Source: Sulfurimonas sp. (lineage in GTDB: Bacteria > Campylobacterota > Campylobacteria > Campylobacterales > Sulfurimonadaceae). From it: a stretch of DNA of 64,000 bases. Positions 1-64,000 of this stretch are shown piece after piece; position 1 is the stretch's first letter, and each line of letters starts with the position of its first letter. Made by a program: the position numbers and the translations under genes. Location of the stretch: contig NZ_JAQTLH010000004.1 of the NCBI RefSeq assembly GCF_028714975.1, forward strand, positions 124,001 to 188,000. The letters are read 5' to 3'. The notes under the pieces are model-generated. The model did no database searches, had not been told where the DNA came from, and was given only the letters and a program-made list of their open reading frames with translations.

Positions 1-522
1 TTTTACACCTCTGCTCTTATGATAATCTTTTATCTCGGAGATGCTATTCAAAACGATATGCTTATCCGTTTTACTATGGGTTCGCTCTCTATCATCGGAT
101 GGCAAAATCCGCTTATAGTCGGTTTAATCGCCTCTCTTTTGACTATGGTTATCTATATCTACCGATTTGAGCTTCAACTTTTGGGTATTTCGGATGAGAG
201 TGCAAAACTAAAAGGCTTGGATACAAAAAAAGCAACGAGAGTGCTTCTGCTAATCTCCTCCTTTGCCGTAGGTACGCTTGTCAGCATAAGCGGACCCATC
301 GGTTTTGTCGGGCTTATAACTCCGCATATAGTTTTAAAAATCTACCCATCAACCATATATGCCAGAATTTTTAAAACCGCACTCTTTGGAGGCTTTTTTT
401 TGGTTTTTTGTGACACAATTACAAGATCGTTACAGACACAAAGCGAAGTACCGATAGGGATTGTTACCGCTCTTATCGGCGGACCGTTTTTTATATATCT
501 GATTATTAGGAAAAAACAGTGA
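1..522 (+). CDS. FecCD-family ABC transporter permease (5' end outside window)
   Basis: This is the C-terminal part of a BtuC/FecCD-type membrane permease that imports iron-siderophore, haem or cobalamin together with a binding protein and an ATPase. The frame is open from base 1, so the Met at 19 is internal. Visible family marks are the segment ESAKLKGLD (cytoplasmic coupling region), then GPIGFVGLITPHI, which is the strongly conserved FecCD signature, and several hydrophobic helices. The stop overlaps the next start by four bases (GTGA), so it is translationally coupled to the YcaO gene. The substrate cannot be told from this fragment; the cobalamin genes nearby make a corrinoid possible, but that is inference. 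Confidence 0.9.
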   Translation, partial: FYTSALMIIFYLGDAIQNDMLIRFTMGSLSIIGWQNPLIVGLIASLLTMVIYIYRFELQLLGISDESAKLKGLDTKKATRVLLLISSFAVGTLVSISGPIGFVGLITPHIVLKIYPSTIYARIFKTALFGGFFLVFCDTITRSLQTQSEVPIGIVTALIGGPFFIYLIIRKKQ

Positions 523-2135
523 AACTTTTATCAAAAACCGCTCCCTTGGAGGAGTCAATCTCAAAAATGCAAAAAGTGTTGGAGGATGTCGGCTGTAAAA
601 CTACGATGTCTAAACAAAAACATCCTCTTGATAACTGCTACTCCGTAAATCTAAGCTCCGCCGAAGCGCCAAATCATATCTACTCAAACGGAAAAGGAAT
701 CCTTAGCGAGGCATCAACGGCAAGCGCTTTGGGCGAATACATTGAGAGACTTCAGACAAATAATTTTTTTACGGATTTTTATCTGCCTAAGCGAAAGCAT
801 TATCCCGACGAAGCACTATTTGAGTTTGGCGATGACTATCTTAGTGAAGAGCTTTTTGATATTTATGACCCGGATGGTGAACTCAGCGGTGATGATTTGG
901 TTGACTATAACAGCGACTTTTCGGATAAAATAGTTGCTCTGCCTTTTAAAAAACTCCTCAGTGACGAGAGAGTCTATTTTCCCGTAAATATCTTAAATAA
1001 TCTCTATGTCAGTAACGGACTGGCTGCGGGAAATACGCCAAAAGAGGCGCAAATCCAAGCTCTTAGCGAGATATATGAGCGGTATGCAAAATTGGAGATT
1101 ATCAAAAACGCTTACGCACTGCCGAAATTTCCCGATGAAGTTGTTAAATCTTATGAGAGAGTTTACAAAGACCTTTTGGCACTTAGGGAGTCAGGCTACA
1201 TCGTAGAAGTCCTTGATGCCTCGCTCGGCGGGAAGTTTCCGGTAACTGCCATTTCGCTGATAAACCCGAAAAATGCAACTCTTTTTGTCTCTTTTGGAGC
1301 GCACCCGATACTCGAAGTCTCTTTGGAGAGGACAATGACGGAACTTATGCAAGGGCGTGATTTAGAGAGTCTTGATACATTTGAAACCCCGACATTTGAT
1401 ATGAGCATAGTAGCCGATGGCTTTAATCTCGAATCCCATTTTGTTGACTCAAACGGAAAACTCGGGTTTGGTTTTTTAAGTTCTGTTAAGAGTTTTGAGT
1501 TCGCAACTTGGAGATATGACGGCATAGAAGATGAGTTTGATTTTTTGGTAAGTATCGCAAAAGAGATGGAAAAAGAGATATATTTACGGGAGTACGACTA
1601 TCTTGGATTTTACTCCTGCCAGATTATTATCCCGAGTATTTCCGAAGTCTACCCCGTACAGGATTTGACCTACAACAACAAAAACAGTGGTAAAACTATC
1701 CGTGATATGGTTTTAAACATTAGCGAATATGACCCTGAGGATATTTTAGACATGGTTGAATCGCTTGACGACTCTTTGAGTATGGAAAAGTACATAGGCG
1801 TTATCTTTAAAAACAACTTCACAATGGCGGAGTTTAAAGCGCAGATATATCTGCTTTTGGATGATGCTCAGCAGGCACAGGAGCTTTTAGAGTTTGGAGC
1901 AAACAGACTCGGGCATGTAGTTGCGGAGCTGATTCGTATGGATGACGAGGGATTTGATTTTGAAGATTACAAAGAGGGATTGTTTAATATTTTTACTCAA
2001 GAGAGGGTGGAATATGCCCAACGCATACTCCAAAAAGAGGAGTTGTTCATAGATATAACGCTGCATAACGACTACTATAACATGTTAGCGATGTACGATA
2101 GGCTTGAGAGCAAAAAAAGAGGAATGATTTTATGA
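519..2135 (+). CDS. ycaO: YcaO-domain ATP-dependent cyclodehydratase-like protein
   Basis: 538 residues, similar in size and order to E. coli YcaO (about 586). The N-terminal third carries the family mark NGKG...SALGEYIERL, whose glutamates belong to the ATP/Mg site, followed by NGLAAGNTPKEAQIQAL and SEIYERYAKL. The family uses ATP to activate peptide amides; E. coli YcaO is linked to RimO-dependent methylthiolation of ribosomal protein S12, while other members make azolines or thioamides. The GTG start at 519 overlaps the permease stop, and the stop overlaps the next ATG (ATGA), so the three genes form one operon. No precursor peptide is evident nearby, which favours the E. coli-like housekeeping role. 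Confidence 0.88.
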   Translation: MKLLSKTAPLEESISKMQKVLEDVGCKTTMSKQKHPLDNCYSVNLSSAEAPNHIYSNGKGILSEASTASALGEYIERLQTNNFFTDFYLPKRKHYPDEALFEFGDDYLSEELFDIYDPDGELSGDDLVDYNSDFSDKIVALPFKKLLSDERVYFPVNILNNLYVSNGLAAGNTPKEAQIQALSEIYERYAKLEIIKNAYALPKFPDEVVKSYERVYKDLLALRESGYIVEVLDASLGGKFPVTAISLINPKNATLFVSFGAHPILEVSLERTMTELMQGRDLESLDTFETPTFDMSIVADGFNLESHFVDSNGKLGFGFLSSVKSFEFATWRYDGIEDEFDFLVSIAKEMEKEIYLREYDYLGFYSCQIIIPSISEVYPVQDLTYNNKNSGKTIRDMVLNISEYDPEDILDMVESLDDSLSMEKYIGVIFKNNFTMAEFKAQIYLLLDDAQQAQELLEFGANRLGHVVAELIRMDDEGFDFEDYKEGLFNIFTQERVEYAQRILQKEELFIDITLHNDYYNMLAMYDRLESKKRGMIL

Positions 2136-2560
2136 GTTATGACGAATGGTTCAAACAACATGCAGATAAACATAAAAAAATTGTTGATAAACTTGTCGCA
2201 AACGGCTACACAAAAGAGCAGATAATCGATTATTTTGAGTATGAAAATATGGCAAAAGAGGAGATTGATTTTTGTCCGCTTTACAAAGATAACAAGAAGT
2301 GCCACGAGATGGAGAAATTAAACTGCTACCTTTGCGGATGCCCGAATTTTAGGTTTAATGATGAAGGGCTAGGAGAGTACAATGAGTTTAAAATCCTAAG
2401 CAGATGCGAAATAAACAACGGCGAAAAGTTCGCAGGCAAAGGCGTCATCCACCAAAACTGCTCAAAATGCACCGTCCCTCATCATAAGGCTTATGTGAAA
2501 AAGAACTTTGACCTTGATTGGAAAAAAATTATGAGTGGGTGTAAGGCAGCTAAGCAGTAG
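2132..2560 (+). CDS. Cysteine-rich protein, probable metal binder
   Basis: 142 residues, unknown function. The N-terminal 40 residues are helical and charged. From residue 48 there are about ten cysteines, including CYLCGC and CSKC with a nearby HxxC and PHHKAY, a pattern suited to zinc or iron-sulfur binding. It is coupled to ycaO by an ATGA overlap and has no signal peptide. A metal-binding partner of the permease/YcaO operon is plausible but not shown. Confidence 0.75.
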   Translation: MSYDEWFKQHADKHKKIVDKLVANGYTKEQIIDYFEYENMAKEEIDFCPLYKDNKKCHEMEKLNCYLCGCPNFRFNDEGLGEYNEFKILSRCEINNGEKFAGKGVIHQNCSKCTVPHHKAYVKKNFDLDWKKIMSGCKAAKQ

Positions 2561-2616
2561 GTTTATATTAGATTCAGGATCTAGAGTGTGTAAAATCAGA
2601 TAAAAGGAGTTAAAAA

Positions 2617-2973
2617 ATGAGTGAAATAACAATTTGGCATAATCCAAAATGCTCAAAATCCCGTGAGGCGATGGAGATTTTAAATAACGGCGGATATGGG
2701 GCTAGTGTAGTTAAGTATCTGGAGGATTCCCCTGATGAGGTGCAAATTAGAGAAGTTTTAAAAATGCTTGGAGTATCTGCAAGAGAGCTAATGAGAACAA
2801 AAGAGGAGTTATATATAGAGCTAAATCTAGCAGATGAGCTTGATGAGGATAAGCTGATTTTAGCGATGGTTAAATACCCAAAACTTATTGAGCGTCCTGT
2901 GATTATTAAAGGTGATAGAGCAATTATCGGGCGCCCAAGTGAGAAAATTATAAAATTTTTAGATGAGCTTTAA
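2617..2973 (+). CDS. arsC: ArsC-family arsenate reductase (glutaredoxin type)
   Basis: 118 residues, the usual ArsC length. The N-terminus has HNPKCSKSR, containing the active His and the nucleophilic Cys at residue 12. The C-terminal half has ERPVIIKGDRAIIGRPSE, which carries the two anion-binding arginines of the family. It reduces arsenate to arsenite using glutathione/glutaredoxin or related thiols; some members are Spx-like or of unknown substrate. A clear Shine-Dalgarno (AAAAGGAG) lies 7 bases before the ATG. No arsenite pump is adjacent. A short inverted repeat (AAAGGTT CT AACCTTT, 3005-3020) follows and might end the transcript. Confidence 0.85.
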   Translation: MSEITIWHNPKCSKSREAMEILNNGGYGASVVKYLEDSPDEVQIREVLKMLGVSARELMRTKEELYIELNLADELDEDKLILAMVKYPKLIERPVIIKGDRAIIGRPSEKIIKFLDEL

Positions 2974-3023
2974 ACTGCTATTGTGCGTTATATAAATTTA
3001 TATAAAAGGTTCTAACCTTTCAA

Positions 3024-3059
3024 CTTTAGTTTGTTATGTTTTAGGTAAAATTGATAAAA
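3024..3059. repeat. 36-bp intergenic repeat, copy 1 (promoter-like)
   Basis: Bases 3024-3051 are identical to 9338-9365, and 3052-3059 continue the match with one mismatch. Both copies contain GGTAAAAT, a likely extended -10 box, and both precede an accessory gene (the type IIG stub here, the MNT antitoxin at 9406). It is either a shared promoter or the edge of a recombination event. Confidence 0.7.
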
Positions 3060-3079
3060 ATATTTTTAAAGGTTAGATA

Positions 3080-3301
3080 TTGTCTATATTTCAAGCTTCA
3101 ATTCTCAAAACATATAAACAAGATGAATCTTTAGTTGCAAAACGCTGGAGTGCTTATCAAAACTATTTAGCAAAAATAGAGTTTATAAAAACAGTAAAAG
3201 AGGAAAAATACCAAGACGGTTTTCTGCATGATATCTTTGAGGAGTGTTTAGGCTACACGCTTAAAACGATTAATCCCACTAATGTAAGGTTCACATTATG
3301 A
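3080..3301 (+). pseudogene. N-terminal stub of a type IIG (Eco57I-like) restriction-modification enzyme
   Basis: 73 residues starting at TTG. The opening MSIFQASILK and the later EEKYQDGFLHDIF...LGYTL...NPTN match what I know of the extreme N-terminus of large Eco57I/TaqI-like restriction-methylase fusions of about 1000 residues. Everything downstream, including the methylase, is missing and the frame ends a few residues after NPTN. The stop overlaps the ATG of the next gene (ATGA), so the stub is now translationally coupled to the membrane nuclease gene. It may be a leftover of an R-M gene replaced by recombination, or a retained leader. Confidence 0.6.
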
Positions 3302-4623
3302 TTTCATATACCATCATTATTATTCTCTTTGTTGCTATTGGTTATTTATATTGGCAAAATAAAAAGAAACTTGAAAAATACTCAGCAATCATCGATCTTG
3401 AATTGGAAGTAGAAAAAATCAAAAAACAAATAGATAAAACTAGTATTGAGTTTAATGACCTGCGAAGCGAGTATAAAACAAAATTACAAATAATGAGGGA
3501 TCTTGAAAAAGAGTTGGAAAAAGTAGAAGAAGAGTATGAATTGACTAGCTATGGATTCTATAAGCCAACATATATTTTTGACACATCGGAGCGATATAAG
3601 CAGGAACTCGATCTCATCAAAGAAAAGCAAAAACAGATGATACAAGCCAAGACAGCTGTGATGTGTTCTACTAACTGGACAGTAGATGGAAATAAGAGAG
3701 AAGGGCAGAAAATGACAGATAAATCTATCAAGCTAACCCTCCGAGCATTTAATGGCGAATGTGATGCAATCATCTCTAATGTAAAGTGGAATAATTATAA
3801 TACCATGCAAGAGAGAATTAATAAGGCGTACGAAACCATAGATAAGCTCAATGAGTCAAATAAAGTGAATATTGCCTACCAATACCTACAATTAAAGCTT
3901 CAAGAACTGAAATTAACACATGAATACCGTGAAAAAGCGCAAGACGAGAAAGAAGAACAACGTGCTATCCGTGAACAGATGCGTGAAGAAGAAAAAGCTC
4001 AAAAAGAACTCGAAAAAGCACAGCAAGATGCTGAAAAAGAAGAAGCGCAATACCAAAAAGCATTGAAAAAAGCCCATGAGCAGCTAGCTGGTGCGAAAGC
4101 TGAAGAGTTAGGAGCACTTGAGGGTCAAATTAAAGAACTCGAAGTAAAACTTGCTGAAGCTGAAGCGAAAAAAGAACGTGCTCTTTCGATGGCACAGCAA
4201 ACCCGATCAGGGCATGTTTATGTTATTTCTAATATTGGTTCATTTGGTGAGAATGTTTATAAAATCGGTATGACACGTCGGCTTGAACCACTTGATCGTG
4301 TTCGTGAACTTGGAGATGCCTCCGTACCATTTCTTTTTGATGTTCATGCAATGATCTATTCTAAAGACGCACCAAAACTTGAAAGAAGTCTTCATGTAAT
4401 CTTTAATGATAATCGCGTAAATATGGTAAACGGAAGAAAAGAATTTTTTAATGTGTCGTTAGACCTTGTTGAACAAGAGGTTAAAAGATTAGGCGAAACG
4501 ATTGAATTTACAAAGATTGTTGAAGCGAAAGAATACAATGAGACAATCTCAATGCGCAATGCAGGTACTCATCCTACAGTTGAGGATATAGCAGATGATG
4601 ATCGTTTTCCTGATGAACTTTAA
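3298..4623 (+). CDS. Membrane-anchored DUF4041 / GIY-YIG (T5orf172) nuclease, SNIPE-like phage defence protein
   Basis: 441 residues in four parts. Residues 3-19 form one transmembrane helix with short polar flanks. Residues 25-80 are a coiled coil. Residues 85-200 match DUF4041 (YGFY..., WTVDG, MTDKSIKLTLRAFNGECDA). After a long charged coiled coil (200-300) a GIY-YIG domain of the T5orf172/MUG113 type spans about 305-400, with GHVYVISN, VYKIGMTRR and a later glutamate (E362). This is the architecture I recall for the E. coli SNIPE protein, which sits at the inner membrane and cuts incoming phage DNA. Function here is inferred from architecture. It starts in an ATGA overlap with the restriction stub. 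Confidence 0.8.
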   Translation: MISYTIIIILFVAIGYLYWQNKKKLEKYSAIIDLELEVEKIKKQIDKTSIEFNDLRSEYKTKLQIMRDLEKELEKVEEEYELTSYGFYKPTYIFDTSERYKQELDLIKEKQKQMIQAKTAVMCSTNWTVDGNKREGQKMTDKSIKLTLRAFNGECDAIISNVKWNNYNTMQERINKAYETIDKLNESNKVNIAYQYLQLKLQELKLTHEYREKAQDEKEEQRAIREQMREEEKAQKELEKAQQDAEKEEAQYQKALKKAHEQLAGAKAEELGALEGQIKELEVKLAEAEAKKERALSMAQQTRSGHVYVISNIGSFGENVYKIGMTRRLEPLDRVRELGDASVPFLFDVHAMIYSKDAPKLERSLHVIFNDNRVNMVNGRKEFFNVSLDLVEQEVKRLGETIEFTKIVEAKEYNETISMRNAGTHPTVEDIADDDRFPDEL

Positions 4624-4630
4624 TTAAAAC

Positions 4631-5432
4631 ATGATGATTACAGATTCACTTTCAAAACCACAAATAATGCTCCTTCAAAGTATTTTAAAAAATGTAAATA
4701 CAACAATCAGAAAGCAAACAGTTGAAGCATTACGCTGGCGAGGTTACATAAATAACGATGAATTGTCTTTAACACAAAATGGATTCAATAAAGCCATTGA
4801 GAGCTTGCCATTGAAAGAACAGTGTTATTTTTTAAATATCCAACTTCAAGATATTTCACTACAAAGAGAAAGTAAATACCCTGAAAATGATGCAAAACTA
4901 TACTTTGAAAAAGAGGGCTTTGACAGCTATAGTATTGGATATTTTAAAAGAAGCGTACAGAGAAAAGTATTCATTTGCCACAGCTCATGAAGTCAACACT
5001 ATTTATATTACATTGTCACCATTCGTACATTTAGCTTTGTTGGGCAAAGAACTTGTTAAACAGATTATTTTAGAATCAAAGAAAAAAGTGACGGACGAAA
5101 ATATTTTGGAATATTATCAATATGTAATAGAATATTTGACAGAACAAGAGTATAAAGATATTCGTTTAGCAATGGATATTGAAACAAAAATATCACTGGT
5201 AGCTAATAGTATATTGAAAAAAGAGCATTTTATCGAATATATTGATAATTATTTAATTGATACTGGTTGGACTGATCTTGTTTTACTAAAAGACCAAAAA
5301 ATTCAACTTGTAGAAATTAAGACAACAGATAAATTACACATGAGTCAAATAATACAACTACAGAACATTCAAAAATATCTCCCATATGAGATAAAGATTG
5401 TTAGACTAAAAAATCTGAACAGGCTGAATTAA
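4631..5432 (+). pseudogene. VRR-NUC-like nuclease, split by a frameshift
   Basis: Two reading frames, 4631-4990 and 4887-5432, together give one protein of about 265 residues. The first frame supplies the N-terminus to ...KYPENDAKLYFEKEG. The second continues with TAIVLDILKEAYREKYSF and ends with a PD-(D/E)xK core: TGWTDLVLLKD, VEIKTTDKLHMSQ and a following Q-containing helix, typical of VRR-NUC domains found in phage and repair nucleases. The switch needs a one-base change near 4912-4922 (GAAAAAGAGGGC). It could be a true mutation, a sequencing error or slippage. It follows the GIY-YIG gene by 7 bases and probably belongs to the same transcript. Confidence 0.6.
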
Positions 5433-5433
5433 A

Positions 5434-5481
5434 ATGAGTAAACGATATGATGGAATATCGATTGTGGATAGTGCTTCGTGA
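5434..5481 (+). other. 15-codon ORF overlapping the HEPN gene start
   Basis: A short frame (MSKRYDGISIVDSAS) starts one base after the VRR-NUC stop and ends in a GTGA overlap with the GTG start of the HEPN gene. It may be the eroded 5' end of a lost gene or a leader that couples translation of the HEPN gene, which itself lacks a good ribosome binding site. No function can be assigned. Confidence 0.35.
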
Positions 5482-6299
5482 CAAAAGATCAATTATTTCA
5501 AAAACTAGATATTGAGCATAAAGAGTTTACCGATGAATTACTTGAAATAAATTTTTATAAATCTTTAATATTAAATGCCAAAAGAACTAAAGTACAAGAA
5601 TTAGATAAACAAAAAAAGATAGCTAAAACAATCATAATAGATAATAAGTCATTAGAAAATGAATCAATGTTTATGACAAATTTTATGTATAAAGATATGA
5701 ATGGTTTTTATAAGTCATTAGGTTTCGTAGAGAAAAATATAGATGAATTAATGGAATCAATAGAATTTTATCATAACAAGCAATATCAATGGATTCTGGT
5801 TGATATTTTTGAGCTATATATTAAGTTTATTGAAAATAGTTATAAATTATTAGAAGAATATGATGATAGTATTTTTATTGCTGACAAAAAAAAGAAAGCA
5901 TATTACACTATTATAAATGAATTAAGAGAAAAAAATCATCCAAGATTTGAAGACTTTGAAAGTGGCAAATTTTTTAAGAAAGAAACTAACTATCGTTTTT
6001 TTATGCAGATGATAAAAGAATTTCGAGATGCAATAGTTCATCAAAGAGGAAACAATACTAGCATTGATTACATTTATAATGAAATGAAAAAATATGTGAA
6101 AATAGATGATAATTTCAAAAATACAATATCTGCTTACTTTGGAACAGAAAAGTATCAAGATATGATATGTTTAAATGAAATCTATAAAAATGAGCATAGC
6201 TCTTTGGATAGATTAGGGTATTTAATGGAGATAATGATTGTCTATTCTAGTTTTATTTTAGATGAATTTAAAAGATTAATAGAATTTAAAAATGGCTAG
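5478..6299 (+). CDS. HEPN-like protein, possible RNase toxin
   Basis: 273 residues, almost entirely helical and rich in Lys, Ile and Tyr. Residues 183-188 read RDAIVH, the R-x4-H signature of HEPN ribonucleases, placed in a helix after the segment FFMQMIKEF. No membrane segment and no other domain is recognised. The GTG start is chosen because it overlaps the preceding short ORF; an ATG at codon 65 would remove conserved-looking helices. HEPN proteins are common RNases in toxin-antitoxin and abortive-infection systems, so this fits its place between two nucleases and a Fic gene. No antitoxin partner is recognised beside it. Confidence 0.6.
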   Translation: MTKDQLFQKLDIEHKEFTDELLEINFYKSLILNAKRTKVQELDKQKKIAKTIIIDNKSLENESMFMTNFMYKDMNGFYKSLGFVEKNIDELMESIEFYHNKQYQWILVDIFELYIKFIENSYKLLEEYDDSIFIADKKKKAYYTIINELREKNHPRFEDFESGKFFKKETNYRFFMQMIKEFRDAIVHQRGNNTSIDYIYNEMKKYVKIDDNFKNTISAYFGTEKYQDMICLNEIYKNEHSSLDRLGYLMEIMIVYSSFILDEFKRLIEFKNG

Positions 6300-6310
6300 A
6301 GCTTATTATA

Positions 6311-6343
6311 GACTCCCACGCAGGAGCATGGGAGCGAGGAACA
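6311..6343. repeat. Palindromic REP-like element, copy 1
   Basis: CTCCCA (6313-6318) and TGGGAG (6329-6334) form a perfect stem around ACGC-AGGAGC-type sequence, followed by CGAGGAAC. It resembles the scattered extragenic palindrome known from many bacterial genomes (core CCCACGC..GCGTGGG). Related copies lie at 7509 and, more decayed, near 10067, all beside toxin-like genes. Confidence 0.55.
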
Positions 6344-6394
6344 ACCATTGCTTATCAAGAGAATATAAAATTATTAAAGAAAAAGCTGATTAAT

Positions 6395-7186
6395 ATGACA
6401 AAAACAAAATATTTACTATATGCTTTCAAGCTGAAAAAAACTAAAACATACCAATATTGGTATGAGAGTGATAGTAAATATTTTAGTGAAAAAAAACCTC
6501 CGTTAAGCATCTTAAACGATAGAACAGATGAGTGTAGTTTTATAGATGATAAGGATATTACTAAAAACCCTTGGAATAATTGGGATAGCAAAAACATACA
6601 AACTATTACAACATCAAAAGGTGTTTGTATTAACTACTTAAAATCAACAAATCAAGATTTAATTCAAAAAGAAGAAGATTTAAAGCTCTTAGAAGTTTAT
6701 GATTATTTGGTAGATAACCTTGATATATCAAAATCTTTCAATTTTAACACCATTAAAAAATGGCATAAAGCGATTTTTGAAACTATATACCCTTTTGCCG
6801 GTGATTTAAGAACTGTTGAGATGCGCAAGGGTAGCGGAGATGAAGCTTGGTGTTGGCGATTAGAATTTTTAGAGGCTATTCCTCAGCTTGATGAGTTAAT
6901 TGTAAAGATTAGTAAAACTAACTATGATGATATAGATATAATTACCTTAGATTTGGCTCAATTTATTAGTGAGTTTCTTTTCATGCATCCATTTAGAGAA
7001 GGTAATGGCAGGCTGAGTAGATTGGTATGTGATATTATTTTGGCTAAAAATGGTTTTCCAATGATAGGATTAAATTTAAAAAATGGCGATAACTATATTC
7101 AAAAAATTCATCAAGGCTATAATTGTAATTATGAACCTATGAGAGAGTTGTTGAAATCAAAAATTGAGGAAATTATGAATGGATAA
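6395..7186 (+). CDS. fic: Fic-domain AMP-transferase toxin
   Basis: 263 residues with the complete Fic active motif HPFREGNGRLSR at 198-209, including the catalytic His198 and the terminal arginine, plus the target-docking flap GDLRTVEMRKG around 136-146. Such proteins transfer AMP from ATP to protein hydroxyl groups. The usual self-inhibitory motif (S/T)xxxE(G/N) is not visible in the protein itself, which marks it as class I, needing a separate antitoxin. A matching antitoxin is encoded on the opposite strand, overlapping the last 14 bases of this gene. The ATG is preceded by AAAAAGCTGATTAAT, a weak ribosome site. Confidence 0.9.
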   Translation: MTKTKYLLYAFKLKKTKTYQYWYESDSKYFSEKKPPLSILNDRTDECSFIDDKDITKNPWNNWDSKNIQTITTSKGVCINYLKSTNQDLIQKEEDLKLLEVYDYLVDNLDISKSFNFNTIKKWHKAIFETIYPFAGDLRTVEMRKGSGDEAWCWRLEFLEAIPQLDELIVKISKTNYDDIDIITLDLAQFISEFLFMHPFREGNGRLSRLVCDIILAKNGFPMIGLNLKNGDNYIQKIHQGYNCNYEPMRELLKSKIEEIMNG

Positions 7187-7328
7187 GCTTATAATGCTCT
7201 TTAAGTTCTTTTTTTGTTGTTTTAGAACCTTCAACCTTAGCAGAAGTATATACAGAATTTACAATCATTGTTTGTTTTTTAACAGAAGAAGAAAAATAGT
7301 TATTTGTGTTTGCGATAGTTCTTTTCAT
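7173..7328 (-). CDS. Fic antitoxin (FicA/VbhA-like), convergent with the fic toxin
   Basis: A 51-residue frame, MKRTIANTNN..., read on the minus strand. Residues 28-34 are TSAKVEG, which contains SxxxEG, the inhibitory motif by which class I Fic antitoxins displace the gamma-phosphate of ATP in the toxin active site. GTGGAG ends 9 bases before the ATG as a good ribosome site, and TATAAT boxes occur about 80 bases further upstream. The gene faces fic and overlaps its 3' end, whereas known FicA/VbhA antitoxins normally precede the toxin on the same strand. Assignment rests on the motif, size and position. Confidence 0.75.
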   Translation of the reverse strand: MKRTIANTNNYFSSSVKKQTMIVNSVYTSAKVEGSKTTKKELKEHYKLIHS

Positions 7329-7508
7329 AATAACAACTCCACATTAAATTCATATCAGAACAATTTAAATACAGCATTTATAGTTCCATATATGTATTTA
7401 TATTATAAGTTTGGTTATAACATAGTTAAGCAAAAAGTTAAATAAATATATAAAGAGTTTATGTTCCAAAATGACACAAAATAGGATAGAAAAATAACCT
7501 GAAATATG

Positions 7509-7534
7509 CACTCCAACGCAGGAGTATGGGAGTG
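7509..7534. repeat. Palindromic REP-like element, copy 2
   Basis: CACTCC (7509-7514) and GGAGTG (7529-7534) enclose AACGCAGGAGTATG, closely matching the element at 6311. The stem is conserved although the bases differ (compensating changes), which suggests the hairpin itself matters. Confidence 0.5.
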
Positions 7535-7594
7535 ATGGAAAGGTGTAACGCATATAAATAAGTTACACTCAGCATAATATAATCTTAAAAAAAA

Positions 7595-7616
7595 TTGCTA
7601 CTTACAAAACGATAAG
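7595..7616. repeat. 22-bp intergenic repeat, copy 1
   Basis: Identical to 46224-46245 (starts TTGCTACTTAC, ends ACGATAAG), and followed in both places within a few bases by TAAAAGTTAAA. It lies just upstream of the 275-bp duplicated peptide locus. Confidence 0.6.
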
Positions 7617-7695
7617 AAGCATAAAAGTTAAATCGGATAAAATTACTCCGATTTAAAATAGTAGAGGGTAAAGCTCTCTTACCAAAGGAAACAAG

Positions 7696-7827
7696 ATGAA
7701 AAACATCATTTTATTAATCGCTCTTACATTAGGTGCTCTTCAAGCAGACAACATCGTAACTTACGATACAAACAACGGTAATACAGAAGTTAGCAAACCT
7801 AACCATCCAAGTCAAGATCTTTACTAA
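7696..7827 (+). CDS. Small exported peptide of 43 residues, copy 1
   Basis: MKNIILLIALTLGALQA is a typical Sec signal peptide with a predicted cut after QA. The mature part, DNIVTYDTNNGNTEVSKPNH..., is about 26 polar residues without Cys. AAAGGA lies 9 bases before the ATG, and a strong terminator follows 25 bases after the stop, so it is expressed as its own short unit. An identical gene lies at 10331-10462. No known family is recognised; a small periplasmic or secreted peptide is the safest description. Confidence 0.7.
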   Translation: MKNIILLIALTLGALQADNIVTYDTNNGNTEVSKPNHPSQDLY

Positions 7828-7852
7828 GATTAGTAAAAATCTTTAACTTTAT

Positions 7853-7882
7853 ACTCCATCCGCCTTATGGATGGAGTTTTTC
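7853..7882 (+). terminator. Rho-independent terminator after peptide gene, copy 1
   Basis: Stem ACTCCATCC (7853-7861) pairs perfectly with GGATGGAGT (7869-7877) around a 7-base loop and runs into TTTTTCT. Confidence 0.85.
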
Positions 7883-7939
7883 TCTCCTCTTTTTTACATA
7901 AATCTTCACATAAACTCAGCAGTATAATCCTTTTTTAGA

Positions 7940-7945
7940 TAAAAT
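7940..7945 (+). promoter_or_regulatory. -10 box TAAAAT directly before cobQ (leaderless layout)
   Basis: TAAAAT ends 6 bases before the cobQ ATG, which would put the transcription start on the A of the start codon. No Shine-Dalgarno is present in the gap. The same spacing is seen before cobU (10577), the DUF481 gene (36908) and lapG (43154). Confidence 0.5.
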
Positions 7946-7951
7946 AAAAAA

Positions 7952-9337
7952 ATGAACTCACTTAGCATATTCGGCACAAGCAGTGATGCCGGAAAATCGA
8001 CTCTTAGCTTTGCTATAACCTATCTTCTGCACCATCGCGGCATCAGCGCGGCACCTTTTAAAGCTCAAAATGTATCTAACAACTCGCAAGTAACGGATGA
8101 TGGGGGCGAAATCGCCATTCCACAGTACTTTGCCGCAGAAGCAATCGGACTTAAAACAACTTCGTATATGAACCCTATTTTGCTAAAGTCCGGCGGAAAA
8201 TCAAAAGCACATATGATTATTAACGGTAAAAGTGTCGGCAACAAAGATGTTTGGGAGTATTACCGCGATATAAAAACTCTACAACCCATCGTAAAAGAGG
8301 CGTTTTTAAAGCTCAAAGAAGAGTATGATTGTATTGTTGCCGAGGGTGCGGGAAGTCCCGTTGAGCTAAACTTGATGGATAAAGACCTATCAAATATCTT
8401 TGTAGCAGATGAGTTTAACACAAAGATTATTTTAGTGGCGGATATCCAGAGAGGCGGTGTTTTTGCCTCAATATACGGTGTTTATAAACTGCTTCCGAAA
8501 AAACTGCGTGAGAATATTATAGGCGTGATAGTCAACAAGTTTCAAGGTGATATGACTCTTTTTGATGAGGGAAGAGTCATCATAGAAAAGAAGTTTGGCA
8601 TAAAAGTTTTGGGTGTCGTACCGTTTAAACCTTTCAATCTCGGTTTTGAAGACAGCGAATCTATAATGAACTATATTCAATATACAAGCAAAGCAAAGAT
8701 AAAAGTAGGCGTTATAAAACTTCCGCATATCAGCAATTTTACGGACTTTGAGCCTCTTGTTGTGGACAAAGAGGTAGAGCTGGTTTTTATATCAAACGCG
8801 AGCGATATAGCTACTTGTCAGGTCGTAGTTTTACCGGGAAGCAAAAGAGTGGTTGATGATTTGTTGTGGCTAAAAGAGCGGGGATTTGAGAGGGTTTTAA
8901 GCTCAAAAAAACAAAAAATAGTAGCCATTTGCGGCGGTTATGAGATGATGTTTGAGAGAATTTTAGACCCTGACGCGGTAGAGTCCGAATTTAAAGAGGT
9001 TTTTGGTTTTGGGCGGATAAAGGGCGAAGTTGTTTTTGCCAAAGAGAAGATTGTAAAAAAAGGGTGCTACTATCTTTTTGGCTCAATGATAGACGGATAC
9101 GAGATACATAACGGAGTAGCAAAAAAGAGAGTCGTAAAGAAAAAAAATCTCTATGCAACATTTGTGCATGGGATTTTTGAAAACGATGAGTTTCGTTACA
9201 GACTATTTTACAAAATAGATAAAACCTATGAGGGATATAATTTTAAAGAGTACAAAGAAAAAGCAATAAAAGAGTTCGCAGGGCATATAGACAAATATGT
9301 AGATATGGATTTTATACAAGAGGCACTTGTTCTTTAG
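7952..9337 (+). CDS. cobQ: Cobyric acid synthase CobQ
   Basis: 461 residues. The N-terminal half is a dethiobiotin-synthetase-like ATPase starting GTSSDAGKST, with PFKAQNVSNNSQVT and EGAGSPVELNL. The C-terminal half is a class I glutamine amidotransferase with the nucleophile in VAICGGYEMM and the His of ATFVHGIFEND. It amidates the side chains of adenosylcobyrinic a,c-diamide. It appears to lack a 5' leader. It is slightly shorter than usual (about 480-500). It stands apart from cobU-cobT, separated by an inserted toxin-antitoxin pair and a duplicated locus. Confidence 0.93.
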   Translation: MNSLSIFGTSSDAGKSTLSFAITYLLHHRGISAAPFKAQNVSNNSQVTDDGGEIAIPQYFAAEAIGLKTTSYMNPILLKSGGKSKAHMIINGKSVGNKDVWEYYRDIKTLQPIVKEAFLKLKEEYDCIVAEGAGSPVELNLMDKDLSNIFVADEFNTKIILVADIQRGGVFASIYGVYKLLPKKLRENIIGVIVNKFQGDMTLFDEGRVIIEKKFGIKVLGVVPFKPFNLGFEDSESIMNYIQYTSKAKIKVGVIKLPHISNFTDFEPLVVDKEVELVFISNASDIATCQVVVLPGSKRVVDDLLWLKERGFERVLSSKKQKIVAICGGYEMMFERILDPDAVESEFKEVFGFGRIKGEVVFAKEKIVKKGCYYLFGSMIDGYEIHNGVAKKRVVKKKNLYATFVHGIFENDEFRYRLFYKIDKTYEGYNFKEYKEKAIKEFAGHIDKYVDMDFIQEALVL

Positions 9338-9373
9338 CTTTAGTTTGTTATGTTTTAGGTAAAATGGATAAAA
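9338..9373. repeat. 36-bp intergenic repeat, copy 2
   Basis: Begins right after the cobQ stop and matches 3024-3059 with a single mismatch. It contains GGTAAAAT and GGATAAAAT, likely -10 boxes for the MNT gene at 9406. Confidence 0.7.
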
Positions 9374-9405
9374 TAGTTCATAGTAAAATTTAAAAGGGGT
9401 TGTAA

Positions 9406-9699
9406 ATGGTGTCTTTGGATTATGTAAAATCGCATATGAAAGGGTTAAAACCTTATTTAAATGAAAAATACAGCATTTCTGATATTTATATTTTTGGCTC
9501 CTTTGCAAGAAATGAACAAACCGATGAAAGTGATATAGATGTCCTTGTTGATTTTCGTAAAACCCCTGATTTGCTTACCTTTATTGAGATAGAAGAGTTT
9601 CTTAGCAAAAATTTGCATCATAAAATAGACTTGGTTCCAAAAAGAAAATTAAAAGCGCAGCTAAAAGAACAGATTATGGAAGAAGCCATAGCAATATGA
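9406..9699 (+). CDS. mntA: MntA-type minimal nucleotidyltransferase antitoxin
   Basis: 97 residues. The nucleotidyltransferase core is clear: GSFARNEQTDESDIDVLVDF (31-50), with GSF and the two catalytic aspartates D43 and D45, and a third acidic site in KIDLV. MNT proteins of this family silence the partner HEPN toxin by adding AMP units to its tyrosine. The ATG has AAAGGGG about 9 bases upstream. The stop overlaps the next start by 4 bases. Confidence 0.88.
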   Translation: MVSLDYVKSHMKGLKPYLNEKYSISDIYIFGSFARNEQTDESDIDVLVDFRKTPDLLTFIEIEEFLSKNLHHKIDLVPKRKLKAQLKEQIMEEAIAI

Positions 9700-10040
9700 A
9701 GAGAAACTATTTGCTATTTTTGGAAGACATAAGCAAGAGAATAGAAAAAATCGGCTCATTTATTAACGGTATGACTTATGATGATTTTATAAAAGATGAT
9801 AAAACTGTTAGTGCTTGCATAAGAGAGATAGAAGTTATCGGTGAAGCTACAAAGCAGATACCAAAAGAGATTACCGACAAATTTGAAGAACTTCCTTGGT
9901 CGTTGATGGCTAAAATGAGAGATAAACTTATTCATTGGTATTTTGAAATTGATGAAGAGATAATCTGGAATGTAGCTGTAGATAAGCTTCCGCCTATAAA
10001 AAAGCAAATAGATAAAATAATAGCGCAAAGCGAAAAATAA
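9696..10040 (+). CDS. hepT: HepT-type HEPN toxin (DUF86)
   Basis: 114 residues, all helical. Residues 75-82 read RDKLIHWY, the R-x4-H-x-Y motif of HepT RNases; Y82 corresponds to the residue AMPylated by MntA. IGEATKQIP before it is also typical of the family. Coupled to mntA by an ATGA overlap. The pair lies between cobQ and cobU and is flanked on both sides by the duplicated peptide locus. Confidence 0.88.
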   Translation: MKRNYLLFLEDISKRIEKIGSFINGMTYDDFIKDDKTVSACIREIEVIGEATKQIPKEITDKFEELPWSLMAKMRDKLIHWYFEIDEEIIWNVAVDKLPPIKKQIDKIIAQSEK

Positions 10041-10256
10041 CTTTTCTCAAACAACCTAAAATGAACCATCTCACGCAGGAGAGACTGTGAAAGAACTTCA
10101 TTTCTTTTTATGCATACAATACAACTTAATATCGACAAGAATATTGATGAAAATAGGTTTTTGCAGCTACTTTAGGGCAAACAAGTCTTTCTATCATTGC
10201 TAAAAGTATAAACCAAACCTTAAATAAAACTGCTACTTTAAAAAGCATAAAAGAGT
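10041..10256. other. Non-coding stretch after hepT
   Basis: About 215 bases with no convincing gene. It holds a decayed REP-like piece (CTCACGCAGGAGAGACTGTGA, near 10070) and, at 10232, a degenerate form (CTGCTACTTTAAAAAGC) of the sequence that precedes the other peptide locus. Confidence 0.4.
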
Positions 10257-10330
10257 TAAAAGTTAAATCGGATAAAATTACTCCGATTTAAAATAGTAGA
10301 GGGTAAAGCTCTCTTACCAAAGGAAACAAG

Positions 10331-10462
10331 ATGAAAAACATCATTTTATTAATCGCTCTTACATTAGGTGCTCTTCAAGCAGACAACATCGTAACTTACG
10401 ATACAAACAACGGTAATACAGAAGTTAGCAAACCTAACCATCCAAGTCAAGATCTTTACTAA
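10331..10462 (+). CDS. Small exported peptide of 43 residues, copy 2
   Basis: Same 43 codons as 7696-7827: signal peptide MKNIILLIALTLGALQA followed by a short polar mature part ending PSQDLY. The perfect match at DNA level, including silent positions and untranslated parts, points to a recent duplication or gene conversion. Confidence 0.7.
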   Translation: MKNIILLIALTLGALQADNIVTYDTNNGNTEVSKPNHPSQDLY

Positions 10463-10487
10463 GATTAGTAAAAATCTTTAACTTTAT

Positions 10488-10517
10488 ACTCCATCCGCCT
10501 TATGGATGGAGTTTTTC
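10488..10517 (+). terminator. Rho-independent terminator after peptide gene, copy 2
   Basis: Same 9-bp stem (ACTCCATCC/GGATGGAGT), 7-base loop and T run as in copy 1. Confidence 0.85.
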
Positions 10518-10576
10518 TCTCCTCTTTTTTAAACATAAATCTCTCTTAAAAAACCTCATTTTTTTGTTTCATTGGA

Positions 10577-10582
10577 TAAAAT
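10577..10582 (+). promoter_or_regulatory. -10 box TAAAAT directly before cobU (leaderless layout)
   Basis: GGATAAAAT is followed after 6 bases by the cobU ATG, the same spacing as before cobQ, and no Shine-Dalgarno is present. Confidence 0.5.
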
Positions 10583-10588
10583 TTCAAA

Positions 10589-11092
10589 ATGAAAACTAAA
10601 AAAGCACTCTTTATCGGCGGCACTAAAAGCGGGAAATCACTAAATGCCGAAATATACACGCTTAAAAATTCAGCCATAAAACCTATCTATCTTGCAACTA
10701 GCGAGTTTATGGATGAGGAGATGCGGCGTAGAGTGGATGAGCACAAACTTCAAAGAAGTGAAGAGTTTGAAACGATAGAAGAGCCTCTAAAACTCTATGA
10801 AGCGATTTTAAAACAAAACAGTACTGTTTTAATCGAGTGTGTTAGTATATGGATAAACAATATGCTATATCATGGCTACGGTTTTCTTGATATGAAAAAA
10901 GAGTTAGAGAGCGTTTTGGCGCTTGATAAAAGTATAGTTTTTGTACTTAACGATGTCGGGTGCGGAATCATTCCCGATAACGCTCTTGCACGAGAGTTTA
11001 TAGATATAAGCGGAAAGCTCTCTCAACTAATCGCAAGCAGATGTGACGAGGTTTACCACACGATTGCCGGTATACCCGTGAGGATAAAATGA
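10589..11092 (+). CDS. cobU: Adenosylcobinamide kinase / guanylyltransferase
   Basis: 167 residues, normal for CobU/CobP. The Walker A loop GGTKSGKS is at 9-16, followed by the family pattern YLATSEFMDEEM and DEHKLQRSEEF. The enzyme phosphorylates adenosylcobinamide and forms AdoCbi-GDP. It starts the overlapping set cobU-cobS-cobC, with cobT close behind. The LNDVGCGIIP segment near 120 is the usual conserved VSNEVG-like region, slightly altered. Confidence 0.9.
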   Translation: MKTKKALFIGGTKSGKSLNAEIYTLKNSAIKPIYLATSEFMDEEMRRRVDEHKLQRSEEFETIEEPLKLYEAILKQNSTVLIECVSIWINNMLYHGYGFLDMKKELESVLALDKSIVFVLNDVGCGIIPDNALAREFIDISGKLSQLIASRCDEVYHTIAGIPVRIK

Positions 11093-11814
11093 GAGATATT
11101 TTTAAAGGTTTTGCACTCGCAATGTCGATGTTAACAACTGTTCCTTTTTTTAAAATCCACGATTTTTACAAGGGCATTAATGGTTATGCCGTTATGTTCT
11201 ATCCGCTTGTGGGCGCTGTTTTAGGTGCTGTTTTATGGGGTGTTTACTCGGTTTTAAGTCCGTATGTTGCCTTAACACATCTTGGCGTTATCATCTTTGC
11301 TCTTTGGGTTTTACTTACCGGTGCGCTTCATCTTGACGGTTTTAGCGATACGGTAGACGGGCTGTACGCTCCTAAAGCCAGAGCCTTGGAGGTTATGAAA
11401 GACTCACATGTCGGTGGAATGGGAATGATAATAAGTGTTTCGTTTTTGATTTTAAAAGCCTCAACCTTGGCTCACTTTCAAGCCTTTTATATTCTGCCTC
11501 TTGTGCTGCTTCTCTCAAGACTAAACGCTGTTTTGGCAATCTACTTCTATCCATATATCAGTCAAAACGGTATGGGAACTTTGGCAAAAGCAGAACTTAC
11601 AAAACCGCAAATGCTTATCGCACTTTTTTACTCAATTTTAGCAGTTCTATTTTATAACAAACTGCTTCTGCTTGTTAGTGCTTTGTTAGTTTTGTTTGTT
11701 ATAAAAAGCTTTTTCATTAAAAGATACGGCGGATTTACGGGTGATATCTACGGTTTTACTATTGAGGTGAGCGAACTCATTCTTTTAAATCTTCTACTCT
11801 TTGGCTTGGCATGA
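11089..11814 (+). CDS. cobS: Adenosylcobinamide-GDP ribazoletransferase CobS
   Basis: 241 residues, an integral membrane protein with about six helices. The conserved acidic loop LHLDGFSDTVDG and KDSHVGGMG are present. It joins AdoCbi-GDP to alpha-ribazole phosphate or alpha-ribazole in the last steps of cobalamin assembly. ATGA-type overlaps join it to both cobU and cobC. The C-terminal GGFTGDIYGFTIEVSE is also characteristic. Confidence 0.92.
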   Translation: MRDIFKGFALAMSMLTTVPFFKIHDFYKGINGYAVMFYPLVGAVLGAVLWGVYSVLSPYVALTHLGVIIFALWVLLTGALHLDGFSDTVDGLYAPKARALEVMKDSHVGGMGMIISVSFLILKASTLAHFQAFYILPLVLLLSRLNAVLAIYFYPYISQNGMGTLAKAELTKPQMLIALFYSILAVLFYNKLLLLVSALLVLFVIKSFFIKRYGGFTGDIYGFTIEVSELILLNLLLFGLA

Positions 11815-12356
11815 GAATAACCTTGGTTCGCCACGCCGAAGTGGATGAGAGATATAAAAACCGTTATAACGGGCATAATGATATAGGTTTGTCAAAAAAT
11901 GGCGAAATTCAAGCAAGAAAAGTTGCAAAAGAGCTCGATACAATGGAGTTTGATGCAGTTTTTTGCTCAGATTTGAGGCGTGCAAAAGAGACACTAAAAT
12001 ACTCTATCCATTCAAAAGATGCCTTTTTTTCGGACAAGTTAAGAGAGAAGTCGTGGGGTAGACATGAGGGGCTTAGTTTTGATGAGATTATCGCTCAAGG
12101 CGAGATAGAGTATATAAATTTTTTACAGTGGATAGAAGCGCTTGACGGTGAGCCGCATAAGGAGTATATCAAAAGAGTGGAAGAGTTTTTTTTGTTTTTT
12201 TTACCGTCATTAAACAAAGAAAATATTTTAGTCGTAACTCATGCAGGAGTTATCCGTGTTTTACTGAGCATTGTTAAAAAAATAACCTTAGAAGAGGCGT
12301 TTGGCATTAGTGTTGAAAACGGCTCTTTTATGGTGTTTGATTTTAAAAGTGTGTAA
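11811..12356 (+). CDS. cobC: Alpha-ribazole phosphatase / histidine phosphatase CobC
   Basis: 181 residues of the phosphoglycerate-mutase-like histidine phosphatase family. LVRHAEVDERY carries the phospho-accepting His; SDLRRAKET and VVTHAGVIR supply the other phosphate-binding residues. Its place between cobS and cobT supports dephosphorylation of alpha-ribazole phosphate or cobalamin phosphate. Overlaps cobS by 4 bases. Confidence 0.85.
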   Translation: MRITLVRHAEVDERYKNRYNGHNDIGLSKNGEIQARKVAKELDTMEFDAVFCSDLRRAKETLKYSIHSKDAFFSDKLREKSWGRHEGLSFDEIIAQGEIEYINFLQWIEALDGEPHKEYIKRVEEFFLFFLPSLNKENILVVTHAGVIRVLLSIVKKITLEEAFGISVENGSFMVFDFKSV

Positions 12357-12388
12357 CATCAGTTAAAAATTTTATAAAGGAATAAAAA

Positions 12389-13444
12389 TTGAAAACATAT
12401 AACATATTTACAAATGAGCCTGATTCACTGCCATGCGGCAGGGCTGATTTTTTACTAGCGGCATCCGTTACGAAAACTTGCGAGATTGAGGGAATTACTC
12501 AAGCCGGGATTCCGGGAATGATTCCTCTGACACCTACTCTTGATGCGGAGTTTATCATAAATGAGAGGGTTTACTCTTTGGGTGAACTTGCCGAAACTCC
12601 CACAGGTGTGCCGACTCCGGCAATCATAACAAGAGCGGTGCATAACTTGGTACCCTTTAGCGCAACCGAGATTCTTGATTTGGGACTGCAAATAATTCCG
12701 CAAAATTCTATATGTCATAGTTTTAACATACTGCCCTCAAACTCAATAGCTTTGGGAGCCGACATAGACGCAAAAGCCGTTTTTAGAAAAGGAATGGCAG
12801 CGGGAGAGAGTTACGAGCTAAAGGGAAATTATCTGATTTTAGGCGAATCAACCCCAAGCGGAACGACAACGGCAACGGCGACTGCCTTGGCACTCGGATA
12901 TGATTGCAAAGATGACTTCTCTTCAAGCTTTTTACATGTGCCAAACAATGTAAGAAACGAGACTATAAATAAAGCTCTCTCCCTGATAAACGATGAGATG
13001 AGCAATTTTGAAAAGCTCTCCGTCGTGAGTGATAATATGCTTATCTTTTGTGCCGGTTTTTTGATGAGCGCGTCACGAAGATTTCATATAGTGCTAGCAG
13101 GCGGAACGCAGATGGCGGCATGTCTCTTGGTGGCTGATAGACTTAGAGAGGATGTGCTTATGAGGGTAAAGCATGAAAATATAACTCTTGCAACAACTTC
13201 ATGGGTGGCAAATGACAAAAACTCGGATATAGCGCATATTTTATCTCTTTTAAGTTATAAGCCCAATGCCGTGTATACCAGTTTTTCATTTGAAAATGCA
13301 ACCATACCGATACTCAAAAAGTATGATGAGGGCGAAGCAAAAGAGGGCGTAGGAGCGGGAGCCGCACTTGCTTATGCCTATGTAAATGAAGTTGATAACG
13401 CAAAACTTTTAGAAGCGATTGAGCGTATTTTATACTCGATGTAA
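12389..13444 (+). CDS. cobT: Nicotinate-nucleotide phosphoribosyltransferase, CobT-like (archaeal/cyanobacterial type)
   Basis: 351 residues. The sequence fits the TIGR00303 group rather than the E. coli CobT group: GIPGMIPLTPTLDAEF near the start, ETPTGVPTPAIITRA, and GESTPSGTTTATATALALG in the middle. The family activates the lower-ligand base as its ribotide for cobalamin. AAAGGA lies before the start. It closes the cob operon; the TA pair downstream is on the other strand and only 2 bases from its stop. Confidence 0.87.
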   Translation: MKTYNIFTNEPDSLPCGRADFLLAASVTKTCEIEGITQAGIPGMIPLTPTLDAEFIINERVYSLGELAETPTGVPTPAIITRAVHNLVPFSATEILDLGLQIIPQNSICHSFNILPSNSIALGADIDAKAVFRKGMAAGESYELKGNYLILGESTPSGTTTATATALALGYDCKDDFSSSFLHVPNNVRNETINKALSLINDEMSNFEKLSVVSDNMLIFCAGFLMSASRRFHIVLAGGTQMAACLLVADRLREDVLMRVKHENITLATTSWVANDKNSDIAHILSLLSYKPNAVYTSFSFENATIPILKKYDEGEAKEGVGAGAALAYAYVNEVDNAKLLEAIERILYSM

Positions 13445-13446
13445 TT

Positions 13447-13701
13447 TTAATAGTGATATCTGCATTGTGCGATTAAAATGGCATCGCTTGTAACTTTATA
13501 AACTAATCTATGCTCTATTGTTATTCGTCTTGACCAGTAGCCGGACCAATTATATTTTAATGCTTCCGGCTCCCCAATACCCTTAAACGGTTCTCTTTTT
13601 ATTTCTTTAATAAGAGTATTTATTTTTTTTAAAATATTTTTATCTCTTTGTTGCCAATATAAATAGTCTTCCCAAGCTTCATCGGCAAAAACAAGATTCA
13701 T
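13447..13701 (-). CDS. yoeB: YoeB/Txe-type mRNA interferase toxin
   Basis: 84 residues, the exact family size. The features are FADEAWEDYLYWQQ at the start, FKGIGEPEALK, GYWSRRI and EHRLVYKV in the middle, and a C-terminal CRYHY carrying the catalytic His. YoeB toxins bind the ribosome and cut mRNA at the A site. The start overlaps the stop of the antitoxin gene by one base. It faces cobT across 2 bases. Confidence 0.93.
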   Translation of the reverse strand: MNLVFADEAWEDYLYWQQRDKNILKKINTLIKEIKREPFKGIGEPEALKYNWSGYWSRRITIEHRLVYKVTSDAILIAQCRYHY

Positions 13702-13952
13702 TATTCTATAAGCTCTCTTTGTGTGCCCAACCCTGCTTCAAGTTTTGAAATTGCGCTATTAAGTCTTGTTGCATTTGTTATACTTTGCATTAAGTACGCC
13801 GTTTCTTCTATGGATTTATAATCTTCAAGAGAAATCATAACAACAGGTTCCTTGTTCTGTCTAGTAATTATAACAGGCGTATGATTCACAACAACACTAT
13901 CCATTGTTGCTGCTAAATGCTGTCTTGTTTCTGAAAATGAAATCGTTTGCAT
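13701..13952 (-). CDS. yefM: YefM-type antitoxin
   Basis: 83 residues from MQTISFSETRQHLAATMDSV. I start it at 13952, because AAGAGG lies 5 bases before this ATG; the longer frame from 13982 would run through the operator. The N-terminal half is the Phd/YefM DNA-binding fold (TPVIITRQNKEPVVMISLEDYKSIEET) and the C-terminal tail wraps the toxin. It represses its own operon and neutralises YoeB. Confidence 0.92.
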   Translation of the reverse strand: MQTISFSETRQHLAATMDSVVVNHTPVIITRQNKEPVVMISLEDYKSIEETAYLMQSITNATRLNSAISKLEAGLGTQRELIE

Positions 13953-13970
13953 TTTACCTCTTTTGATTTT

Positions 13971-13994
13971 ATATGTACACATTTTAGTACATAT
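13971..13994. promoter_or_regulatory. YefM operator palindrome
   Basis: ATATGTAC (13971-13978) and GTACATAT (13987-13994) form a perfect inverted repeat with an 8-base spacer, 19 bases upstream of the yefM start. It contains TGTACA (13974-13979), the core reported for the E. coli YefM operator. Confidence 0.65.
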
Positions 13995-14021
13995 AGCTTA
14001 AATTATTGCTTAATAATATTT

Positions 14022-14228
14022 CTAAACTCTCTCAAGCAGCTTTTTTAGTATGTAGAGTTTAGCTTTTAAGTCTTGCGTCTCTTCGTCATTTTCGGCGTTT
14101 TTTATCTCTACCTTTGTCTGTTCTATTTTTTTAAGAAGTTTTTCTTTTAATTTTTCCTGCTTTTTTTCATTGGTAAATTCACTAAAAAATAGTTTTTCAA
14201 TCCCCTTAAACACTTTATTTATCTTCAT
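14022..14228 (-). CDS. Small coiled-coil protein downstream of the Na/Pi cotransporter
   Basis: 68 residues from MKINKVFKGIEKLFF; the rest is a Lys/Glu-rich coiled coil. I start it at the ATG that overlaps the transporter stop (ATGA) rather than at the longer frame from 14270. Translational coupling suggests a role with the transporter or its PhoU-like tail, but no function is known to me. Confidence 0.65.
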   Translation of the reverse strand: MKINKVFKGIEKLFFSEFTNEKKQEKLKEKLLKKIEQTKVEIKNAENDEETQDLKAKLYILKKLLERV

Positions 14229-15979
14229 CTCTTCGCTCCCAAAGTTCTGATATCGATATCTTTTATCCACAATATTGTAGCAACTTGTATCAGTTTTTGC
14301 GTAACATCATATGCAAAGGCACTATCGTTTATAAGCGATGTAGCCATTTTTGAGTCAATCTTATTTTCTCTTATAAGCGCATCGATTCGACTGTTTTTTA
14401 TATCATCTAGTGCTTTAGTGTTCTCTTTTAAAAGCTCAATCGAAGATATAGTATCCAAATCATCATCGTGCTCTTTTAGTTTTTCTATAGCATCTATAGT
14501 CTTAGCTATATACAACCGTAAGTTATTATACTCCTCTTGGATATATGTGTTTCTTGATTTTGAGTAGTATGATATGTTTTTTTGCAAGTCCCGCATATTT
14601 TTCATAGCCTCTACGATATCTCTTGAAGCAAGCTTTAGGTTATATACTCTATCTTGATCTTCTTCATTCATGTTTTCTTGAGAAAGCGTAGCATAGTGAA
14701 TTATCTCCCCGTAGAGTGATTTTATCTTGTTTGCATAAGACTCGTTTATATCTTCATCTATGCTCATATCGGAATTTTTAACGGCATTTGCTATATCCGT
14801 ACTTTTAATAAAATCATGTCGATGCAAAAACATTGAGTGTGATATGGCTTCAATTGCACTATCGTAAAGATGAATCGTCTCTTTTCTTATGGATTCTATT
14901 GCGGCATGCGGCACATTGATAACTACATTGTCAAGATATAACGGCTTTGGAGTAAGTTTATTCTCTTCCAAAAAGAGCGTCTCAAGATATTTTACAAATT
15001 GATGCATAAAAGGGGATATCAATATAACCCCAAGAATATTAAAAATAGTATGATAAAGTGCTAGTTTCATACCGTAATTATTATCTGCTATACCTATTTT
15101 TGAAGCTAAAAATATTACAAAATCGCTTAATTGATATAAAAAAATTACTGCAACAACGGCTGTTACGGCATTAAAAATAAAGTGTGAAAGCGCTACTCTT
15201 TTGCCGTTTGCATTTGATGCTATAGCCCCTAAGACGGCAGTAATCGTCTTGCCTATATTTGCTCCGATGACGAGCTCAACCGCATTTATATAGATGATTT
15301 GATTTGTTGCAAGCGCCGTTATGATAAGTGCCATTGTTGCGGCACTAGAGTGCATAATAACAGTTGCCGCAACTCCAAGCGATACATAAACCAAAGCACC
15401 GAAATAGCCCTCAACCGCAAATTTTGACAAATCAAATCTGCTCTCTAAACCTTCAAATCCATCTTTCATATAATCAATACCCAGAAGAATAAACCCCAGC
15501 CCTAGCACTATTTTTCCGATTCCCTGATAATTTTTATTGCTTGAAAATTTTAAGGCTACTCCAAAAATAATCAAAGGCATCGCATAAGTCGCTATATCTA
15601 TTTTTACGCCTAAAGAGGAGATTATCCATGCCGTCGTAGTTGAGCCGACATTTGAGCCGAATATTACACCCACGGCACCGCTTAGAGTGATAAGCTCTGC
15701 ACTTAAAAATGAGATAATTATTATAGAAATCAAAGATGAACTTTGTGTGATAGCTGTTGCTATAACACCTGTTCCTATAGCTTTTGGGATAGTGTTTGTA
15801 CTGACTTGTAAAACTTTTTCCAATAACCCGCTGTTAAATAGCTTAAAACCCTCCTCCATAAAAAGCATACCTACAAAAAATATAGCGACACCGACTATAA
15901 TAATTTTATAGTCATCATTATAAAAGAGTATAAAAGCTAAAGCTAATAAAAAAAACTGATAATAATACTTTTTTAACAT
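14225..15979 (-). CDS. Na/Pi cotransporter family protein with PhoU-like tail
   Basis: 584 residues. The membrane half has two inverted Na/Pi repeats marked by ITQSSSLIS and HSSAATMA, with GSNVGSTTT and GANIGKTITA following each. From about 350 on, a soluble helical domain resembles PhoU. It probably moves phosphate with sodium across the inner membrane. AAGG lies before the ATG. The small coiled-coil gene follows in a 4-base overlap. Confidence 0.88.
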   Translation of the reverse strand: MLKKYYYQFFLLALAFILFYNDDYKIIIVGVAIFFVGMLFMEEGFKLFNSGLLEKVLQVSTNTIPKAIGTGVIATAITQSSSLISIIIISFLSAELITLSGAVGVIFGSNVGSTTTAWIISSLGVKIDIATYAMPLIIFGVALKFSSNKNYQGIGKIVLGLGFILLGIDYMKDGFEGLESRFDLSKFAVEGYFGALVYVSLGVAATVIMHSSAATMALIITALATNQIIYINAVELVIGANIGKTITAVLGAIASNANGKRVALSHFIFNAVTAVVAVIFLYQLSDFVIFLASKIGIADNNYGMKLALYHTIFNILGVILISPFMHQFVKYLETLFLEENKLTPKPLYLDNVVINVPHAAIESIRKETIHLYDSAIEAISHSMFLHRHDFIKSTDIANAVKNSDMSIDEDINESYANKIKSLYGEIIHYATLSQENMNEEDQDRVYNLKLASRDIVEAMKNMRDLQKNISYYSKSRNTYIQEEYNNLRLYIAKTIDAIEKLKEHDDDLDTISSIELLKENTKALDDIKNSRIDALIRENKIDSKMATSLINDSAFAYDVTQKLIQVATILWIKDIDIRTLGAKR

Positions 15980-16043
15980 CGATAACCTTTTGTATAATTC
16001 AATATACTACTATTTTTTCTTTTGATTAAAGTTTAGGGTATAT

Positions 16044-16949
16044 CTACTCAACAATTACTGAAACTTTAGAAGTTCTCCTCATATTAAAAAGAAACACCGC
16101 CGCAAAGGCTAATAAACATCCGATAATTGTCGAGAGAGCCAATACTTCATCATATACTATTAAACTAGAGACAATCGCGCCGATGGGAACTATAAACATA
16201 AATACACCCGTTTTATGCGCTCCGATTTTACCGGCTGAAACAAAATAAAGAGCGGTACTAAATGTTCCGGGAATCACCCCTATAAATGCGATGGTTATCC
16301 AAAACATACTATCGTACGCCCCAAAATCAAACGGACTATGAGGCAGAGCAAAAAGCATATTTATAAAAGCCGTGATACCAAAAACAACAAAAGTATAAAA
16401 CATCAAATCTGCTCTTTTGGCGGCTTTTTGAGATATTATCGTAACAAGAGACCAAACAACGGCACATCCGAGAAAATAGGAACTTTGTATATTTAAAAAC
16501 GCAAATCCGTCAAATGGCACGCGAAGAAGAGTAAGAGCGCCTAAAATGCCTATAAAGAGAGCAGTTATCTGCCTAAGAGAAACTTTTGTGCCTAATATAG
16601 GTATGGATAAAATATAAGTAATGATAGGAGCCAGAGATGTTACAAGCGTACCACCGTATCCCGCTTGACCCTCTGCAAGACCGGCAAAAAAAAGATAGTT
16701 AAACAGCGAAGTCAGTACCCCCGCGCTAAGCATATACAAAAAACCTATTCTATCCGTTTTAAGCGGAGTTTTTAAAAACCAAACGATGGGAATTATGCTT
16801 ATAAAAGAGATGGCATAACGCCAAAATGCGGCAACTTCGGCAGTTGAATGTTCCGCCGCAACCTTACCAGCTGTCCACGCAATACCCCAAAACAGCATAG
16901 CAATAATCATCCATATAAAATATTTTGTACTGTTTTTTGTATCTTTCAT
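16044..16949 (-). CDS. EamA/DMT-superfamily transporter
   Basis: 301 residues with ten predicted transmembrane helices in two EamA repeats. The first repeat has MLFWGIAWTAGK and AAFWRYAISF; the second has LGCAVVWSLVTIISQKAA and a final P-G-rich helix with VPIGAIVSSLIVYDE. Such proteins export metabolites or amino acids; the substrate is unknown. GGAG precedes the ATG. It probably shares a transcript with the ABC-F and hydrolase genes upstream. Confidence 0.85.
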   Translation of the reverse strand: MKDTKNSTKYFIWMIIAMLFWGIAWTAGKVAAEHSTAEVAAFWRYAISFISIIPIVWFLKTPLKTDRIGFLYMLSAGVLTSLFNYLFFAGLAEGQAGYGGTLVTSLAPIITYILSIPILGTKVSLRQITALFIGILGALTLLRVPFDGFAFLNIQSSYFLGCAVVWSLVTIISQKAAKRADLMFYTFVVFGITAFINMLFALPHSPFDFGAYDSMFWITIAFIGVIPGTFSTALYFVSAGKIGAHKTGVFMFIVPIGAIVSSLIVYDEVLALSTIIGCLLAFAAVFLFNMRRTSKVSVIVE

Positions 16950-16980
16950 TAAAAGAACTCCAAATTTAGACAGTCAAACT

Positions 16981-18813
16981 TTAATCCCCAATCTCTGCTA
17001 TTTTCTTGTCAAAATCCTCTGATATCGTGTCAAATTCATTTTGTAAAATCTCCAAGAGTTCAAACATCTTCTCTACCTCTTTTTGCTCCATCGCTACAAG
17101 TTTTGAAAACTCGATGATTTTAAAACTGTCTCCTTTGCTTGAAGCCTCAAGGAGCTTTTTTTGATGTGATGCAAGCGTCTCCTCGCTTTTTATGATAGAA
17201 GCTTCAAGTTTTTCTATTTTTTTCTTTATGGGTGAGACGAGCTTGTTTTTGTTTCTCACTAAATCGGCTTTTGTCTTTTTATTATCTTTAAAACTGTTTT
17301 TTGGTTTTTGTTTAACAAAATCATCTTCCTCTTCTTCCCAACCCATTTTTTCTAAGAAGAGATCATATCCGCCGTCAAAATATTCTGCACCGTTTCTTGT
17401 AAAGATGATAAGCCTATCACAGACACGGCGAAGCAACTCCTCCGAGTGGGTTACGATAATTACGGAGCCCTTAAAATTTTGGATTGCCACGGTTAGAGCC
17501 TCGATAGAGTCCATATCTAAGTGGTTTGTAGGCTCATCAAGGAACAGAAGATTTACATCGCGAGCCAAAATCTGCCCAAGCATTACACGGCTTTTTTCGC
17601 CCCCTGATAGAAGCGAGACTTTTTTATCGGCACTATCTCCGCTAAACATCATAGCACCTGCGATACCGCGTATGGTTTGCGCGGAGAGTTTTGTATTTGC
17701 AGAGTGGATTTCATCTAAAACAGTACTGTTTGGATGCAGTCTTGCGATATTTGTTTGACCGAAGTGTGCAAACGCGGTAGTCGGGTGCATATGAACTTCG
17801 CCGCCAACTGCTTTTAGCTCCCCTGCAATGGTATTTAAGAGAGTTGATTTACCTTTACCGTTTTTTCCGATAATACCGATTCTTTCTCCTTTTTCAAGCA
17901 CAAAAGAGATATTTTTAAACAATATATTATCCGGCGTGTAGCCAAAACTTAGATTTTTTACATCAAGCAAAACTTTTGCGGGCGTATCTTTGTAGTTAAA
18001 ATCAAATTCAAGCGTTGAGTCATAACCCAAATCTTCAAGCAAGTCCATCTTCTCAAGCTGTTTTACTTTTGATTGCGCAAGAGCGGCGGTTGAAGCACGC
18101 GCTTTGTTGCGGGCGATAAAATCCTCAAGCTCTTTTACCTTTTTATCTTGTGAAATCTTCTGCTTTTCATAAAGCTCTTCGTTTGCTTTGAGTTGGTCGT
18201 AAAATTTATGCGTATCGCCCTGAATGATATTTAGGTTTCTGCGGATAATTCCCATTGTATGCGTTGTAACCCCGTCCATAAAATCTCTATCGTGGGTGAT
18301 GATGATAACTTCGCCCTCAAATGCTTTTAAAAAGTTTTTTAACCATCTAAGAGAGAGGATGTCGAGATAGTTTGTCGGCTCATCCAAAAGCAGTAAGTTC
18401 GGTTCGGTTACTAAAAGCTTTGCAAGGTTGATACGGATTTGATAACCGCCTGAGAATGAGAGCGGATTTTTATCCAAATCCTCCTGAGTAAAGCCCAAGC
18501 CAAAAAGGATTTTTTCCACCCGATAGATATCGTACTTCATATCCTCTTCAAGTGCAAGTGCCGCTTCTTCTCTTAGCGTGCTTTCGCTAAACTCAAGATA
18601 CTGTTTAAGTGCGCCTATCTTATACCCTTTTGGGATAACTATTTCACCTACATCCGGTGTCTCTTCGCCGAGTATGAGTTTAAAAAGGGTTGACTTTCCG
18701 CTACCGTTTCTACCTACAAGTCCGACTTTATTGCCGGAGTTTAGTTTGAAATTAAGATTGCTAAAAAGCTCTTGTTTGCCGAAATTTTTTGAAATATTTA
18801 TTAGTTGTATCAT
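16981..18813 (-). CDS. ABC-F family ATPase
   Basis: 610 residues with two ABC domains and no membrane part. Walker A loops are GRNGSGKST and GKNGKGKST; signature loops are LSFSGGYQI and LSGGEKSRV; Walker B segments are LLLLDEPTN and LLFLDEPTN. A charged linker (about 200-270) joins the halves, and the C-terminal 100 residues form a coiled coil as in Uup/YheS-type members. ABC-F proteins act on the ribosome; which subtype this is cannot be settled by eye. Confidence 0.92.
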   Translation of the reverse strand: MIQLINISKNFGKQELFSNLNFKLNSGNKVGLVGRNGSGKSTLFKLILGEETPDVGEIVIPKGYKIGALKQYLEFSESTLREEAALALEEDMKYDIYRVEKILFGLGFTQEDLDKNPLSFSGGYQIRINLAKLLVTEPNLLLLDEPTNYLDILSLRWLKNFLKAFEGEVIIITHDRDFMDGVTTHTMGIIRRNLNIIQGDTHKFYDQLKANEELYEKQKISQDKKVKELEDFIARNKARASTAALAQSKVKQLEKMDLLEDLGYDSTLEFDFNYKDTPAKVLLDVKNLSFGYTPDNILFKNISFVLEKGERIGIIGKNGKGKSTLLNTIAGELKAVGGEVHMHPTTAFAHFGQTNIARLHPNSTVLDEIHSANTKLSAQTIRGIAGAMMFSGDSADKKVSLLSGGEKSRVMLGQILARDVNLLFLDEPTNHLDMDSIEALTVAIQNFKGSVIIVTHSEELLRRVCDRLIIFTRNGAEYFDGGYDLFLEKMGWEEEEDDFVKQKPKNSFKDNKKTKADLVRNKNKLVSPIKKKIEKLEASIIKSEETLASHQKKLLEASSKGDSFKIIEFSKLVAMEQKEVEKMFELLEILQNEFDTISEDFDKKIAEIGD

Positions 18814-18823
18814 ATTTTATTTT

Positions 18824-19357
18824 TTACCTTTTTATCTCTTCTAATATCCACTGCCACTCGCCGTAACCGCTAGAGGCATTTATATGCCCTGCGTTTTCTA
18901 AAACTTTCATCTCTATACCAAGCGCTTTTTGAAGTTCTGCTGCCTCATCCCTACTCATATAGGGGTCATTTGTCGATGTTACAAGCAGAGACTCTTTTGC
19001 ATAAAGCTTTGATGGTATTTCACAAGGAAAAAAACTCTCCAACTCTTTAATGTCACACTTAAAACTCGGCGGAACTACAAGAAAAAGTTTCTCAATCACC
19101 GGTAGTTTTATCTCATTACAGATGTGAAACCAGAGTATATTTGCGATGGAGTGGCAAACTACTACGGTAGGTTTAAACTCCTCAATCTCTTTGATTAGCT
19201 CTCTCATCCACACATCTTTTTGTGGAAAATCGACATCGCTAAACTTTAAAAAACTGACACATCCGTAATCTTTTGCAATCTCTGCTGCCAACCAACTCTG
19301 CCAGTGGGGAAAGTCGCTTCCGCCCCAGCCGTGCAAAATCAAAATCTTCTGTTTCAC
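18824..19357 (-). CDS. RBBP9/YdeN-type alpha/beta hydrolase
   Basis: 177 residues, typical for the RBBP9 (DUF1234-like) serine hydrolases. ILHGWGGSDFPHWQSWL forms the oxyanion side, VVCHSIAN carries the nucleophile Ser (GHSLG-like with Cys in place of Gly), NDPYMS holds the Asp, and ENAGHINASSGYGEW the His. The GTG start follows GAGAG. The physiological substrate is unknown. Confidence 0.85.
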   Translation of the reverse strand: MKQKILILHGWGGSDFPHWQSWLAAEIAKDYGCVSFLKFSDVDFPQKDVWMRELIKEIEEFKPTVVVCHSIANILWFHICNEIKLPVIEKLFLVVPPSFKCDIKELESFFPCEIPSKLYAKESLLVTSTNDPYMSRDEAAELQKALGIEMKVLENAGHINASSGYGEWQWILEEIKR

Positions 19358-19492
19358 TCTCTATTCCTGTTAAAATTGCCAAGTCGACTGCACCGATGCA
19401 AATTTTAGTGGAAGTATACCAAATATGATAAAAGAATCGGATAAGCTAAAGAACTCTATAATCAAACTAAGAATTATTTAAAAGGTATAAGG

Positions 19493-20884
19493 GTGGAGAA
19501 GAGAAGTATTAAAGTAATTACCGTAACCCGCTTACTGCAGGTTTTTATTGTTGCTACATTGATTATAGTTTCTATAGTTCTTTTAAGTTACAGAAGTTTT
19601 TTTCAGTTTATAGTAGAAAATAAAATCCATTCAATTTCAGAAATTATAAAAGCCGGTTTGACATCGCACATGAAAGCCGGAATAATGGATAAACGAGACT
19701 ATTTCTTGGATGAAATATCTTCGGTTCATGATATAAAAACTATTAAAATTATTCGCGGAGATGCAGTCATAAAAGAGTATGGCGAATCAACCTTGTCCGA
19801 AAAGAAGCTAAACAGTAACCTTAGAGCTATTTTAGAAAAAAAAGAGGTATATATAGAGTGGAGAGATATGCAAAGCAGCGTTAAATCGGTTGTTCCTTAT
19901 ATCGCAAATTCCAGCTGTCTGCAGTGCCATCATGTCAAAGAGGGTACGGTTTTGGGCGCTGTAGATATTGAAATGGAGATTGATGCATACCAGAACTTTG
20001 TCATAAAAAACAGTTATGTGATTATTGCAGCTCTGCTTTTATTTGCGTTAGCCGTAGTGTTTAATATGTTTCATGTCATTGAGCGTTATATAAGCAAACC
20101 TCTTTTAGATATTATCGATGAAACTAAAGATGCTTATTTTTTACATAAAAATATAGACAGCAATAAGTATGAAAGTAAAGAGTTTGAGGATGTTGCATTA
20201 AGCGTAAATAATTTTAACAGAACCGTTATAGAAAAAGAGAATGAGCTAAAATATAAAAACAAACAACTTCAACTTTTAAATGAGGAGATAGAATCGACTC
20301 TAAAAGAGACTATGCTAATGATAGGAAAAATAGAGGAGATTCGTTCATTTCCTACAAGCCAACACACAAAACGAGTTGCCACGCTAAGCACAATAATTGC
20401 AAAAGAGTACGGATTAAGCGATGAGCAGATAAAACTCATAGAGATAGCATCGCCTCTTCATGACATAGGAAAAGTCGGAATCGCCGATGCTGTTTTAAAT
20501 AAACCGAGCGGATTGACTCAAGATGAGTTTAATATTATTAAGTCCCACTCTCTTTTTGGATATAACATTTTAAAAAATTCTAAACGAGAGATACTAAAAA
20601 CTGCGGCTTTAATTGCTTATGAACATCATGAAAAATATGACGGAACCGGTTATCCGCAAGGGCTAAGGGGCGAAGAGATTTCTATCTATGCGCGCATTGT
20701 TGCGATTGTAGATGTTTTTGACACTCTGCTCTCTGAGCGAGTATATAAAGAGCCATGGCCGGTAGAAGATGTCGTTGCCTTTTTAAAAGAGCAAAGAGGC
20801 AAGCAATTTGAGCCGAAACTGGTAGATATATTACTAGAAAATATTGATGAGTATGTAGAGATGCATAGAGATTTGTCAATATAA
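19493..20884 (+). CDS. HD-GYP c-di-GMP phosphodiesterase with periplasmic CxxCH sensor
   Basis: 463 residues. Two transmembrane helices (about 12-34 and 172-194) enclose a periplasmic domain with CLQCHH at 142-147, a covalent haem c attachment motif. A coiled coil leads into an HD-GYP domain: HD at 323-324 in LHDIGKVGI, HHEKYDGTGYP at 378-388 with the GYP triad intact. It should hydrolyse c-di-GMP in response to a redox, gas or ligand signal at the haem. The GTG start follows AAAGGTATAAG. The gene stands alone and ends facing a GGDEF gene. Confidence 0.88.
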   Translation: MEKRSIKVITVTRLLQVFIVATLIIVSIVLLSYRSFFQFIVENKIHSISEIIKAGLTSHMKAGIMDKRDYFLDEISSVHDIKTIKIIRGDAVIKEYGESTLSEKKLNSNLRAILEKKEVYIEWRDMQSSVKSVVPYIANSSCLQCHHVKEGTVLGAVDIEMEIDAYQNFVIKNSYVIIAALLLFALAVVFNMFHVIERYISKPLLDIIDETKDAYFLHKNIDSNKYESKEFEDVALSVNNFNRTVIEKENELKYKNKQLQLLNEEIESTLKETMLMIGKIEEIRSFPTSQHTKRVATLSTIIAKEYGLSDEQIKLIEIASPLHDIGKVGIADAVLNKPSGLTQDEFNIIKSHSLFGYNILKNSKREILKTAALIAYEHHEKYDGTGYPQGLRGEEISIYARIVAIVDVFDTLLSERVYKEPWPVEDVVAFLKEQRGKQFEPKLVDILLENIDEYVEMHRDLSI

Positions 20885-20913
20885 AAGCAACTCTATTTAT
20901 GGTATGCGGATTA

Positions 20914-20940
20914 AAGGTTTTATGTAAAATATAAAACCTT
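20914..20940. terminator. Perfect hairpin between convergent HD-GYP and GGDEF genes
   Basis: AAGGTTTTAT (20914-20923) pairs with ATAAAACCTT (20931-20940) around a 7-base loop. It overlaps the stop of the minus-strand gene. Neither side has a strong T run, so it is only a possible two-way terminator. Confidence 0.4.
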
Positions 20941-21837
20941 ATTTCTACCGTTCTCTTTTACGTTATACAGCATCTTATCCGCAGCCGATATCAACTCTTC
21001 TTTACTGCCGCAAGTATGTGGATACATAGTTGCCACTCCTACACTTGCGGTAAGCGTAGGTATAACTGAAGAGTTTTTATTCGGGATGCCTAAAGCACGA
21101 ATATTATCAATCAAATCATTCATCATATCAAAAGAATTTTCGGCAGTAGTATCACCGAGCACTATCGCGAACTCTTCTCCACCGTATCTTGCACAAAGGT
21201 CGGCAGGTCTATGTGTAAATTTTTTAAGCACGGCACCGACTCTTTTTAAGCACTCGTCTCCCGCTTGATGTCCGTAGGTATCATTTAACGACTTAAAATG
21301 ATCAAGGTCGATAATTGCCAGCGAAAGAGGCAGCTTTAACCGCGCGCAACGCTTCCACTCGTTATCCAAAAATTCATCAAAATATCTACGATTGGCAATA
21401 TCGGTAAGTCCGTCAATACGAGATTGGTTTAATACTTTCTCTTCGGCTAATACTCTTTCTGTGATATTTTCATGTGAAATAACATAATACTCTTTATCTT
21501 CTAGCCCAAACGGTATAACTCTCATCATAAACCATCTCTTTTCATACGGGCTGTGACACGGATATTCAAAGTAAAAAAAGTCTTTTACTTTGTTAATAAC
21601 ATCTCTTATACCCTCGGCTGCTTTGGCTCCAAGTTCATCGCCGCATGATGCAGATTTGTCACACTCTTTGAGATAATTAATCTTATCCCAAACATTATGC
21701 ATCGAGCAATTATTGCTTTCCCCAAATGCAATCCAACTCTTATTAACATACACAATCTTCCCATCTTTATCAATTACGGAGATATGTTGCGTTACCGTGT
21801 CAAGAACTGACTTTAAAAATTTGTGCGAGTTTATCAT
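20920..21837 (-). CDS. PAS-GGDEF diguanylate cyclase
   Basis: 305 residues with no membrane segment. A PAS domain covers about 10-130 (TVTQHISVIDKDGKIVYVNKSWIAFG...). The GGDEF domain follows with the active loop RYGGEEFAIV and the inhibitory RxxD site (RPAD) five residues before it. It should make c-di-GMP in the cytosol. It faces the HD-GYP phosphodiesterase, so synthesis and breakdown enzymes for the same messenger sit tail to tail. AAGGA precedes the ATG. Confidence 0.92.
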   Translation of the reverse strand: MINSHKFLKSVLDTVTQHISVIDKDGKIVYVNKSWIAFGESNNCSMHNVWDKINYLKECDKSASCGDELGAKAAEGIRDVINKVKDFFYFEYPCHSPYEKRWFMMRVIPFGLEDKEYYVISHENITERVLAEEKVLNQSRIDGLTDIANRRYFDEFLDNEWKRCARLKLPLSLAIIDLDHFKSLNDTYGHQAGDECLKRVGAVLKKFTHRPADLCARYGGEEFAIVLGDTTAENSFDMMNDLIDNIRALGIPNKNSSVIPTLTASVGVATMYPHTCGSKEELISAADKMLYNVKENGRNKVLYFT

Positions 21838-21918
21838 GATAAATCCTTCAAAAATTACATTGCCGATGTTGTATTTTACTGCAATATTTGTAATTTTTGA
21901 GGTAGAAGTTTTAATTAT

Positions 21919-23307
21919 TTAACTGTGAGCAGTTATTGCCTTATCTATCCTTGAAATCGTTTCGTCTTTACCGATTATCGCCATTACACTGTCAAGTCCC
22001 GGTCCGCTCATTTTTCCTAAAAGCGCAACGCGAAGCGGCTGACCGATTTTACCAAAACCGATGCCCATCTCATCGACAACTTCTTGCATTAAGTGGTGGT
22101 AATCACTTGGCAGATGAAGTTCACTTGAAGCGATTACCTTCGCTTTGAAATTATTTAAAACCTCTACGGCATCACCTTTAAATGATTTCTCAACAGCTTT
22201 TTCATCAAAAGTTGCAGGAGCAATAATTATCTCATTTACGAGCAGTGCCATCTCTTTAAGCGTTTTTGCTCTCTCTTTTAGGGCATCGAGTAAAATCTCT
22301 TTTTTATCATGTGAAGTAAGCAGCAAACCGTACTGCTCAAGCATCTCTGCCAACTCACTGTTTGGAGTATTTTTGATATAGTGAGAGTTTAGCCAGTCAA
22401 GTTTTTCCGTGTTATAGATTGATGCTGATTTATTGATGTTTTTAGGGTTAAAAAATTCCATCATCTCATCCATCGAGAAAATTTCCTGATCTCCGTGACT
22501 CCATCCAAGACGAACTAAAAAGTTTAGAAGTGCTTGCGGAGTATAGCCCATCTCTTTATATGCCATAACATCGGTTGCACCGTCTCTTTTAGAGAGTTTT
22601 TTACCCTCGTGGTTATGAATCATCGGTACATGGTAAAACTTCGGTACTTCAAATCCGAGTGCCTCATAAACCACTATCTGTTTTGGCGTGTTTGAGAGGT
22701 GGTCATCCCCGCGGATAACCTCTGTAACTCCCATAAGATGGTCATCAATCGCTACGACAAAGTTATAAGTCGGCGAACCGTCGCCTCTTGCAATAACAAA
22801 ATCATCCAAAATATCTTCAGCTTGAAAAGAGATATCGCCTTTTACGCCGTCACGAACCAAAATTTCACCGCTAAGAGGCGCTTTTATGCGGATAACAGGC
22901 TCTATGCCCTCCGGCGGAGTGCCTGTAAAATCACGATATTTGCCGTCGTATTTCGTCCGTTCTTTATTTGCCATTTGAGTCTCTCTAAGCGCGTCTAGCT
23001 CCTCTTTTGACATATAGCATTTGTAGGCTTTTCCCTCTTCTAAAAGCTGTTTGATATAAACTGCGTAAATATCATCTCTTTGCGACTGATAAATTATCTC
23101 TCCGTCATGCTCTAAACCCAGCCAATGAAACGCTTTTACAATCGCCTCTGCAGCCTCTTGTGAGTTTCTAGCCTTATCCGTATCTTCAATGCGAAGAAGA
23201 AACTTCCCGCCGTTTTTTCTAGCCCAAAGATATGAAAAAAGAGCCGTTCTTAAACCGCCGATGTGCAGATAACCGGTAGGACTTGGAGCAAAACGAGTTA
23301 CAACCAT
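21919..23307 (-). CDS. gltX: Glutamyl-tRNA synthetase
   Basis: 462 residues. RFAPSPTGYLHIGGLRTAL carries the HIGH-type motif and KLSKRDGA the KMSKS-type motif. Both are intact, and the C-terminal anticodon-binding helical domain is present. Many Campylobacterota have two GluRS enzymes, one serving tRNA-Gln; which one this is cannot be decided from the window. It is divergent from the SurA-like gene, 91 bases away. Confidence 0.95.
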   Translation of the reverse strand: MVVTRFAPSPTGYLHIGGLRTALFSYLWARKNGGKFLLRIEDTDKARNSQEAAEAIVKAFHWLGLEHDGEIIYQSQRDDIYAVYIKQLLEEGKAYKCYMSKEELDALRETQMANKERTKYDGKYRDFTGTPPEGIEPVIRIKAPLSGEILVRDGVKGDISFQAEDILDDFVIARGDGSPTYNFVVAIDDHLMGVTEVIRGDDHLSNTPKQIVVYEALGFEVPKFYHVPMIHNHEGKKLSKRDGATDVMAYKEMGYTPQALLNFLVRLGWSHGDQEIFSMDEMMEFFNPKNINKSASIYNTEKLDWLNSHYIKNTPNSELAEMLEQYGLLLTSHDKKEILLDALKERAKTLKEMALLVNEIIIAPATFDEKAVEKSFKGDAVEVLNNFKAKVIASSELHLPSDYHHLMQEVVDEMGIGFGKIGQPLRVALLGKMSGPGLDSVMAIIGKDETISRIDKAITAHS

Positions 23308-23398
23308 AAAAAAACCTTTATAAAATAGTTGTCGAATTTTAGGCTATTATTTGTTAAAAGCGGGTAAAATACCTATCTTAAATTTTACAGGATTTTCA

Positions 23399-24235
23399 AT
23401 GTATAAAATATTTTTACCTCTTCTTTTTAGCGCAATACTTAGTGCTGAGTTAATTAACGGTGTCAGTGTTATCGTAAAAGGGGATATTATCACTCTTTAT
23501 GATGTCAAAGAGGAGATGCGTGTATTAAATGCCAATTCAACGATCGCGACCGACTCTTTAATAAGAAAAAAACTTGAAGCTTCAGAGATAAGCGAGAGAA
23601 AAATCAGCGTAACAAGCAGTGACGTTTACGATGATATCAAAAAAGTAGCAGCTGCAAACAAGATGGGCATAGATGAGTTTTATGAGGCAGTGAGAAACTC
23701 AAACGGTTTTAGTTCCGCAGAGTTTAAAGAAAAAACAAAAGAGAAACTCCTCTCTCAAAAACTCTACTCCGCTATAGCTTACTCATCGATTGATACACCA
23801 AAAGAAGATGAGATAAAAGAGTATTATGAGCTGCATAAAGAGGATTTTTTGCATCCGGTCGCTTTTAAAACTACAATATATAGTTCACAAAACAGGGATG
23901 CTCTTCAAAAAAAGATAACCTCTCCTATGTACAACGCTACCGATGTAAGAGTCGAAGAGCAGACACTTGCGTTTGAAAGAATTTCGCCGGAGTTGGCTAA
24001 ATTGCTTCAAAATACGCAAATAAACAGTTTTACTCCGATAATATCCGAACCAAACGGCTCTTTTGTAAGCTTTTATCTAAAAGAGATTCAAAATCCAAAA
24101 GAGACAAATTATGAGGGTCTTAAAAATCAGATAGTCAATCTGATTATGGAGCGAAAGAGAGAACAAGTTCTAAGCGACTACTTTGCAAGACTAAGAGGAA
24201 ATGCGGAGATTCAAGTTATCAGAGAAGTAAAATAG
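23399..24235 (+). CDS. SurA-like periplasmic chaperone
   Basis: 278 residues from MYKIFLPLLFSAILSAE, a good signal peptide. I start at 23399, since AGGA lies just upstream and the longer TTG frame adds only a non-signal-like extension. INGVSVIVKGDIITLYDVKEEM is the typical SurA N-terminal opening. The rest is helical with a shortened rotamase-like part that lacks obvious parvulin active-site residues. It probably helps fold outer-membrane proteins. The stop is immediately followed by the dCMP deaminase ATG. Confidence 0.75.
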   Translation: MYKIFLPLLFSAILSAELINGVSVIVKGDIITLYDVKEEMRVLNANSTIATDSLIRKKLEASEISERKISVTSSDVYDDIKKVAAANKMGIDEFYEAVRNSNGFSSAEFKEKTKEKLLSQKLYSAIAYSSIDTPKEDEIKEYYELHKEDFLHPVAFKTTIYSSQNRDALQKKITSPMYNATDVRVEEQTLAFERISPELAKLLQNTQINSFTPIISEPNGSFVSFYLKEIQNPKETNYEGLKNQIVNLIMERKREQVLSDYFARLRGNAEIQVIREVK

Positions 24236-24673
24236 ATGTTAAGTGATGAAAATTTTATAAAAATTGCACAAGAGATTGCGACGGCTTCAAAATGCGTCTC
24301 TAAACAAGTAGGTGCGGTGATTGTAAAAGACGGAAGAATACTCAGTACTGGCTACAACGGCACTCCCTCAGGATATATAAACTGCCGTGAGCACTGGAGC
24401 GGAGAGTATACCGCCGAACATCACGAATGGTCAAAAACTTATGAGATACACGCGGAAATGAATGCAATCATTTGGGCGGCAAGAAAAGGGATTAGCGTAG
24501 AGAGTGCGACTATCTATGTTACGCTTGAACCGTGCAGCGAGTGCAGTAAAAACTTAATCGCAAGCGGTATAAAACGCATTGTGTACTTAAAACCTTATGA
24601 GCATACGCACTCTGAAGTAATCTCAAAATTTATCAAAGATAACGGTGTAATTATAGAAAAACTCGGGGAGTAA
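24236..24673 (+). CDS. dCMP deaminase (ComE-type)
   Basis: 145 residues. The zinc site is complete: HAEMNAI with the proton-shuttling Glu, and PCSECSK with two Cys ligands. TGYNGTPSGYINCRE near residue 35 matches the ComEB/dCMP deaminase group, which makes dUMP for thymidylate synthesis. It starts with no gap after the SurA-like stop. Confidence 0.9.
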   Translation: MLSDENFIKIAQEIATASKCVSKQVGAVIVKDGRILSTGYNGTPSGYINCREHWSGEYTAEHHEWSKTYEIHAEMNAIIWAARKGISVESATIYVTLEPCSECSKNLIASGIKRIVYLKPYEHTHSEVISKFIKDNGVIIEKLGE

Positions 24674-24676
24674 AAA

Positions 24677-25219
24677 ATGGTTGAAGATAAAGAACTGCAG
24701 GCAGAAATCGGTAAACATCTTATGCAGCCGGAGAATTACGGTAAGCTTGAAGATGCAGATTGCGTAGGAGTCGGAATAGACCACGCTACAAAAAGTTATG
24801 TGATTATGTACATAAAAAGAGATGAGAAGTTTATAACTGATATAAAATTCGGTACAAACGGCACGCAAGATACGACAACGCTCGGCTCGCTTTTTACCGA
24901 GATGATAAAAGGCGATGAGATAGCAAATGCACTAGAGACGACTTCAACACTTGAGAATGAACTAAAAGAGAGTTACGCTTCTCTTCCTGCTCCAAAGGTC
25001 GATATGTCAAAGCCTGAAGGTGAGCAGGTTGAACGCATCTCAACCGAACATCAAGACAGTGCAAATATGGTTCTTACCGCTTTTCGTGCCGCAATGCGAC
25101 ATTATGACCGCAAACAAGGCGGCATAAAAGAAGATCAGTTTGAGATGAGCATATCAAAAACATGTCCATATTCGACTACCGAGTGTCATTTTGTAAAAAA
25201 GGCAAGCGACCACTCGTAA
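24677..25219 (+). CDS. IscU/NifU-fold protein lacking the cluster-ligand cysteines
   Basis: 180 residues. HLMQPENYGKLEDADCVG is the N-terminal opening of the NifU_N/IscU fold, and FGTNGTQDTTTLGSLFTEMIKGDE lines up with the IscU segment YGCGSAIASSSLVTEWVKG. The three cysteines that hold the nascent cluster in IscU are replaced (positions of PACGD, YGCG and HCS). Two or three other cysteines are at C29 and in the C-terminal tail (CPYSTTEC). It may be a scaffold relative with a new role. It follows the deaminase gene by 3 bases. Confidence 0.75.
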   Translation: MVEDKELQAEIGKHLMQPENYGKLEDADCVGVGIDHATKSYVIMYIKRDEKFITDIKFGTNGTQDTTTLGSLFTEMIKGDEIANALETTSTLENELKESYASLPAPKVDMSKPEGEQVERISTEHQDSANMVLTAFRAAMRHYDRKQGGIKEDQFEMSISKTCPYSTTECHFVKKASDHS

Positions 25220-25282
25220 GGTTTGTCGCTCTTTTTTATCTACCGTAACTCTGCCCTTGCTAATTGAGCTTTCTGAACAAAC

Positions 25283-25312
25283 ATAGATTGCTTCGTCGTA
25301 AACTCCTTGGCA
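25283..25312. repeat. Decayed ATTGC-type REP-like element
   Basis: AGATTGCTTCGTCGTAA matches the start of the element at 34464 with one change, and the preceding bases (TTCTGAACAAACAT) resemble TTCTAAACAAAGAG there. The other half of the palindrome is lost. Confidence 0.45.
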
Positions 25313-25394
25313 CATGACCATCTTACATTATGAATCTAATAGCCGATTTTATGATAGTATATACAAATAATTTTCATATCAGAGGGCTTTTCTT

Positions 25395-27779
25395 ATGCAA
25401 TACATACGCTTTTTCAATGAACTTGGCATCGGTGATGTTCCGATGGTTGGCGGTAAAAACGCTTCGCTTGGAGAGATGTACCAAAACCTAACCCCAAAGG
25501 GCGTAAATATTCCAAACGGTTTTGCCACCACAAGCGATGCTTACTGGCTTCTTCTTGAAGAAAACGCCATTAAAGATAAAATTGCTCAGATACTGAGTGA
25601 TTTGGATATAACCGATACAGATAATCTTCAAAAACGCGGACTTGAAGTCCGTACCCTTATCTTAAACTCACATCTTCCAAAAGTGCTTGTTGATGAACTT
25701 CTTGAAGCATATAAAATATTATCAAATCAGTATAACTCACAAAATATCGATGTAGCGGTTCGCTCATCCGGAACTGCCGAAGATTTGCCCGATGCCTCTT
25801 TTGCGGGACAACAAGAGACTTTTTTAAATGTCAACTCAAAAGAAGCATTGCTTGAGAGCGTATTGCGTTGTTTTGCTTCACTGTTTACCGACCGCGCCAT
25901 CAGCTACCGCACAAGCCGCTCTTTTAGCCATTTCAAAGTTGCTCTCTCCGTGGGTGTGCAGAAGATGGTACGAAGCGATATCTCTTCAAGCGGGATTATG
26001 TTTACCATAGACACCGAGAGCGGTTCAGAGAATCTCATACTCATCAACTCCATCTGGGGGTTGGGCGAAAATGTGGTAAGCGGGCGAGTAAATGCGGATG
26101 AATTTTTTATCTTTAAACCTACTCTAAAAAATGGAATCGACACTATTTTAAAACACTCTTTGGGAAGTAAAAAAGAGAAGATGTTATACAGCGAAGATAC
26201 ACGCACTCTAAATGTCGTAACAACGAAAGAGGAACAAGAGAGCTTCTCCATAAATGATAAAGAAGTAATAGAACTTGCCAAGCAGGCACTTATCATCGAA
26301 GAGCATTATAAACGACCGATGGATATCGAATGGGCAAAAGACGGAGGCGACTCTAAGCTCTACATCGTTCAGGCAAGACCGGAAACCGTAATGAGCAAAC
26401 AAAACAAAAGTATGACAAGTGAACAATATTCACTTAACGCAAAAGATGCAAAAATTTTAACATCGGGACGCGCAATCGGTGAAAAAATCGGTACGGGGAA
26501 AGTAACCGTTATAAATGATACTACCGAATTTGCACGCTTTAAAGAGGGTGACATCTTAGTAGCAGATACGACAAATCCCGACTGGGAGCCTGTTATGAAA
26601 AAAGCTTCGGCAGTCATAACCAACCGCGGAAGCCGTACATGTCATGCGGCTATCGTTGCGCGAGAAATAGGCGTTCCTGCCGTCGTCGGATGCGGCAATG
26701 CAACGGCAGTTTTGCAAGATGGACAAATAGTAACCGTCAGTTGTGCCGAGGGTGATGAGGGGCATGTGTATGAAGGCAAACTTGAGTACTCCATCAAAAC
26801 GATAGATATGAGCAAACTTAAACCTACAAAAACCAAACTTTTTGTAAATGTCGGAAATCCTGCAGAGGCTTTTAACTTTGCAAAAATGCCAAATGACGGA
26901 GTCGGACTTGCCAGAATGGAGTTTATTATGAACAACTCCATCAACGCTCATCCTATGGCGCTTGTTGATATGCACAAAGGAAAAAGTGTTAAAGATGAGG
27001 ATAAAATCCGCTCTTTTATGATTCCTTGCACTGATGAAAAAGAGTTCTTTTTACAAAAAATCAGCGAGGGTGTAGGAATGATTGCGGCTGCTTTTTACCC
27101 AAAACCGGTAATTATAAGAACAAGTGATTTTAAAAGCAACGAGTACCGCGGTATGACGGGCGGTCTTATTTATGAGGCAGAGGAAGAAAATCCTATGATA
27201 GGCTTTCGCGGTGCGAGCCGTTACTACGATGATAGTTACCGTGAAGCATTTATGTGGGAGTGCGAGGCATTAAAGAGAGTGCGTGACGATATGGGGCTTA
27301 CAAATATTAAAATAATGATTCCGTTTGTCCGCACACCCGAGGAGGGCAAAAAAGTTATAGAGATTATGAACGAGCAAGGGCTTACTCAAGGCAAAAACTC
27401 TCTTGAGATCTATGCAATGTGCGAAATTCCCGCAAATGTTATACTTGCCGATAAGTTTTTAGAAGTTTTTGACGGCTACTCAATCGGCTCAAACGACTTA
27501 ACTCAACTGACTCTTGGGGTTGACAGGGAGAGCGCAAAAATCGCCCATATATTTGACGAGAGAAACGAAGCGGTTAAGAGAATGCTACAAATGGCTATAG
27601 AGGCATGCAAGAAAAGAGGAAAATATATAGGCATCTGCGGACAAGCACCGTCTGATTATCCGGAAATCACGGAGTTTTTGGTACTTGGCGGTATAGACTC
27701 CATCTCGCTAAATCCTGATTCGCTCTTTAAAATGCATCAAGTGGTGAGTGATTTGGAGATAAGCATATCTAAAAAGTAG
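25395..27779 (+). CDS. ppsA: Phosphoenolpyruvate synthase
   Basis: 794 residues. The nucleotide-binding N-terminus has [11 protein letters not shown] and [25 protein letters not shown]. The phospho-histidine domain has [20 protein letters not shown]. The C-terminal PEP barrel ends with GICGQAPSD and its active Cys. It makes PEP from pyruvate and ATP, the entry to gluconeogenesis in autotrophic Campylobacterota. AGAGGGC lies before the ATG. Confidence 0.95.
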
Positions 27780-27840
27780 ATTGCCACGCCTCTTAAAGAG
27801 GCTTGCAATGACGGTCATTGCGAACGCAGTGAAGCAATCT
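27778..27840. repeat. Paired ATTGC-type REP-like element after ppsA
   Basis: Two half-elements: AGATTGCCACGCCTCTTAAA.. with an internal GCCTCTT/AAGAGGC hairpin, then GTCATTGCGAACGCAGTGAAGCAATCT. It belongs to the same family as 34464-34594 and 49656-49696 and may also end the ppsA transcript. Confidence 0.6.
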
Positions 27841-27951
27841 CTATTTGTTTAGATTATTCAGAGGATTCAATTTCTTTCTAAAATACTTTTCAAGCTCCAT
27901 CACCCCAACCAGTGTCAGAGCGATAAGAAGTAGTGTTGTCCACATCTCTAA
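27841..27951 (-). pseudogene. Remnant of the 3' end of a P-type ATPase gene
   Basis: Read on the minus strand, 34 codons give MWTTLLLIALTLVGVMELEK followed by YFRKK. This matches the C-terminus of the ATPase encoded at 30176-32746 (MWTALLFIAMTLVAVMELEK, YFRKK) at all but a few residues, with diverged DNA. The copies point the same way and lie on opposite sides of the three-gene cassette, so the cassette probably entered at the end of the ATPase gene and left a duplicated or displaced end. Confidence 0.8.
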
Positions 27952-27967
27952 AATAATAATTAACTGA

Positions 27968-28062
27968 TAAAGTAGCCTGTTATGACACTTGTGACCAATA
28001 ATACAAAAGAGTTGAAAATCTAAAATTTGATAATTGGGTGTAAGTTATGCAGGCTACTTTTA
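27968..28062. repeat. Left boundary repeats of the three-gene cassette
   Basis: AAAGTAGCCTG (27969-27979) is the exact inverse of CAGGCTACTTT (28050-28060). The latter extends to AGGCTACTTTTA (28051-28062), found again at 30062-30073 on the far side. AAATTTGATAA (28023-28033) before it also has a near match at the right side. Confidence 0.7.
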
Positions 28063-28069
28063 AACTATT

Positions 28070-28597
28070 CTACTTTGGAATAGGAACAAGTTTAGAAAAT
28101 GTTTCTCTCAAGAAAATCCTTAATAAATTTTTACCACTCTTTGAAGTTACGCCAATACTACAAATATCGGCATGTGAAAGCAAATCAATCATTGCCGTAT
28201 CGTATATTGCCATGGCTCTTTTTGAGTCTAAGATGCATTCACGAATAGTTTTTGCTTGAACTGTAATATAGCCATGATATCCGTGTATATCTTTTTTCTT
28301 ATTGTTGCCAATCTCAATAATTTTGGTAGTATCTACTTGATTGCACCGTAAAACCGAAAGCCCTTTGTTTAATATGTCGTCAAATGCCAAAGTAGTTAGA
28401 CTCCCAGTACTTATATCATAATGATGTGGCGAGAAGATATTTCGTGCCAATCCTTCATCATCTTTTACCACTCCACAAGAGTACAAACTAACACTTTCCT
28501 TCTCCCATTCTAAAGATTGTTCATAATTTTCAGTCAAATAATGGCATTTTTTAGAGGATGAGTCAGGATTGCTAAAAAAATCCTTTGCAGATTCCAA
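28070..28597 (-). CDS. Unknown protein, third gene of the TIGR04255-type cassette
   Basis: 175 residues, soluble, no recognised domain. The segment FSPHHYDISTG..TTLAFDDILNKGLSVLR resembles a short conserved core I associate with small proteins of sporadic distribution, but I cannot name the family. It starts 11 bases after the preceding gene ends, so the three genes read as one operon. It contains several Cys (residues 18, 41, 84, 118, 145). Confidence 0.6.
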   Translation of the reverse strand: MESAKDFFSNPDSSSKKCHYLTENYEQSLEWEKESVSLYSCGVVKDDEGLARNIFSPHHYDISTGSLTTLAFDDILNKGLSVLRCNQVDTTKIIEIGNNKKKDIHGYHGYITVQAKTIRECILDSKRAMAIYDTAMIDLLSHADICSIGVTSKSGKNLLRIFLRETFSKLVPIPK

Positions 28598-28608
28598 AGT
28601 GACAATCC

Positions 28609-29142
28609 CTATACATTTCTATTAATATTAGAAATTCTTGTTGTTAAATCACTTGAAAAAGCATTGTGTATTATTTTATCCTCTTCGATAAAAGGAACTT
28701 TACCTTTCATATATACAAATGTGTATGATTCTGAATTATCACAAGTTATTTCAGCATATTCGTTCCCATTTTCCCAATAAAAACCAATTTCAGCCGAGCC
28801 AGATAACATTATTTTTGGTGCTTTAAATGCATAGCTTTGAAATTGTAACAATAGTTTCTCACCTGCACTGATGATATCAAAAGTTGGTGCTTTTCCACCA
28901 TAACCATCCCAATCATATTGTAAAGATAAATAACTATGTAATGTGTTTATAGCATTTATATATTCGTCACTAAAAATCAGGTCTTTAGATTTCGATATAG
29001 AATATATTGGTTTAAATGATGTACTTGTATCTTTTGTCTGTGCTTCGATGCCTACGGGTGGAAAAGTAGGTATATTGATTTGTGTAGCTGGTGTAGATAA
29101 AGCCATTACTGTTGAAATTACTGTAACACTAGTACTAAACAT
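28609..29142 (-). CDS. Unknown protein with DWDGYGG motif, second gene of the cassette
   Basis: 177 residues. The first 20 are mildly hydrophobic. The core is LQYDWDGYGGKAPTFDIISAGEKLLLQF, then KIMLSGSAEIGFYWENGNEYAEI, a pattern seen in small unannotated proteins with a Trp-Asp-Gly-Tyr-Gly turn followed by a strand-rich half. The ATG overlaps the stop of the upstream gene by one base (TAATG). Function unknown. Confidence 0.6.
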   Translation of the reverse strand: MFSTSVTVISTVMALSTPATQINIPTFPPVGIEAQTKDTSTSFKPIYSISKSKDLIFSDEYINAINTLHSYLSLQYDWDGYGGKAPTFDIISAGEKLLLQFQSYAFKAPKIMLSGSAEIGFYWENGNEYAEITCDNSESYTFVYMKGKVPFIEEDKIIHNAFSSDLTTRISNINRNV

Positions 29143-29948
29143 TACTTACACTCCAACTGAATTCTTGTACAAATTTCTGATGATAATAAATTACACATTA
29201 CTTCTTTATTTAAAAGATGATTTTGCTCAATGATTGGTTCAATTGCACTGATGACATCTGATGAGTTAGTAGAAACTGGAATTAAATTTGAGCAAGTTGT
29301 TTTATGATGCGTTTGTATAACAACTTTAGGACTCATTTTTTCATCTAAAAAATAATTCATGTTAATATTATTTAAATTTTTATGCTCATGATTTAAATAA
29401 TACCCTTGGTGAATGTGCCAAAAATCATCTTTAGACCATATGTGGTTCGGAATAAAATCATTATTTTCTCTAAATAATTCCTTTTTCCAGTCTTTTGAAG
29501 CGTCAGAAATTTTGAACTCATCAATATATTCTATTCCAATTTCCTGAATGTTATTGCCCTCTAGTGAAGGCATGAAGAAATCTATATATTCTTTTGCTGT
29601 AGCCCATACTTCATCCCATCTTGTATAATCACTACACCCAATAGTTAAAAAATTATTTGCTAAATTAACAAACCATTTTTGTCTTCCATCGGGCAACAAA
29701 GTGTCAAATATAACTCCATTCACCATTGGAGAGTGTATATGTTGTGGTTGTTCTATCATACCGCCAATCTGAAAACTGATCATATTCTGTGGCTGACATC
29801 TCGGTAATTTGGCAATCATATCAGGAGCATTTTGATAATTAGTAATGACATTTTTAATAACAGTATCATTTATTTGTGCCGATAAAACAAATATAAATGC
29901 GACTTTTTCAATGGCATTATTACTATTTTGAAGAATAATATTCTTCAT
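29142..29948 (-). CDS. TIGR04255-like protein, first gene of the cassette
   Basis: 268 residues. FVNLANNFLTIGCSDYTRWDEVW and IQEIGIEYIDEFKI fit the pattern of TIGR04255 proteins (a strand with Y-x-x-W and a later IGLRYIN-like strand), a sporadic family of unknown function often found in accessory regions. AGGTAATTTG precedes the ATG. A 227-base AT-rich region upstream probably holds the promoter. It lies in the same orientation as the P-type ATPase gene. Confidence 0.6.
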   Translation of the reverse strand: MKNIILQNSNNAIEKVAFIFVLSAQINDTVIKNVITNYQNAPDMIAKLPRCQPQNMISFQIGGMIEQPQHIHSPMVNGVIFDTLLPDGRQKWFVNLANNFLTIGCSDYTRWDEVWATAKEYIDFFMPSLEGNNIQEIGIEYIDEFKISDASKDWKKELFRENNDFIPNHIWSKDDFWHIHQGYYLNHEHKNLNNINMNYFLDEKMSPKVVIQTHHKTTCSNLIPVSTNSSDVISAIEPIIEQNHLLNKEVMCNLLSSEICTRIQLECK

Positions 29949-30175
29949 TCAAATTACCTCTTTTTTTATAATTTCATTGCTTTTCAATGATTTTAACATA
30001 TAAAGGATAAATAGTTGCTGCTAAAAAATCAAATTATCAAATTTTGATAACTTGATAGAATAGGCTACTTTTAGTGATTTTCGCATAAATACTCAACTCC
30101 TTTTAAAATTAACTTATTCCAAAGGGTTACATCGGATGTTCTACTCCCTTTGCCAAAGTAGAAAAGAAACTATCT
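29949..30175. other. AT-rich spacer and right boundary of the cassette
   Basis: Non-coding. It holds the palindrome TTATCAAATTTTGATAA (30035-30051) and the boundary repeat AGGCTACTTTTA (30062-30073). The ATPase stop follows at 30176. Confidence 0.5.
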
Positions 30176-32746
30176 TTATGACGAGTATTTCTTTCTAAAA
30201 TATTTTTCAAGCTCCATTACTGCAACTAATGTCATAGCAATAAATAGCAGTGCAGTCCACATTGCTAAACTAACCGGCTCAATACTCAGCAGTGATTGCA
30301 TAAAAGGATTGTACATTGATATAATGTGAGCACCTTGAGCGGCTAAAATAGATACCCATAAAAATTTATTTTGAAAATGATTTATTTTAAAAATAGAATT
30401 ATTTTCACTGCGTGAATTAAATATATGTACATTTTCAAACAACACCATTAAAAGCAGTGTAAGATTTCTTGCCGCATCCTCTTGATAACCAAACTTAAGC
30501 AAGGTATAAAAAAGAGCAAATGCCGAGACACCCATGTAAAGACCGCCGACAACCACTCTGCTCATCATAATTTTATTAAATATAGGCTCTTTTGGGTCGC
30601 GCGGTTTACGCTTTAGTATCTCCGGTTCAGCTTTTTCAGTAGCAAGAGCTACATCTTGAAAGCCGTTTGCAACCAAATTTAGCCATAAAAGCTGTACCGG
30701 AAGCAGCGGAGTAGGGATAAAAAACAGCATTGAGAGCAAAATAAGAACTATCTCTGCCAATCCCGTAGCTATTAAAAGATGGGTAACTTTGCGAATATTG
30801 TCATATGCCACTCGTCCCTCTTCTACACCATTGACAATAGAGTTAAATGCATCATCCGTCAAAATCAAATCACTTGACTCGCGCGCAACATCCGTACCGC
30901 TTTTTCCCATTGCGATGCCTATATTTGCAAATTTAAGAGCCGGTGCATCATTTACACCGTCTCCCGTAACTGCTACAAAGTGACCGAGATCTTGAAATGT
31001 TTTAACGATAAGCTGTTTTTGTTCAGGTGAGACTCGTGCAAAGACTCTTTTATGAGCAATCTCTTCTTTATGTGCTCCCCTTTCTATCCAGTGAGAGATT
31101 TCCACTCCGTCTATCACCTCATCTTTGCTAATAGCAATGCCAAGCTCTTTTGCTATAAAAAATGCCGTATTTGGATGATCACCGGTTACCATCACAACTT
31201 CAATACCCGCTCTCTCGGTAGTTTTTACAGCTTCTTTTACTCCATCACGCAAAGGGTCCGTGATGGCGGCAAACCCAAGATAGACATAACCTTCTTTGGC
31301 AATTTCGCTCTCATTGCTTGCTTTATACGCCAAAGCGATATTCCTAAATCCTTTAGCAGCCCACTCATCCACTTGTTTTAAAATATACTCTTTCTTATCA
31401 TCATTCATTTCACACTTGCTGATTATAACCTCCGGTGAGCCTTTTATAAAGTGTAATTTTTTATACTCTATCTCATAACTCGCGGCAGAGTATTTATTTA
31501 CAGGCTCATAAGGCACACTGTTTATAGCTTTAAGGGTTTTATGTTTTTCAAAGAGCGACTCATCCAAAGCAAGTGCATATCTCGCTAACGCGACATCAAC
31601 CTGATCTCCAATAAAAACAAACTCATCACTCTCTTTGTGAAAAGTTGATTCATTACATAAAATTGCTCCAAGAAGCAGATATTCATTGATATGTTCGCTT
31701 GGGTTATATGTTTGTTCAGGTGTTACAAAATGCTCGACACTAAGACGATTTTGAGTCATTGTTCCGGTTTTATCACTTGCGATAAGCGTACAAGAGCCGA
31801 GTCCTTCAATGGCTGAGAGTCTGCGGACTATGACATTTCGTCTGCTCATAACAGCGCTTGCAACACTAAGCGCCACCGTAATAGCTACCGGAAGTCCCTC
31901 GGGAATGGCAGATATAGCCAGTATTACCGTTAAGAAAAATATATCTTTAAGCGGCATTTCTTGATAAATTCCGAGCATAATTATTAATAATGCAACCCCG
32001 CCGATCATCTTAGATATATTTACTGAAAATATCTCCATTCGAAGCATTAACGGCGGTTTTGCAGTTTTGGCGGTGGCAAGAAGCGCGGCTATTTTACCGA
32101 CTTCTGTTTGGTTTGCGATAGCCGTTACTACTCCGATTGCACGACCTTTTGTAACCAAAGAACCTCCGTAGAGCATATTTTGTCTCTCGCCTATGGGCTC
32201 ATCGGCATTGGTGGAGATATAAGCGGGATTTTTATTTACATCAATAGACTCACCGGTAAGAAGAGACTCATTTACTTGAAGTTCATTGGTTTCTATAAGT
32301 CGTATGTCAGCGGGTACCTTAACACCTGATTCAAAAAAAACAATATCCCCGACCGTAACATCTTCGCTTGATATTTCAACTCTATGACCATCTCTTAAAA
32401 CATTGACAAAAGTTTTGATTACTCTCTTTAGAGCATCGGCTCTCTCACCGGCAATGTACTCCTGATATGCTCCGACTATCGCATTTATGCTAAGCGCAAC
32501 CATTATAAATCCGGCATCGCCAAACTCTTTAATAGCTAATGAAACACCGGCAGCCATTAACAAAATATAGATAACGGGGCTTTTAAACTGTTCTACAAAT
32601 ATCCAAAAAAGAGTGCGTTTTTTAGCTTCTTGTAAAATATTTTTTCCGTAATGTTCGCTGCGAGAGAGAACTTCCTCTTTGCTCAATCCATCTACACTGC
32701 ACCCTAAATCTCTAAGAGTCTCTTCTACGCTTTTAGTATGAAACAT
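30176..32746 (-). CDS. P-type cation-transporting ATPase (P2 type)
   Basis: 856 residues from MFHTKSVEETL; GGAGG lies 5 bases before this ATG, so I prefer it to the frame start five codons earlier. Phosphorylation motif DKTGTMTQ is near 325, the actuator loop LLTGES near 165, PEGLP in M4, and GDGVNDAPAL in the hinge. The ion is uncertain: M4 suits Ca2+/Na+/K+ pumps, while M6 (NLVANGFQD) lacks the usual TDGxPA of Ca2+ pumps. A 34-codon remnant of the same C-terminus lies 2.3 kb downstream. Confidence 0.92.
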   Translation of the reverse strand: MFHTKSVEETLRDLGCSVDGLSKEEVLSRSEHYGKNILQEAKKRTLFWIFVEQFKSPVIYILLMAAGVSLAIKEFGDAGFIMVALSINAIVGAYQEYIAGERADALKRVIKTFVNVLRDGHRVEISSEDVTVGDIVFFESGVKVPADIRLIETNELQVNESLLTGESIDVNKNPAYISTNADEPIGERQNMLYGGSLVTKGRAIGVVTAIANQTEVGKIAALLATAKTAKPPLMLRMEIFSVNISKMIGGVALLIIMLGIYQEMPLKDIFFLTVILAISAIPEGLPVAITVALSVASAVMSRRNVIVRRLSAIEGLGSCTLIASDKTGTMTQNRLSVEHFVTPEQTYNPSEHINEYLLLGAILCNESTFHKESDEFVFIGDQVDVALARYALALDESLFEKHKTLKAINSVPYEPVNKYSAASYEIEYKKLHFIKGSPEVIISKCEMNDDKKEYILKQVDEWAAKGFRNIALAYKASNESEIAKEGYVYLGFAAITDPLRDGVKEAVKTTERAGIEVVMVTGDHPNTAFFIAKELGIAISKDEVIDGVEISHWIERGAHKEEIAHKRVFARVSPEQKQLIVKTFQDLGHFVAVTGDGVNDAPALKFANIGIAMGKSGTDVARESSDLILTDDAFNSIVNGVEEGRVAYDNIRKVTHLLIATGLAEIVLILLSMLFFIPTPLLPVQLLWLNLVANGFQDVALATEKAEPEILKRKPRDPKEPIFNKIMMSRVVVGGLYMGVSAFALFYTLLKFGYQEDAARNLTLLLMVLFENVHIFNSRSENNSIFKINHFQNKFLWVSILAAQGAHIISMYNPFMQSLLSIEPVSLAMWTALLFIAMTLVAVMELEKYFRKKYSS

Positions 32747-32851
32747 AAAATCCTCCCTCACCGTTTTATATATGCATTATCATAGTTTCTACTAGCTTAA
32801 ACTCGACTTCACTTGATATATATAAAATAAAATTATGATAGAATTTCACTA

Positions 32852-33121
32852 ATGAAATTTAATTTACTCCTATCAATACTCTTTGCTATTGTCACAAGCT
32901 TTGCCGCTATCCACGAAGTAGAGCATATCAAACAAAACAGCGATAGTTCCTCATGTTTGATTTGTACGATTAACGGCAATCTTGTCTCTGCCGATGCAGT
33001 TACGCTTACGGCAGATATCCAGCCTTTACACTTTGAGAAAATAACACAAGACAATTCGGTTTCATACTCATATACAAAAATAAACTTCAATCAAAACCGC
33101 GCCCCTCCTAAAATATCCTAA
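32852..33121 (+). CDS. Small exported protein at the head of the zinc-uptake cluster
   Basis: 89 residues with a signal peptide (MKFNLLLSILFAIVTSFAA). The mature part has HEVEH and SCLICT, residues that could bind zinc, and ends in a polar tail. It lies 61 bases before an outer-membrane protein gene followed by ZnuA and ZnuB, so a role in periplasmic zinc handling is likely but not shown. Similar small His/Cys proteins occur next to zinc-regulated receptors. Confidence 0.65.
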   Translation: MKFNLLLSILFAIVTSFAAIHEVEHIKQNSDSSSCLICTINGNLVSADAVTLTADIQPLHFEKITQDNSVSYSYTKINFNQNRAPPKIS

Positions 33122-33182
33122 AACAAAAAAATAAAAAACCTTACAAAAATAAAAAAATATTATCGATTAGGATAAAAAAATA

Positions 33183-34442
33183 ATGAAAAAAATATTATTG
33201 GCAAGTGCACTTTGTGCAACTTTGGTTTATGGTGAAGCGGCAAAAGTACTGCCTGTAGAAAAAAGAACTTTTGATCAATCAAAATATATTCCCGATATTT
33301 CGGCTATTTTGGATTTCTCTTATGTGAACAACAGCGTAGGAAATGATGAAATTGCTCACTTAGAACTTCCGGGCATAGCTCACGGGCTTTTAGGAGAACA
33401 TTCCCACGGTAGTTCAAATCATGCAACTTACAACTCAAAACAGGGTTTTAACCTAAACTATGCAGAAGTCGTACTCTCAAGCAATGTTGATCCGTTCTTT
33501 AGCATGGACGCAGTTTTTCACTTTAGCAAAAACGGCGTTGAGGTGGAAGAGGCTTATTTTACGACTACGGCTTTGGGCAACGGACTAAGAGCAAGAGGCG
33601 GAAAACTCAACTCAAATTTCGGATATTTAAACGCACAACACCACCACTACTGGGATTTTGGAGATATGCCGCTTGTTTATGAAGCATTTTTAGGAATGCA
33701 CGGCATAAATGAGCTGGGTGCCCAAATCCAGTGGACGGCTCCGACACCGTTTTACCTAATGGCGGGTTTTGAAGTGCTTCAAGGCGAAAATGAACAGATG
33801 TTCGGAAACAAAACCATAGGCAATGTTGAAAATCCGATAGCAAAAGGGGATAATGCACCATCGCTTTATGTCGGATATGTTAAAGCTTCTCACGATATAG
33901 GAGACACCACTATTTTTGGAGGAGTGTCTTATGCACAGGGAAGTTCAAGAGTAGATCATAGCGAAGATGAAACACCGTATGTTTTTAGCGGAGATAGCAA
34001 ACTCTACGGAGCAGATTTCGTAGTTCTGCACTCTCTTAATTCGTACAGCTCAATAAAATGGCAGAGTGAGTGGCTAAGCAGAGAGATGGGTGGGATTCAA
34101 TACAATTTAAACCCGATATCAAGCCCAAATATAAATAAAAAGCAGAGCGGTCTCTACTCTCAACTAATCTACACGCATGACAAAAACTGGAAAACGGGTG
34201 TGAGATACGATACAATCTATAAAAACGATGTAAAAGAAGACGGCATAGATGCTAACAAACCCAATGACTTTAAAAAGTACTCTGCGATGATAGAGTACCA
34301 CACAAGCGAATTTGCCCGTTTTAGATTACAATATAATCGTAACAATGCCATGTATAATGAAAATGGAGATAAAGTTGATGTAAACTCAATTATACTTCAA
34401 GCAAATATCTCTATCGGTGCACATGCGGCTCACTCATTTTAA
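33183..34442 (+). CDS. Outer-membrane beta-barrel protein of the zinc-uptake cluster
   Basis: 419 residues with a signal peptide (MKKILLASALCATLVYG). No TonB plug is visible. The remaining sequence is strand-rich, with alternating aromatic residues and turns, as in porins. A His-rich stretch GLLGEHSHGSSNH lies near residue 75 and QHHHYWD near 155. The His clusters and position before znuA suggest a zinc-related porin or a plug-less receptor-like protein. A group of REP-like elements follows. Confidence 0.75.
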   Translation: MKKILLASALCATLVYGEAAKVLPVEKRTFDQSKYIPDISAILDFSYVNNSVGNDEIAHLELPGIAHGLLGEHSHGSSNHATYNSKQGFNLNYAEVVLSSNVDPFFSMDAVFHFSKNGVEVEEAYFTTTALGNGLRARGGKLNSNFGYLNAQHHHYWDFGDMPLVYEAFLGMHGINELGAQIQWTAPTPFYLMAGFEVLQGENEQMFGNKTIGNVENPIAKGDNAPSLYVGYVKASHDIGDTTIFGGVSYAQGSSRVDHSEDETPYVFSGDSKLYGADFVVLHSLNSYSSIKWQSEWLSREMGGIQYNLNPISSPNINKKQSGLYSQLIYTHDKNWKTGVRYDTIYKNDVKEDGIDANKPNDFKKYSAMIEYHTSEFARFRLQYNRNNAMYNENGDKVDVNSIILQANISIGAHAAHSF

Positions 34443-34463
34443 TTAAGTGTTCTAAACAAAGAG

Positions 34464-34594
34464 AGATTGCTTCGTCGCAAGCTTCTCGCAATGACGGTCA
34501 CTCAGATTGCCGCGCTTCGCTCGCAATGACAAGCGTGACAATCTGGGTGACTGAATGGGTGTCATTGCGAGCTTCGTTAGAAGCGCGGCAATCT
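34464..34594. repeat. Cluster of three ATTGC-type REP-like elements
   Basis: Three units: AGATTGCTTCGTCGCAAGC.. (34464-34497), AGATTGCCGCGCTTCGCTCG.. (34504-34530) and the inverse GTCATTGCGAGCTTCGTTAG..GCAATCT (34561-34594). Units face one another so the region can fold into long hairpins. The same family lies at 25283, 27778 and 49656. Confidence 0.75.
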
Positions 34595-34657
34595 TACTAA
34601 CTCCTAAACTCATGCTTTGGAGTTTATATAAAAGCCCAATAATACAAAGGCAAAAAA

Positions 34658-35536
34658 ATGAAAAAATTTATAACACTACTAACACTTCTGCCGCTAACGC
34701 TGTTAGCCCATCTTGATATTGCCGTTAGTTACCCTTACATAGGCGCTTTGACAAAAACAATAGGCGGTGAACATATAACTACGACTGTTTTAGCAAAAGG
34801 AAATTGGGATCCGCACTTTATCATTCCTCGTCCCTCGCTTATAGCAAAAATGAGAAATGCGGATGCGCTGATTATGAACGGCGGACAACTAGAAATCGGC
34901 TGGCTGCCTCCGCTCATTAACCGTGCGGGAAATCCAAAAGTAGATACTAATGCTAAAACTTTTCTAAATCTCTCACATCATGTGGCACTTCTCAATAAAC
35001 CAAAAGAGGTAGATAGAAAAGACGGCGATATTCACCCCGACGGAAACCCGCACTTTCACCTAAATCCGCAAAATATTTTACTTCTTGCCGGCGTAATAAG
35101 AGATTTTTTAATCTCAATAGATACGGAACATAAAGCCATATATGAAAAAAACTACACTGATTTTTCGACTGCATGGAGCCAAAAGATGAAAATTTGGAGC
35201 GAAAAAATGAAAGAGAAAAAAGGTCTAAAAGTTATCCAGTTTCATGACAATTTAGCCTATTTTAACAATGTGTACGGACTAACAAATATCGGTACTATCG
35301 AGCCTCTTCCGGGGATTCCGCCATCTTCAAAACATACTATTGAGATAATCGAACTTATAAAAAAAGAGCAGCCTTGCTGCATTTTGCATGATGTTTACCA
35401 CTCAACAAAAACAGCTGAATTTATATCTGAAAAAACCGGTATAAAAGTAGTTTTAATGCCTCACGATATTGAAGCATTAGAGAATATTAGCGATTTAAGT
35501 TCGCTGTTTGACCATCTAACAAGTGCAATAAAATGA
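34658..35536 (+). CDS. znuA: Zinc ABC transporter substrate-binding protein
   Basis: 292 residues of the cluster A-I metal-binding family, with a signal peptide (MKKFITLLTLLPLTLLA). Metal ligands are likely in GNWDPHF, DGNPHFHLNP, QFHDNL and LHDVYHS. The usual long His-rich loop is shortened to DIHPDGNPHFH. AAAGGC precedes the ATG. A 4-base overlap couples it to the permease gene. Confidence 0.9.
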   Translation: MKKFITLLTLLPLTLLAHLDIAVSYPYIGALTKTIGGEHITTTVLAKGNWDPHFIIPRPSLIAKMRNADALIMNGGQLEIGWLPPLINRAGNPKVDTNAKTFLNLSHHVALLNKPKEVDRKDGDIHPDGNPHFHLNPQNILLLAGVIRDFLISIDTEHKAIYEKNYTDFSTAWSQKMKIWSEKMKEKKGLKVIQFHDNLAYFNNVYGLTNIGTIEPLPGIPPSSKHTIEIIELIKKEQPCCILHDVYHSTKTAEFISEKTGIKVVLMPHDIEALENISDLSSLFDHLTSAIK

Positions 35537-36279
35537 TAGATATTTTACTCACCCCCATAGCCTTGGTTGTTATTTTAGTTATGCTTCACTCCTACTTCGG
35601 CATGGAGATTTTAAAACGCGGTATCATCTTTACAGACCTTGCTATTGCTCAGTTTGCCGCACTCGGTTCATCTGTTAGTTTAGGCTATTTTCATGAAGAG
35701 CACTTCTATATCTTAACTCTTAGCTTTGCTCTTTTTAGTGCATTTCTTATAGCCTTTGCATCTACGAGAAAACTGCACTTAGAGGCTTTTATAGGCATAC
35801 TTTATGTTTTGGGAGCAAGCGGAATTATGATGGTGCTCTCCCATTCGGCCGAGGGGATGGAGCACTTCAAGTCGCTTCTTGCAAGCGATATACTCTTTAC
35901 GCCTCCGAGTGAAGTTCTTAAAAGCGGTATTATCTACTCATTTATCGCTATTGCGCTCTACTTTTTATATCCGAAACTAGACGGTTTTTTAAAAGAGCTT
36001 CTCTTTTTCTCGCTATTAGCCATAACCGTTACATCTTCGGTCGCACTTGCGGGAGTTTTTGTAGTTTTTGTGCTTCTTATAGCTCCGCCGTTTGTAGCAA
36101 TTTCGTTAGAGTTTAAAAGACCTCTGCTTTATAGCTTCTTTTTTGGATGGTTTTTTGGCATAAGCGCGATTATTATCTCATACTTCTACGATTTGCCGAC
36201 CGGTTATAGCGTAGTATTTTTAGGCGCCGCTTTAACGGCAATAGCAGTTTTGGCAACATCTAAAAAGGCAAATGTATGA
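35533..36279 (+). CDS. znuB: Metal ABC transporter permease (ZnuB-like)
   Basis: 248 residues with seven or eight helices. GIIFTDLAIAQFAALGSSVS near residue 35 and the later VFVVFVLLIAPPFVA are typical of the ZnuB/MntB family. It overlaps both neighbours by 4 bases. An ATPase gene (znuC) is expected next but a rhodanese-like gene follows instead, so the ATPase must be encoded elsewhere. Confidence 0.9.
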   Translation: MIDILLTPIALVVILVMLHSYFGMEILKRGIIFTDLAIAQFAALGSSVSLGYFHEEHFYILTLSFALFSAFLIAFASTRKLHLEAFIGILYVLGASGIMMVLSHSAEGMEHFKSLLASDILFTPPSEVLKSGIIYSFIAIALYFLYPKLDGFLKELLFFSLLAITVTSSVALAGVFVVFVLLIAPPFVAISLEFKRPLLYSFFFGWFFGISAIIISYFYDLPTGYSVVFLGAALTAIAVLATSKKANV

Positions 36280-36587
36280 GTTATCCGAATGAATGGAATC
36301 AGAGAGAATTTTTGCAAAACAAAAAGAGACTTGAAGCCGAGGGCATAAAAGTTCTGCTAATTGATACTATTTTATCGCCGATTGAAAATGCGGATACGGT
36401 AGTTTATAACCCTTATGAACTGCAAAAAGAGCCAAAAGGGAGCGTTTTTGTTTTTTACTGCGATAGCGGAAAAAGCACATTGGAGAGACTTAAAGAGTAT
36501 AAAAATAAGTTTCCCCTGCATCACTGCATTTCGTTAAAGGGCGGCAGAGGTTATTGGCGCATAAATATGACGGTTTTTGATGATTGA
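36276..36587 (+). CDS. Rhodanese-like protein
   Basis: 103 residues. VFVFYCDSGKSTLERL carries the active-site Cys loop, followed by LKGGRGYWR, the usual closing strand of rhodanese domains. The fold is short at the N-terminus. It probably transfers sulfur or is a regulatory variant. It overlaps znuB and the DUF309 gene by 4-8 bases, so the run from znuA to DUF309 is one operon. Confidence 0.7.
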   Translation: MSYPNEWNQREFLQNKKRLEAEGIKVLLIDTILSPIENADTVVYNPYELQKEPKGSVFVFYCDSGKSTLERLKEYKNKFPLHHCISLKGGRGYWRINMTVFDD

Positions 36588-36906
36588 ACATAAAAAACAC
36601 CTAAATAACTTCATCCAAAATCTGCGTGATGAAAAATTTTATGATGCGCATGAGGATTTGGAAGCTATCTGGTTTACCCGAAGATTTGAAGAGTCCGACG
36701 AGATAAAACTGTTAAAAGGTTTCATAAATGCCTCCGTTAGTTTTGAACTCTTAAAAAAAGGCAAAGCCGAACCATCCCAAAGAGTTTGGAAAAATTATCT
36801 AAAATACAGAGATCTGATCCACTCCGTAAACTCCCCCTATATAGACAAATATCATCAAATAATAGAAGAGATAGAAAAAATCAAGAAGAGTTTTATAAAC
36901 TTATAG
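36580..36906 (+). CDS. DUF309 protein
   Basis: 108 residues, helical. FYDAHEDLEAIWF and LLKGFINASVSFELL are the DUF309 marks, with His and Glu residues that look like a metal or ligand site. I start at the ATG of MIEHKKHL. Function of the family is unknown. It is coupled to the rhodanese-like gene by overlap. Confidence 0.8.
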   Translation: MIEHKKHLNNFIQNLRDEKFYDAHEDLEAIWFTRRFEESDEIKLLKGFINASVSFELLKKGKAEPSQRVWKNYLKYRDLIHSVNSPYIDKYHQIIEEIEKIKKSFINL

Positions 36907-36907
36907 G

Positions 36908-36913
36908 TAAAAT
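36908..36913 (+). promoter_or_regulatory. -10 box TAAAAT before the DUF481 gene (leaderless layout)
   Basis: GGTAAAAT is followed after 7 bases by the ATG at 36921 with no Shine-Dalgarno in between. It partly overlaps the last codons of the DUF309 gene region. Confidence 0.45.
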
Positions 36914-36920
36914 CCTATCT

Positions 36921-37673
36921 ATGAAAACACCTATATTAATCACACTTTTATCGGCACAATCTCTTTTTGCGTTAGTCTCGATTATCCCCGTTGAGATAGG
37001 AAAGGAAGTCGGCTTTTCTAATATAGCCGAAGCTTCGCTTGAAACAACAAGGGGAAATACGGATACGGATAGCTACAAAGCCTCTTACAGATCAACTTAC
37101 GATAACGGAGAGAGCTTTGTTACATGGGCAGAAGCTTCCGGCGCATACGGCAAAGCAAACGGAGACGAAAATACAAATAAAGTTTTTGCACATGCAAGAT
37201 ATATACATGCAATTACCAGAGAATCCGTAAGAGCCGAGGTATTTACACAGTACCAAAACGATATGTTTATGAATATAAAAAATAAGATTTTATACGGAAC
37301 GGGTGCCAGATTTAAGATTTTGGATGAAGCACGCGATGCCAGAGGTTATATCGGTCTTGGCGTTTTTCATGAAAAAATAGATTATAGAAATCCGACTATC
37401 AATCCGTCTGAAGAAAATATAAGATTAAACTCATATTTTTCTTACTCTATTGATTTAAATAACAAAACATCCGTTGCTTATACTCTCTACTTTCAGCCTA
37501 AAATCGATAATATCGGTGATAATATTCAATTGCATGAGTTTGAATTAAAGGTCAATGTATATAGAGATGTATTTTTAAAATTTAACATTGCCTATACTAT
37601 GGACAGCGAACCTCCTATAGGCATTAAACGATATGATTTTACTCAAAATACCTCTTTCGTTGTAAAATTCTAA
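36921..37673 (+). CDS. DUF481 outer-membrane protein
   Basis: 250 residues from MKTPILITLLSAQSLFA, a signal peptide; a longer frame from 36786 is an artefact overlapping the previous gene. The mature part is strand-rich, with EASLETTRGNTDTDSYKASY at the start of the DUF481 domain and ending in FVVKF, an aromatic C-terminus usual for outer-membrane barrels. Function unknown. Confidence 0.8.
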   Translation: MKTPILITLLSAQSLFALVSIIPVEIGKEVGFSNIAEASLETTRGNTDTDSYKASYRSTYDNGESFVTWAEASGAYGKANGDENTNKVFAHARYIHAITRESVRAEVFTQYQNDMFMNIKNKILYGTGARFKILDEARDARGYIGLGVFHEKIDYRNPTINPSEENIRLNSYFSYSIDLNNKTSVAYTLYFQPKIDNIGDNIQLHEFELKVNVYRDVFLKFNIAYTMDSEPPIGIKRYDFTQNTSFVVKF

Positions 37674-37705
37674 ATCTTTTTAATACACTTTTTTAAGGAT
37701 AAAAA

Positions 37706-38500
37706 ATGGAAATATCAAAGTACGCTGATTTAGCGGTTATGTATATAAGCGAGTACGGATTAAAGATTATTGCCTCAATAGCTATCTTTATTATCGGTAA
37801 AATGGTTGTAAGAAAAGTTACGGCACTTATAAAAACATTGATGCATAAAGCAAAAGTCGATAATACTTTGGTTGAGTTTTTATCAAATGCTATCTATTTT
37901 GTGCTGCTTATAGTTGTTATTTTAGCTTCGTTAAATACGCTAGGCATAAATACTACATCATTTTTAGCAGTATTTGGTGCGGCATCTTTGGCAGTAGGTC
38001 TAGCACTCAAAGATTCACTCTCAAACATCGGTGCAGCCGTGCTTATAATCATCTTTCGCCCTTTTGGAGTCGGAGATACTATAGAAGCGGCGGGAGCTTC
38101 CGGTAAAGTTGAAGAGATAAATCTATTCTCAACCATTATGGTTATGCCCGATAATAAAACCGTAACTATCCCTAACTCCAAAATCATAGGCAGCAATATC
38201 ACAAACTACTCAAGCAAGTCTACGCGCCGTGTAGATCTTATTTTTAGTATAGAATATCGTAATGACCTCAAACTTGCAAAAGATATAATGTTGCAGGTTA
38301 TAAAAGAGGATAATAGAGTTTTGGAAGAACCCGCTCCATTTGTAGCTGTCGGCGAACTTGGTGATAAGGGTGTAAACTTTGTGTTTCAAGTTTGGGTAAA
38401 AACCGAAAACTATTTGAATGTTCGTTTTGATATGAACGAGAAAGTCAAGCTTGCATTTGACGCACATGGAATATCCATCCCGGTTTCTCAAAACCCTTAA
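37706..38500 (+). CDS. mscS: Small-conductance mechanosensitive channel MscS
   Basis: 264 residues, the minimal MscS length. Three N-terminal helices, with the pore helix rich in Ala and Gly (FGAASLAVGLALKDSLSNIGA). The conserved beta domain follows (FRPFGVGDTIEAAG, VMPDNKTVTIPNSKI). It opens under membrane tension during osmotic downshock. AAGGA precedes the ATG. The stop overlaps the last codon of the convergent MFS gene by 4 bases. Confidence 0.93.
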   Translation: MEISKYADLAVMYISEYGLKIIASIAIFIIGKMVVRKVTALIKTLMHKAKVDNTLVEFLSNAIYFVLLIVVILASLNTLGINTTSFLAVFGAASLAVGLALKDSLSNIGAAVLIIIFRPFGVGDTIEAAGASGKVEEINLFSTIMVMPDNKTVTIPNSKIIGSNITNYSSKSTRRVDLIFSIEYRNDLKLAKDIMLQVIKEDNRVLEEPAPFVAVGELGDKGVNFVFQVWVKTENYLNVRFDMNEKVKLAFDAHGISIPVSQNP

Positions 38501-39600
38501 CTATGCTTTTTCGTAACTCCCCAAAGATATAAAAAGTAGGTTGAGGCAAGTGCGATAAGCGCCGCACTTAAAAAAAGATAGTTTGGGTAGAGTTCGTAAA
38601 CGTACCCAGCGATTAGCGCACCCAAAAATGCTCCAAAACCGTAAGTTATACCTGAGAAAAGCTGTTGCGCTAAAGATTTATGCTTGTAGAGATAAAAGAG
38701 ATAGCTTATAGTAGCCGAGTGAAAGAGTGCAAAACTTAGTGCATGCAGAGCTTGCGAGAAAAAAAGCAGGGTTATATTATCCGGAAACATAAACAGCAAT
38801 AGCCATCGAAGAACGGTTGCAAAGGTGGTGGCTTGAAGTATTAAGAGCAAATTTTTACGAAGAAGAGCGCCTTGAAAATAGAGCATAAATATCTCAACGA
38901 CTACGCCGAAACTCCACAAATATATCGCTATATCCAAGCTTACTTTATGGTCGGTTACATAGATAGTGAAAAAGTTATAAAATGAACCGAAACTCACCTG
39001 CATAAGAGTAAGCCCTATCCACAATCTCCAATCTTTTAAAATGTTTATATCGTTGGTCACTTCTTCACTTTTATCTAAAAGCGTATCTGCTCTCTTTGCT
39101 ATATTAAACGCTACCGCCGAAGTGATAAAAGTCAAAACTAAAAGGTAGACAAGAGCAACATCGGCAGAGCTTAAAAATTTTACCAAAACAAGCGCTACTA
39201 AGATAAAGCCGACCGAACCAAAGAGCCTAATCTTGCCGTATCTCTCTTTTCCGAGATACTTTAGCGATATAAGTTCAACATAGGGAAGCACGATGCTAAG
39301 ACCCACGCCTAAGCTAACATTTGAGAAGAGCAGCTTGTAAAAACTATCAAGTGAGAAGTAAAAAGAGATTGTGCTCAAACACATTATAAAAAGCGCTATA
39401 TTAAAAGCACTTCTATTGATTTTCAGCCCCTTTATAAAAGCAAACGGAACCAAAAACCGCACAAGCGGAGCCGCCGCAAATATAATGCCTATGTCACTAG
39501 CCGAGTATCCGGACATAGATAACACTTTTGGCAAAAAGATTATATACACACCAATGATTGAGAAGTAAAAAAAATAAAATGTTGCTAGTAAAATTGACAT
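38497..39600 (-). CDS. MFS transporter (MFS_1-like, HcaT/nucleoside-symporter type)
   Basis: 367 residues with twelve predicted helices. FLPKVLSMSGYSASDIGIIFAAAPLVRFL is close to the HcaT/LacY-like MFS_1 opening, and YGKIRLFGSVGFI is the loop 4-5 mark of that group. Substrate unknown. No neighbours on its strand. Confidence 0.85.
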   Translation of the reverse strand: MSILLATFYFFYFSIIGVYIIFLPKVLSMSGYSASDIGIIFAAAPLVRFLVPFAFIKGLKINRSAFNIALFIMCLSTISFYFSLDSFYKLLFSNVSLGVGLSIVLPYVELISLKYLGKERYGKIRLFGSVGFILVALVLVKFLSSADVALVYLLVLTFITSAVAFNIAKRADTLLDKSEEVTNDINILKDWRLWIGLTLMQVSFGSFYNFFTIYVTDHKVSLDIAIYLWSFGVVVEIFMLYFQGALLRKNLLLILQATTFATVLRWLLLFMFPDNITLLFFSQALHALSFALFHSATISYLFYLYKHKSLAQQLFSGITYGFGAFLGALIAGYVYELYPNYLFLSAALIALASTYFLYLWGVTKKHS

Positions 39601-39710
39601 ACGGGATTATATCTTAAAGATATAAAAGATATCATATAGTTTTTACTTATCTAAAATAGATAAGACAATAATTTAGCAATAAATTTTATAAAAGCTAAAA
39701 GGGAGTTTAC

Positions 39711-40199
39711 ATGTTAAAAGTAATGAAAGATGAAGATTTTATAGTCTCAAAAACAGATATAAGAGGGCGCATAATATACTGCAATAAAATCTTTATGGAT
39801 ATGGCGGATTATACGGAAGAGGAGCTGCTTGGAAAAGCTCACAGTATTATAAGACATTCTGATATGCCAAAAGCAGTTTTTAGATATCTTTGGGAGATGA
39901 TTCCGAAAAAACAAGAGGTTTTCGCGTATGTTCTAAATAGAGGCAAAAACGGCAATGACTACTGGGTTTATGCAAATATAACGGCGACACTTGATGAGAG
40001 AGGCAATATCGTCGATTACTACTCGGTTAGAAGAAAACCAAACAGTAAAGCTCTTGATGTCATCATACCTCTATATAAAAAGATGCTTGAAGTAGAAAAA
40101 AGCAGCGGAGTTGATGCTTCGTTTAAAGTTTTAACAGATATTTTAAAAGAAAAAGGAGTAAGTTACGATGAGCTTATTATCTCTCTTCAAAACCAATAA
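39711..40199 (+). CDS. PAS-domain sensor protein (Aer type)
   Basis: 162 residues, essentially one PAS domain plus a helical tail. [36 protein letters not shown] is the FAD-binding PAS_3 pattern of Aer-like redox sensors, and [13 protein letters not shown] the core strand. Without its own output domain, it probably works with the chemoreceptor gene whose start lies inside its end (32-base overlap). Confidence 0.87.
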
Positions 40200-41487
40200 A
40201 AACAAAGAAAAGCATGCTCAAATGCATGATGCGATTATTAGCGTCTTAAAAGATGCAGCAAACGGAAAACTCAGCGGAAGAATTACGGGTATACCGAATG
40301 ATAACTCAAAAGAGTCTGCATTTGCTTGGACAATCAATGATGTTTTAGATCAGCTTGAAGCATTTATGAGAGATGTTGAAACTTCTATAGAGAGTGCTGC
40401 TGAGGGCAAAACATATAGAACAACAAATCCTGAAGGTCTACACGGCGCATTTCACTCAACCTCTGAAAAATTAAAACTGGCAATCTCTTCGGTTGCAGTG
40501 GGGTATGAGACGAAAATCAAAGGTGAACTCTCAGATAAACTTAGCACACTTGGCGGAGGAATGGCTAGTGCGCTAGAGGTTATACAAAAAGATATTATAC
40601 TTTCTCAAAACGGCTCTGATGAGATTACGAAAGTTTCGCAAAAAACTGCAGATCTCTCCTCAGAAAGCCTGCAAAGCGTTCATGAGATTAGCGAGAAATT
40701 GGGAGTTTTACTTAACTCTATCACATCATCACATGAAATAATCATAAATCTTGAGCAGAGATCCCGTGATATCTCGAATGTTGTAGGACTTATCAAAGAT
40801 ATAGCGGATCAGACAAATCTGCTAGCACTTAATGCCGCTATCGAAGCGGCACGCGCCGGAGAACACGGCAGAGGATTTGCAGTTGTTGCCGATGAAGTAA
40901 GAAAACTTGCGGAACGCACTCAAAAAGCAACACAAGAGATAGAGATAACTATATCTACTCTTCAGCAAGAGGCTAATGAGATGAGAAGCAGCTCGGATAA
41001 TATCTCTGAGATTGCAGAGGAGTCAAACAACGTTATACATAATTTTCAAAAAACATTTGAAGAGTTAAACTCAAATGCAAATAAATCATCGGAAATCTCT
41101 GTTACAATGAACAACCAGCTCTTTACGACACTGGTAAAAGTAGACCATATCATATACAAATCAACGGCTTACTCGTCGGTGTTAAGTTTTAATGCGGATA
41201 AAGCGTTTGTAGACCATAAAAATTGCCGTATGGGCAAATGGTATTTAGGCGTCGGCAAAGATAAATTCGGACATACGAAATCATTTGTAGAACTAGATAG
41301 CGTGCATGCCAAAGTTCATGATTCGGTTTTAAAAAATCAAGAGTTTGTAAAAAACGGCACCGTGTTAAAATCAGATCATCCAAAAATTATTTTTGAAAAC
41401 TTTAACGAAATGGAAAATGCATCTAGCATATTATTTAAAAAATTAGACGATATGGTTGAAGAGTTTAGGAAAAATAGTAAAAAATAA
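40168..41487 (+). CDS. Cytosolic methyl-accepting chemotaxis protein with CZB domain
   Basis: 439 residues without membrane helices. The signalling hairpin reads [21 protein letters not shown] followed by [19 protein letters not shown]. The C-terminus is a chemoreceptor zinc-binding (CZB) domain with [19 protein letters not shown] and [14 protein letters not shown] before the ATG confirms the start inside the PAS gene. The overlap suggests the PAS protein and this receptor form a split energy or redox sensor. Confidence 0.92.
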
Positions 41488-41526
41488 TTATTTACTTACT
41501 ATTTACTTATAATTAATACAATTTTA

Positions 41527-41624
41527 CATCTCAAATATGTTTAACCCCTTTCGTACTTGAGATGGATATAACCTATAAATTATTTTAATTATCCACTCCT
41601 TCTCCCCTTTTGGGCTGGATAATT
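41527..41624. other. Two inverted repeats between the MCP and radical SAM genes
   Basis: CATCTCAA (41527-41534) pairs with TTGAGATG (41557-41564); AATTATCCA (41587-41595) pairs with TGGATAATT (41616-41624). The second ends 16 bases before the next ATG. They may be a weak terminator and a leader hairpin. Confidence 0.4.
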
Positions 41625-41640
41625 ATGTTAAACTTCCGTT

Positions 41641-43137
41641 ATGAAAATCATTTTAACGACTCTAAATTCAAGATTTACACACACTTCCATAGCTCTTAGA
41701 TATCTCTATGCAAACTTAAAAGAGTTGCAAAATGACGCAAGAATCATAGAGTTTAGCATCAATGACGCCATCCAAACCATAGCTGAAAAACTACTTATCC
41801 ACTCACCGCAAATCATCGGCATCGGTGTTTATATATGGAATGTCTCACAAGTTAGCGAACTTATCCACATTATAAAAAAAATCTCTCCAAACACAAAAAT
41901 AGTTCTTGGCGGTCCCGAAGTATCGCATGAGCCTTTTAGGGTAAATTTGGATAACGCCGATTTTATTATTCAGGGCGAGGGAGATGAGGCTTTTTATGGA
42001 CTCTGCCGTGATATTTTTGATGACAAACCGACTAGCAGAATTATAAAGATGAGTATGCCCTCACTCAAAAACATCGAACTTCCGTATAGATTCTACACGG
42101 ATGACGATATAAAAAACCGCTACATCTATGTCGAAGCCTCAAGAGGCTGTCCTTTTGAGTGCGAATTTTGCCTCTCATCTATGGATGAAAAGGTAAGAGC
42201 GTTTGACATAGAACTTTTTTTAAGAGAGCTTGAACTTCTCTGGCTTCGCGGGGCTAGAAATTTTAAGTTTATAGATAGAACTTTTAACTTAAATATAAAA
42301 ACAGCAAATATCCTGCTTGACTTCTTTTTAGCAAAAGAACCTCCTTATTTTGCACATTTTGAGGTCGTGCCCGACCATTTTCCGGAATCATTAAAAGAAA
42401 AAATTACTAAATTTCCCCACGGTGCACTGCAGCTTGAAATCGGTATACAAACCCTAAATCCGACTATCGCAAACAACATCTCAAGACCTCTAAAGCTAGA
42501 TAAAATCAAAGAAAATATCCGTTTTTTGGAAAATGAGACAAACGCCCACATACATCTTGATCTCATAGTCGGCTTACCTGGTGAGTCCATAAAAAGTTTT
42601 GGAGCAAATCTCGATGAACTTGTGAGTTTAAGCAGTTGTGAGATACAAATCGGTATACTGAAAAAACTCTCGGGAACCTATATAAACCGTCACGACATAG
42701 AACACGGCATGATTTATAGCGATATCCCTCCATATGATGTTTTGCAAACTTCACAACTCTCGTTTTTTGAGATTCAAACTATGAAAAGATTTTCAAGGTT
42801 TTGGGATCTTACTTACAACAGCGGTAACTTTAAAGAGAGCATAAAGCTGATTTGGCAAGATGAGAGCGTATTTGAGAATTTTTATAATTTTAGTTTATGG
42901 ATTTATACAAAGACCGATTCTACGTGGCAAATCTCGCTTCAAAGACTAGGCGAGCTGCTCTTTGGATATCTTTGCGAAGTTAAAAAAATAGATGCTAAGT
43001 TTGTTGCAAAAAATATGCTTGAGGATATGATGAGGCTGGAGGGCAGAGTAGTTCCAAACTACCTTATGCCTTATGCCGATAATTTTAAGCCAAGCAACAA
43101 ACACGGGACATCTGGTTTTAATAAAAGGCAGCAGTAA
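41641..43137 (+). CDS. B12-binding radical SAM protein (DUF4080)
   Basis: 498 residues. The N-terminal cobalamin-binding domain has LTTLNSRFTHTSIALRYL and VLGGPEVSHEP. The radical SAM core carries the 4Fe-4S cysteines in EASRGCPFECEFCLSS. A DUF4080-type C-terminal part follows. The substrate is unknown; the cobalamin genes in this window supply its cofactor. No strong Shine-Dalgarno is visible. Confidence 0.9.
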   Translation: MKIILTTLNSRFTHTSIALRYLYANLKELQNDARIIEFSINDAIQTIAEKLLIHSPQIIGIGVYIWNVSQVSELIHIIKKISPNTKIVLGGPEVSHEPFRVNLDNADFIIQGEGDEAFYGLCRDIFDDKPTSRIIKMSMPSLKNIELPYRFYTDDDIKNRYIYVEASRGCPFECEFCLSSMDEKVRAFDIELFLRELELLWLRGARNFKFIDRTFNLNIKTANILLDFFLAKEPPYFAHFEVVPDHFPESLKEKITKFPHGALQLEIGIQTLNPTIANNISRPLKLDKIKENIRFLENETNAHIHLDLIVGLPGESIKSFGANLDELVSLSSCEIQIGILKKLSGTYINRHDIEHGMIYSDIPPYDVLQTSQLSFFEIQTMKRFSRFWDLTYNSGNFKESIKLIWQDESVFENFYNFSLWIYTKTDSTWQISLQRLGELLFGYLCEVKKIDAKFVAKNMLEDMMRLEGRVVPNYLMPYADNFKPSNKHGTSGFNKRQQ

Positions 43138-43153
43138 AGTCAGATTTTTTTGA

Positions 43154-43159
43154 TATAAT
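43154..43159 (+). promoter_or_regulatory. Extended -10 box before lapG (leaderless layout)
   Basis: TGATATAAT, an extended -10, ends 7 bases before the lapG ATG with no Shine-Dalgarno between them, the same layout as before cobQ and cobU. Confidence 0.5.
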
Positions 43160-43166
43160 TATTGCT

Positions 43167-43790
43167 ATGCTGAAAATAAAAGTGCTTATATTATTATCAC
43201 TATTTTTTACGAATATCACATGGGCGGATGAGCCTTATGTAAGCGAGTCGCTATTAAATGAAATCGGTGAGAAGTACAAAATACTTGCAAAAAAAAGATT
43301 TCTTGCTCTTCAGCAAACCCTTGATTCTGTAAAAGGCAAGAGTGATTTAGAAAAACTAGAAGCGGTAAATAATTTTTTTAATGAAGTCAGATACGCTTCG
43401 GATATGAAAGTTTACGGTAAAAAAGATTATTGGGCTACGCCGTGGGAATTTTTGGGTAACGATATGGGAGATTGCGAAGATTATGTGATAAGCAAATATT
43501 TTGCTCTAAAATATCTCGGCGTTGACTACAAAAAACTATTTTTTACATATGTTCATTCCACAAAATTTGATGAACCGCACATGGTTCTAACCTACTTTGA
43601 AACACCCAAAAGCGAACCGCTTATTTTAGACAACTATAACCGCAAAATATTTCCGGCGTCACAGAGGAAAGATTTAACCCCGATTTATAATTTCAACGGC
43701 GATATACTTGATGAAGCCGGTAAAGGGAATGAAAAATCTCACAAAAAGTGGGATGAACTAAAGCTCAATATGCAAAGGAAAAAAATATGA
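43167..43790 (+). CDS. lapG: LapG-like periplasmic cysteine protease
   Basis: 207 residues with a signal peptide (MLKIKVLILLSLFFTNITWA). The transglutaminase-like triad is visible: Cys in NDMGDCEDYV, His in DEPHMVLTYF and Asp in LILDNYNRKI. In Pseudomonas, LapG cuts the adhesin LapA from the surface when the c-di-GMP receptor LapD does not hold it. The next gene is lapD, overlapping by 4 bases, which supports the assignment. No LapA-like adhesin is in the window. Confidence 0.9.
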   Translation: MLKIKVLILLSLFFTNITWADEPYVSESLLNEIGEKYKILAKKRFLALQQTLDSVKGKSDLEKLEAVNNFFNEVRYASDMKVYGKKDYWATPWEFLGNDMGDCEDYVISKYFALKYLGVDYKKLFFTYVHSTKFDEPHMVLTYFETPKSEPLILDNYNRKIFPASQRKDLTPIYNFNGDILDEAGKGNEKSHKKWDELKLNMQRKKI

Positions 43791-45709
43791 CACTCTACAA
43801 ACAGACGGCTTTATTGTTATCACTATTTTTATTAATTATATTGTCGACGGTTTTGGTTTTAAACTTTCAAAGTGCGAACAAAGGCGTTCAAGATAGACTT
43901 TACGAAGATGCCAAAAATACGGCAACTTCCCTAAGCCTCTCGATGGGAAATGCAAACGGCGATGTCTCCATTATGTCGACAATGATGAACGCAAATTTTG
44001 ATAGCGGAAACTACCGCTATATTACTCTCGTTGATGTTGACAAAAACACTCTTTATGATAGAAAAAGCGAGAGCGATGCCAAAACAATTCCAAAATGGTT
44101 TAAAGAGCTAATAGACCTGAAAGCACCGACTGCATACGCAAATGTCTCTGCAGGGTGGAATCAAGTCGGAATACTGCATGTACAAAGCGACACGACTTAT
44201 GCGTACAAACAGCTTTATGCTATTTTTATAGACCTGCTTATCTCTTTTGCCGTTATCGCTGCTACCGGTTTGACTACTCTTAACTTACTGTTGCATGCTG
44301 TTTTAATACCTTTAAAAGAGGTGCAAAAACAAGCTGCGGCAATTACGAGAAACGAGTTTATTATCCAACGAAATATTCCTTATACCAAAGAGTTGGCGGA
44401 TGTCGTTTTGGGAATGAACAACATGGTTGCAAAAGTCAAAGCTATGTTTGACAAAGGAAACGAGGAGTTAAAAGCACAAAAAGAGCTAGAGTATATAGAC
44501 CAAAATACGCAGCTTAAAAATCGTAAGTACCTCATAGACAGACTTCCGGCTTATTTAAAAGTAGATGCCTCTTATGAGGGCGGTTCAAATATGCTTGTAG
44601 CCGTTAGCGGAATGATTGAGGCAAATGATAAAATCGGTCATCAAAATGTTGATAAACTCTTTGTAGATATCGCAAATATTTTTAAAACTCATACTAAAAA
44701 TATTAAAGATTCAATTATTGCAAGAATGAATGGTACTGAATTTTCACTTATATTGCCTAACTGCTTTGGCGAAGATGCTTTAATATTGGCAAAAAGCATA
44801 CAAAACTCATGCAAAAGCGTTATTGATGAAGCAGGGCTTGACTTAAACGAAACGATTATCTCCATAGGAATTTATGAGTATAATCATAAAAATAGTATAG
44901 CCGAACTGTTTGCACACTCCGACAATGCACTTGTTATTGCAAAATTCAACCATGAAAACGATCATATACATATTGAAAAAGCAGAGAGTGCCGTTGAAGT
45001 AATGGGTAAAGAGGCTTGGAAGCTTATTATAAATAAAGCTATTGAAAAAAATAGATTTAGCTTTGTTTCATGGAGCGTTATAGATACGAAAGCTAAAAAA
45101 CTTGCCCATAATGTTCTAAGCATACATCTTGATTTAGACAAACACACATCTTATTCGTATGCTCAATTTATGGCTCCGGCAATCCAATCGGGATTGTGCA
45201 GCAATGTTTATAAAAAAGCCGTTACCATGCTCTTTAAAAATTCCAGCATGCTTCTTGGCGCTTCAACCTACTCTCTTAGATTACCGCATGAGTATTTAGA
45301 AGATGCGGGTACATATCACAATCTAAGCGAACTTCTTCGTGCAAATGCGTCGATGCTGCCTTTTAAATTGATTATAGAACTGCCTGATAAACTCGTTCGT
45401 CAAGATTCGAAAAACATTAGAGAGTATATAGAACTCTTTAGAAGATTCAATATCCAAGTCGGTATATTTGAGTTTATCGGAGAGAGCGGTGATTATCAAT
45501 ATTTACAAGATGTAAGACCTGTTTATATAAAAGGTGAAGGCAGCTATTTTCTAACTCAAAGTGATCAATCTCTCTCGGCTCTAAGACTTATCACGGATAC
45601 CGTAGGCATCTCGCTTATAGCCGTCGGCGTTATGGATATCGAAACATTGGAAAAATTAAAAAACAGAGATATTCATATAGTTCAAGGGTATGTAACGGAA
45701 ATTATCTAA
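43787..45709 (+). CDS. lapD: LapD-like c-di-GMP receptor
   Basis: 640 residues. Two membrane helices (about 8-27 and 145-168) flank a periplasmic LapD/MoxY domain with SAGWNQVGILHV, the loop that holds LapG. HAMP, GGDEF and EAL domains follow. Both enzyme sites are dead: ARMNGTEFSLI replaces GGDEF, and the EAL catalytic motifs are missing (KNRFSFVSW at the EAL start). It should bind c-di-GMP and control LapG from inside out. Confidence 0.9.
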   Translation: MTLYKQTALLLSLFLLIILSTVLVLNFQSANKGVQDRLYEDAKNTATSLSLSMGNANGDVSIMSTMMNANFDSGNYRYITLVDVDKNTLYDRKSESDAKTIPKWFKELIDLKAPTAYANVSAGWNQVGILHVQSDTTYAYKQLYAIFIDLLISFAVIAATGLTTLNLLLHAVLIPLKEVQKQAAAITRNEFIIQRNIPYTKELADVVLGMNNMVAKVKAMFDKGNEELKAQKELEYIDQNTQLKNRKYLIDRLPAYLKVDASYEGGSNMLVAVSGMIEANDKIGHQNVDKLFVDIANIFKTHTKNIKDSIIARMNGTEFSLILPNCFGEDALILAKSIQNSCKSVIDEAGLDLNETIISIGIYEYNHKNSIAELFAHSDNALVIAKFNHENDHIHIEKAESAVEVMGKEAWKLIINKAIEKNRFSFVSWSVIDTKAKKLAHNVLSIHLDLDKHTSYSYAQFMAPAIQSGLCSNVYKKAVTMLFKNSSMLLGASTYSLRLPHEYLEDAGTYHNLSELLRANASMLPFKLIIELPDKLVRQDSKNIREYIELFRRFNIQVGIFEFIGESGDYQYLQDVRPVYIKGEGSYFLTQSDQSLSALRLITDTVGISLIAVGVMDIETLEKLKNRDIHIVQGYVTEII

Positions 45710-45719
45710 AGATGCCTCT

Positions 45720-45745
45720 AAAAACTCTAGGTTCCTCTAGAGTTT
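45720..45745 (-). terminator. Terminator for the minus-strand gene after lapD
   Basis: AAACTCTAG (45722-45730) pairs with CTAGAGTTT (45737-45745). On the minus strand the stem runs into GAGTTTTTAG, a T run. It overlaps the end of the minus-strand gene. Confidence 0.5.
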
Positions 45746-46167
45746 AGACCTCTTGCTATGGCTTCGTTTATCTCTTTTTTATACTCAGTATTTAACTTTT
45801 CCAACTCTCTGTCGAACTTTATTATTATATTTTTATTTGTATTTGGATGTTTGCATATAGTAGAGAGTATATCTGCATAAATATCAAAATTTGGATGAGG
45901 TCTAATACCTGCTTTTTTATCGATGACTCCATAATATTTTATAATAAGATCAAGCGTTTCACCGAGTCTTTTTTCGTCTGTTTTTTTATTTTTTATAATA
46001 TTTTTTAAAGAGATTAAATCCGGCTTTATCTCTTCTACTGCATTATCGTCGTCTAGTTTTTTTTGAGCTTTAGACCTTCTGCCTGACTCAAAAAATAGAA
46101 AAAAGATTAACACCGCCAAGATTGCAACCAATCCCATAATGGATTTGATAATTAATTCCGGTTCCAT
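45727..46167 (-). CDS. Membrane-anchored protein of unknown function
   Basis: 146 residues with one N-terminal helix (IMGLVAILAVLIFFLFF) followed by a basic stretch and a helical soluble part with KPHP-like turns (GIRPHPNFDIY, CKHPNTNKN). No family is recognised. It stands alone between lapD and pta. Confidence 0.65.
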   Translation of the reverse strand: MEPELIIKSIMGLVAILAVLIFFLFFESGRRSKAQKKLDDDNAVEEIKPDLISLKNIIKNKKTDEKRLGETLDLIIKYYGVIDKKAGIRPHPNFDIYADILSTICKHPNTNKNIIIKFDRELEKLNTEYKKEINEAIARGLNSRGT

Positions 46168-46223
46168 TGCTACTGCTTTTCCTTGGATTATATACCATAT
46201 TTGTTAATGGTGGACTTAAAAAG

Positions 46224-46245
46224 TTGCTACTTACAAAACGATAAG
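46224..46245. repeat. 22-bp intergenic repeat, copy 2
   Basis: Identical to 7595-7616 and also followed by TAAAAGTTAAA. It lies 90 bases before pta. Confidence 0.6.
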
Positions 46246-46336
46246 CCTAAAAGTTAAACTCCGCTATATTTATCATTACAGCCGCTTTTAACAAAAAAAA
46301 TCCTACTATTTAACATATTGATTTTTAGGTGCAAAC

Positions 46337-48418
46337 ATGAAAATAAAATCGCTCTATATATCCGCGCAAGAGAAAAATGTCGGTACTCTTTTTGTATCTA
46401 TGGGAATGATGGAAGTGCTAAAGAGAAACTTGCACAGAGTTGCTTTTTTTCGTCCTATAATTCTTTCAAAAAATATTCGCGACAAAGATATTGATTTTAT
46501 TTCAAAGAGATATAACCTTGATGTGAATTATGAAGATGCTTACGGTTTTGATATAGATTATGTTGAGGGTATGATTGCTTCAAAGCGCACGGATGAGCTT
46601 ATAAATGAGCTAATTGAGAAGTTTAAAAAGCTCGAAGAGAATTATGACTTTGTTCTTTGCGAGGGGATTCGGAGGGCATTTTTGACACCTACGATAGATT
46701 ATGATTTAAATATGCTTCTTGCGCAAAATTTCGGTTCGTCAATCATAAACATTATAAATGCAAAAGATAAATCAGTACAGGATATTTACGAAAATATATT
46801 GATAGAGAATGAAAATTTATCGGCTCATGACTGTTCCCGTTTTGCTACATTTGTAAGCAGATTTGATGATAAAGAGTACCTTGAACTCAAACAAAAGCTA
46901 GAGGGTGACGACTCAAATATTTATATTTTAAAAGAGATAAAAGAGTTGGATATACCTACGATTGAGGATGTCATAGAGGTGCTTGATGCTAAAACGGAAC
47001 TCATATTTGAAAACTACAATACTAGAATCGTAAGAGGTTTTAAAATAGCGGCACTCGGCGTTGATAACTTTTTAGACCGGATACAAGAGGATGATTTGGT
47101 TATAGTTTCGGCGGACAGGTCGGATATCGTATTAGGAATTATCGGTGCGTTTTACTCAAATCAGTATCCAAAAATAAGCGGAATTCTCTTTGTGTCTAAC
47201 ATTCGGCTCCATCCAAATATACAAAAGATAATATCGGGGCTAAAAAACTACAATATTCCTATCTTATCGGTACATACGGATACCTATGAAACTGTAAAAA
47301 AATTATCTCATATCTACTCAAAACTAAGAGTAAGCAGTGAGAGGAAAATAGCTTTAGCACTTGGACTTTTTAACTCAAGCGTAGATATAAAAGCCATAGA
47401 AGCAAAGATACAGACGCAAAAAAGCGAAGTTATGACTCCTATGATGTTTGAGTATAAACTCTTTGAGACAGCGCGTCAAAATAGAAAAAAGATAGTTTTG
47501 CCGGAGGGCACCGACGAGAGAATTTTAAGAGCGGTTGAGATAATTCTTCGCCGTGATGTAGCGGATATCATACTTTTGGGAGACGAAGATGAGATAAGAG
47601 AAAATTATCAAAGATTTGGGCTTGATTTAAGCAAAGCTACTATCATCGACCCTAATAAATCAAATCTTAGGGAGGAGTTTTCGCACCTTTTTTACGAGAT
47701 GAGAAAAGCAAAAGGACTTACTCTTCAAAATGCCAAAGATGCAATGACACATCTAAACTATTTTGCAACGATGATGGTGCATTTGGGATATGCCGATGCT
47801 ATGGTAAGCGGTGCAATTCACGCGACTGCAGATACCATAAGACCGGCTCTTCAAATCATAAAAACCACTTCAGATGTTAGTCTAGTTTCAAGTCTCTTTT
47901 TTATGTGCTTAAAGACAAAAGTTTTGGTTTACGGCGATTGCGCGCTTAACCAAAATCCAAATGCCGCCGAACTCGCTCAAATAGCACTCTCTTGTGCAAA
48001 AACCGCACTTGCTTTTGGGATTGAACCAAAAGTGGCGATGCTCTCATACTCAACGGGAGAAAGCGGAAGCGGAGAGGATGTAGAAAAAGTAAGAGAGGCT
48101 ACGCAAATCGTAAAATCTATCCGCCCTGACTTGGAGATAGAAGGTCCTATCCAGTACGATGCGGCGATTGATAAAGAGGTGGCGATGATAAAACTTCCAA
48201 ACTCAAAAGTAGCGGGGGAAGCTACCGTCTTTATATTTCCGGATTTAAATACGGGGAACAACACTTACAAGGCTGTTCAACGCTCAAGCGGTGCCATAGC
48301 CATAGGACCGATTTTACAAGGGCTGAAAAAACCCGTAAATGATCTCAGTCGCGGATGCAGTGTTTCCGATATCGTAAATACGATTTTAATCACGGCAATT
48401 CAAGCGGGGCAAAAATGA
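46337..48418 (+). CDS. pta: Phosphate acetyltransferase
   Basis: 693 residues, the long form. The N-terminal part is a P-loop-like AAA_26 domain, then DRTGG-like domain, and from about 370 the PTA core with VLPEGTDERILRA, SGAIHATADTIRPAL and SYSTGESGSG. It interconverts acetyl-CoA and acetyl phosphate. An ATGA overlap joins it to ackA. Confidence 0.95.
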   Translation: MKIKSLYISAQEKNVGTLFVSMGMMEVLKRNLHRVAFFRPIILSKNIRDKDIDFISKRYNLDVNYEDAYGFDIDYVEGMIASKRTDELINELIEKFKKLEENYDFVLCEGIRRAFLTPTIDYDLNMLLAQNFGSSIINIINAKDKSVQDIYENILIENENLSAHDCSRFATFVSRFDDKEYLELKQKLEGDDSNIYILKEIKELDIPTIEDVIEVLDAKTELIFENYNTRIVRGFKIAALGVDNFLDRIQEDDLVIVSADRSDIVLGIIGAFYSNQYPKISGILFVSNIRLHPNIQKIISGLKNYNIPILSVHTDTYETVKKLSHIYSKLRVSSERKIALALGLFNSSVDIKAIEAKIQTQKSEVMTPMMFEYKLFETARQNRKKIVLPEGTDERILRAVEIILRRDVADIILLGDEDEIRENYQRFGLDLSKATIIDPNKSNLREEFSHLFYEMRKAKGLTLQNAKDAMTHLNYFATMMVHLGYADAMVSGAIHATADTIRPALQIIKTTSDVSLVSSLFFMCLKTKVLVYGDCALNQNPNAAELAQIALSCAKTALAFGIEPKVAMLSYSTGESGSGEDVEKVREATQIVKSIRPDLEIEGPIQYDAAIDKEVAMIKLPNSKVAGEATVFIFPDLNTGNNTYKAVQRSSGAIAIGPILQGLKKPVNDLSRGCSVSDIVNTILITAIQAGQK

Positions 48419-49617
48419 AAATCGCAGTTATAAACTCGGGAAGCTCTTCTATAAAATTTCAACTTTTTTCTATGCCAGAGGGTGAGATTTTGGCACATGC
48501 TTTGGTTGAAAAAATAGGCGAAACAGGCTCAAAAAGCATATTTGAGTACGGTGATAAAAAGAGAGAGATTACGACTGCCGTAAAAACACATCATGATGGT
48601 TTAAAGCTCATAAATACGCTCTTGAGGGAGCATCACATCGTAGAGCATTTCAGCGAACTTGATGCAATAGCCCATAGAGTCGTGCACGGCGGAGAGAGTT
48701 TTAAGAGTGCCGTTTTAATAGATGATGCGGTTATAGAGAAGATAAAAGAGCTGATTTTGCTCGCACCGCTTCATAACGGAGCAAATTTGGAGGGGATTTT
48801 AATTAGCAGAAAAAAAGCTCCGAATGTGCCTCAAATAGCAGTTTTTGATACCGCATTTCACTCAACCATGCCAAAAGAGGCGTATCTTTACGCGTTGCCT
48901 TATGAGGTGTATGAAAAGCACAAAATCAGAAGATACGGCTTTCACGGAACATCTCACTCCTATGTTATGAAAGAGGCGGCAAAGGAGATGAAAAAAAGTC
49001 CAAAAGAGCTAAATATGATAACGCTTCATCTTGGAAACGGCTCTAGCGCATGTGCCATACAAAACGGCATAAGCGTAGATACATCTATGGGTTTTACTCC
49101 GCTTGAGGGGCTTATGATGGGAACAAGATGCGGAGATATCGATCCTGCTATAACACTCTATCTTCAAAGAGAGGCGGGCTTTGGCGTAGACGATGTCGAT
49201 GCTCTTTTAAATAAACGCTCCGGACTTTTAGGGGTTTGCGGGAGTATTGATTTAAGAGAGATAGAAAAAAGAGATGATGAACTCTCCAAAACGGCTATCG
49301 AAATGATGGTGCGAAGAGTTAAAAAATATATAGGCTCTTATATGGCTCTGCTTGGAAGCGTAGATGCGTTAGTATTTACGGCAGGAATAGGCGAAAATTC
49401 ACATACTCTAAGAGCAAAAATCTTACAAAATTTAGAGGTATTAGGAGTAGAACTTGATGAAGAGGCAAATAGACAAAATGCCCTTCTAATATCAAAAAAG
49501 TCAAGCAAAATAAAAGTTTTTGTTATAAAAACAGATGAGGAGCTAGAGATAGCAAGGCAGAGTGAGGAGGTGTTGAGAAAAACACAAATAATATATCAAG
49601 CGGAAAAATACATCTAA
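48415..49617 (+). CDS. ackA: Acetate kinase
   Basis: 400 residues from MKIAVINSGSSSIKFQLF. I start at 48415, where ATGA overlaps the pta stop, not at the longer frame. RRYGFHGTSHSYV, HLGNGSSACA and FTAGIGENS are standard. It makes ATP and acetate from acetyl phosphate, or the reverse. Confidence 0.97.
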   Translation: MKIAVINSGSSSIKFQLFSMPEGEILAHALVEKIGETGSKSIFEYGDKKREITTAVKTHHDGLKLINTLLREHHIVEHFSELDAIAHRVVHGGESFKSAVLIDDAVIEKIKELILLAPLHNGANLEGILISRKKAPNVPQIAVFDTAFHSTMPKEAYLYALPYEVYEKHKIRRYGFHGTSHSYVMKEAAKEMKKSPKELNMITLHLGNGSSACAIQNGISVDTSMGFTPLEGLMMGTRCGDIDPAITLYLQREAGFGVDDVDALLNKRSGLLGVCGSIDLREIEKRDDELSKTAIEMMVRRVKKYIGSYMALLGSVDALVFTAGIGENSHTLRAKILQNLEVLGVELDEEANRQNALLISKKSSKIKVFVIKTDEELEIARQSEEVLRKTQIIYQAEKYI

Positions 49618-49850
49618 ATTATGCAATAACTTTTGAATGGTATAATTATGTTTTTAGATTGCCGCACTTGTCATTGCGAGCGAAGCGCGGCAATCTCAAT
49701 GATTACTATAAAAACAAAAGTGAATATTAGAGTTTTAAGTGGTGCTGGTTATAGCTTCACTTCTTTATCGGATAAATAAAAAACATTTACTTAGATGATA
49801 TTGAACTAACAATGCTATAATTTTATAAAGTTTATATCAGGGGGATTTTT
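49618..49850. other. Non-coding stretch after ackA
   Basis: It contains the REP-like palindrome at 49656-49696 and, near 49817, the box CTATAAT that is a good -10 for the TA pair. Nothing else is recognised. Confidence 0.45.
49656..49696. repeat. ATTGC-type REP-like palindrome after ackA
   Basis: AGATTGCCGC (49656-49665) pairs with GCGGCAATCT (49687-49696) around a loop with GTCATTGCGAGCGAAG. It could also act as a terminator hairpin for ackA. Confidence 0.7.
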
Positions 49851-50057
49851 ATGCAAACTATACAGTTTCAAGTTGAAGATAGTTTATATAATGAGATAGT
49901 TAAAAAAGGTATTAATGTTCAAGATGAGTTGAAAGTTGCACTAAATAAAATCTTGTATAAAAAAGAGTATCAAATTGCTGATGAGATAAAACAAGCAATG
50001 AATGAAGTGAAGCAAGGCAAAACCAATTCTATTCAAAAGTTATTTAGTGAACTTTGA
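49851..50057 (+). CDS. Antitoxin of a RelE/ParE-type pair
   Basis: 68 residues. IQFQVEDSLYNEIVKKGINVQDEL looks like a ribbon-helix-helix DNA-binding start, followed by a Lys/Gln-rich helical tail that would bind the toxin. AGGGGG precedes the ATG and CTATAAT lies about 28 bases further up. It overlaps the toxin start by 11 bases. Confidence 0.75.
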   Translation: MQTIQFQVEDSLYNEIVKKGINVQDELKVALNKILYKKEYQIADEIKQAMNEVKQGKTNSIQKLFSEL

Positions 50058-50364
50058 TACATCTTCACTCTTTGACAAACAATCTAAGCAACTATCAAAA
50101 AAGTTTAATCTTTTTAAAAGTGATTTAGAAAATTTTGTCAATAATTTTGAAGAGTACCACGCAACCGCTACAAATATAAAAATCAACCTCTTTAAAATTA
50201 GATTATCAAATAGCAATAAAAACAAAGGCAAAAGTGCAGGTTATAGAATTTACTACTATTTGAAAGTAGATGAGATTGTATATCTGCTCACTATCTACGA
50301 TAAATCACAAATACAGAGCATTAATGAAAATATACTTATTGATTTGATAAAAGAGTTTGATTAA
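50047..50364 (+). CDS. RelE/ParE-family toxin
   Basis: 105 residues from a GTG. DKQSKQLSKKFNLFKSDL, KIRLSNSNKNKGKSAGYRIYYYL and IVYLLTIYDKSQIQSIN match the RelE/HigB-like fold of toxins that lack the classic YoeB residues. GKSAGYRIYY is the conserved core strand with its arginine. Its start lies within the antitoxin gene. Confidence 0.8.
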   Translation: MNFDTSSLFDKQSKQLSKKFNLFKSDLENFVNNFEEYHATATNIKINLFKIRLSNSNKNKGKSAGYRIYYYLKVDEIVYLLTIYDKSQIQSINENILIDLIKEFD

Positions 50365-50493
50365 AAAGTATTTAAAAATCCCTCTACATACCAAAGGTAC
50401 AAGTTTTGACTTTCTCAATAAAAATATAAAAGTTGTTGAAAAAATAGAGTACAATTTAACAAAAGCTTATTTCATTTTACAAGGGAAAAAACA

Positions 50494-51117
50494 GTGATTT
50501 ATGAACTTTCAAATCCGGTTACAAAGAGTTTGATTACACATCTAAGAGATCAAAAAAGTGATGCTATTCGCTTTAGACACACAATCGCAGAACTTACAAA
50601 ACAGCTTGTTTATGAGGCGTTAAAAGAGTTTGAGTTAGTACAGAAGAGCATAACGACATGGAAAGGTGAGCAGAGTTTCGGTGCTATTGATGAAACAAAT
50701 ATTATTGTGGCAACGGTGCTAAGAGCCGGTATGCCTATGTTAGATAGTGCCATAGATCTTCTGCCTGACGCAACGGCAGGATTTTTGGCTATGAAGAGGG
50801 ATGAAGTTACTCATAAAAGTGTTCTCTACTATGACAGATTGCCTGATTGTAAGGGAAAAACTATCATCTTGGTTGATCCGATGGTAGCAACGGGCGGTTC
50901 AATGATGGATGCGATAGAACTTATCAAGGGCAGAGCTCCGCTAAAGATAATTACGCTAAATATTATAGGCTCGCCTGAGGGCTTAGAAAAGGTAAGCGCG
51001 GCATATCCTGAAGTGGATATTTACATCGCGCAGATTGATGAGCGGCTAAACAGCGACAAATTTATAATCCCCGGGCTTGGAGATGCCGGTGACCGCTCTT
51101 ACAATACCGTTGAATAA
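50494..51117 (+). CDS. upp: Uracil phosphoribosyltransferase
   Basis: 207 residues from a GTG. The PRPP loop reads VDPMVATGGSM, with VLRAGMPML and PGLGDAGDR typical of Upp. It salvages uracil to UMP. AAGGG precedes the start. A methyltransferase gene follows by 3 bases. Confidence 0.95.
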   Translation: MIYELSNPVTKSLITHLRDQKSDAIRFRHTIAELTKQLVYEALKEFELVQKSITTWKGEQSFGAIDETNIIVATVLRAGMPMLDSAIDLLPDATAGFLAMKRDEVTHKSVLYYDRLPDCKGKTIILVDPMVATGGSMMDAIELIKGRAPLKIITLNIIGSPEGLEKVSAAYPEVDIYIAQIDERLNSDKFIIPGLGDAGDRSYNTVE

Positions 51118-51120
51118 ATA

Positions 51121-52008
51121 ATGGTTATTGATTTAAAGAAAAAAAGCTCAAGAGAGATAATCGAGTGCTTTGAAAATATAGATATAAAAGGTGGCGAAAT
51201 CGCTACGGTTGAACTCTTGGACTCCGACATAGAGAGTTTCGGTTATAAAGCTTTTGTCAATTTGGCACAGCTTTTTTTTATGAAACTTTTAACTCCGATA
51301 AAAAAAGATGAAACGACTACGATTTTAAGATTTCAAAAACTCAGTTTTGAGAGTTCTTTTCATGAGAGCGAAGATAAAAGCAGTGAAAAGTACGGCGTAG
51401 AGAGTGAGTTTTTTACGATTGATAAAACAAAGCAGTTTAGCTTTTTATACCATTATCAAAAAGCACTGGAGTTTATAGTCGTTAAGAGCAAAAAAAGAGT
51501 TTTAAACCTTGGCGTAAATCGCGGAGATGAGTTTAGGGTTATAAAAGAGATGCTTGATGGCGAAGAGTTTAAGAGTATAGAATTTGTCGGGATTGACTAC
51601 TCAGCTTCCGCAATAGAGTATGCAAAAAAAGATTTTTTAGCGGATAAAAATGTAGAGTTTATTTGTCACGATATAAATGAGCTTGAAGATTTGAATTTGG
51701 GGAAATTTGACCTTATTATCTCCATAGGAACACTTCAAAGTTCAAATATAAACTTTAACGCTGCGTTTATGTCTATATATCAAAATTACTTAGAGAGCGG
51801 CGGAGCTATTATACTTGGTTTTCCAAACTGCAGATGGATTGATAGTGAGATGGTTTACGGCGCAAAAGCTCCGAATTATAGCTTCAGCGAGCTTAGTTTG
51901 GTTCTAAAAGATATACATTTTTGCAAGAAATATCTGCAGCAAAAGAAGTACAGAGTGGTAGTTACGGGGAAGGATTATCTCTTTTTAACTGCGAGAAAAA
52001 TAGTTTAA
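51121..52008 (+). CDS. SAM-dependent methyltransferase
   Basis: 295 residues. The second half is a class I methyltransferase: RVLNLGVNRGDEF (motif I), FVGIDYSASAIEYAKK (motif II) and FDLIISIGTLQ (post-motif). The N-terminal 120 residues are not recognised. Target unknown. It probably shares a transcript with upp. Confidence 0.75.
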   Translation: MVIDLKKKSSREIIECFENIDIKGGEIATVELLDSDIESFGYKAFVNLAQLFFMKLLTPIKKDETTTILRFQKLSFESSFHESEDKSSEKYGVESEFFTIDKTKQFSFLYHYQKALEFIVVKSKKRVLNLGVNRGDEFRVIKEMLDGEEFKSIEFVGIDYSASAIEYAKKDFLADKNVEFICHDINELEDLNLGKFDLIISIGTLQSSNINFNAAFMSIYQNYLESGGAIILGFPNCRWIDSEMVYGAKAPNYSFSELSLVLKDIHFCKKYLQQKKYRVVVTGKDYLFLTARKIV

Positions 52009-52072
52009 GCATCTTGTATGTTATTTGTTTTGGATATAATTTCGGACTAAAAACTCTCTAAAAGGCTTATAT

Positions 52073-52729
52073 ATGACTTACAATGATATGATTTTAGGAA
52101 ATGAACTCTTTCAAAAGAGTTACTTTAAGGCTTACGAAAAAGAGTTTTTGCAACTTGCACAGAAGGGTCAAACTCCAAAAGCACTCTATATAGGTTGTTC
52201 AGACTCTAGGGTATTGCCAAACTTAATTACCAGAAGTGCTCCGGGTGATCTGTTTGTCGTAAGAAATGTCGGCAATTTTGTCGCACCTTATAAACCGGAT
52301 GAAGATTTTCACTCAACGGCTTCTGCTATCGAGTATGCAGTTAGCGTTTTAGAGGTAAAAAATATAATCGTTTGTGGACACACAAAATGCGGTGCGATAG
52401 AAGCTATCCATACTAAAAGCTGTGCAAGTAATCCGGAACTTGTTCATACTAAAACATGGCTCACACTTGGTGAAAGTGCAAAATCACAAGCAATTTTAGC
52501 TTTGGGTCTGCATGCAGATAAAGAAGCTTTATATCGTCTTACGGAAAAACTATCCGTTATATCTCAACTAGAAAATCTTTTAACTTACCCGTCTGTTAAA
52601 AAGAGGGTTGATAACGGAGAAATAGCGATTCACGGCTGGGTTTATGATATAGAGAGCGGTGAGATAGAGTATTATGACCCTGAGAGTTCGCAGTTTCTTC
52701 CGCTTAGCTCACTTAAAGTTGAAGAGTAG
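52073..52729 (+). CDS. Beta-class carbonic anhydrase
   Basis: 218 residues. Zinc ligands are visible in GCSDSRVLP and CGHTKCGAI (Cys-Asp-Arg and His-x2-Cys). It hydrates CO2 for carboxylases and pH control, useful in an autotroph. GGATATAAT about 30 bases upstream is a good -10. The stop abuts the stop of asnB on the other strand with no base between them. Confidence 0.92.
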   Translation: MTYNDMILGNELFQKSYFKAYEKEFLQLAQKGQTPKALYIGCSDSRVLPNLITRSAPGDLFVVRNVGNFVAPYKPDEDFHSTASAIEYAVSVLEVKNIIVCGHTKCGAIEAIHTKSCASNPELVHTKTWLTLGESAKSQAILALGLHADKEALYRLTEKLSVISQLENLLTYPSVKKRVDNGEIAIHGWVYDIESGEIEYYDPESSQFLPLSSLKVEE

Positions 52730-54535
52730 TCATAACAGATATTTTTTAATCCAAACACTCAAAACATATAAGCCCCAAATATGTTGCTTGAAGCCTCCTG
52801 ATGAGGCTTTTTGTATATGTTCATCCAAAATCTCTCTTTTAAATATGCCTGTTTGCTCATTTACCTCTTTTATGAGAGTGATTTTTCCACTCTCTATGAT
52901 GTACTCCATATACGGGTTTGAAAACCCTTTTTTTCTGCGTGATAGTATTTTTTTATCTACAAGCGGAGCTACAACCGACTTTAGAAGTGATTTTGTAACT
53001 CCATCCTCGTAACGAAGTTTTGGGTCTATGCTAAAGACGAGCGATACCAGTTTATGGTCTAAAAACGGAGTGCGTGACTCGATACCGTGAGCCATACTCA
53101 CACGGTCGAGTTTGCTCAAGAAATGCTCAGCTTGAAAAAGATGTAAGTCGATGTAGCTGTACCAGATACTCTCATCCGTATGCGAAGAAGCCTCAAACCT
53201 ATCTCTGTAATTTTTTAAATACTTGAGCGACTCGTTATCTCTTACATTTCTTCTCATGGCGACATTTTTTTGCAAATCCGTAAAATTTTCGCCGCTTGTT
53301 CTAAAGAGCAGGGTTTCATCAAAAACTCTTTTGTATCGCTCCCACTCTCTGTTCATGGAGAAATTCGAGTGAAAATAACCGCTTAACCAGTTCTTGTTTT
53401 TAAGTTTTGAGAGATTTTGGATATCTAAAAACTCAAAATATTGTCTATATCCCAAAAAGAGTTCATCGCTTCCCTCACCGCTTAAAACTACTTTATAGCC
53501 GTCTTTTTTTATTCTCTCAAAGAGCAAATAAAGAGGAACTGCGGCAGGGTCGTTTAGCGGCTCATCAAGCGCATCAAGGGTTTTATCAAGTGCATCTAAA
53601 AATTCACTTTGCAAAATCTCAACCTCTTGGTTTTTTACTCCTAAAAGCTCTGCACTCTCTCTTGCATTTTGCCTTTCATCGTACTTTGCAAAATTTTTGT
53701 ATCCCAAAGTGTAGGTTTGCAGATTGACTCCGCCCTTTAGAGCATACGCATTTATGGTCGCACTGTCAATCCCGCCTGAGAGCAGAGATGCCATCGGTAC
53801 GGCAGAGTGAAGTCTTATATTTATGGATTCTTCAAGTCGCTTTTGCAGTAAAAAGACTGCTTCGTCTTTGTCGGTAATGAGGTTTGGTTTTGCATCAAGC
53901 AGGTCAAAATATCGTTTTATTTCAATATGCCCCTCTTTAAAGGTAAGGTACTCTCCCGCAGCCAATTTTTTTATTTTTTTAAAAAAAGTAAATGGCGGAG
54001 TCGGAGCCAAAAATGATAAGTAGCTAAGAAGTGCGTCGCTCTCCATCTCTACTTTTTGTAAAAAAGGTATGAGGGCTTTTATCTCGGAAGCAAAAACAAA
54101 GGCTTTGTCATGCGTAAAAAAGAGCGGTTTTTTACCGAGTCTATCGCGAAAAAGGTAGAGTGTTTCATCATCCAAAAGTGCGATGGCAAACATACCGCGT
54201 AAATGTGTTACAAACTCTACTCCCCACTTTAGATAGGCTGCTATGATTACCTCGCCCTCACTCATGGTTTTAAAGTTAAACTCGCCTGCTAACTCTTGTT
54301 TTAACTCTTTAAAGTTGTATATCTCTCCGTTAAACGAGAGTAGAATCTTTTCATGCAAAAGCGGTTGGTTAGAGTGTGAATGGGTATCGGTAATGCTTAG
54401 TCTTTGGTGTGCAAAAAAGAGATTTTTTCTTTGTACGACTCCGCAAAAATCGGGTCCTCTATGGGCAAGCGTGCCAAGAGCTTTTTTGGCTAAACTCTCA
54501 TCATACTCACCTAAAATCCCAAAAATCGCACACAC
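52730..54535 (-). CDS. asnB: Asparagine synthase (glutamine-hydrolysing)
   Basis: 601 residues from a GTG. MCAIFGILGEYDE puts the nucleophile Cys at position 2. The glutaminase part has RGPDF and LSFNGEIYN; the synthase part has SLLSGGIDSATINAY (PP-loop) and ESRTPFLDHKLV. It makes Asn from Asp and Gln, or modifies surface sugars in some neighbours. The start overlaps the stop of the methyltransferase gene by one base (TAGTG). Confidence 0.92.
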   Translation of the reverse strand: MCAIFGILGEYDESLAKKALGTLAHRGPDFCGVVQRKNLFFAHQRLSITDTHSHSNQPLLHEKILLSFNGEIYNFKELKQELAGEFNFKTMSEGEVIIAAYLKWGVEFVTHLRGMFAIALLDDETLYLFRDRLGKKPLFFTHDKAFVFASEIKALIPFLQKVEMESDALLSYLSFLAPTPPFTFFKKIKKLAAGEYLTFKEGHIEIKRYFDLLDAKPNLITDKDEAVFLLQKRLEESINIRLHSAVPMASLLSGGIDSATINAYALKGGVNLQTYTLGYKNFAKYDERQNARESAELLGVKNQEVEILQSEFLDALDKTLDALDEPLNDPAAVPLYLLFERIKKDGYKVVLSGEGSDELFLGYRQYFEFLDIQNLSKLKNKNWLSGYFHSNFSMNREWERYKRVFDETLLFRTSGENFTDLQKNVAMRRNVRDNESLKYLKNYRDRFEASSHTDESIWYSYIDLHLFQAEHFLSKLDRVSMAHGIESRTPFLDHKLVSLVFSIDPKLRYEDGVTKSLLKSVVAPLVDKKILSRRKKGFSNPYMEYIIESGKITLIKEVNEQTGIFKREILDEHIQKASSGGFKQHIWGLYVLSVWIKKYLL

Positions 54536-55125
54536 TAGAGCACTTCTTTTAAAAACATAACGGTTATATCGTCTTGCATATAGTCATCTCTAAAAATAAC
54601 CTCTTTAACACCCAAATCACTTGCCATCTTATCTATCTGTTCGGTTGTGAGATAGTTATAAGTTTCGCTCTCTTTTTCGCCGTGAAGAACATTAAATATA
54701 AAACCGACTCTGCATGATGAGAAGCAGTTTCGCACGAAAAGATGTGTCTCAAAATCCTCTAAAACATTCATAGCGCCGCTGCAGATATAAAAGTCGGCAG
54801 ACGGAAGTTTATCGGTGCAAATATCTGCGACTACTATCTCGCAACCTGTGTTGTTTAAGGCAATTGCGTACATCTCTTCAAGAGAATCTATACCGATGTA
54901 CTCTTTTGGCGCTCTTTTCTTTTTTAACATATAGAGATACAAATCGCCAAATCCGCATCCGGCATCGGCAATGCTATGTTTGCTCATATCTTTGGGCAAC
55001 ATCTCTAAAATAATATCAAATCTCATTTTTTGAGACTCTTTTGAGTGCCAGTTTACACCCTTAGCCGTTATGCCGTATTTTTCTATAGCAGTCGAATAGA
55101 ATGTTTTGTTGTCAATACGAGGCAT
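54535..55125 (-). CDS. SAM-dependent methyltransferase upstream of asnB
   Basis: 196 residues. SIADAGCGFGDLYLYML is motif I and YIGIDSLEEMYAIA motif II; FYICSGAMNVLEDF is the post-motif. It may modify a product made with AsnB, since the genes overlap, but the substrate is unknown. Confidence 0.78.
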   Translation of the reverse strand: MPRIDNKTFYSTAIEKYGITAKGVNWHSKESQKMRFDIILEMLPKDMSKHSIADAGCGFGDLYLYMLKKKRAPKEYIGIDSLEEMYAIALNNTGCEIVVADICTDKLPSADFYICSGAMNVLEDFETHLFVRNCFSSCRVGFIFNVLHGEKESETYNYLTTEQIDKMASDLGVKEVIFRDDYMQDDITVMFLKEVL

Positions 55126-55251
55126 GGTTAAAAAGATTCATAATGTGATTTTCCAAAAAAAGAGATTTAATTTTGAAATTATAGTACAAAATATATTTAG
55201 ATTGTTTTTTTGTTATGTTATTATACATCTATTAAGCGATAAGGAATAGTT

Positions 55252-56202
55252 ATGAGTCATATGTATAATCTTGCAATCATAGGTGCCGGACCGGCTGGGA
55301 TTGCAACGGCGGTGGAGAGTTACCTGCAAGGGATTAGAGATATTGTTTTACTGGAAAAAGACCAAAACCACAACTCTACGATACGCAAATATTATAAAGA
55401 TAACAAGAGAGTCGATAAAGATTGGAAGGGTCAAAAAGTTGAGCTTGACGGCAGAATCTACTTTGTAGACGGAACAAAAGAGACGACTTTGGACTTTTTT
55501 GATGAGATTTTGACAAACCACTCCGTCGAACTTAAAACACATACGGAAGTTCAAAGTATAAAAAAAAGAGACGGATATTTTGAAGTTTTTGTAGCAGGCG
55601 GAAGCATAAGCGCAAAATATGTGGTTGTAACTATCGGCAGAATGGGAAAACCGAATAAACCTGACTACAAGATACCTTTAGAGATTAAAAAGAGAGTCGC
55701 CTTTACACTTGATAGTTGCGTCGGAGATGAGAAAATTTTAGTAGTAGGCGGCGGAGATAGCGCAATTGAGTATGCGGTTGATTTGAGTACAAAAAATGAG
55801 GTTACAATTTGTTATAGAAGAGAGAGTTTCAGACGGGCAAATCCGACAAATCAAAATGATATAGCAAATGCGATAGCGCATAAAGAAGTAGAAGCAATGT
55901 TGGGAGTAGATATAGACTCACTAGAGGATGAGGATGGCAGAGTGAGAGTGATTTTTAGCGAGCGAGAATCGCAAACATTTGATAGAGTTATCTATGCAAT
56001 TGGCGGAACGACTCCAAGCGCATTTTTGGCAAACTCGGGCATACATGAACTTGACGGCAAACCCGTACACAATGAAAATTATGAGACAAATATCAAAGGG
56101 CTTTTTGTAGCAGGAGATATAACGCAGGAGTCCGGCGGAAGCATAGCTCTTGGACTAAATCACGGATACGCCATCGCTTGTTATATTCAGAAAAATAATT
56201 AG
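55252..56202 (+). CDS. FAD/NAD(P)-dependent oxidoreductase (YpdA/TrxB-like, no CxxC)
   Basis: 316 residues. IIGAGPAGIATAVESYL binds FAD, LVVGGGDSAIEYAVDL binds NAD(P)H, and GLFVAGDITQESGGSIALGLNHG closes the FAD site. The redox CxxC of thioredoxin reductase is missing, as in YpdA-type disulfide reductases and ferredoxin-NADP reductases. Its partner is unknown. Confidence 0.82.
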   Translation: MSHMYNLAIIGAGPAGIATAVESYLQGIRDIVLLEKDQNHNSTIRKYYKDNKRVDKDWKGQKVELDGRIYFVDGTKETTLDFFDEILTNHSVELKTHTEVQSIKKRDGYFEVFVAGGSISAKYVVVTIGRMGKPNKPDYKIPLEIKKRVAFTLDSCVGDEKILVVGGGDSAIEYAVDLSTKNEVTICYRRESFRRANPTNQNDIANAIAHKEVEAMLGVDIDSLEDEDGRVRVIFSERESQTFDRVIYAIGGTTPSAFLANSGIHELDGKPVHNENYETNIKGLFVAGDITQESGGSIALGLNHGYAIACYIQKNN

Positions 56203-56210
56203 AGAATTTT

Positions 56211-56615
56211 TTACTCCAACTGCTCTAAAAGATTTAAAAATTCGGCTTTATCGGTAAAGCCGATATTCTCGTAAAATGTTTTCTGTTCATTCGGTTTTAC
56301 AAAAAAGACCGCCGGAACCATCGGGGCATTTAGATATTTTGGGAAATCGCTCTTTGATTTATTTAGGATAAGAGGGATGTATTTGGATTTAATCGTACTA
56401 TCTACGGTTTTGTCGCTCAGCGTCTTTTTTTCAAACTTACTGCACCAAGGACAGTAGTCGGTTACCATCAAAACCATAAGATTTTTATTCTCTTTTTTTG
56501 CTCTCTCTAGTGCCGTTTCGTATTTTGTCTCATACCCCATCTCTTTGGCAAAATCTTTATATCCCTCACAAAATGCAAGAGAAACAAGTAGAACAAGTAA
56601 GGCTAATTTTTTCAT
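56211..56615 (-). CDS. Periplasmic thioredoxin-like protein
   Basis: 134 residues with a signal peptide (MKKLALLVLLVSLAFC). CPWC at residues 55-58 in TDYCPWCSKFEKKTL is the redox site, and the cis-Pro segment NAPMVPAVFF is present. It belongs to the Thioredoxin_7/DsbD-gamma-like group. It may reduce or repair periplasmic proteins. It follows the antiporter gene. Confidence 0.88.
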   Translation of the reverse strand: MKKLALLVLLVSLAFCEGYKDFAKEMGYETKYETALERAKKENKNLMVLMVTDYCPWCSKFEKKTLSDKTVDSTIKSKYIPLILNKSKSDFPKYLNAPMVPAVFFVKPNEQKTFYENIGFTDKAEFLNLLEQLE

Positions 56616-56620
56616 TTTAT

Positions 56621-57784
56621 CTACTCAACTTTTGTTTTATATATGTAAGAGATCAAAAATTTCAGTAAACTCATGATGATTACGCCCGAGAGCATACCTG
56701 CTACTATGAGTGATAGATACTCATTTTTTGATATAAGTGTTGCTTCATGGGCTATGGTTGCAATAGCAATTATAAATGTCAGCGGCATCGAGTCCCCGAG
56801 TGCTAGTAGAAATGTTTCAACAGGATTAAGATGTGAGCTGTATGCAAGATAGGAGCTGACAACTCTTACAAAAACTAAAGCACTTAAAATAAGCAGTGCA
56901 TGGTAGAGAATTTCGGTGCTAAAGATTAGATTTAAGTCCATCGTTGTTCCGACATAGATAAAAAATACGGGAACTAAAAAGCCAAATCCGACTTTGTGCA
57001 GTGTATGAGGCAAATCTTTTTTATGCTCAAAAAAGTTAGCTATATAGATACCGGCAAAAAAAGCGCCCAAAACCTTGTCAATATGGAGTATTTCCATGAT
57101 GGCGATAAGTACTATAAATAGTGCGGCACTGATTCTTACACTCTCAACTTTAGAGTCGTCTTCGGGCATAATGAGCGTTTTTAATTCAGGGAACCACCAA
57201 AATAAAATATTTAAAAGTTTGAAAGAGTGGTAGATGAGAAACAGCACTATAAAAAAGATGGATATATTTTTAAAGAGCTCAAAACCTATACCGTTATGTA
57301 TGTATGACTCATAGATAACGATGGCGGATATACTGATTATCTCACCTATTACGCCTACAATGAGAACGATTTCAAGCCATTTGTATTTTTTGCCGTACTC
57401 ATTGATAAGAGCCATAATCATTCCAAGAGATACGATAGGGATGATAACTATGTAGACGGGGTTTAAATCAAAAAGTATGTATATGCCGATAGAGAGTGAG
57501 TAGAGGGTTATAAAGTAGACAATGGCGCTCTTTAGAAGTTTTCCTCTTTGTGCAACAAAGTTTTTTAGGTTTATCTCAAGTCCGGCTAAAAACATTAGAT
57601 AGAAAAACCCTATCTTTGCTAAATATTTAAAAATCTCATTGTTTGTATCTAAAAATCCAAACCATACGGCTAATGAACCAAGTAAAATCTCTACTACGAC
57701 TATCGGAAGCTTTGTGATTTTTGAAAAAACAGGAGATATTACAAGTAAAAAAGCTATTCCGATAAAAAGTATAGAGCTACTCAT
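56621..57784 (-). CDS. CPA2-type cation:proton antiporter
   Basis: 387 residues with about 12 helices. FYLMFLAGLEINLK and the FFAGIYIANF, PVFFIYVGTTMDL segments are typical of the Na+/H+ exchanger family (KefB/NapA-like), here without the C-terminal TrkA domain. It exchanges Na+ or K+ for H+. Confidence 0.88.
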   Translation of the reverse strand: MSSSILFIGIAFLLVISPVFSKITKLPIVVVEILLGSLAVWFGFLDTNNEIFKYLAKIGFFYLMFLAGLEINLKNFVAQRGKLLKSAIVYFITLYSLSIGIYILFDLNPVYIVIIPIVSLGMIMALINEYGKKYKWLEIVLIVGVIGEIISISAIVIYESYIHNGIGFELFKNISIFFIVLFLIYHSFKLLNILFWWFPELKTLIMPEDDSKVESVRISAALFIVLIAIMEILHIDKVLGAFFAGIYIANFFEHKKDLPHTLHKVGFGFLVPVFFIYVGTTMDLNLIFSTEILYHALLILSALVFVRVVSSYLAYSSHLNPVETFLLALGDSMPLTFIIAIATIAHEATLISKNEYLSLIVAGMLSGVIIMSLLKFLISYIYKTKVE

Positions 57785-57792
57785 TATTCAAC

Positions 57793-58635
57793 CTATACAC
57801 CCTTCGCAATCCCGAGATTTAAAGATTTTAACATCTCCAAATCTTGGCTTATTGCGCGCCCGCTTGTTGTAAGGTAATTTCCTATAACAATCGAGTTTGC
57901 ACCGTGAGAAAAAATCTCTTTTTGTCTCTGCCCAAACATCAGTTCTCTTCCGCCTGCAACCATTATTCTCTGTGCATCGGCAATGATGTCTCTTGTTAAT
58001 CGTATAAGTTCTAAAGCTTCATCAATCGTGAGAGGATTAGGCTGCAGTTCTAGGGCTTTGTTATGATGGTAAAAATTTATCGGAACGGATGTAGGATTTA
58101 GGGATTTTAGCGACTCTAGCATTGAGATTCTGTCCTCATGGCTCTCTCCAAGCCCAAAGATACCGCCGCTTATAAGAACTAAACCTGCTTCATTTACATT
58201 TTTACACGTCTCATATCTCTCATCCCAAGAGTGGGTCGTACAGATTTGCTCATAAAACTCTCTTGAAGTCTCAAGATTATGGTTGTATGCTTTTATGCCT
58301 GCTTTTTTTAAGATTAAAAGTTGTTCTATATTTGCCGTTCCGTTGCATGCGATTAGTCTGAGTTTTGGCAGTTCTTTTGTTAAAATCTCTGCAATGTTGC
58401 AGACAAGAGAGAGAGTTTTATCGTTTAACCCCTTATCGGATGTGACCAGACAAAAACCTAAAGCGCCGTTCTCATAAGCTGTTTTTGCCTCCTCTAGGAT
58501 AAGCATCATATCTTTTTGCTTGTATCGCTCTATGTCAGCTTTGTATCTAACGCTTTGAGAACAAAATTTGCAATCTTCATTGCATGTTCCGCTGTTTATG
58601 TTACAAATCGAGCATAAGAATATCTCGTTATTCAT
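57793..58635 (-). CDS. bioB: Biotin synthase
   Basis: 280 residues from MNNEIFLCSIC. I start at the ATG within the yfcE end; the longer frame lacks support. The radical SAM cluster is in CNEDCKFCSQS (CxxxCxxC), and GGRELMFGQRQ near the end is typical. It is shorter than E. coli BioB (346), as in other Campylobacterota. It inserts sulfur into dethiobiotin. Confidence 0.9.
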   Translation of the reverse strand: MNNEIFLCSICNINSGTCNEDCKFCSQSVRYKADIERYKQKDMMLILEEAKTAYENGALGFCLVTSDKGLNDKTLSLVCNIAEILTKELPKLRLIACNGTANIEQLLILKKAGIKAYNHNLETSREFYEQICTTHSWDERYETCKNVNEAGLVLISGGIFGLGESHEDRISMLESLKSLNPTSVPINFYHHNKALELQPNPLTIDEALELIRLTRDIIADAQRIMVAGGRELMFGQRQKEIFSHGANSIVIGNYLTTSGRAISQDLEMLKSLNLGIAKGV

Positions 58636-59152
58636 TTTCTTCTCTTTTGAAGTTAAATTCTTGCTTTTCAATACTATCACTTTTATTTGTTCTTGTATAA
58701 AGCGTTACTATAAACTCACTCTCTTTTACCTCCAGCATTGCCCATTCCGAGATAGGTTTGTTTCTTGCGCAAACTTCTCCGGAGTTTATAAATAGAGTGT
58801 TGTTCATAAACTCTACGCTTGATTTATGCGTATGACCGTATATAATGACATCTGCATCGGGAATCAAGTAAAACGGCAGATGCATAAGTTTAAAGTTTGT
58901 ATTTGCAAGTCTAAAGTAGTAAGGTTCTTGAACTAAGTGATACTCAGAGTGGTATTCTGCCAGATGTGCATCGTTGTTTCCATAGACGGCTATGTATTTT
59001 ACACCGCTATCTTTGAGTAGTTTTAAAATATCAAGTTCTACAATATCACCTGCATGAAGGATAACTTCAGCACCGTCTTTTATGAGAGTATCAATCGCAC
59101 GGGCAGCTTTTTTAACCTTTCTGTGCGTGTCTGAGATAATACCTATCTTCAT
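58628..59152 (-). CDS. yfcE: YfcE-type phosphodiesterase
   Basis: 174 residues of the calcineurin-like family. Metal residues are in IGIISDTHRK, LHAGDIVE, YGNNDAH and IYGHTHKS. Overlaps bioB by 8 bases and follows topA by 7. Substrate uncertain; MJ0936/YfcE members hydrolyse small phosphodiesters. Confidence 0.85.
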   Translation of the reverse strand: MKIGIISDTHRKVKKAARAIDTLIKDGAEVILHAGDIVELDILKLLKDSGVKYIAVYGNNDAHLAEYHSEYHLVQEPYYFRLANTNFKLMHLPFYLIPDADVIIYGHTHKSSVEFMNNTLFINSGEVCARNKPISEWAMLEVKESEFIVTLYTRTNKSDSIEKQEFNFKREENE

Positions 59153-59159
59153 AGCTTTT

Positions 59160-61376
59160 TTACTTTATATCTTCTATAGGAGTTTTTGCTTTACACTTGA
59201 TACACTCATAAACCTCTTTGCCTCTGTAAACTCTTTGTGCTAAAACACCATCGCAACCGGATTCTTTGCATTTTATGGTTGTCGGTTCAAATTTGGAGAT
59301 AAATTTACATTTCGGATAGGCGGCACATCCCCAAAACGGACCGCGTCTTGAGTTTTTAAGGCTTATCTCTCCTCCGCACTCAGGACATGGCGTAAGACTT
59401 ACTTTTGTCTCAACATTTATGCTTTTTGTATTTTTGCACTCAGGATAACCGCTGCATGCTAAAAATTGACCGTTTCTGCCGCTCTTTAGCACCATATCTT
59501 TGCCGCACTTCTCACACACTTCACCGCTTGATTCCGATGGGGTACTCTCTTTTTTTTCACCTTCGACCTGCTCGGTATATTTACACTTCGGATATGCGCT
59601 GCACGCTATAAACTCTCCAAATCTTCCGGAGCGAAGAAGAAGCTCCTCCCCGCACTTAGGACAAGCACGCCCAAGAGGTTTGGTTACTTTTAGAGATGTT
59701 ATACTCTCTTTGCCCTCTTTGACCTTTTCATCAAAAGGGAAGTAGAAGTCGCTTAAAAGTTTTTGCCAGTCATTTTGTCCCTCTGCAACTTCATCAAGCT
59801 TCTCTTCCATATTTGCCGTAAAACTTACATCAACGATATTTGCAAAATTTTTCTCCAGCATCTCTGTTACCGTAAATGCCATATCCGTAGGGATAATCTG
59901 CTTTTTCTCAATCGTTACATAGGTTCTGTTGCTAAGAGTTGCGATTGTCGGAGCGTAAGTTGAGGGTCGCCCGATTCCTTCGCTCTCCAGTTTTTTGATA
60001 AGTGCCGCCTCCGAGTAGCGAGCCGGTGGTTCCGTGAAGTGTTGCTCAGGTTTAACGCTTTGAATAATCGCACCCTCTCCCTCTTTTAGAGCCGGTAAGA
60101 GTTTATCTTTGTCTTCGGCTCCCGTGAGTGCGTAAAAACCGTCAAATATTAGTTTTCTCCCGCTTGCTCTGTATTCGTTCTCTTTTCCGCTAAATATGAT
60201 ACTTTGCTGCTCAAAAACGGCATCATTCATCTGGCATGACATAAACCTCTCGTAGATAAGGCGGTAAAGCTTTATCTCATCGGGCTTTAAAAAACTTTGC
60301 GCAATCTCAGGAGTAAAGTCAAGCGTAGTAGGGCGTATAGCCTCATGCGCCTCTTGCGCTCCCTTTGCTTTTTTGGTGTAAACTTTAGGCTCAGACGGAA
60401 GATATTTTTTTCCAAATCTACTCTCAATAACACCGCGAACGGCATCAACCGCTTCTGCTGCAAGGTTAAGTGAGTCCGTTCTCATATAGGTAATCACACC
60501 GCTTGTTCCGTTTGGAGTTTTTACACCCTCATAAAGCACTTGAGCTACCATCATAGTTTTTTTAGGAGTAAAGCCCAGTTTGCTTGAAGCGACTTGCTGA
60601 AGAGTTGAGGTCATAAACGGTGGAGGCGTTGCGCTTCTTCTCTCTTTTGTTTCGATGCTTGAGATGACAAATGTATCATTTTTTACGCTTACAGTTATTG
60701 CATCTGCCGCAGTTTTGTTCTCAATGGAGAGTTTTTGGAGTTTTTCTCCCTTGTGAGAGATAAGCGCTGCTTCTATATCTTTTTTAAATAGCGTATCGAT
60801 AGTCCAATACTCTTGCGCAACAAACGCTCTTATCTCTCTTTCACGGTCTACTACAAGTTTTAGAGTCGATGACTGAACACGCCCTGCCGAGAGACCTTTT
60901 TGGATTTTTGAACTAAGAAGCGGAGAGAGTTTGTAACCCACAACACGATCAAGCAGGCGGCGTGCCTGCTGTGCATTTACCATATTCATATCTATTTTGC
61001 GAGCGTTTTGCAGTGCGTTATTTATGGCAGTTTTTGTTATCTCGTGAAATACGATTCTAGGAAGTTCTTCGGGATTTTTATCTATCGCGTGAGCTATATG
61101 CCAACCTATTGCTTCACCTTCGCGATCCTCATCGGTCGCGATATATATCGTATCACTCTTTTTTGCCAAATCTTTAATCTGCTTTACCGTAGGCATATTC
61201 TCTTTTGCAACGCTATATGCGGGTATGAGATGGTTTTTTTCATCTATCGTGATTCCAAAACGAGCTTTTGGAAGGTCGCGTATATGACCTTTAGATGCGA
61301 TAACCTCATACTCTTTGCCTAAAAAGTTTTTAATAGTCTTTGCTTTAGCGGGTGATTCGACGATAATTAAGTTCAA
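59160..61376 (-). CDS. topA: DNA topoisomerase I
   Basis: 738 residues. The Toprim part begins IVESPAKAKTIKNFLG and has ATDEDREGEAIGWH. The active tyrosine is in GVITYMRTDSLNL. Four C-terminal Cys4 zinc ribbons run from about 575, each with a CPKCG- or CPECG-type start. It relaxes negative supercoils. It starts the operon topA-yfcE-bioB. Confidence 0.97.
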   Translation of the reverse strand: MNLIIVESPAKAKTIKNFLGKEYEVIASKGHIRDLPKARFGITIDEKNHLIPAYSVAKENMPTVKQIKDLAKKSDTIYIATDEDREGEAIGWHIAHAIDKNPEELPRIVFHEITKTAINNALQNARKIDMNMVNAQQARRLLDRVVGYKLSPLLSSKIQKGLSAGRVQSSTLKLVVDREREIRAFVAQEYWTIDTLFKKDIEAALISHKGEKLQKLSIENKTAADAITVSVKNDTFVISSIETKERRSATPPPFMTSTLQQVASSKLGFTPKKTMMVAQVLYEGVKTPNGTSGVITYMRTDSLNLAAEAVDAVRGVIESRFGKKYLPSEPKVYTKKAKGAQEAHEAIRPTTLDFTPEIAQSFLKPDEIKLYRLIYERFMSCQMNDAVFEQQSIIFSGKENEYRASGRKLIFDGFYALTGAEDKDKLLPALKEGEGAIIQSVKPEQHFTEPPARYSEAALIKKLESEGIGRPSTYAPTIATLSNRTYVTIEKKQIIPTDMAFTVTEMLEKNFANIVDVSFTANMEEKLDEVAEGQNDWQKLLSDFYFPFDEKVKEGKESITSLKVTKPLGRACPKCGEELLLRSGRFGEFIACSAYPKCKYTEQVEGEKKESTPSESSGEVCEKCGKDMVLKSGRNGQFLACSGYPECKNTKSINVETKVSLTPCPECGGEISLKNSRRGPFWGCAAYPKCKFISKFEPTTIKCKESGCDGVLAQRVYRGKEVYECIKCKAKTPIEDIK

Positions 61377-61483
61377 ATAGATTTCCTATATATATAGTAT
61401 AGTTGTTTTAAGTTTGGAAGTGTAGCAAAAAAAGTATAAATAGAAGAAATTGAGAATCTTTTAAAAAAAATATCTAAAAAAAT

Positions 61484-61510
61484 TAAAGTTATTTTTTGCG
61501 GTGTCGATTT
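61484..61510 (+). promoter_or_regulatory. Sigma-28 (FliA) promoter of the flagellin gene
   Basis: TAAAG (61484-61488), a 15-base spacer, and TCGATTT (61504-61510) match the epsilonproteobacterial FliA consensus (TAAA-N15-CGAT). The ATG lies 75 bases downstream, giving a leader typical of flagellins. Confidence 0.75.
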
Positions 61511-61584
61511 AGTTCTCATCAAGGCAAGGATGCCTAGATAAAAATTAAACTAGAGCAAAAGGCTCTACCCTAAAAGGATTTAAA

Positions 61585-64000
61585 ATGGGATTTAGAATTA
61601 ATACAAACGTTGCGGCAATGAGTTCACATGCAAGTGCGTTAATGAACAACAGAAACTTAGATAATTCATTAAATAAATTATCTTCAGGTCTTAGAATCAA
61701 TAAAGCGGCGGACGATGCGTCTGGTCTTGCTATCGCAAACTCACTAAAAACACAAGCTTCTTCACTCGGTCAAGCTATCAACAACGGTAACGATGCTATC
61801 GGTCTTATCCAAACTGCTGATGGTGCTCTAAGCGAATACTCAAATATCCTTGATACTATCAAAACTAAAGCTGTTCAAGCTGCGTCTGATGGTCAAAACT
61901 CGGCTTCTCGTTTGGCTATTCAAAAAGATATAGATCGTTTGTTAGAAAACCTAAATACGATTGCTAAAACAACTTCGTTTAACGGTCAAAAACTTTTATC
62001 AGGTACTTTTACAAATAAAGAGTTCCAGATGGGTTCTAATTCAAATGAGACTATCAAAGCTTCTATTGCTTCAGCTGAAACAAGTCAAATCGGTCAAACT
62101 AGCCGTGCAACGTTAAGTGTTGCTCAACTTGGCGAAAACCAATTTACACTTAAAAGTGCTACAAGCGGTAAAGAGATAACTCTAGAGTCTGTTAATCTTC
62201 AAATGAACAATAATCCGGAAAATGGTATGGGTAAAATTGCTGATATCATGAATAAATATAGTGCTGAGACGGGTATCTCTGCAAAAGCGGTTGTTACAAC
62301 AACAACAGGAACAGCTATTAAAGCAGGCGTTACGGGAGCTGATTTTTCTATTAATGGTATAAATGTCGGTGCTGTAAATGTGTCTGCTAATGATAGTAAC
62401 GGAGCCCTTCTAACAGCTATCAACGGTAAATCAACAGAGACAGGTGTTTCTGCAACTAAAACTGAAGATGGCAAGATAACTTTAACATCAGCGGATGGTC
62501 GCGCTATAAGTGTAACAGGCAATATTGCCGGTGTTATGGGAAGTACTGCTGATGAAATGAGTACTGTTGGACATCTTGAAGTAGTTCAAGCTGGCTCGTC
62601 AACATTTCAAATAACTGGCTCACCTATGGGTACGGCAGTTGGTGAAGATATGGTTACAACCGGAACTATGACAACAGTTCAAGATTCTACTCTTGCTATT
62701 GGTAGTGTTATTGTTTCAGGTGCCGTTTTGGCAGCAGGTTCAACAGTTGGAGTTGCATTATCTTCTACTGAAGCTCAAGCTCTCTTCTCTTCAACTCAGG
62801 ATAGTACCTTAGCAGTCGGTTCTGTTATAGGTTCAGGTTCTAAAATTGAGCATGGAACGACTCTTGGAACAACAATTACAACAAGAGAAACTGTAACGCT
62901 TACAGCAGATATGCTTCTTAAAGCAGGTTCAGTTCTTGGTTCTAACAGTGTATTCGATGCAGGTACGGTATTACAACAAGATATTACTGTTGCAAATGTA
63001 CAGTACAAAGCGGGAACAACACTTGTTACCGATTTAACATTGACATCATCACTTACTCTTTCAAAAGATATGGTTATGACTATAGATATTCAAAATCAAA
63101 ATGCTGCAGTAGCTTCTGGTAGTAAACTTTTAGCAGGTACAGTATTAGGTGAAGATATCACAACAACTGGTACATCTACAGTTTCAACAGAAATGGTAGT
63201 TAAAGCCGGAACATCACTTCTAACGGGAACTATATATGCGGTTGGTTCAAAAATGGGTGACAACGTAACTATTTCTGGAGATAAAACAACTACAGATGTA
63301 ACTGAACTTAAAGTAGGTTCAACAATCGGTAGTGGTTCAACACTTAAAGAGAACTCAACTATTGGTGGTGAAGTTCAATTAAGAGCAGCAGTAGTACTTA
63401 ACCAAGATATGGTTGTAAAAGCCGGATCACTTCTTGTTTCAGATACTACACTTAAAGCCGGTACTATTATCAACCAAGACTTAACTGATGCACAAGTTGG
63501 TGGTGGTGCAGGTTCAGGACTTAAAGCCGGTACTGTTTTAGGAACAGATATAACATTAACTGATGATGTATATGTTACTAAAGACTTTAACATGCTAAAA
63601 GGTAAATCAGGAACAAATGCTACATTAGCTCTTGGTTCAAAACTTGCAGCAAACGGTGGAGATTCAAATAGTGTTACAATGAGCGGTGAGGAGTTTACAA
63701 ATCTCTCAGATATTGATGTAACTACACTTAAAGGTGCTATGAAGGCTATAGATACTGTAGGTGCGGCTATGACAAATCTTGATACGATTCGTTCAGATTT
63801 GGGTTCTGCTCAAAACCAAGTTGTTTCGACTATTAACAACATTTCTGTAACGCAAGTAAACGTTAAAGCGGCTGAGTCTAACATTCGTGATGTTGACTTC
63901 GCACAAGAGAGCGCAAACTTCTCTAAATTTAACATTCTTGCTCAATCAGGAAGTTATGCAATGAGTCAAGCTAATGCTGTTCAACAAAATGTAATGAGAT
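61585..64000 (+). CDS. Flagellin with a large hexapeptide-repeat central domain (3' end outside window)
   Basis: At least 805 residues; conventional flagellins have about 500. The N-terminal D0/D1 (MGFRINTNVAAMSS..., RINKAADDASGLAIANSL) and C-terminal D1/D0 (TIRSDLGSAQNQ, AAESNIRDVDFAQES) are standard, and only a few residues are missing at the end. Residues about 200-310 include a flagellin IN motif (ADFSINGINVG). From about 355 to 690 the chain is built of six-residue repeats of the type AGS-V-L-G, SNS-V-F-D, AGT-V-L-Q, like a left-handed beta helix. AAAAGGA precedes the ATG. Confidence 0.9.
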   Translation, partial: MGFRINTNVAAMSSHASALMNNRNLDNSLNKLSSGLRINKAADDASGLAIANSLKTQASSLGQAINNGNDAIGLIQTADGALSEYSNILDTIKTKAVQAASDGQNSASRLAIQKDIDRLLENLNTIAKTTSFNGQKLLSGTFTNKEFQMGSNSNETIKASIASAETSQIGQTSRATLSVAQLGENQFTLKSATSGKEITLESVNLQMNNNPENGMGKIADIMNKYSAETGISAKAVVTTTTGTAIKAGVTGADFSINGINVGAVNVSANDSNGALLTAINGKSTETGVSATKTEDGKITLTSADGRAISVTGNIAGVMGSTADEMSTVGHLEVVQAGSSTFQITGSPMGTAVGEDMVTTGTMTTVQDSTLAIGSVIVSGAVLAAGSTVGVALSSTEAQALFSSTQDSTLAVGSVIGSGSKIEHGTTLGTTITTRETVTLTADMLLKAGSVLGSNSVFDAGTVLQQDITVANVQYKAGTTLVTDLTLTSSLTLSKDMVMTIDIQNQNAAVASGSKLLAGTVLGEDITTTGTSTVSTEMVVKAGTSLLTGTIYAVGSKMGDNVTISGDKTTTDVTELKVGSTIGSGSTLKENSTIGGEVQLRAAVVLNQDMVVKAGSLLVSDTTLKAGTIINQDLTDAQVGGGAGSGLKAGTVLGTDITLTDDVYVTKDFNMLKGKSGTNATLALGSKLAANGGDSNSVTMSGEEFTNLSDIDVTTLKGAMKAIDTVGAAMTNLDTIRSDLGSAQNQVVSTINNISVTQVNVKAAESNIRDVDFAQESANFSKFNILAQSGSYAMSQANAVQQNVMR

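What the first reader, a model, noticed from the sequence alone, without database searches (positions are those of the whole stretch)
28070..29948. TIGR04255-like protein plus two small unknown proteins: candidate undescribed system
Three tightly packed genes (1-base overlap, 11-base gap), all of sporadic, unknown families, sit as one removable unit. The DWDGYGG and FSPHHYD..GLSVLR cores seem conserved patterns. The set has the features of a self-contained defence or conflict system but no enzyme is recognised.
Basis: inference. Interest (0 to 1): 0.7.

Follow-up and report, generated by a model that had tools for sequence, protein, structure and literature searches.

The report
Mobile three-gene cassette with swappable effectors
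Three small bacterial genes travel together as one insertable unit in distant bacteria and phages; the first encodes a protein predicted to resemble a DNA-clamping fold and elsewhere leads other gene pairs, which suggests a modular, probably defence or toxin-antitoxin type, system whose function is still untested.

Summary
Genes A (29142-29948, TIGR04255, E=3.8e-13), B (28609-29142) and C (28070-28597) form one operon inside a 2.4-kb, low-GC insert that is missing at the same junction in a close relative. In 15 loci the identity matrices of A, B and C agree (Mantel 0 of 5000 for each pair).

A is a hub. Of 39 TIGR04255 loci examined, 37 carry one of five partner sets; 14 are the B type. One locus has a Zeta toxin in the third slot. 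B-like and C-like domains also occur as PADLOC candidate PDC-M32A/PDC-M32B inside a type I restriction operon, so the system is not isolated from known candidates.

AlphaFold2 gives A (pLDDT 92.7) a tandem beta-alpha-beta4-alpha layout resembling TATA-binding protein; guanidino kinases score slightly higher in one aligner. C keeps E, R, S, R and H.

Most likely this is a three-part conflict cassette: A sensor or neutraliser, B adaptor, C effector. Linkage, mobility and modularity are shown; the roles are inferred; nothing was tested in cells.

The parts
29142..29948 (-). Gene A, TIGR04255 family, 268 aa; predicted tandem TBP-like fold; first gene of the cassette
   Evidence: NCBIfam TIGR04255 E=3.8e-13, 49.8 bits, cut-off 30; model pLDDT 92.7, pTM 0.88; fold comparisons
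28609..29142 (-). Gene B, 177 aa, WDGYGG...EIG.YW domain; N-terminal hydrophobic stretch; overlaps A by one base (TAATG)
   Evidence: ORF; homologues; PDC-M32A C-terminal part E=0.0059 for this protein, 1.3e-8 for its Sulfurospirillum homologue
28070..28597 (-). Gene C, 175 aa, TTG start; conserved E48, R52, S81, R84, H142; inferred effector
   Evidence: ORF; conservation in 15 loci; distant relation to PDC-M32B
27758..30183 (.). Whole insert relative to the empty site in close relative G664 (L076); GC 0.28-0.35
27870..27956 (-). 87-nt diverged partial copy of the 3' end of the neighbouring cation-ATPase gene, at the left edge of the insert (82% to 30187-30273)

Best explanation
The three genes are one mobile, three-part conflict cassette of toxin-antitoxin or abortive-infection type. 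Shown here: an insert at a variable site, a conserved order across phyla, common inheritance of the three genes, and reuse of A with other partner sets and of a B+C-like pair inside a type I restriction operon. Inferred: A, a tandem TBP-like protein, is the common sensor or neutraliser and probably binds nucleic acid or a phage product. B, a small one-unit domain predicted to resemble KA1/TBP-like folds, often with a hydrophobic N-terminus, is the adaptor that ties the effector to A. C carries the conserved polar set E/R/S/R/H and is the effector, kept quiet in the A-B-C complex and released or switched on by infection. The chemistry of C is unknown; a nucleic-acid or nucleotide-directed activity is my guess.
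For: A-B-C order in the window, L003/L021, L004/L022, L018, L019, L020, L029, L030 and L033/L044. B was found in 6 of 330 genomes of the Aquabacterium order; A is next to it in 5, and the sixth lies 277 bp from a contig end. Mantel test on 15 loci: 0 of 5000 permutations for A-B, A-C and B-C. Of 39 TIGR04255 loci, 37 fall into five partner sets. The third slot holds a Zeta toxin in L055 (PF06414, 3.3e-9). The C-like partner in PDC-M32 takes the place that a PIN domain (PF01850, 2.7e-10) takes behind the PDC-M32A N-domain in L091, and the PDC-M32 pair of L089 sits between ORFs that I read as hsdS and hsdM. Mobile or defence settings: between TerL and portal in L022; behind tRNA-Ser and a tyrosine integrase in L018; beside an MmeI-like methylase, a helicase and T5orf172 in L020; a hotspot with RhuM and Fic in relatives. 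TBP resemblance: viral TBPs E=1.1e-5 and 1.3e-4; solved TBPs Z 6.7 over 154-157 residues. Precedent: HEPN RNases of the anti-phage RNase LS family fused to a TBP-like domain (PMC3710099, passages).
Against: No experiment. PDB Foldseek had no match at E<=0.001 for A, TM-scores were low, and guanidino kinases score Z 8.0 against TBP 6.7. The halves of A show no sequence repeat (hhalign E 0.26, reversed control 0.33). The C part of the model was barely tested by the fold search. C is found by HMM in only 8 of the 14 B-type loci, 10 with the looser run. The hydrophobic N-terminal stretch is present in 20 of 33 middle proteins, which is not more than window ORFs in general (27 of 60). The HEPN-like and peptidase-like labels of two other partner sets rest on my reading of motifs; Pfam and NCBIfam did not confirm them.
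Confidence: 0.45

Rival explanations
1. Plain tripartite toxin-antitoxin addiction module: A is a promiscuous antitoxin that neutralises many different toxins through class-specific middle proteins; the gain is maintenance of the mobile element, not phage defence.
For: Hub with five partner sets; Zeta toxin in one third slot; precedent of a promiscuous antitoxin domain, Panacea (PMC8832971, search listing only); hotspot shared with RhuM and Fic genes.
Against: Three genes rather than two; A is first and large; the PDC-M32 pair sits inside a type I restriction operon, which points to immunity.
Confidence: 0.25
2. B is the harmful part: its hydrophobic N-terminus inserts into the membrane, and A or C holds it inactive.
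For: Hydrophobic 15-mers of 1.4 or more in 20 of 33 middle proteins against 3 of 32 third proteins.
Against: 13 of 33 lack it, including L004 B; window ORFs in general are as hydrophobic (27 of 60); C carries the most conserved polar residues.
Confidence: 0.1
3. Phage cargo that helps the phage, for example superinfection exclusion or counter-defence, and only by chance left in chromosomes.
For: L022 lies between terminase and portal genes, L018 behind an integrase, and L019 is an IMG/VR contig.
Against: I see no phage genes beside the window copy or L020; tblastn found no relative of L018 B in 50,697 phage records. Exclusion would still be defence against other phages.
Confidence: 0.12
4. Metabolic or housekeeping genes of unknown role.
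For: No recognised toxin domain in the window set.
Against: Very sporadic: B in 3 of 298 genomes of the phylum by single sequence; insert absent in the relative; modular partner exchange.
Confidence: 0.05

Closest known systems
PDC-M32 (PADLOC phage defence candidate, proteins PDC-M32A and PDC-M32B)
   Same: PDC-M32A ends in a domain related to B (L003 B: E=1.3e-8, profile 246-356 of 375), and PDC-M32B is related to C (9.3 bits against 2.3 for the best decoy; L045 C against PDC-M32B E=0.0054). Same order.
   Different: PDC-M32A has its own roughly 250-aa N-terminal domain and L089 lies inside a type I restriction operon. Here that domain is absent and a separate TIGR04255 gene leads. PDC-M32 has no known mechanism to my knowledge.
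TIGR04255 (NCBIfam sporadic family)
   Same: A is a member by score.
RnlA/LsoA, RNase LS (HEPN toxin with TBP-like or similar beta-sheet domains)
   Same: A TBP-like domain linked with an anti-phage RNase (PMC3710099 passages; PMC7180214 passages). The B part of the model aligns to RnlA 6y2q at Z 4.0, 79 residues.
   Different: RnlA is one fused protein with antitoxin RnlB; no HEPN is seen in the window set; Z 4.0 is weak.
Promiscuous antitoxin systems (Panacea/PanAT)
   Same: One constant gene with exchangeable partners.
   Different: Different domain and, as I recall, two genes (PMC8832971 seen as a search listing only).

Membership tests
TIGR04255 | Score over the curated cut-off (30 bits) | tested here: met
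   49.8 bits
PDC-M32 | PDC-M32A over most of its 375 positions | tested here: not met
   Window B matches only profile positions 268-339 at E=0.0059; A has no PADLOC match
PDC-M32 | PDC-M32B homologue next to it | tested here: inconclusive
   Window C has no PDC-M32B match; the wider C profile finds L089 PDC-M32B weakly
TATA-binding-protein-like fold (A) | Two beta-alpha-beta4-alpha units in tandem | tested here: inconclusive
   Secondary structure order fits, the second unit with three long strands after the helices; viral TBPs E=1.1e-5; solved TBPs Z 6.7 below guanidino kinases 8.0; no PDB Foldseek match at E<=0.001
RnlA/LsoA | HEPN RNase domain | tested here: inconclusive
   No HEPN match in A, B or C in Pfam or NCBIfam at E up to 10, which does not exclude a diverged one
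Type II toxin-antitoxin | Toxic protein neutralised by its partner | not testable with these tools
   Needs expression tests
Anti-phage defence system | Reduced phage plating | not testable with these tools
   Needs phage challenge; only context is available

The most novel reading that the evidence does not exclude
TIGR04255 is the common recognition subunit, a bacterial tandem TBP-like saddle, of a so far unnamed family of modular immune cassettes in which at least five different adaptor-effector pairs are plugged behind the same sensor; the window set is the type whose effector pair is shared with PDC-M32 and carries a new enzyme (C, E/R/S/R/H).
Probability: 0.3. Interest if true: 0.85.

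Novelty: new variant of a known kind. Interest (0 to 1): 0.6.

Why it matters
If right, one constant gene marks a whole set of conflict cassettes that defence finders split or miss, links a named but unexplained candidate (PDC-M32) to them, and gives a testable case of a TBP-like fold used in bacterial immunity. The partner swaps also give a ready way to find new effectors: whatever sits in the third slot.

Tried and rejected
tblastn of window A, B and C against 72,556 plasmid records, of L018 A and B against plasmids, and of L018 B against phages found nothing at E<=0.01. Viral scans with the window B alone and with the A alignment found no relative. Sequence profiles of A, B and C found no solved structure at a convincing E-value. 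Internal sequence repeat in A: not detected. The SIR2 and folD-like hits of C are short and far below cut-off, so dropped. Two weak B matches in G020 and G023 were dropped: L016 shows the match inside a long ORF that I read as histidinol dehydrogenase, and L017 was not inspected. The promoter and terminator scans are at chance level. A PDC-M32A search in 61 genomes of the phylum found none; 7 of 200 in the Aquabacterium order. Absence of a known fold for C is not claimed: it was only modelled in tandem with B and barely tested.

Choices in the counts: of 37 TIGR04255 matches, 30 received loci and were classified; all 9 were; L050 and L051 give equal scores and may be the same sequence in two genomes. 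One search lists 34 loci, without L010, L011, L013, L051 and L063. The Mantel test used 15 loci that have all three genes by my assignment, including some looser ones. The B and C profiles were grown on the surveyed loci themselves, so later-round E-values are not independent. The 37-of-39 figure is presence within the locus; downstream order on the same strand was read.

Full report
What is there. Three minus-strand genes fill 28070-29948: A (268 aa), B (177 aa), C (175 aa, TTG start), with a one-base A-B overlap (TAATG) and an 11-base B-C gap. A is a TIGR04255 member. B and C have no family in Pfam, NCBIfam or PHROGs beyond weak chance-like hits; B touches the C-terminal part of PADLOC PDC-M32A at E=0.0059.

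An insert at a variable site. The flanks are convergent genes that I read from their translations as a phosphoenolpyruvate synthase (25395-27779) and a cation-transporting ATPase (30176-32761). In G664, the closest relative found (92-95% over the flanks), window 27000-27757 and 30184-31400 match with two bases between them, so the cassette and its edges are absent there. The insert has GC 0.28-0.35 against 0.38-0.45 for the flanks. Its left edge carries an 87-nt copy of the ATPase 3' end that is only 82% like the resident gene, so it was probably imported. I looked at this junction in 12 other genomes of the genus: several hold other cargo, among them a RhuM gene (L079, PF13310), a Fic gene (L082, PF02661) and an HTH gene with unknown neighbours (L077). 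The site is a hotspot.

The set is conserved as a set. A search with window B in 298 genomes of the phylum found 3: the own genome and G174 and G261, both with A-B-C in order. Contig lengths identify these as a Sulfurospirillum and an Arcobacter MAG. In L032, B and C are followed by an HNH_2 gene and A would lie off the contig end. Identity matrices of A, B and C over 15 loci correlate (Spearman 0.54, 0.55, 0.52; 0 of 5000 permutations each). Invariant or nearly so: B W78, P109, W123 (15/15); C R52, S81, H142 (15/15), E48 and R84 (14/15).

A leads other partner sets. TIGR04255 occurs in 7 of 298 genomes of the phylum and 30 of 330 of the Aquabacterium order, and in none of 14 control genomes. 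Of 39 loci classified by profile: 14 have B; 11 have an HTH protein (10 with a 'SHDCDL' protein, one, L055, with a Zeta toxin instead); 5 have a shorter 'TQxCDLE' protein; 3 have a small protein plus an ORF I read as HEPN-like; 4 have a 'GLTCATFV' protein that I read as peptidase-like; 2 are unassigned. The HEPN-like and peptidase-like readings are from motifs and were not confirmed by Pfam or NCBIfam.

Link to PDC-M32. In L089, between ORFs that I read as hsdS and hsdM, a 386-aa PDC-M32A (E=4.9e-132) is followed by a 123-aa PDC-M32B (1.5e-46). The C-terminal part of the first matches the B profile (22.9 bits; best decoy 3.2) and the second matches the C profile (9.3; best decoy 2.3). In L090 and L091 the PDC-M32A N-domain stands without the B-like part and is followed by a PIN-like ORF, confirmed by Pfam in L091 but not in L090. 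So a C-like protein and a PIN domain appear in the same slot, one reason to call C the effector.

Folds. A was modelled with 34 sequences, pLDDT 92.7. The order of elements, beta-alpha-alpha-beta4-alpha then beta-alpha-alpha-beta3-alpha, fits a tandem TBP-like protein. Two of the eight BFVD matches at E<=0.001 are viral TBPs and solved TBPs align over nearly the whole model at Z 6.7, but guanidino kinases reach Z 8.0 and PDB Foldseek gives nothing at E<=0.001. I hold TBP-like as likely, not proven. B and C were modelled as an artificial read-through of L003 (pLDDT 70.9): the B core aligns to KA1 domains at Z 5.0-5.7 and to RnlA at Z 4.0, all weak; the C core was barely tested.

How it may work. 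By architecture A is the constant part and the third gene the exchangeable one, as expected for sensor or antitoxin and effector. TBP-like domains are known in anti-phage HEPN RNases of the RNase LS family and in RNase HIII, where one binds DNA-RNA hybrids (PMC3710099, passages). I propose that A senses nucleic acid or a phage product and holds B-C silent until infection. Each role is inference.

Literature. 'TIGR04255' is in no held paper. 'PDC-M32' is in one, a Sinorhizobium prophage study that lists it as a candidate (PMC12429752, passages). Further searches listed no title or abstract that describes this set; of their results I read passages of PMC3710099 and PMC7180214 only. Most subscription-journal papers are outside that library.

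Noticed in passing
window 27758-30183 and loci L077, L079, L082: The junction between the two convergent flanking genes is a hotspot in the genus: empty in G664, with RhuM, Fic or HTH cargo in others.
   Followed up: partly
window 27870-27956: Diverged 87-nt copy of the ATPase 3' end at the left edge of the insert, probably imported with it.
   Followed up: partly
L055:78-716: Zeta toxin domain (PF06414) in the third slot of a TIGR04255-HTH cassette.
   Followed up: partly
L032:77-880: HNH_2 endonuclease gene (PF13391, 4.1e-12) directly behind a B-C pair at a contig end.
   Followed up: no
L090:1483-2804, L091:1450-2807: PDC-M32A N-domain proteins followed by PIN-like genes beside hsdS-like (and in L090 hsdM-like) ORFs; a second architecture around PDC-M32.
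   Followed up: partly
L034-L038, L040, L043, L047, L048, L052: Recurrent TIGR04255 + HTH + 'SHDCDL' protein cassette; the third genes tested (L040, L043) have no convincing Pfam match, and L043 none in NCBIfam.
   Followed up: partly
window 3298-4623 and 6395-7186: ORFs that I read as a T5orf172/GIY-YIG-like protein and a Fic protein, about 21-25 kb from the cassette; not run against family libraries.
   Followed up: no

Follow-up and report, generated by a model that had tools for sequence, protein, structure and literature searches.

A Sulfurimonas flagellin with a hexapeptide-repeat outer domain, most likely a left-handed beta-helix, beside a Maf-type transferase gene

The DNA analysed in this study, referred to below as the window, is a stretch of 64,000 nucleotides from a Sulfurimonas genome (contig NZ_JAQTLH010000004.1), and the last gene it contains encodes a flagellin of 808 amino acids. 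The reading frame starts at position 61585 on the forward strand, and its last three residues and stop codon fall beyond the edge of the window, with the end of the gene at 64008 in the contig. The features of the locus are as follows.

57793 to 61376, minus strand: bioB, a phosphodiesterase gene and topA, flanking the flagellin gene and conserved around the flagellin site of Sulfurimonas as well as of Sulfurospirillum
61484 to 61508, plus strand: predicted sigma-28 (FliA)-type promoter, TAAAGTT-N12-GTCGAT, a consensus match
61585 to 64000 (to 64008 in the contig), plus strand: major flagellin gene, 808 amino acids, last gene of the window
61585 to 62094, plus strand: N-terminal D0/D1, residues 1-170 (Pfam Flagellin_N; alignment to Campylobacter jejuni FlaA, PDB 6x80)
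62095 to 62620, plus strand: Campylobacter-type D2/D3, about residues 171-345, including the Flagellin_IN motif (phmmer alignment to FlaA; Pfam)
62674 to 63654, plus strand: hexapeptide-repeat outer domain, resembling a left-handed beta-helix (LbH), residues 364-690, about 46 hexads, at the D4 position
63718 to 64000, plus strand: C-terminal D1/D0, residues 712-808 (Pfam Flagellin_C; FlaA alignment resumes at about residue 712)

The two ends of the protein are those of an ordinary flagellin. Flagellin_N (PF00669, residues 5-143, 5.9e-43) and Flagellin_C (PF00700, residues 722-805, 9.5e-28) lie at its opposite ends, and the Flagellin_IN motif covers residues 253-304. The promoter, predicted from the consensus, is the single match in the window, where 0.01 would be expected by chance, and it ends 77 bp upstream of the flagellin. 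No other ordinary flagellin gene is present in the genome, the other Flagellin_N match being a long FlgL-type protein (L003, G000:C2:200036; open frame of 830 amino acids), which is probably FlgL. Judged from its sequence, the 808-residue product, whose D0/D1 ends are normal, is a major flagellin of the sigma-28 type and is predicted to assemble into a filament.

A phmmer alignment to C. jejuni FlaA (PDB 6x80) is continuous from D0 through D3 to about residue 345, then decays, and resumes at residue 712, so that the hexapeptide insert occupies the place of the FlaA D4 domain. In FlaA, D4 is inserted before the C-terminal D1, is the most exposed domain, bears most of the glycans and has no structural homologues (PMC8306008, a review). 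An earlier note on this DNA had assigned the repeats to the outer D2/D3 domain of the filament. The outer position holds, but D2 and D3 are both present, and the insert stands in the place of D4 instead of replacing them.

The outer domain itself, which separates D3 from the C-terminal D1, is built of six-residue repeats over a length of about 325 residues. A hydrophobic period of six is restricted to about residues 364-690 (62674-63654), where its power is 1.76 against a shuffle mean of 0.21, a value reached by 0 of 5000 shuffles; the signal is absent from the N-terminal, middle and C-terminal parts of the flagellin. A cyclic six-state hexad model trained on 16 homologues gave log-odds of +102 to +143 for these homologues and of -78 to -102 for shuffled sequence, and its consensus reads [LIV]-[GKA]-A-[GD]-[ST]-[TV]. 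The six-residue rhythm that the earlier note had seen in the middle of the flagellin is therefore real, but its description as strict is not: the rhythm is broken at five places (near residues 390-405, 469-473, 503-508, 634-645 and 671-680), with a few insertions interrupting the roughly 46 hexads of the window's protein.

Above the level of the hexads there is a super-repeat of 36 residues, or six hexads, seen as an autocorrelation peak (17 of 2000 permutations). Tests for repeats of hexads gave 154 of 2000 for modulus 3 and 432 of 2000 for modulus 2, and these values do not alone separate three-sided from two-sided coils. We rejected the use of the repeats to decide between coils of 18 and of 12 residues, the six-hexad super-repeat alone being clear. 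Two parts of the domain, residues 410-498 (62812-63078) and 576-670 (63310-63594), can be aligned to one another with about 46% identity, and thus a long internal duplication enlarged the domain. The variation in length by repeat recombination that had been predicted from the repeat-rich DNA was not found: Tandem Repeats Finder detected no array in the flagellin DNA, and all 18 homologues are 800-810 amino acids long even though the outer domain diverges down to 39% identity. Indels among the homologous outer domains are limited to a few places in a 16-sequence alignment.

Profile searches relate these repeats to LbH proteins. The outer domain of the window alone scores 31.9 bits against Pfam Hexapep (PF00132; cut-off 27), the same family is matched by 16 of 16 homologous outer domains (best 9.8e-12), and all of the Pfam families matched by the outer domains are LbH families. 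In control searches for Hexapep, neither three shuffled sequences nor the reversed sequence, which keeps the period of six but not the motif, gave any match, and none was obtained with the short flagellins of the two genera. A family profile searched against the PDB finds QdtC (1.3e-7) and LpxD (4.6e-7), then LpxA, GlmU and other LbH enzymes; an hhalign comparison between the outer domain and LpxD scores 94% (E 1e-7), and in whole genomes the weak second-tier matches of the profile are mostly to LpxD-like proteins. Searched alone against the PDB at E values up to 10, the outer domain matches LbH enzymes only and no flagellin; the largest flagellin among the matches listed, 9au6 (793 amino acids), is found by the full-length query but not by the outer domain. 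The hexapeptide, LbH-type signature claimed for the region on first reading is thus confirmed by Pfam, by the PDB profile search, by hhalign and by the negative controls. None of the columns that are invariant, or almost so, in the 16-sequence outer-domain alignment holds a conserved histidine, so there is no sign of an acyltransferase active site, and we rejected acyltransferase activity for the domain.

Predicted structures bear on the fold less directly. AlphaFold, working from shallow alignments of three and six rows, gave a pLDDT of 45.7 for the whole outer domain and of 66.3 for a 143-residue segment, the second half of which reached 73-87. The strand pattern, EE----EE----, places short strands at every sixth residue. 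This prediction, proposed earlier as a check on the fold, returned a beta-solenoid and no beta-sandwich, although at low confidence. With these models, no match from Foldseek had an E value under 0.07 and none from VIA a Z score over 8. The matches that fell short of significance include both an LbH acetyltransferase (Z 7.5, rmsd 11.4) and right-handed solenoids placed about as high, so that no family can be excluded from them. Given the low confidence of the models and the mixed structural matches, the handedness of the solenoid is unproven.

The domain could accordingly be a different beta-solenoid, either right-handed or flattened and two-sided with coils of 12 residues, whose hexapeptide-like motif arose by convergence, which would leave the biology of the outer domain unchanged. 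The low confidence of the models is compatible with this, as are the pentapeptide-repeat and right-handed beta-helix proteins listed by VIA and Foldseek and an autocorrelation that is higher at 12 residues than at 18. However, it is the LbH families that the profiles match, with position-specific agreement along the motif, and the reversed sequence of the same period finds none of them. Shallow alignments are, moreover, a known cause of wrong handedness in structure predictions. We consider a solenoid of another type unlikely, though it deserves to be kept in view. That the outer domain is a beta-solenoid is well supported, and an LbH is the best and most likely reading of it, with a left-handed sense presumed.

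The hexapeptide domain has an uneven distribution. Among 135 Sulfurimonas genomes searched, the full-length outer domain occurs in the window's genome and in two others (G060 and G062), and fragments of it in a further two (G026 and G047). Of 24 Sulfurospirillum genomes, 13 have an LbH flagellin, with D0/D1 82-89% identical to that of the window, and 10 have a short flagellin (open frames of about 450-520 amino acids), with D0/D1 55-61% identical. LbH flagellins are also present in three further genera of the Sulfurospirillum family, and in another genus of the window's own family (G502), and a third family is represented by a single genome (G349); strong matches to the outer domain were obtained in 14 of the 397 genomes of a phylum sample. 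In a tree built on the flagellin core without the outer domain, the LbH flagellins form one clade (96/93), implying a single change, and forcing the Sulfurimonas flagellins into one clade was only marginally rejected (p-AU 0.056). The hexapeptide domain marks one flagellin lineage, frequent in Sulfurospirillum and rare in Sulfurimonas. A phage source of the outer domain was also considered and rejected, as tblastn against phage records gave no match and IMG/VR contained no relative.

Three of the LbH genomes carry a tandem flagellin duplication (L005/L012 in G060, L007/L013 in G062 and L089 in G502), and the window's genome has a single copy. The outer domains of the duplicated copies are identical or nearly so and their ends differ slightly, which suggests gene conversion of the middle of the gene.

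Short and LbH flagellins are found at the same chromosomal site, flanked to one side by bioB and topA and to the opposite side usually by a maf-type gene; in G502 the flagellin-maf pair is present and topA and bioB are absent from the stretch read. Identity of the window's topA and bioB is 79-87% within its own genus and 55-59% against Sulfurospirillum. The N-terminal part of its flagellin, on the other hand, is 87-88% identical to LbH flagellins of Sulfurospirillum as against 61-66% to short flagellins of either genus, and its Maf is 62-75% identical to that of most LbH Sulfurospirillum as against 34-35% to that of short-flagellin members of Sulfurimonas. Compared with the Sulfurospirillum allele in G288, the LbH domain and Maf are 74-75% identical and D0/D1 is 88% identical. 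Because the flagellin and Maf are Sulfurospirillum-like but topA and bioB are like those of the window's own genus, the pair was probably transferred together. Of the Sulfurospirillum genomes, all 13 with an LbH flagellin contain the Maf family of the window, as against none of the 10 with a short flagellin, a contrast that is confounded by shared ancestry. Over 16 genomes, Maf identity correlates with LbH-domain identity at a Spearman rho of 0.84, compared to 0.45 with D0/D1 identity. The Maf of one LbH Sulfurospirillum (G363) is only 39% identical, divergent Mafs also adjoin short flagellins in Sulfurimonas, and no Maf match was found in the fragmented assemblies of two LbH members of that genus (G026 and G062).

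The same distribution might in principle result from vertical inheritance, if the LbH flagellin were ancestral in the order and had been lost repeatedly, in most lineages. Its occurrence in several families would fit such a history, and at a p-AU of 0.056 a single clade for the Sulfurimonas flagellins is not formally rejected. Yet the flagellin and Maf of the window resemble those of G288 far more closely than topA and bioB resemble each other between the genera, and we regard repeated loss as quite improbable. The flagellin-Maf pair is probably a cassette exchanged between Sulfurospirillaceae and a few members of Sulfurimonas at the topA/bioB-flagellin-maf site.

The gene directly downstream of the flagellin carries the MptE-like and Maf_flag10_N Pfam domains and encodes a Maf transferase. 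Beyond it, in the orientation of maf, follow genes that match PseI, a fusion of PseG with PseH, an aminotransferase like PseC and amidation genes of the WbuX/HisH/HisF type, so that a Maf transferase adjoins the flagellin and genes for Pse synthesis lie near it. In this pseudaminic acid cluster PseG and PseH are fused in one open frame of 462 amino acids (L081 10955-12340, G000:C4). The WbuX/HisH/HisF-type genes, an N-acetyl sugar amidotransferase set, are located between maf and the pse genes (L081 2652-5150, G000:C4). G060 also has them, but none turned up close to the flagellin in those Sulfurospirillum LbH loci that were inspected; the acetamidino modification may therefore vary. In Aeromonas caviae, Maf1 glycosylates the Aeromonas flagellin in the cytoplasm (PMC4065374). 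The rows of Thr and Ser expected to face outward on the solenoid probably carry nonulosonates.

Such rows could also serve a different end, the solenoid being an ice-binding or adhesive surface with Thr ladders as in LbH antifreeze proteins and not a glycan scaffold. Thr does occupy the sixth position of the motif, which is expected to face outward, in 19 of 46 hexads. The PDB profile matches, however, include no antifreeze protein, leaving the comparison with these proteins made in the earlier note without support as to function, and the genome ties the flagellin to nonulosonate synthesis and to Maf; we judge an ice-binding or adhesive role to be very improbable. Hardly credible is the proposal that the region is ordinary hypervariable, low-complexity flagellin sequence forming a beta-rich shell with no defined fold, its rhythm a by-product of a composition rich in Ser, Thr, Gly and Ala: central regions of flagellins are often variable and rich in Ser and Thr, and these two residues make up 27% of the outer domain and 25% of D2 here, but the rhythm exceeds that of composition-preserving shuffles, length is kept and indels are few while the domain diverges, and the short flagellins of the same genera lack the hexapeptide match.

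Our overall reading is that of a beta-solenoid in the D4 position, most likely an LbH and probably glycosylated by Maf, within an exchanged flagellin-Maf cassette, to which we assign a probability of about 0.62. In the mechanism that we propose, D0/D1 would build the core of the filament and D2/D3 its inner shell, and the solenoids at the D4 position would form a rigid outer layer, perhaps projecting as rods. If built like the LbH enzymes, about 46 hexads would make roughly 15-16 coils, about 75 Angstrom in length, with the hexapeptide beta-helix used purely as a scaffold. The rows of Ser and Thr on the solenoid faces would probably be O-glycosylated with pseudaminic-acid-type sugars by the downstream Maf, in the cytoplasm and ahead of export, and the fold together with its cognate enzyme would constitute a surface-type cassette swapped between families. 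Masking of the surface or resistance to shear may be the function served. The full picture, in which the filament is clad in long left-handed beta-helices, the scaffold fold of an enzyme was recruited once as D4, its faces became ordered glycan arrays through a co-transferred cognate Maf, and a serotype-like cassette of flagellin and Maf passes from family to family at a single chromosomal location, is more tentative, and we put it at slightly less than even odds.

Flagellins with unusual outer domains are already known. A partial literature search, covering few subscription journals, found no report of a beta-helix, LbH, hexapeptide-repeat or solenoid flagellin, and within that coverage the impression given in the earlier note that no such flagellin was known holds. 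The flagellin of S. multivorans, which may or may not be of the LbH type, is expressed according to proteomics (PMC4585668) and is not counted as support here. The outer domains of flagellins are highly diverse and their folds and origins mostly unexplained; the affinity of this one can be read from its sequence. A widespread repeat type of acyltransferases would here have become an outer domain of the filament, in a lineage rich in Sulfurospirillum relatives. That the domain goes with a single Maf subtype makes it a natural test case for the determinants of Maf-flagellin specificity, and transfer between families at one site would indicate by what route the surface types of filaments are spread among free-living Campylobacterota. 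In addition, ordered arrays of molecules could be displayed on a regular solenoid outside the filament, which would make a simple scaffold.

The closest known system is C. jejuni FlaA, a member of the same gene family, which has the same colinear order of D0, D1, D2 and D3, an extra outer domain before the C-terminal D1 and a comparable nonulosonate/Maf context. In contrast to the window flagellin with its 808 residues, FlaA has 576, its D4 is much shorter, and the hexapeptide repeat is absent from the alignment of that domain. The outer domain shares with the LbH acyltransferases LpxD, LpxA, QdtC and GlmU the hexad [LIV]-x-x-[GD]-[ST]-x and a profile similarity of about 1e-7, but unlike them it lacks a conserved histidine, is set inside a flagellin and runs to about 46 hexads. 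The Maf resembles Maf1 of A. caviae (PMC4065374) and the Mafs of C. jejuni (PMC13130089) in its MptE-like and Maf_flag10_N domains and its Pse neighbours; unlike those known Mafs, the subtype found here pairs with one type of outer domain and appears to move with it.
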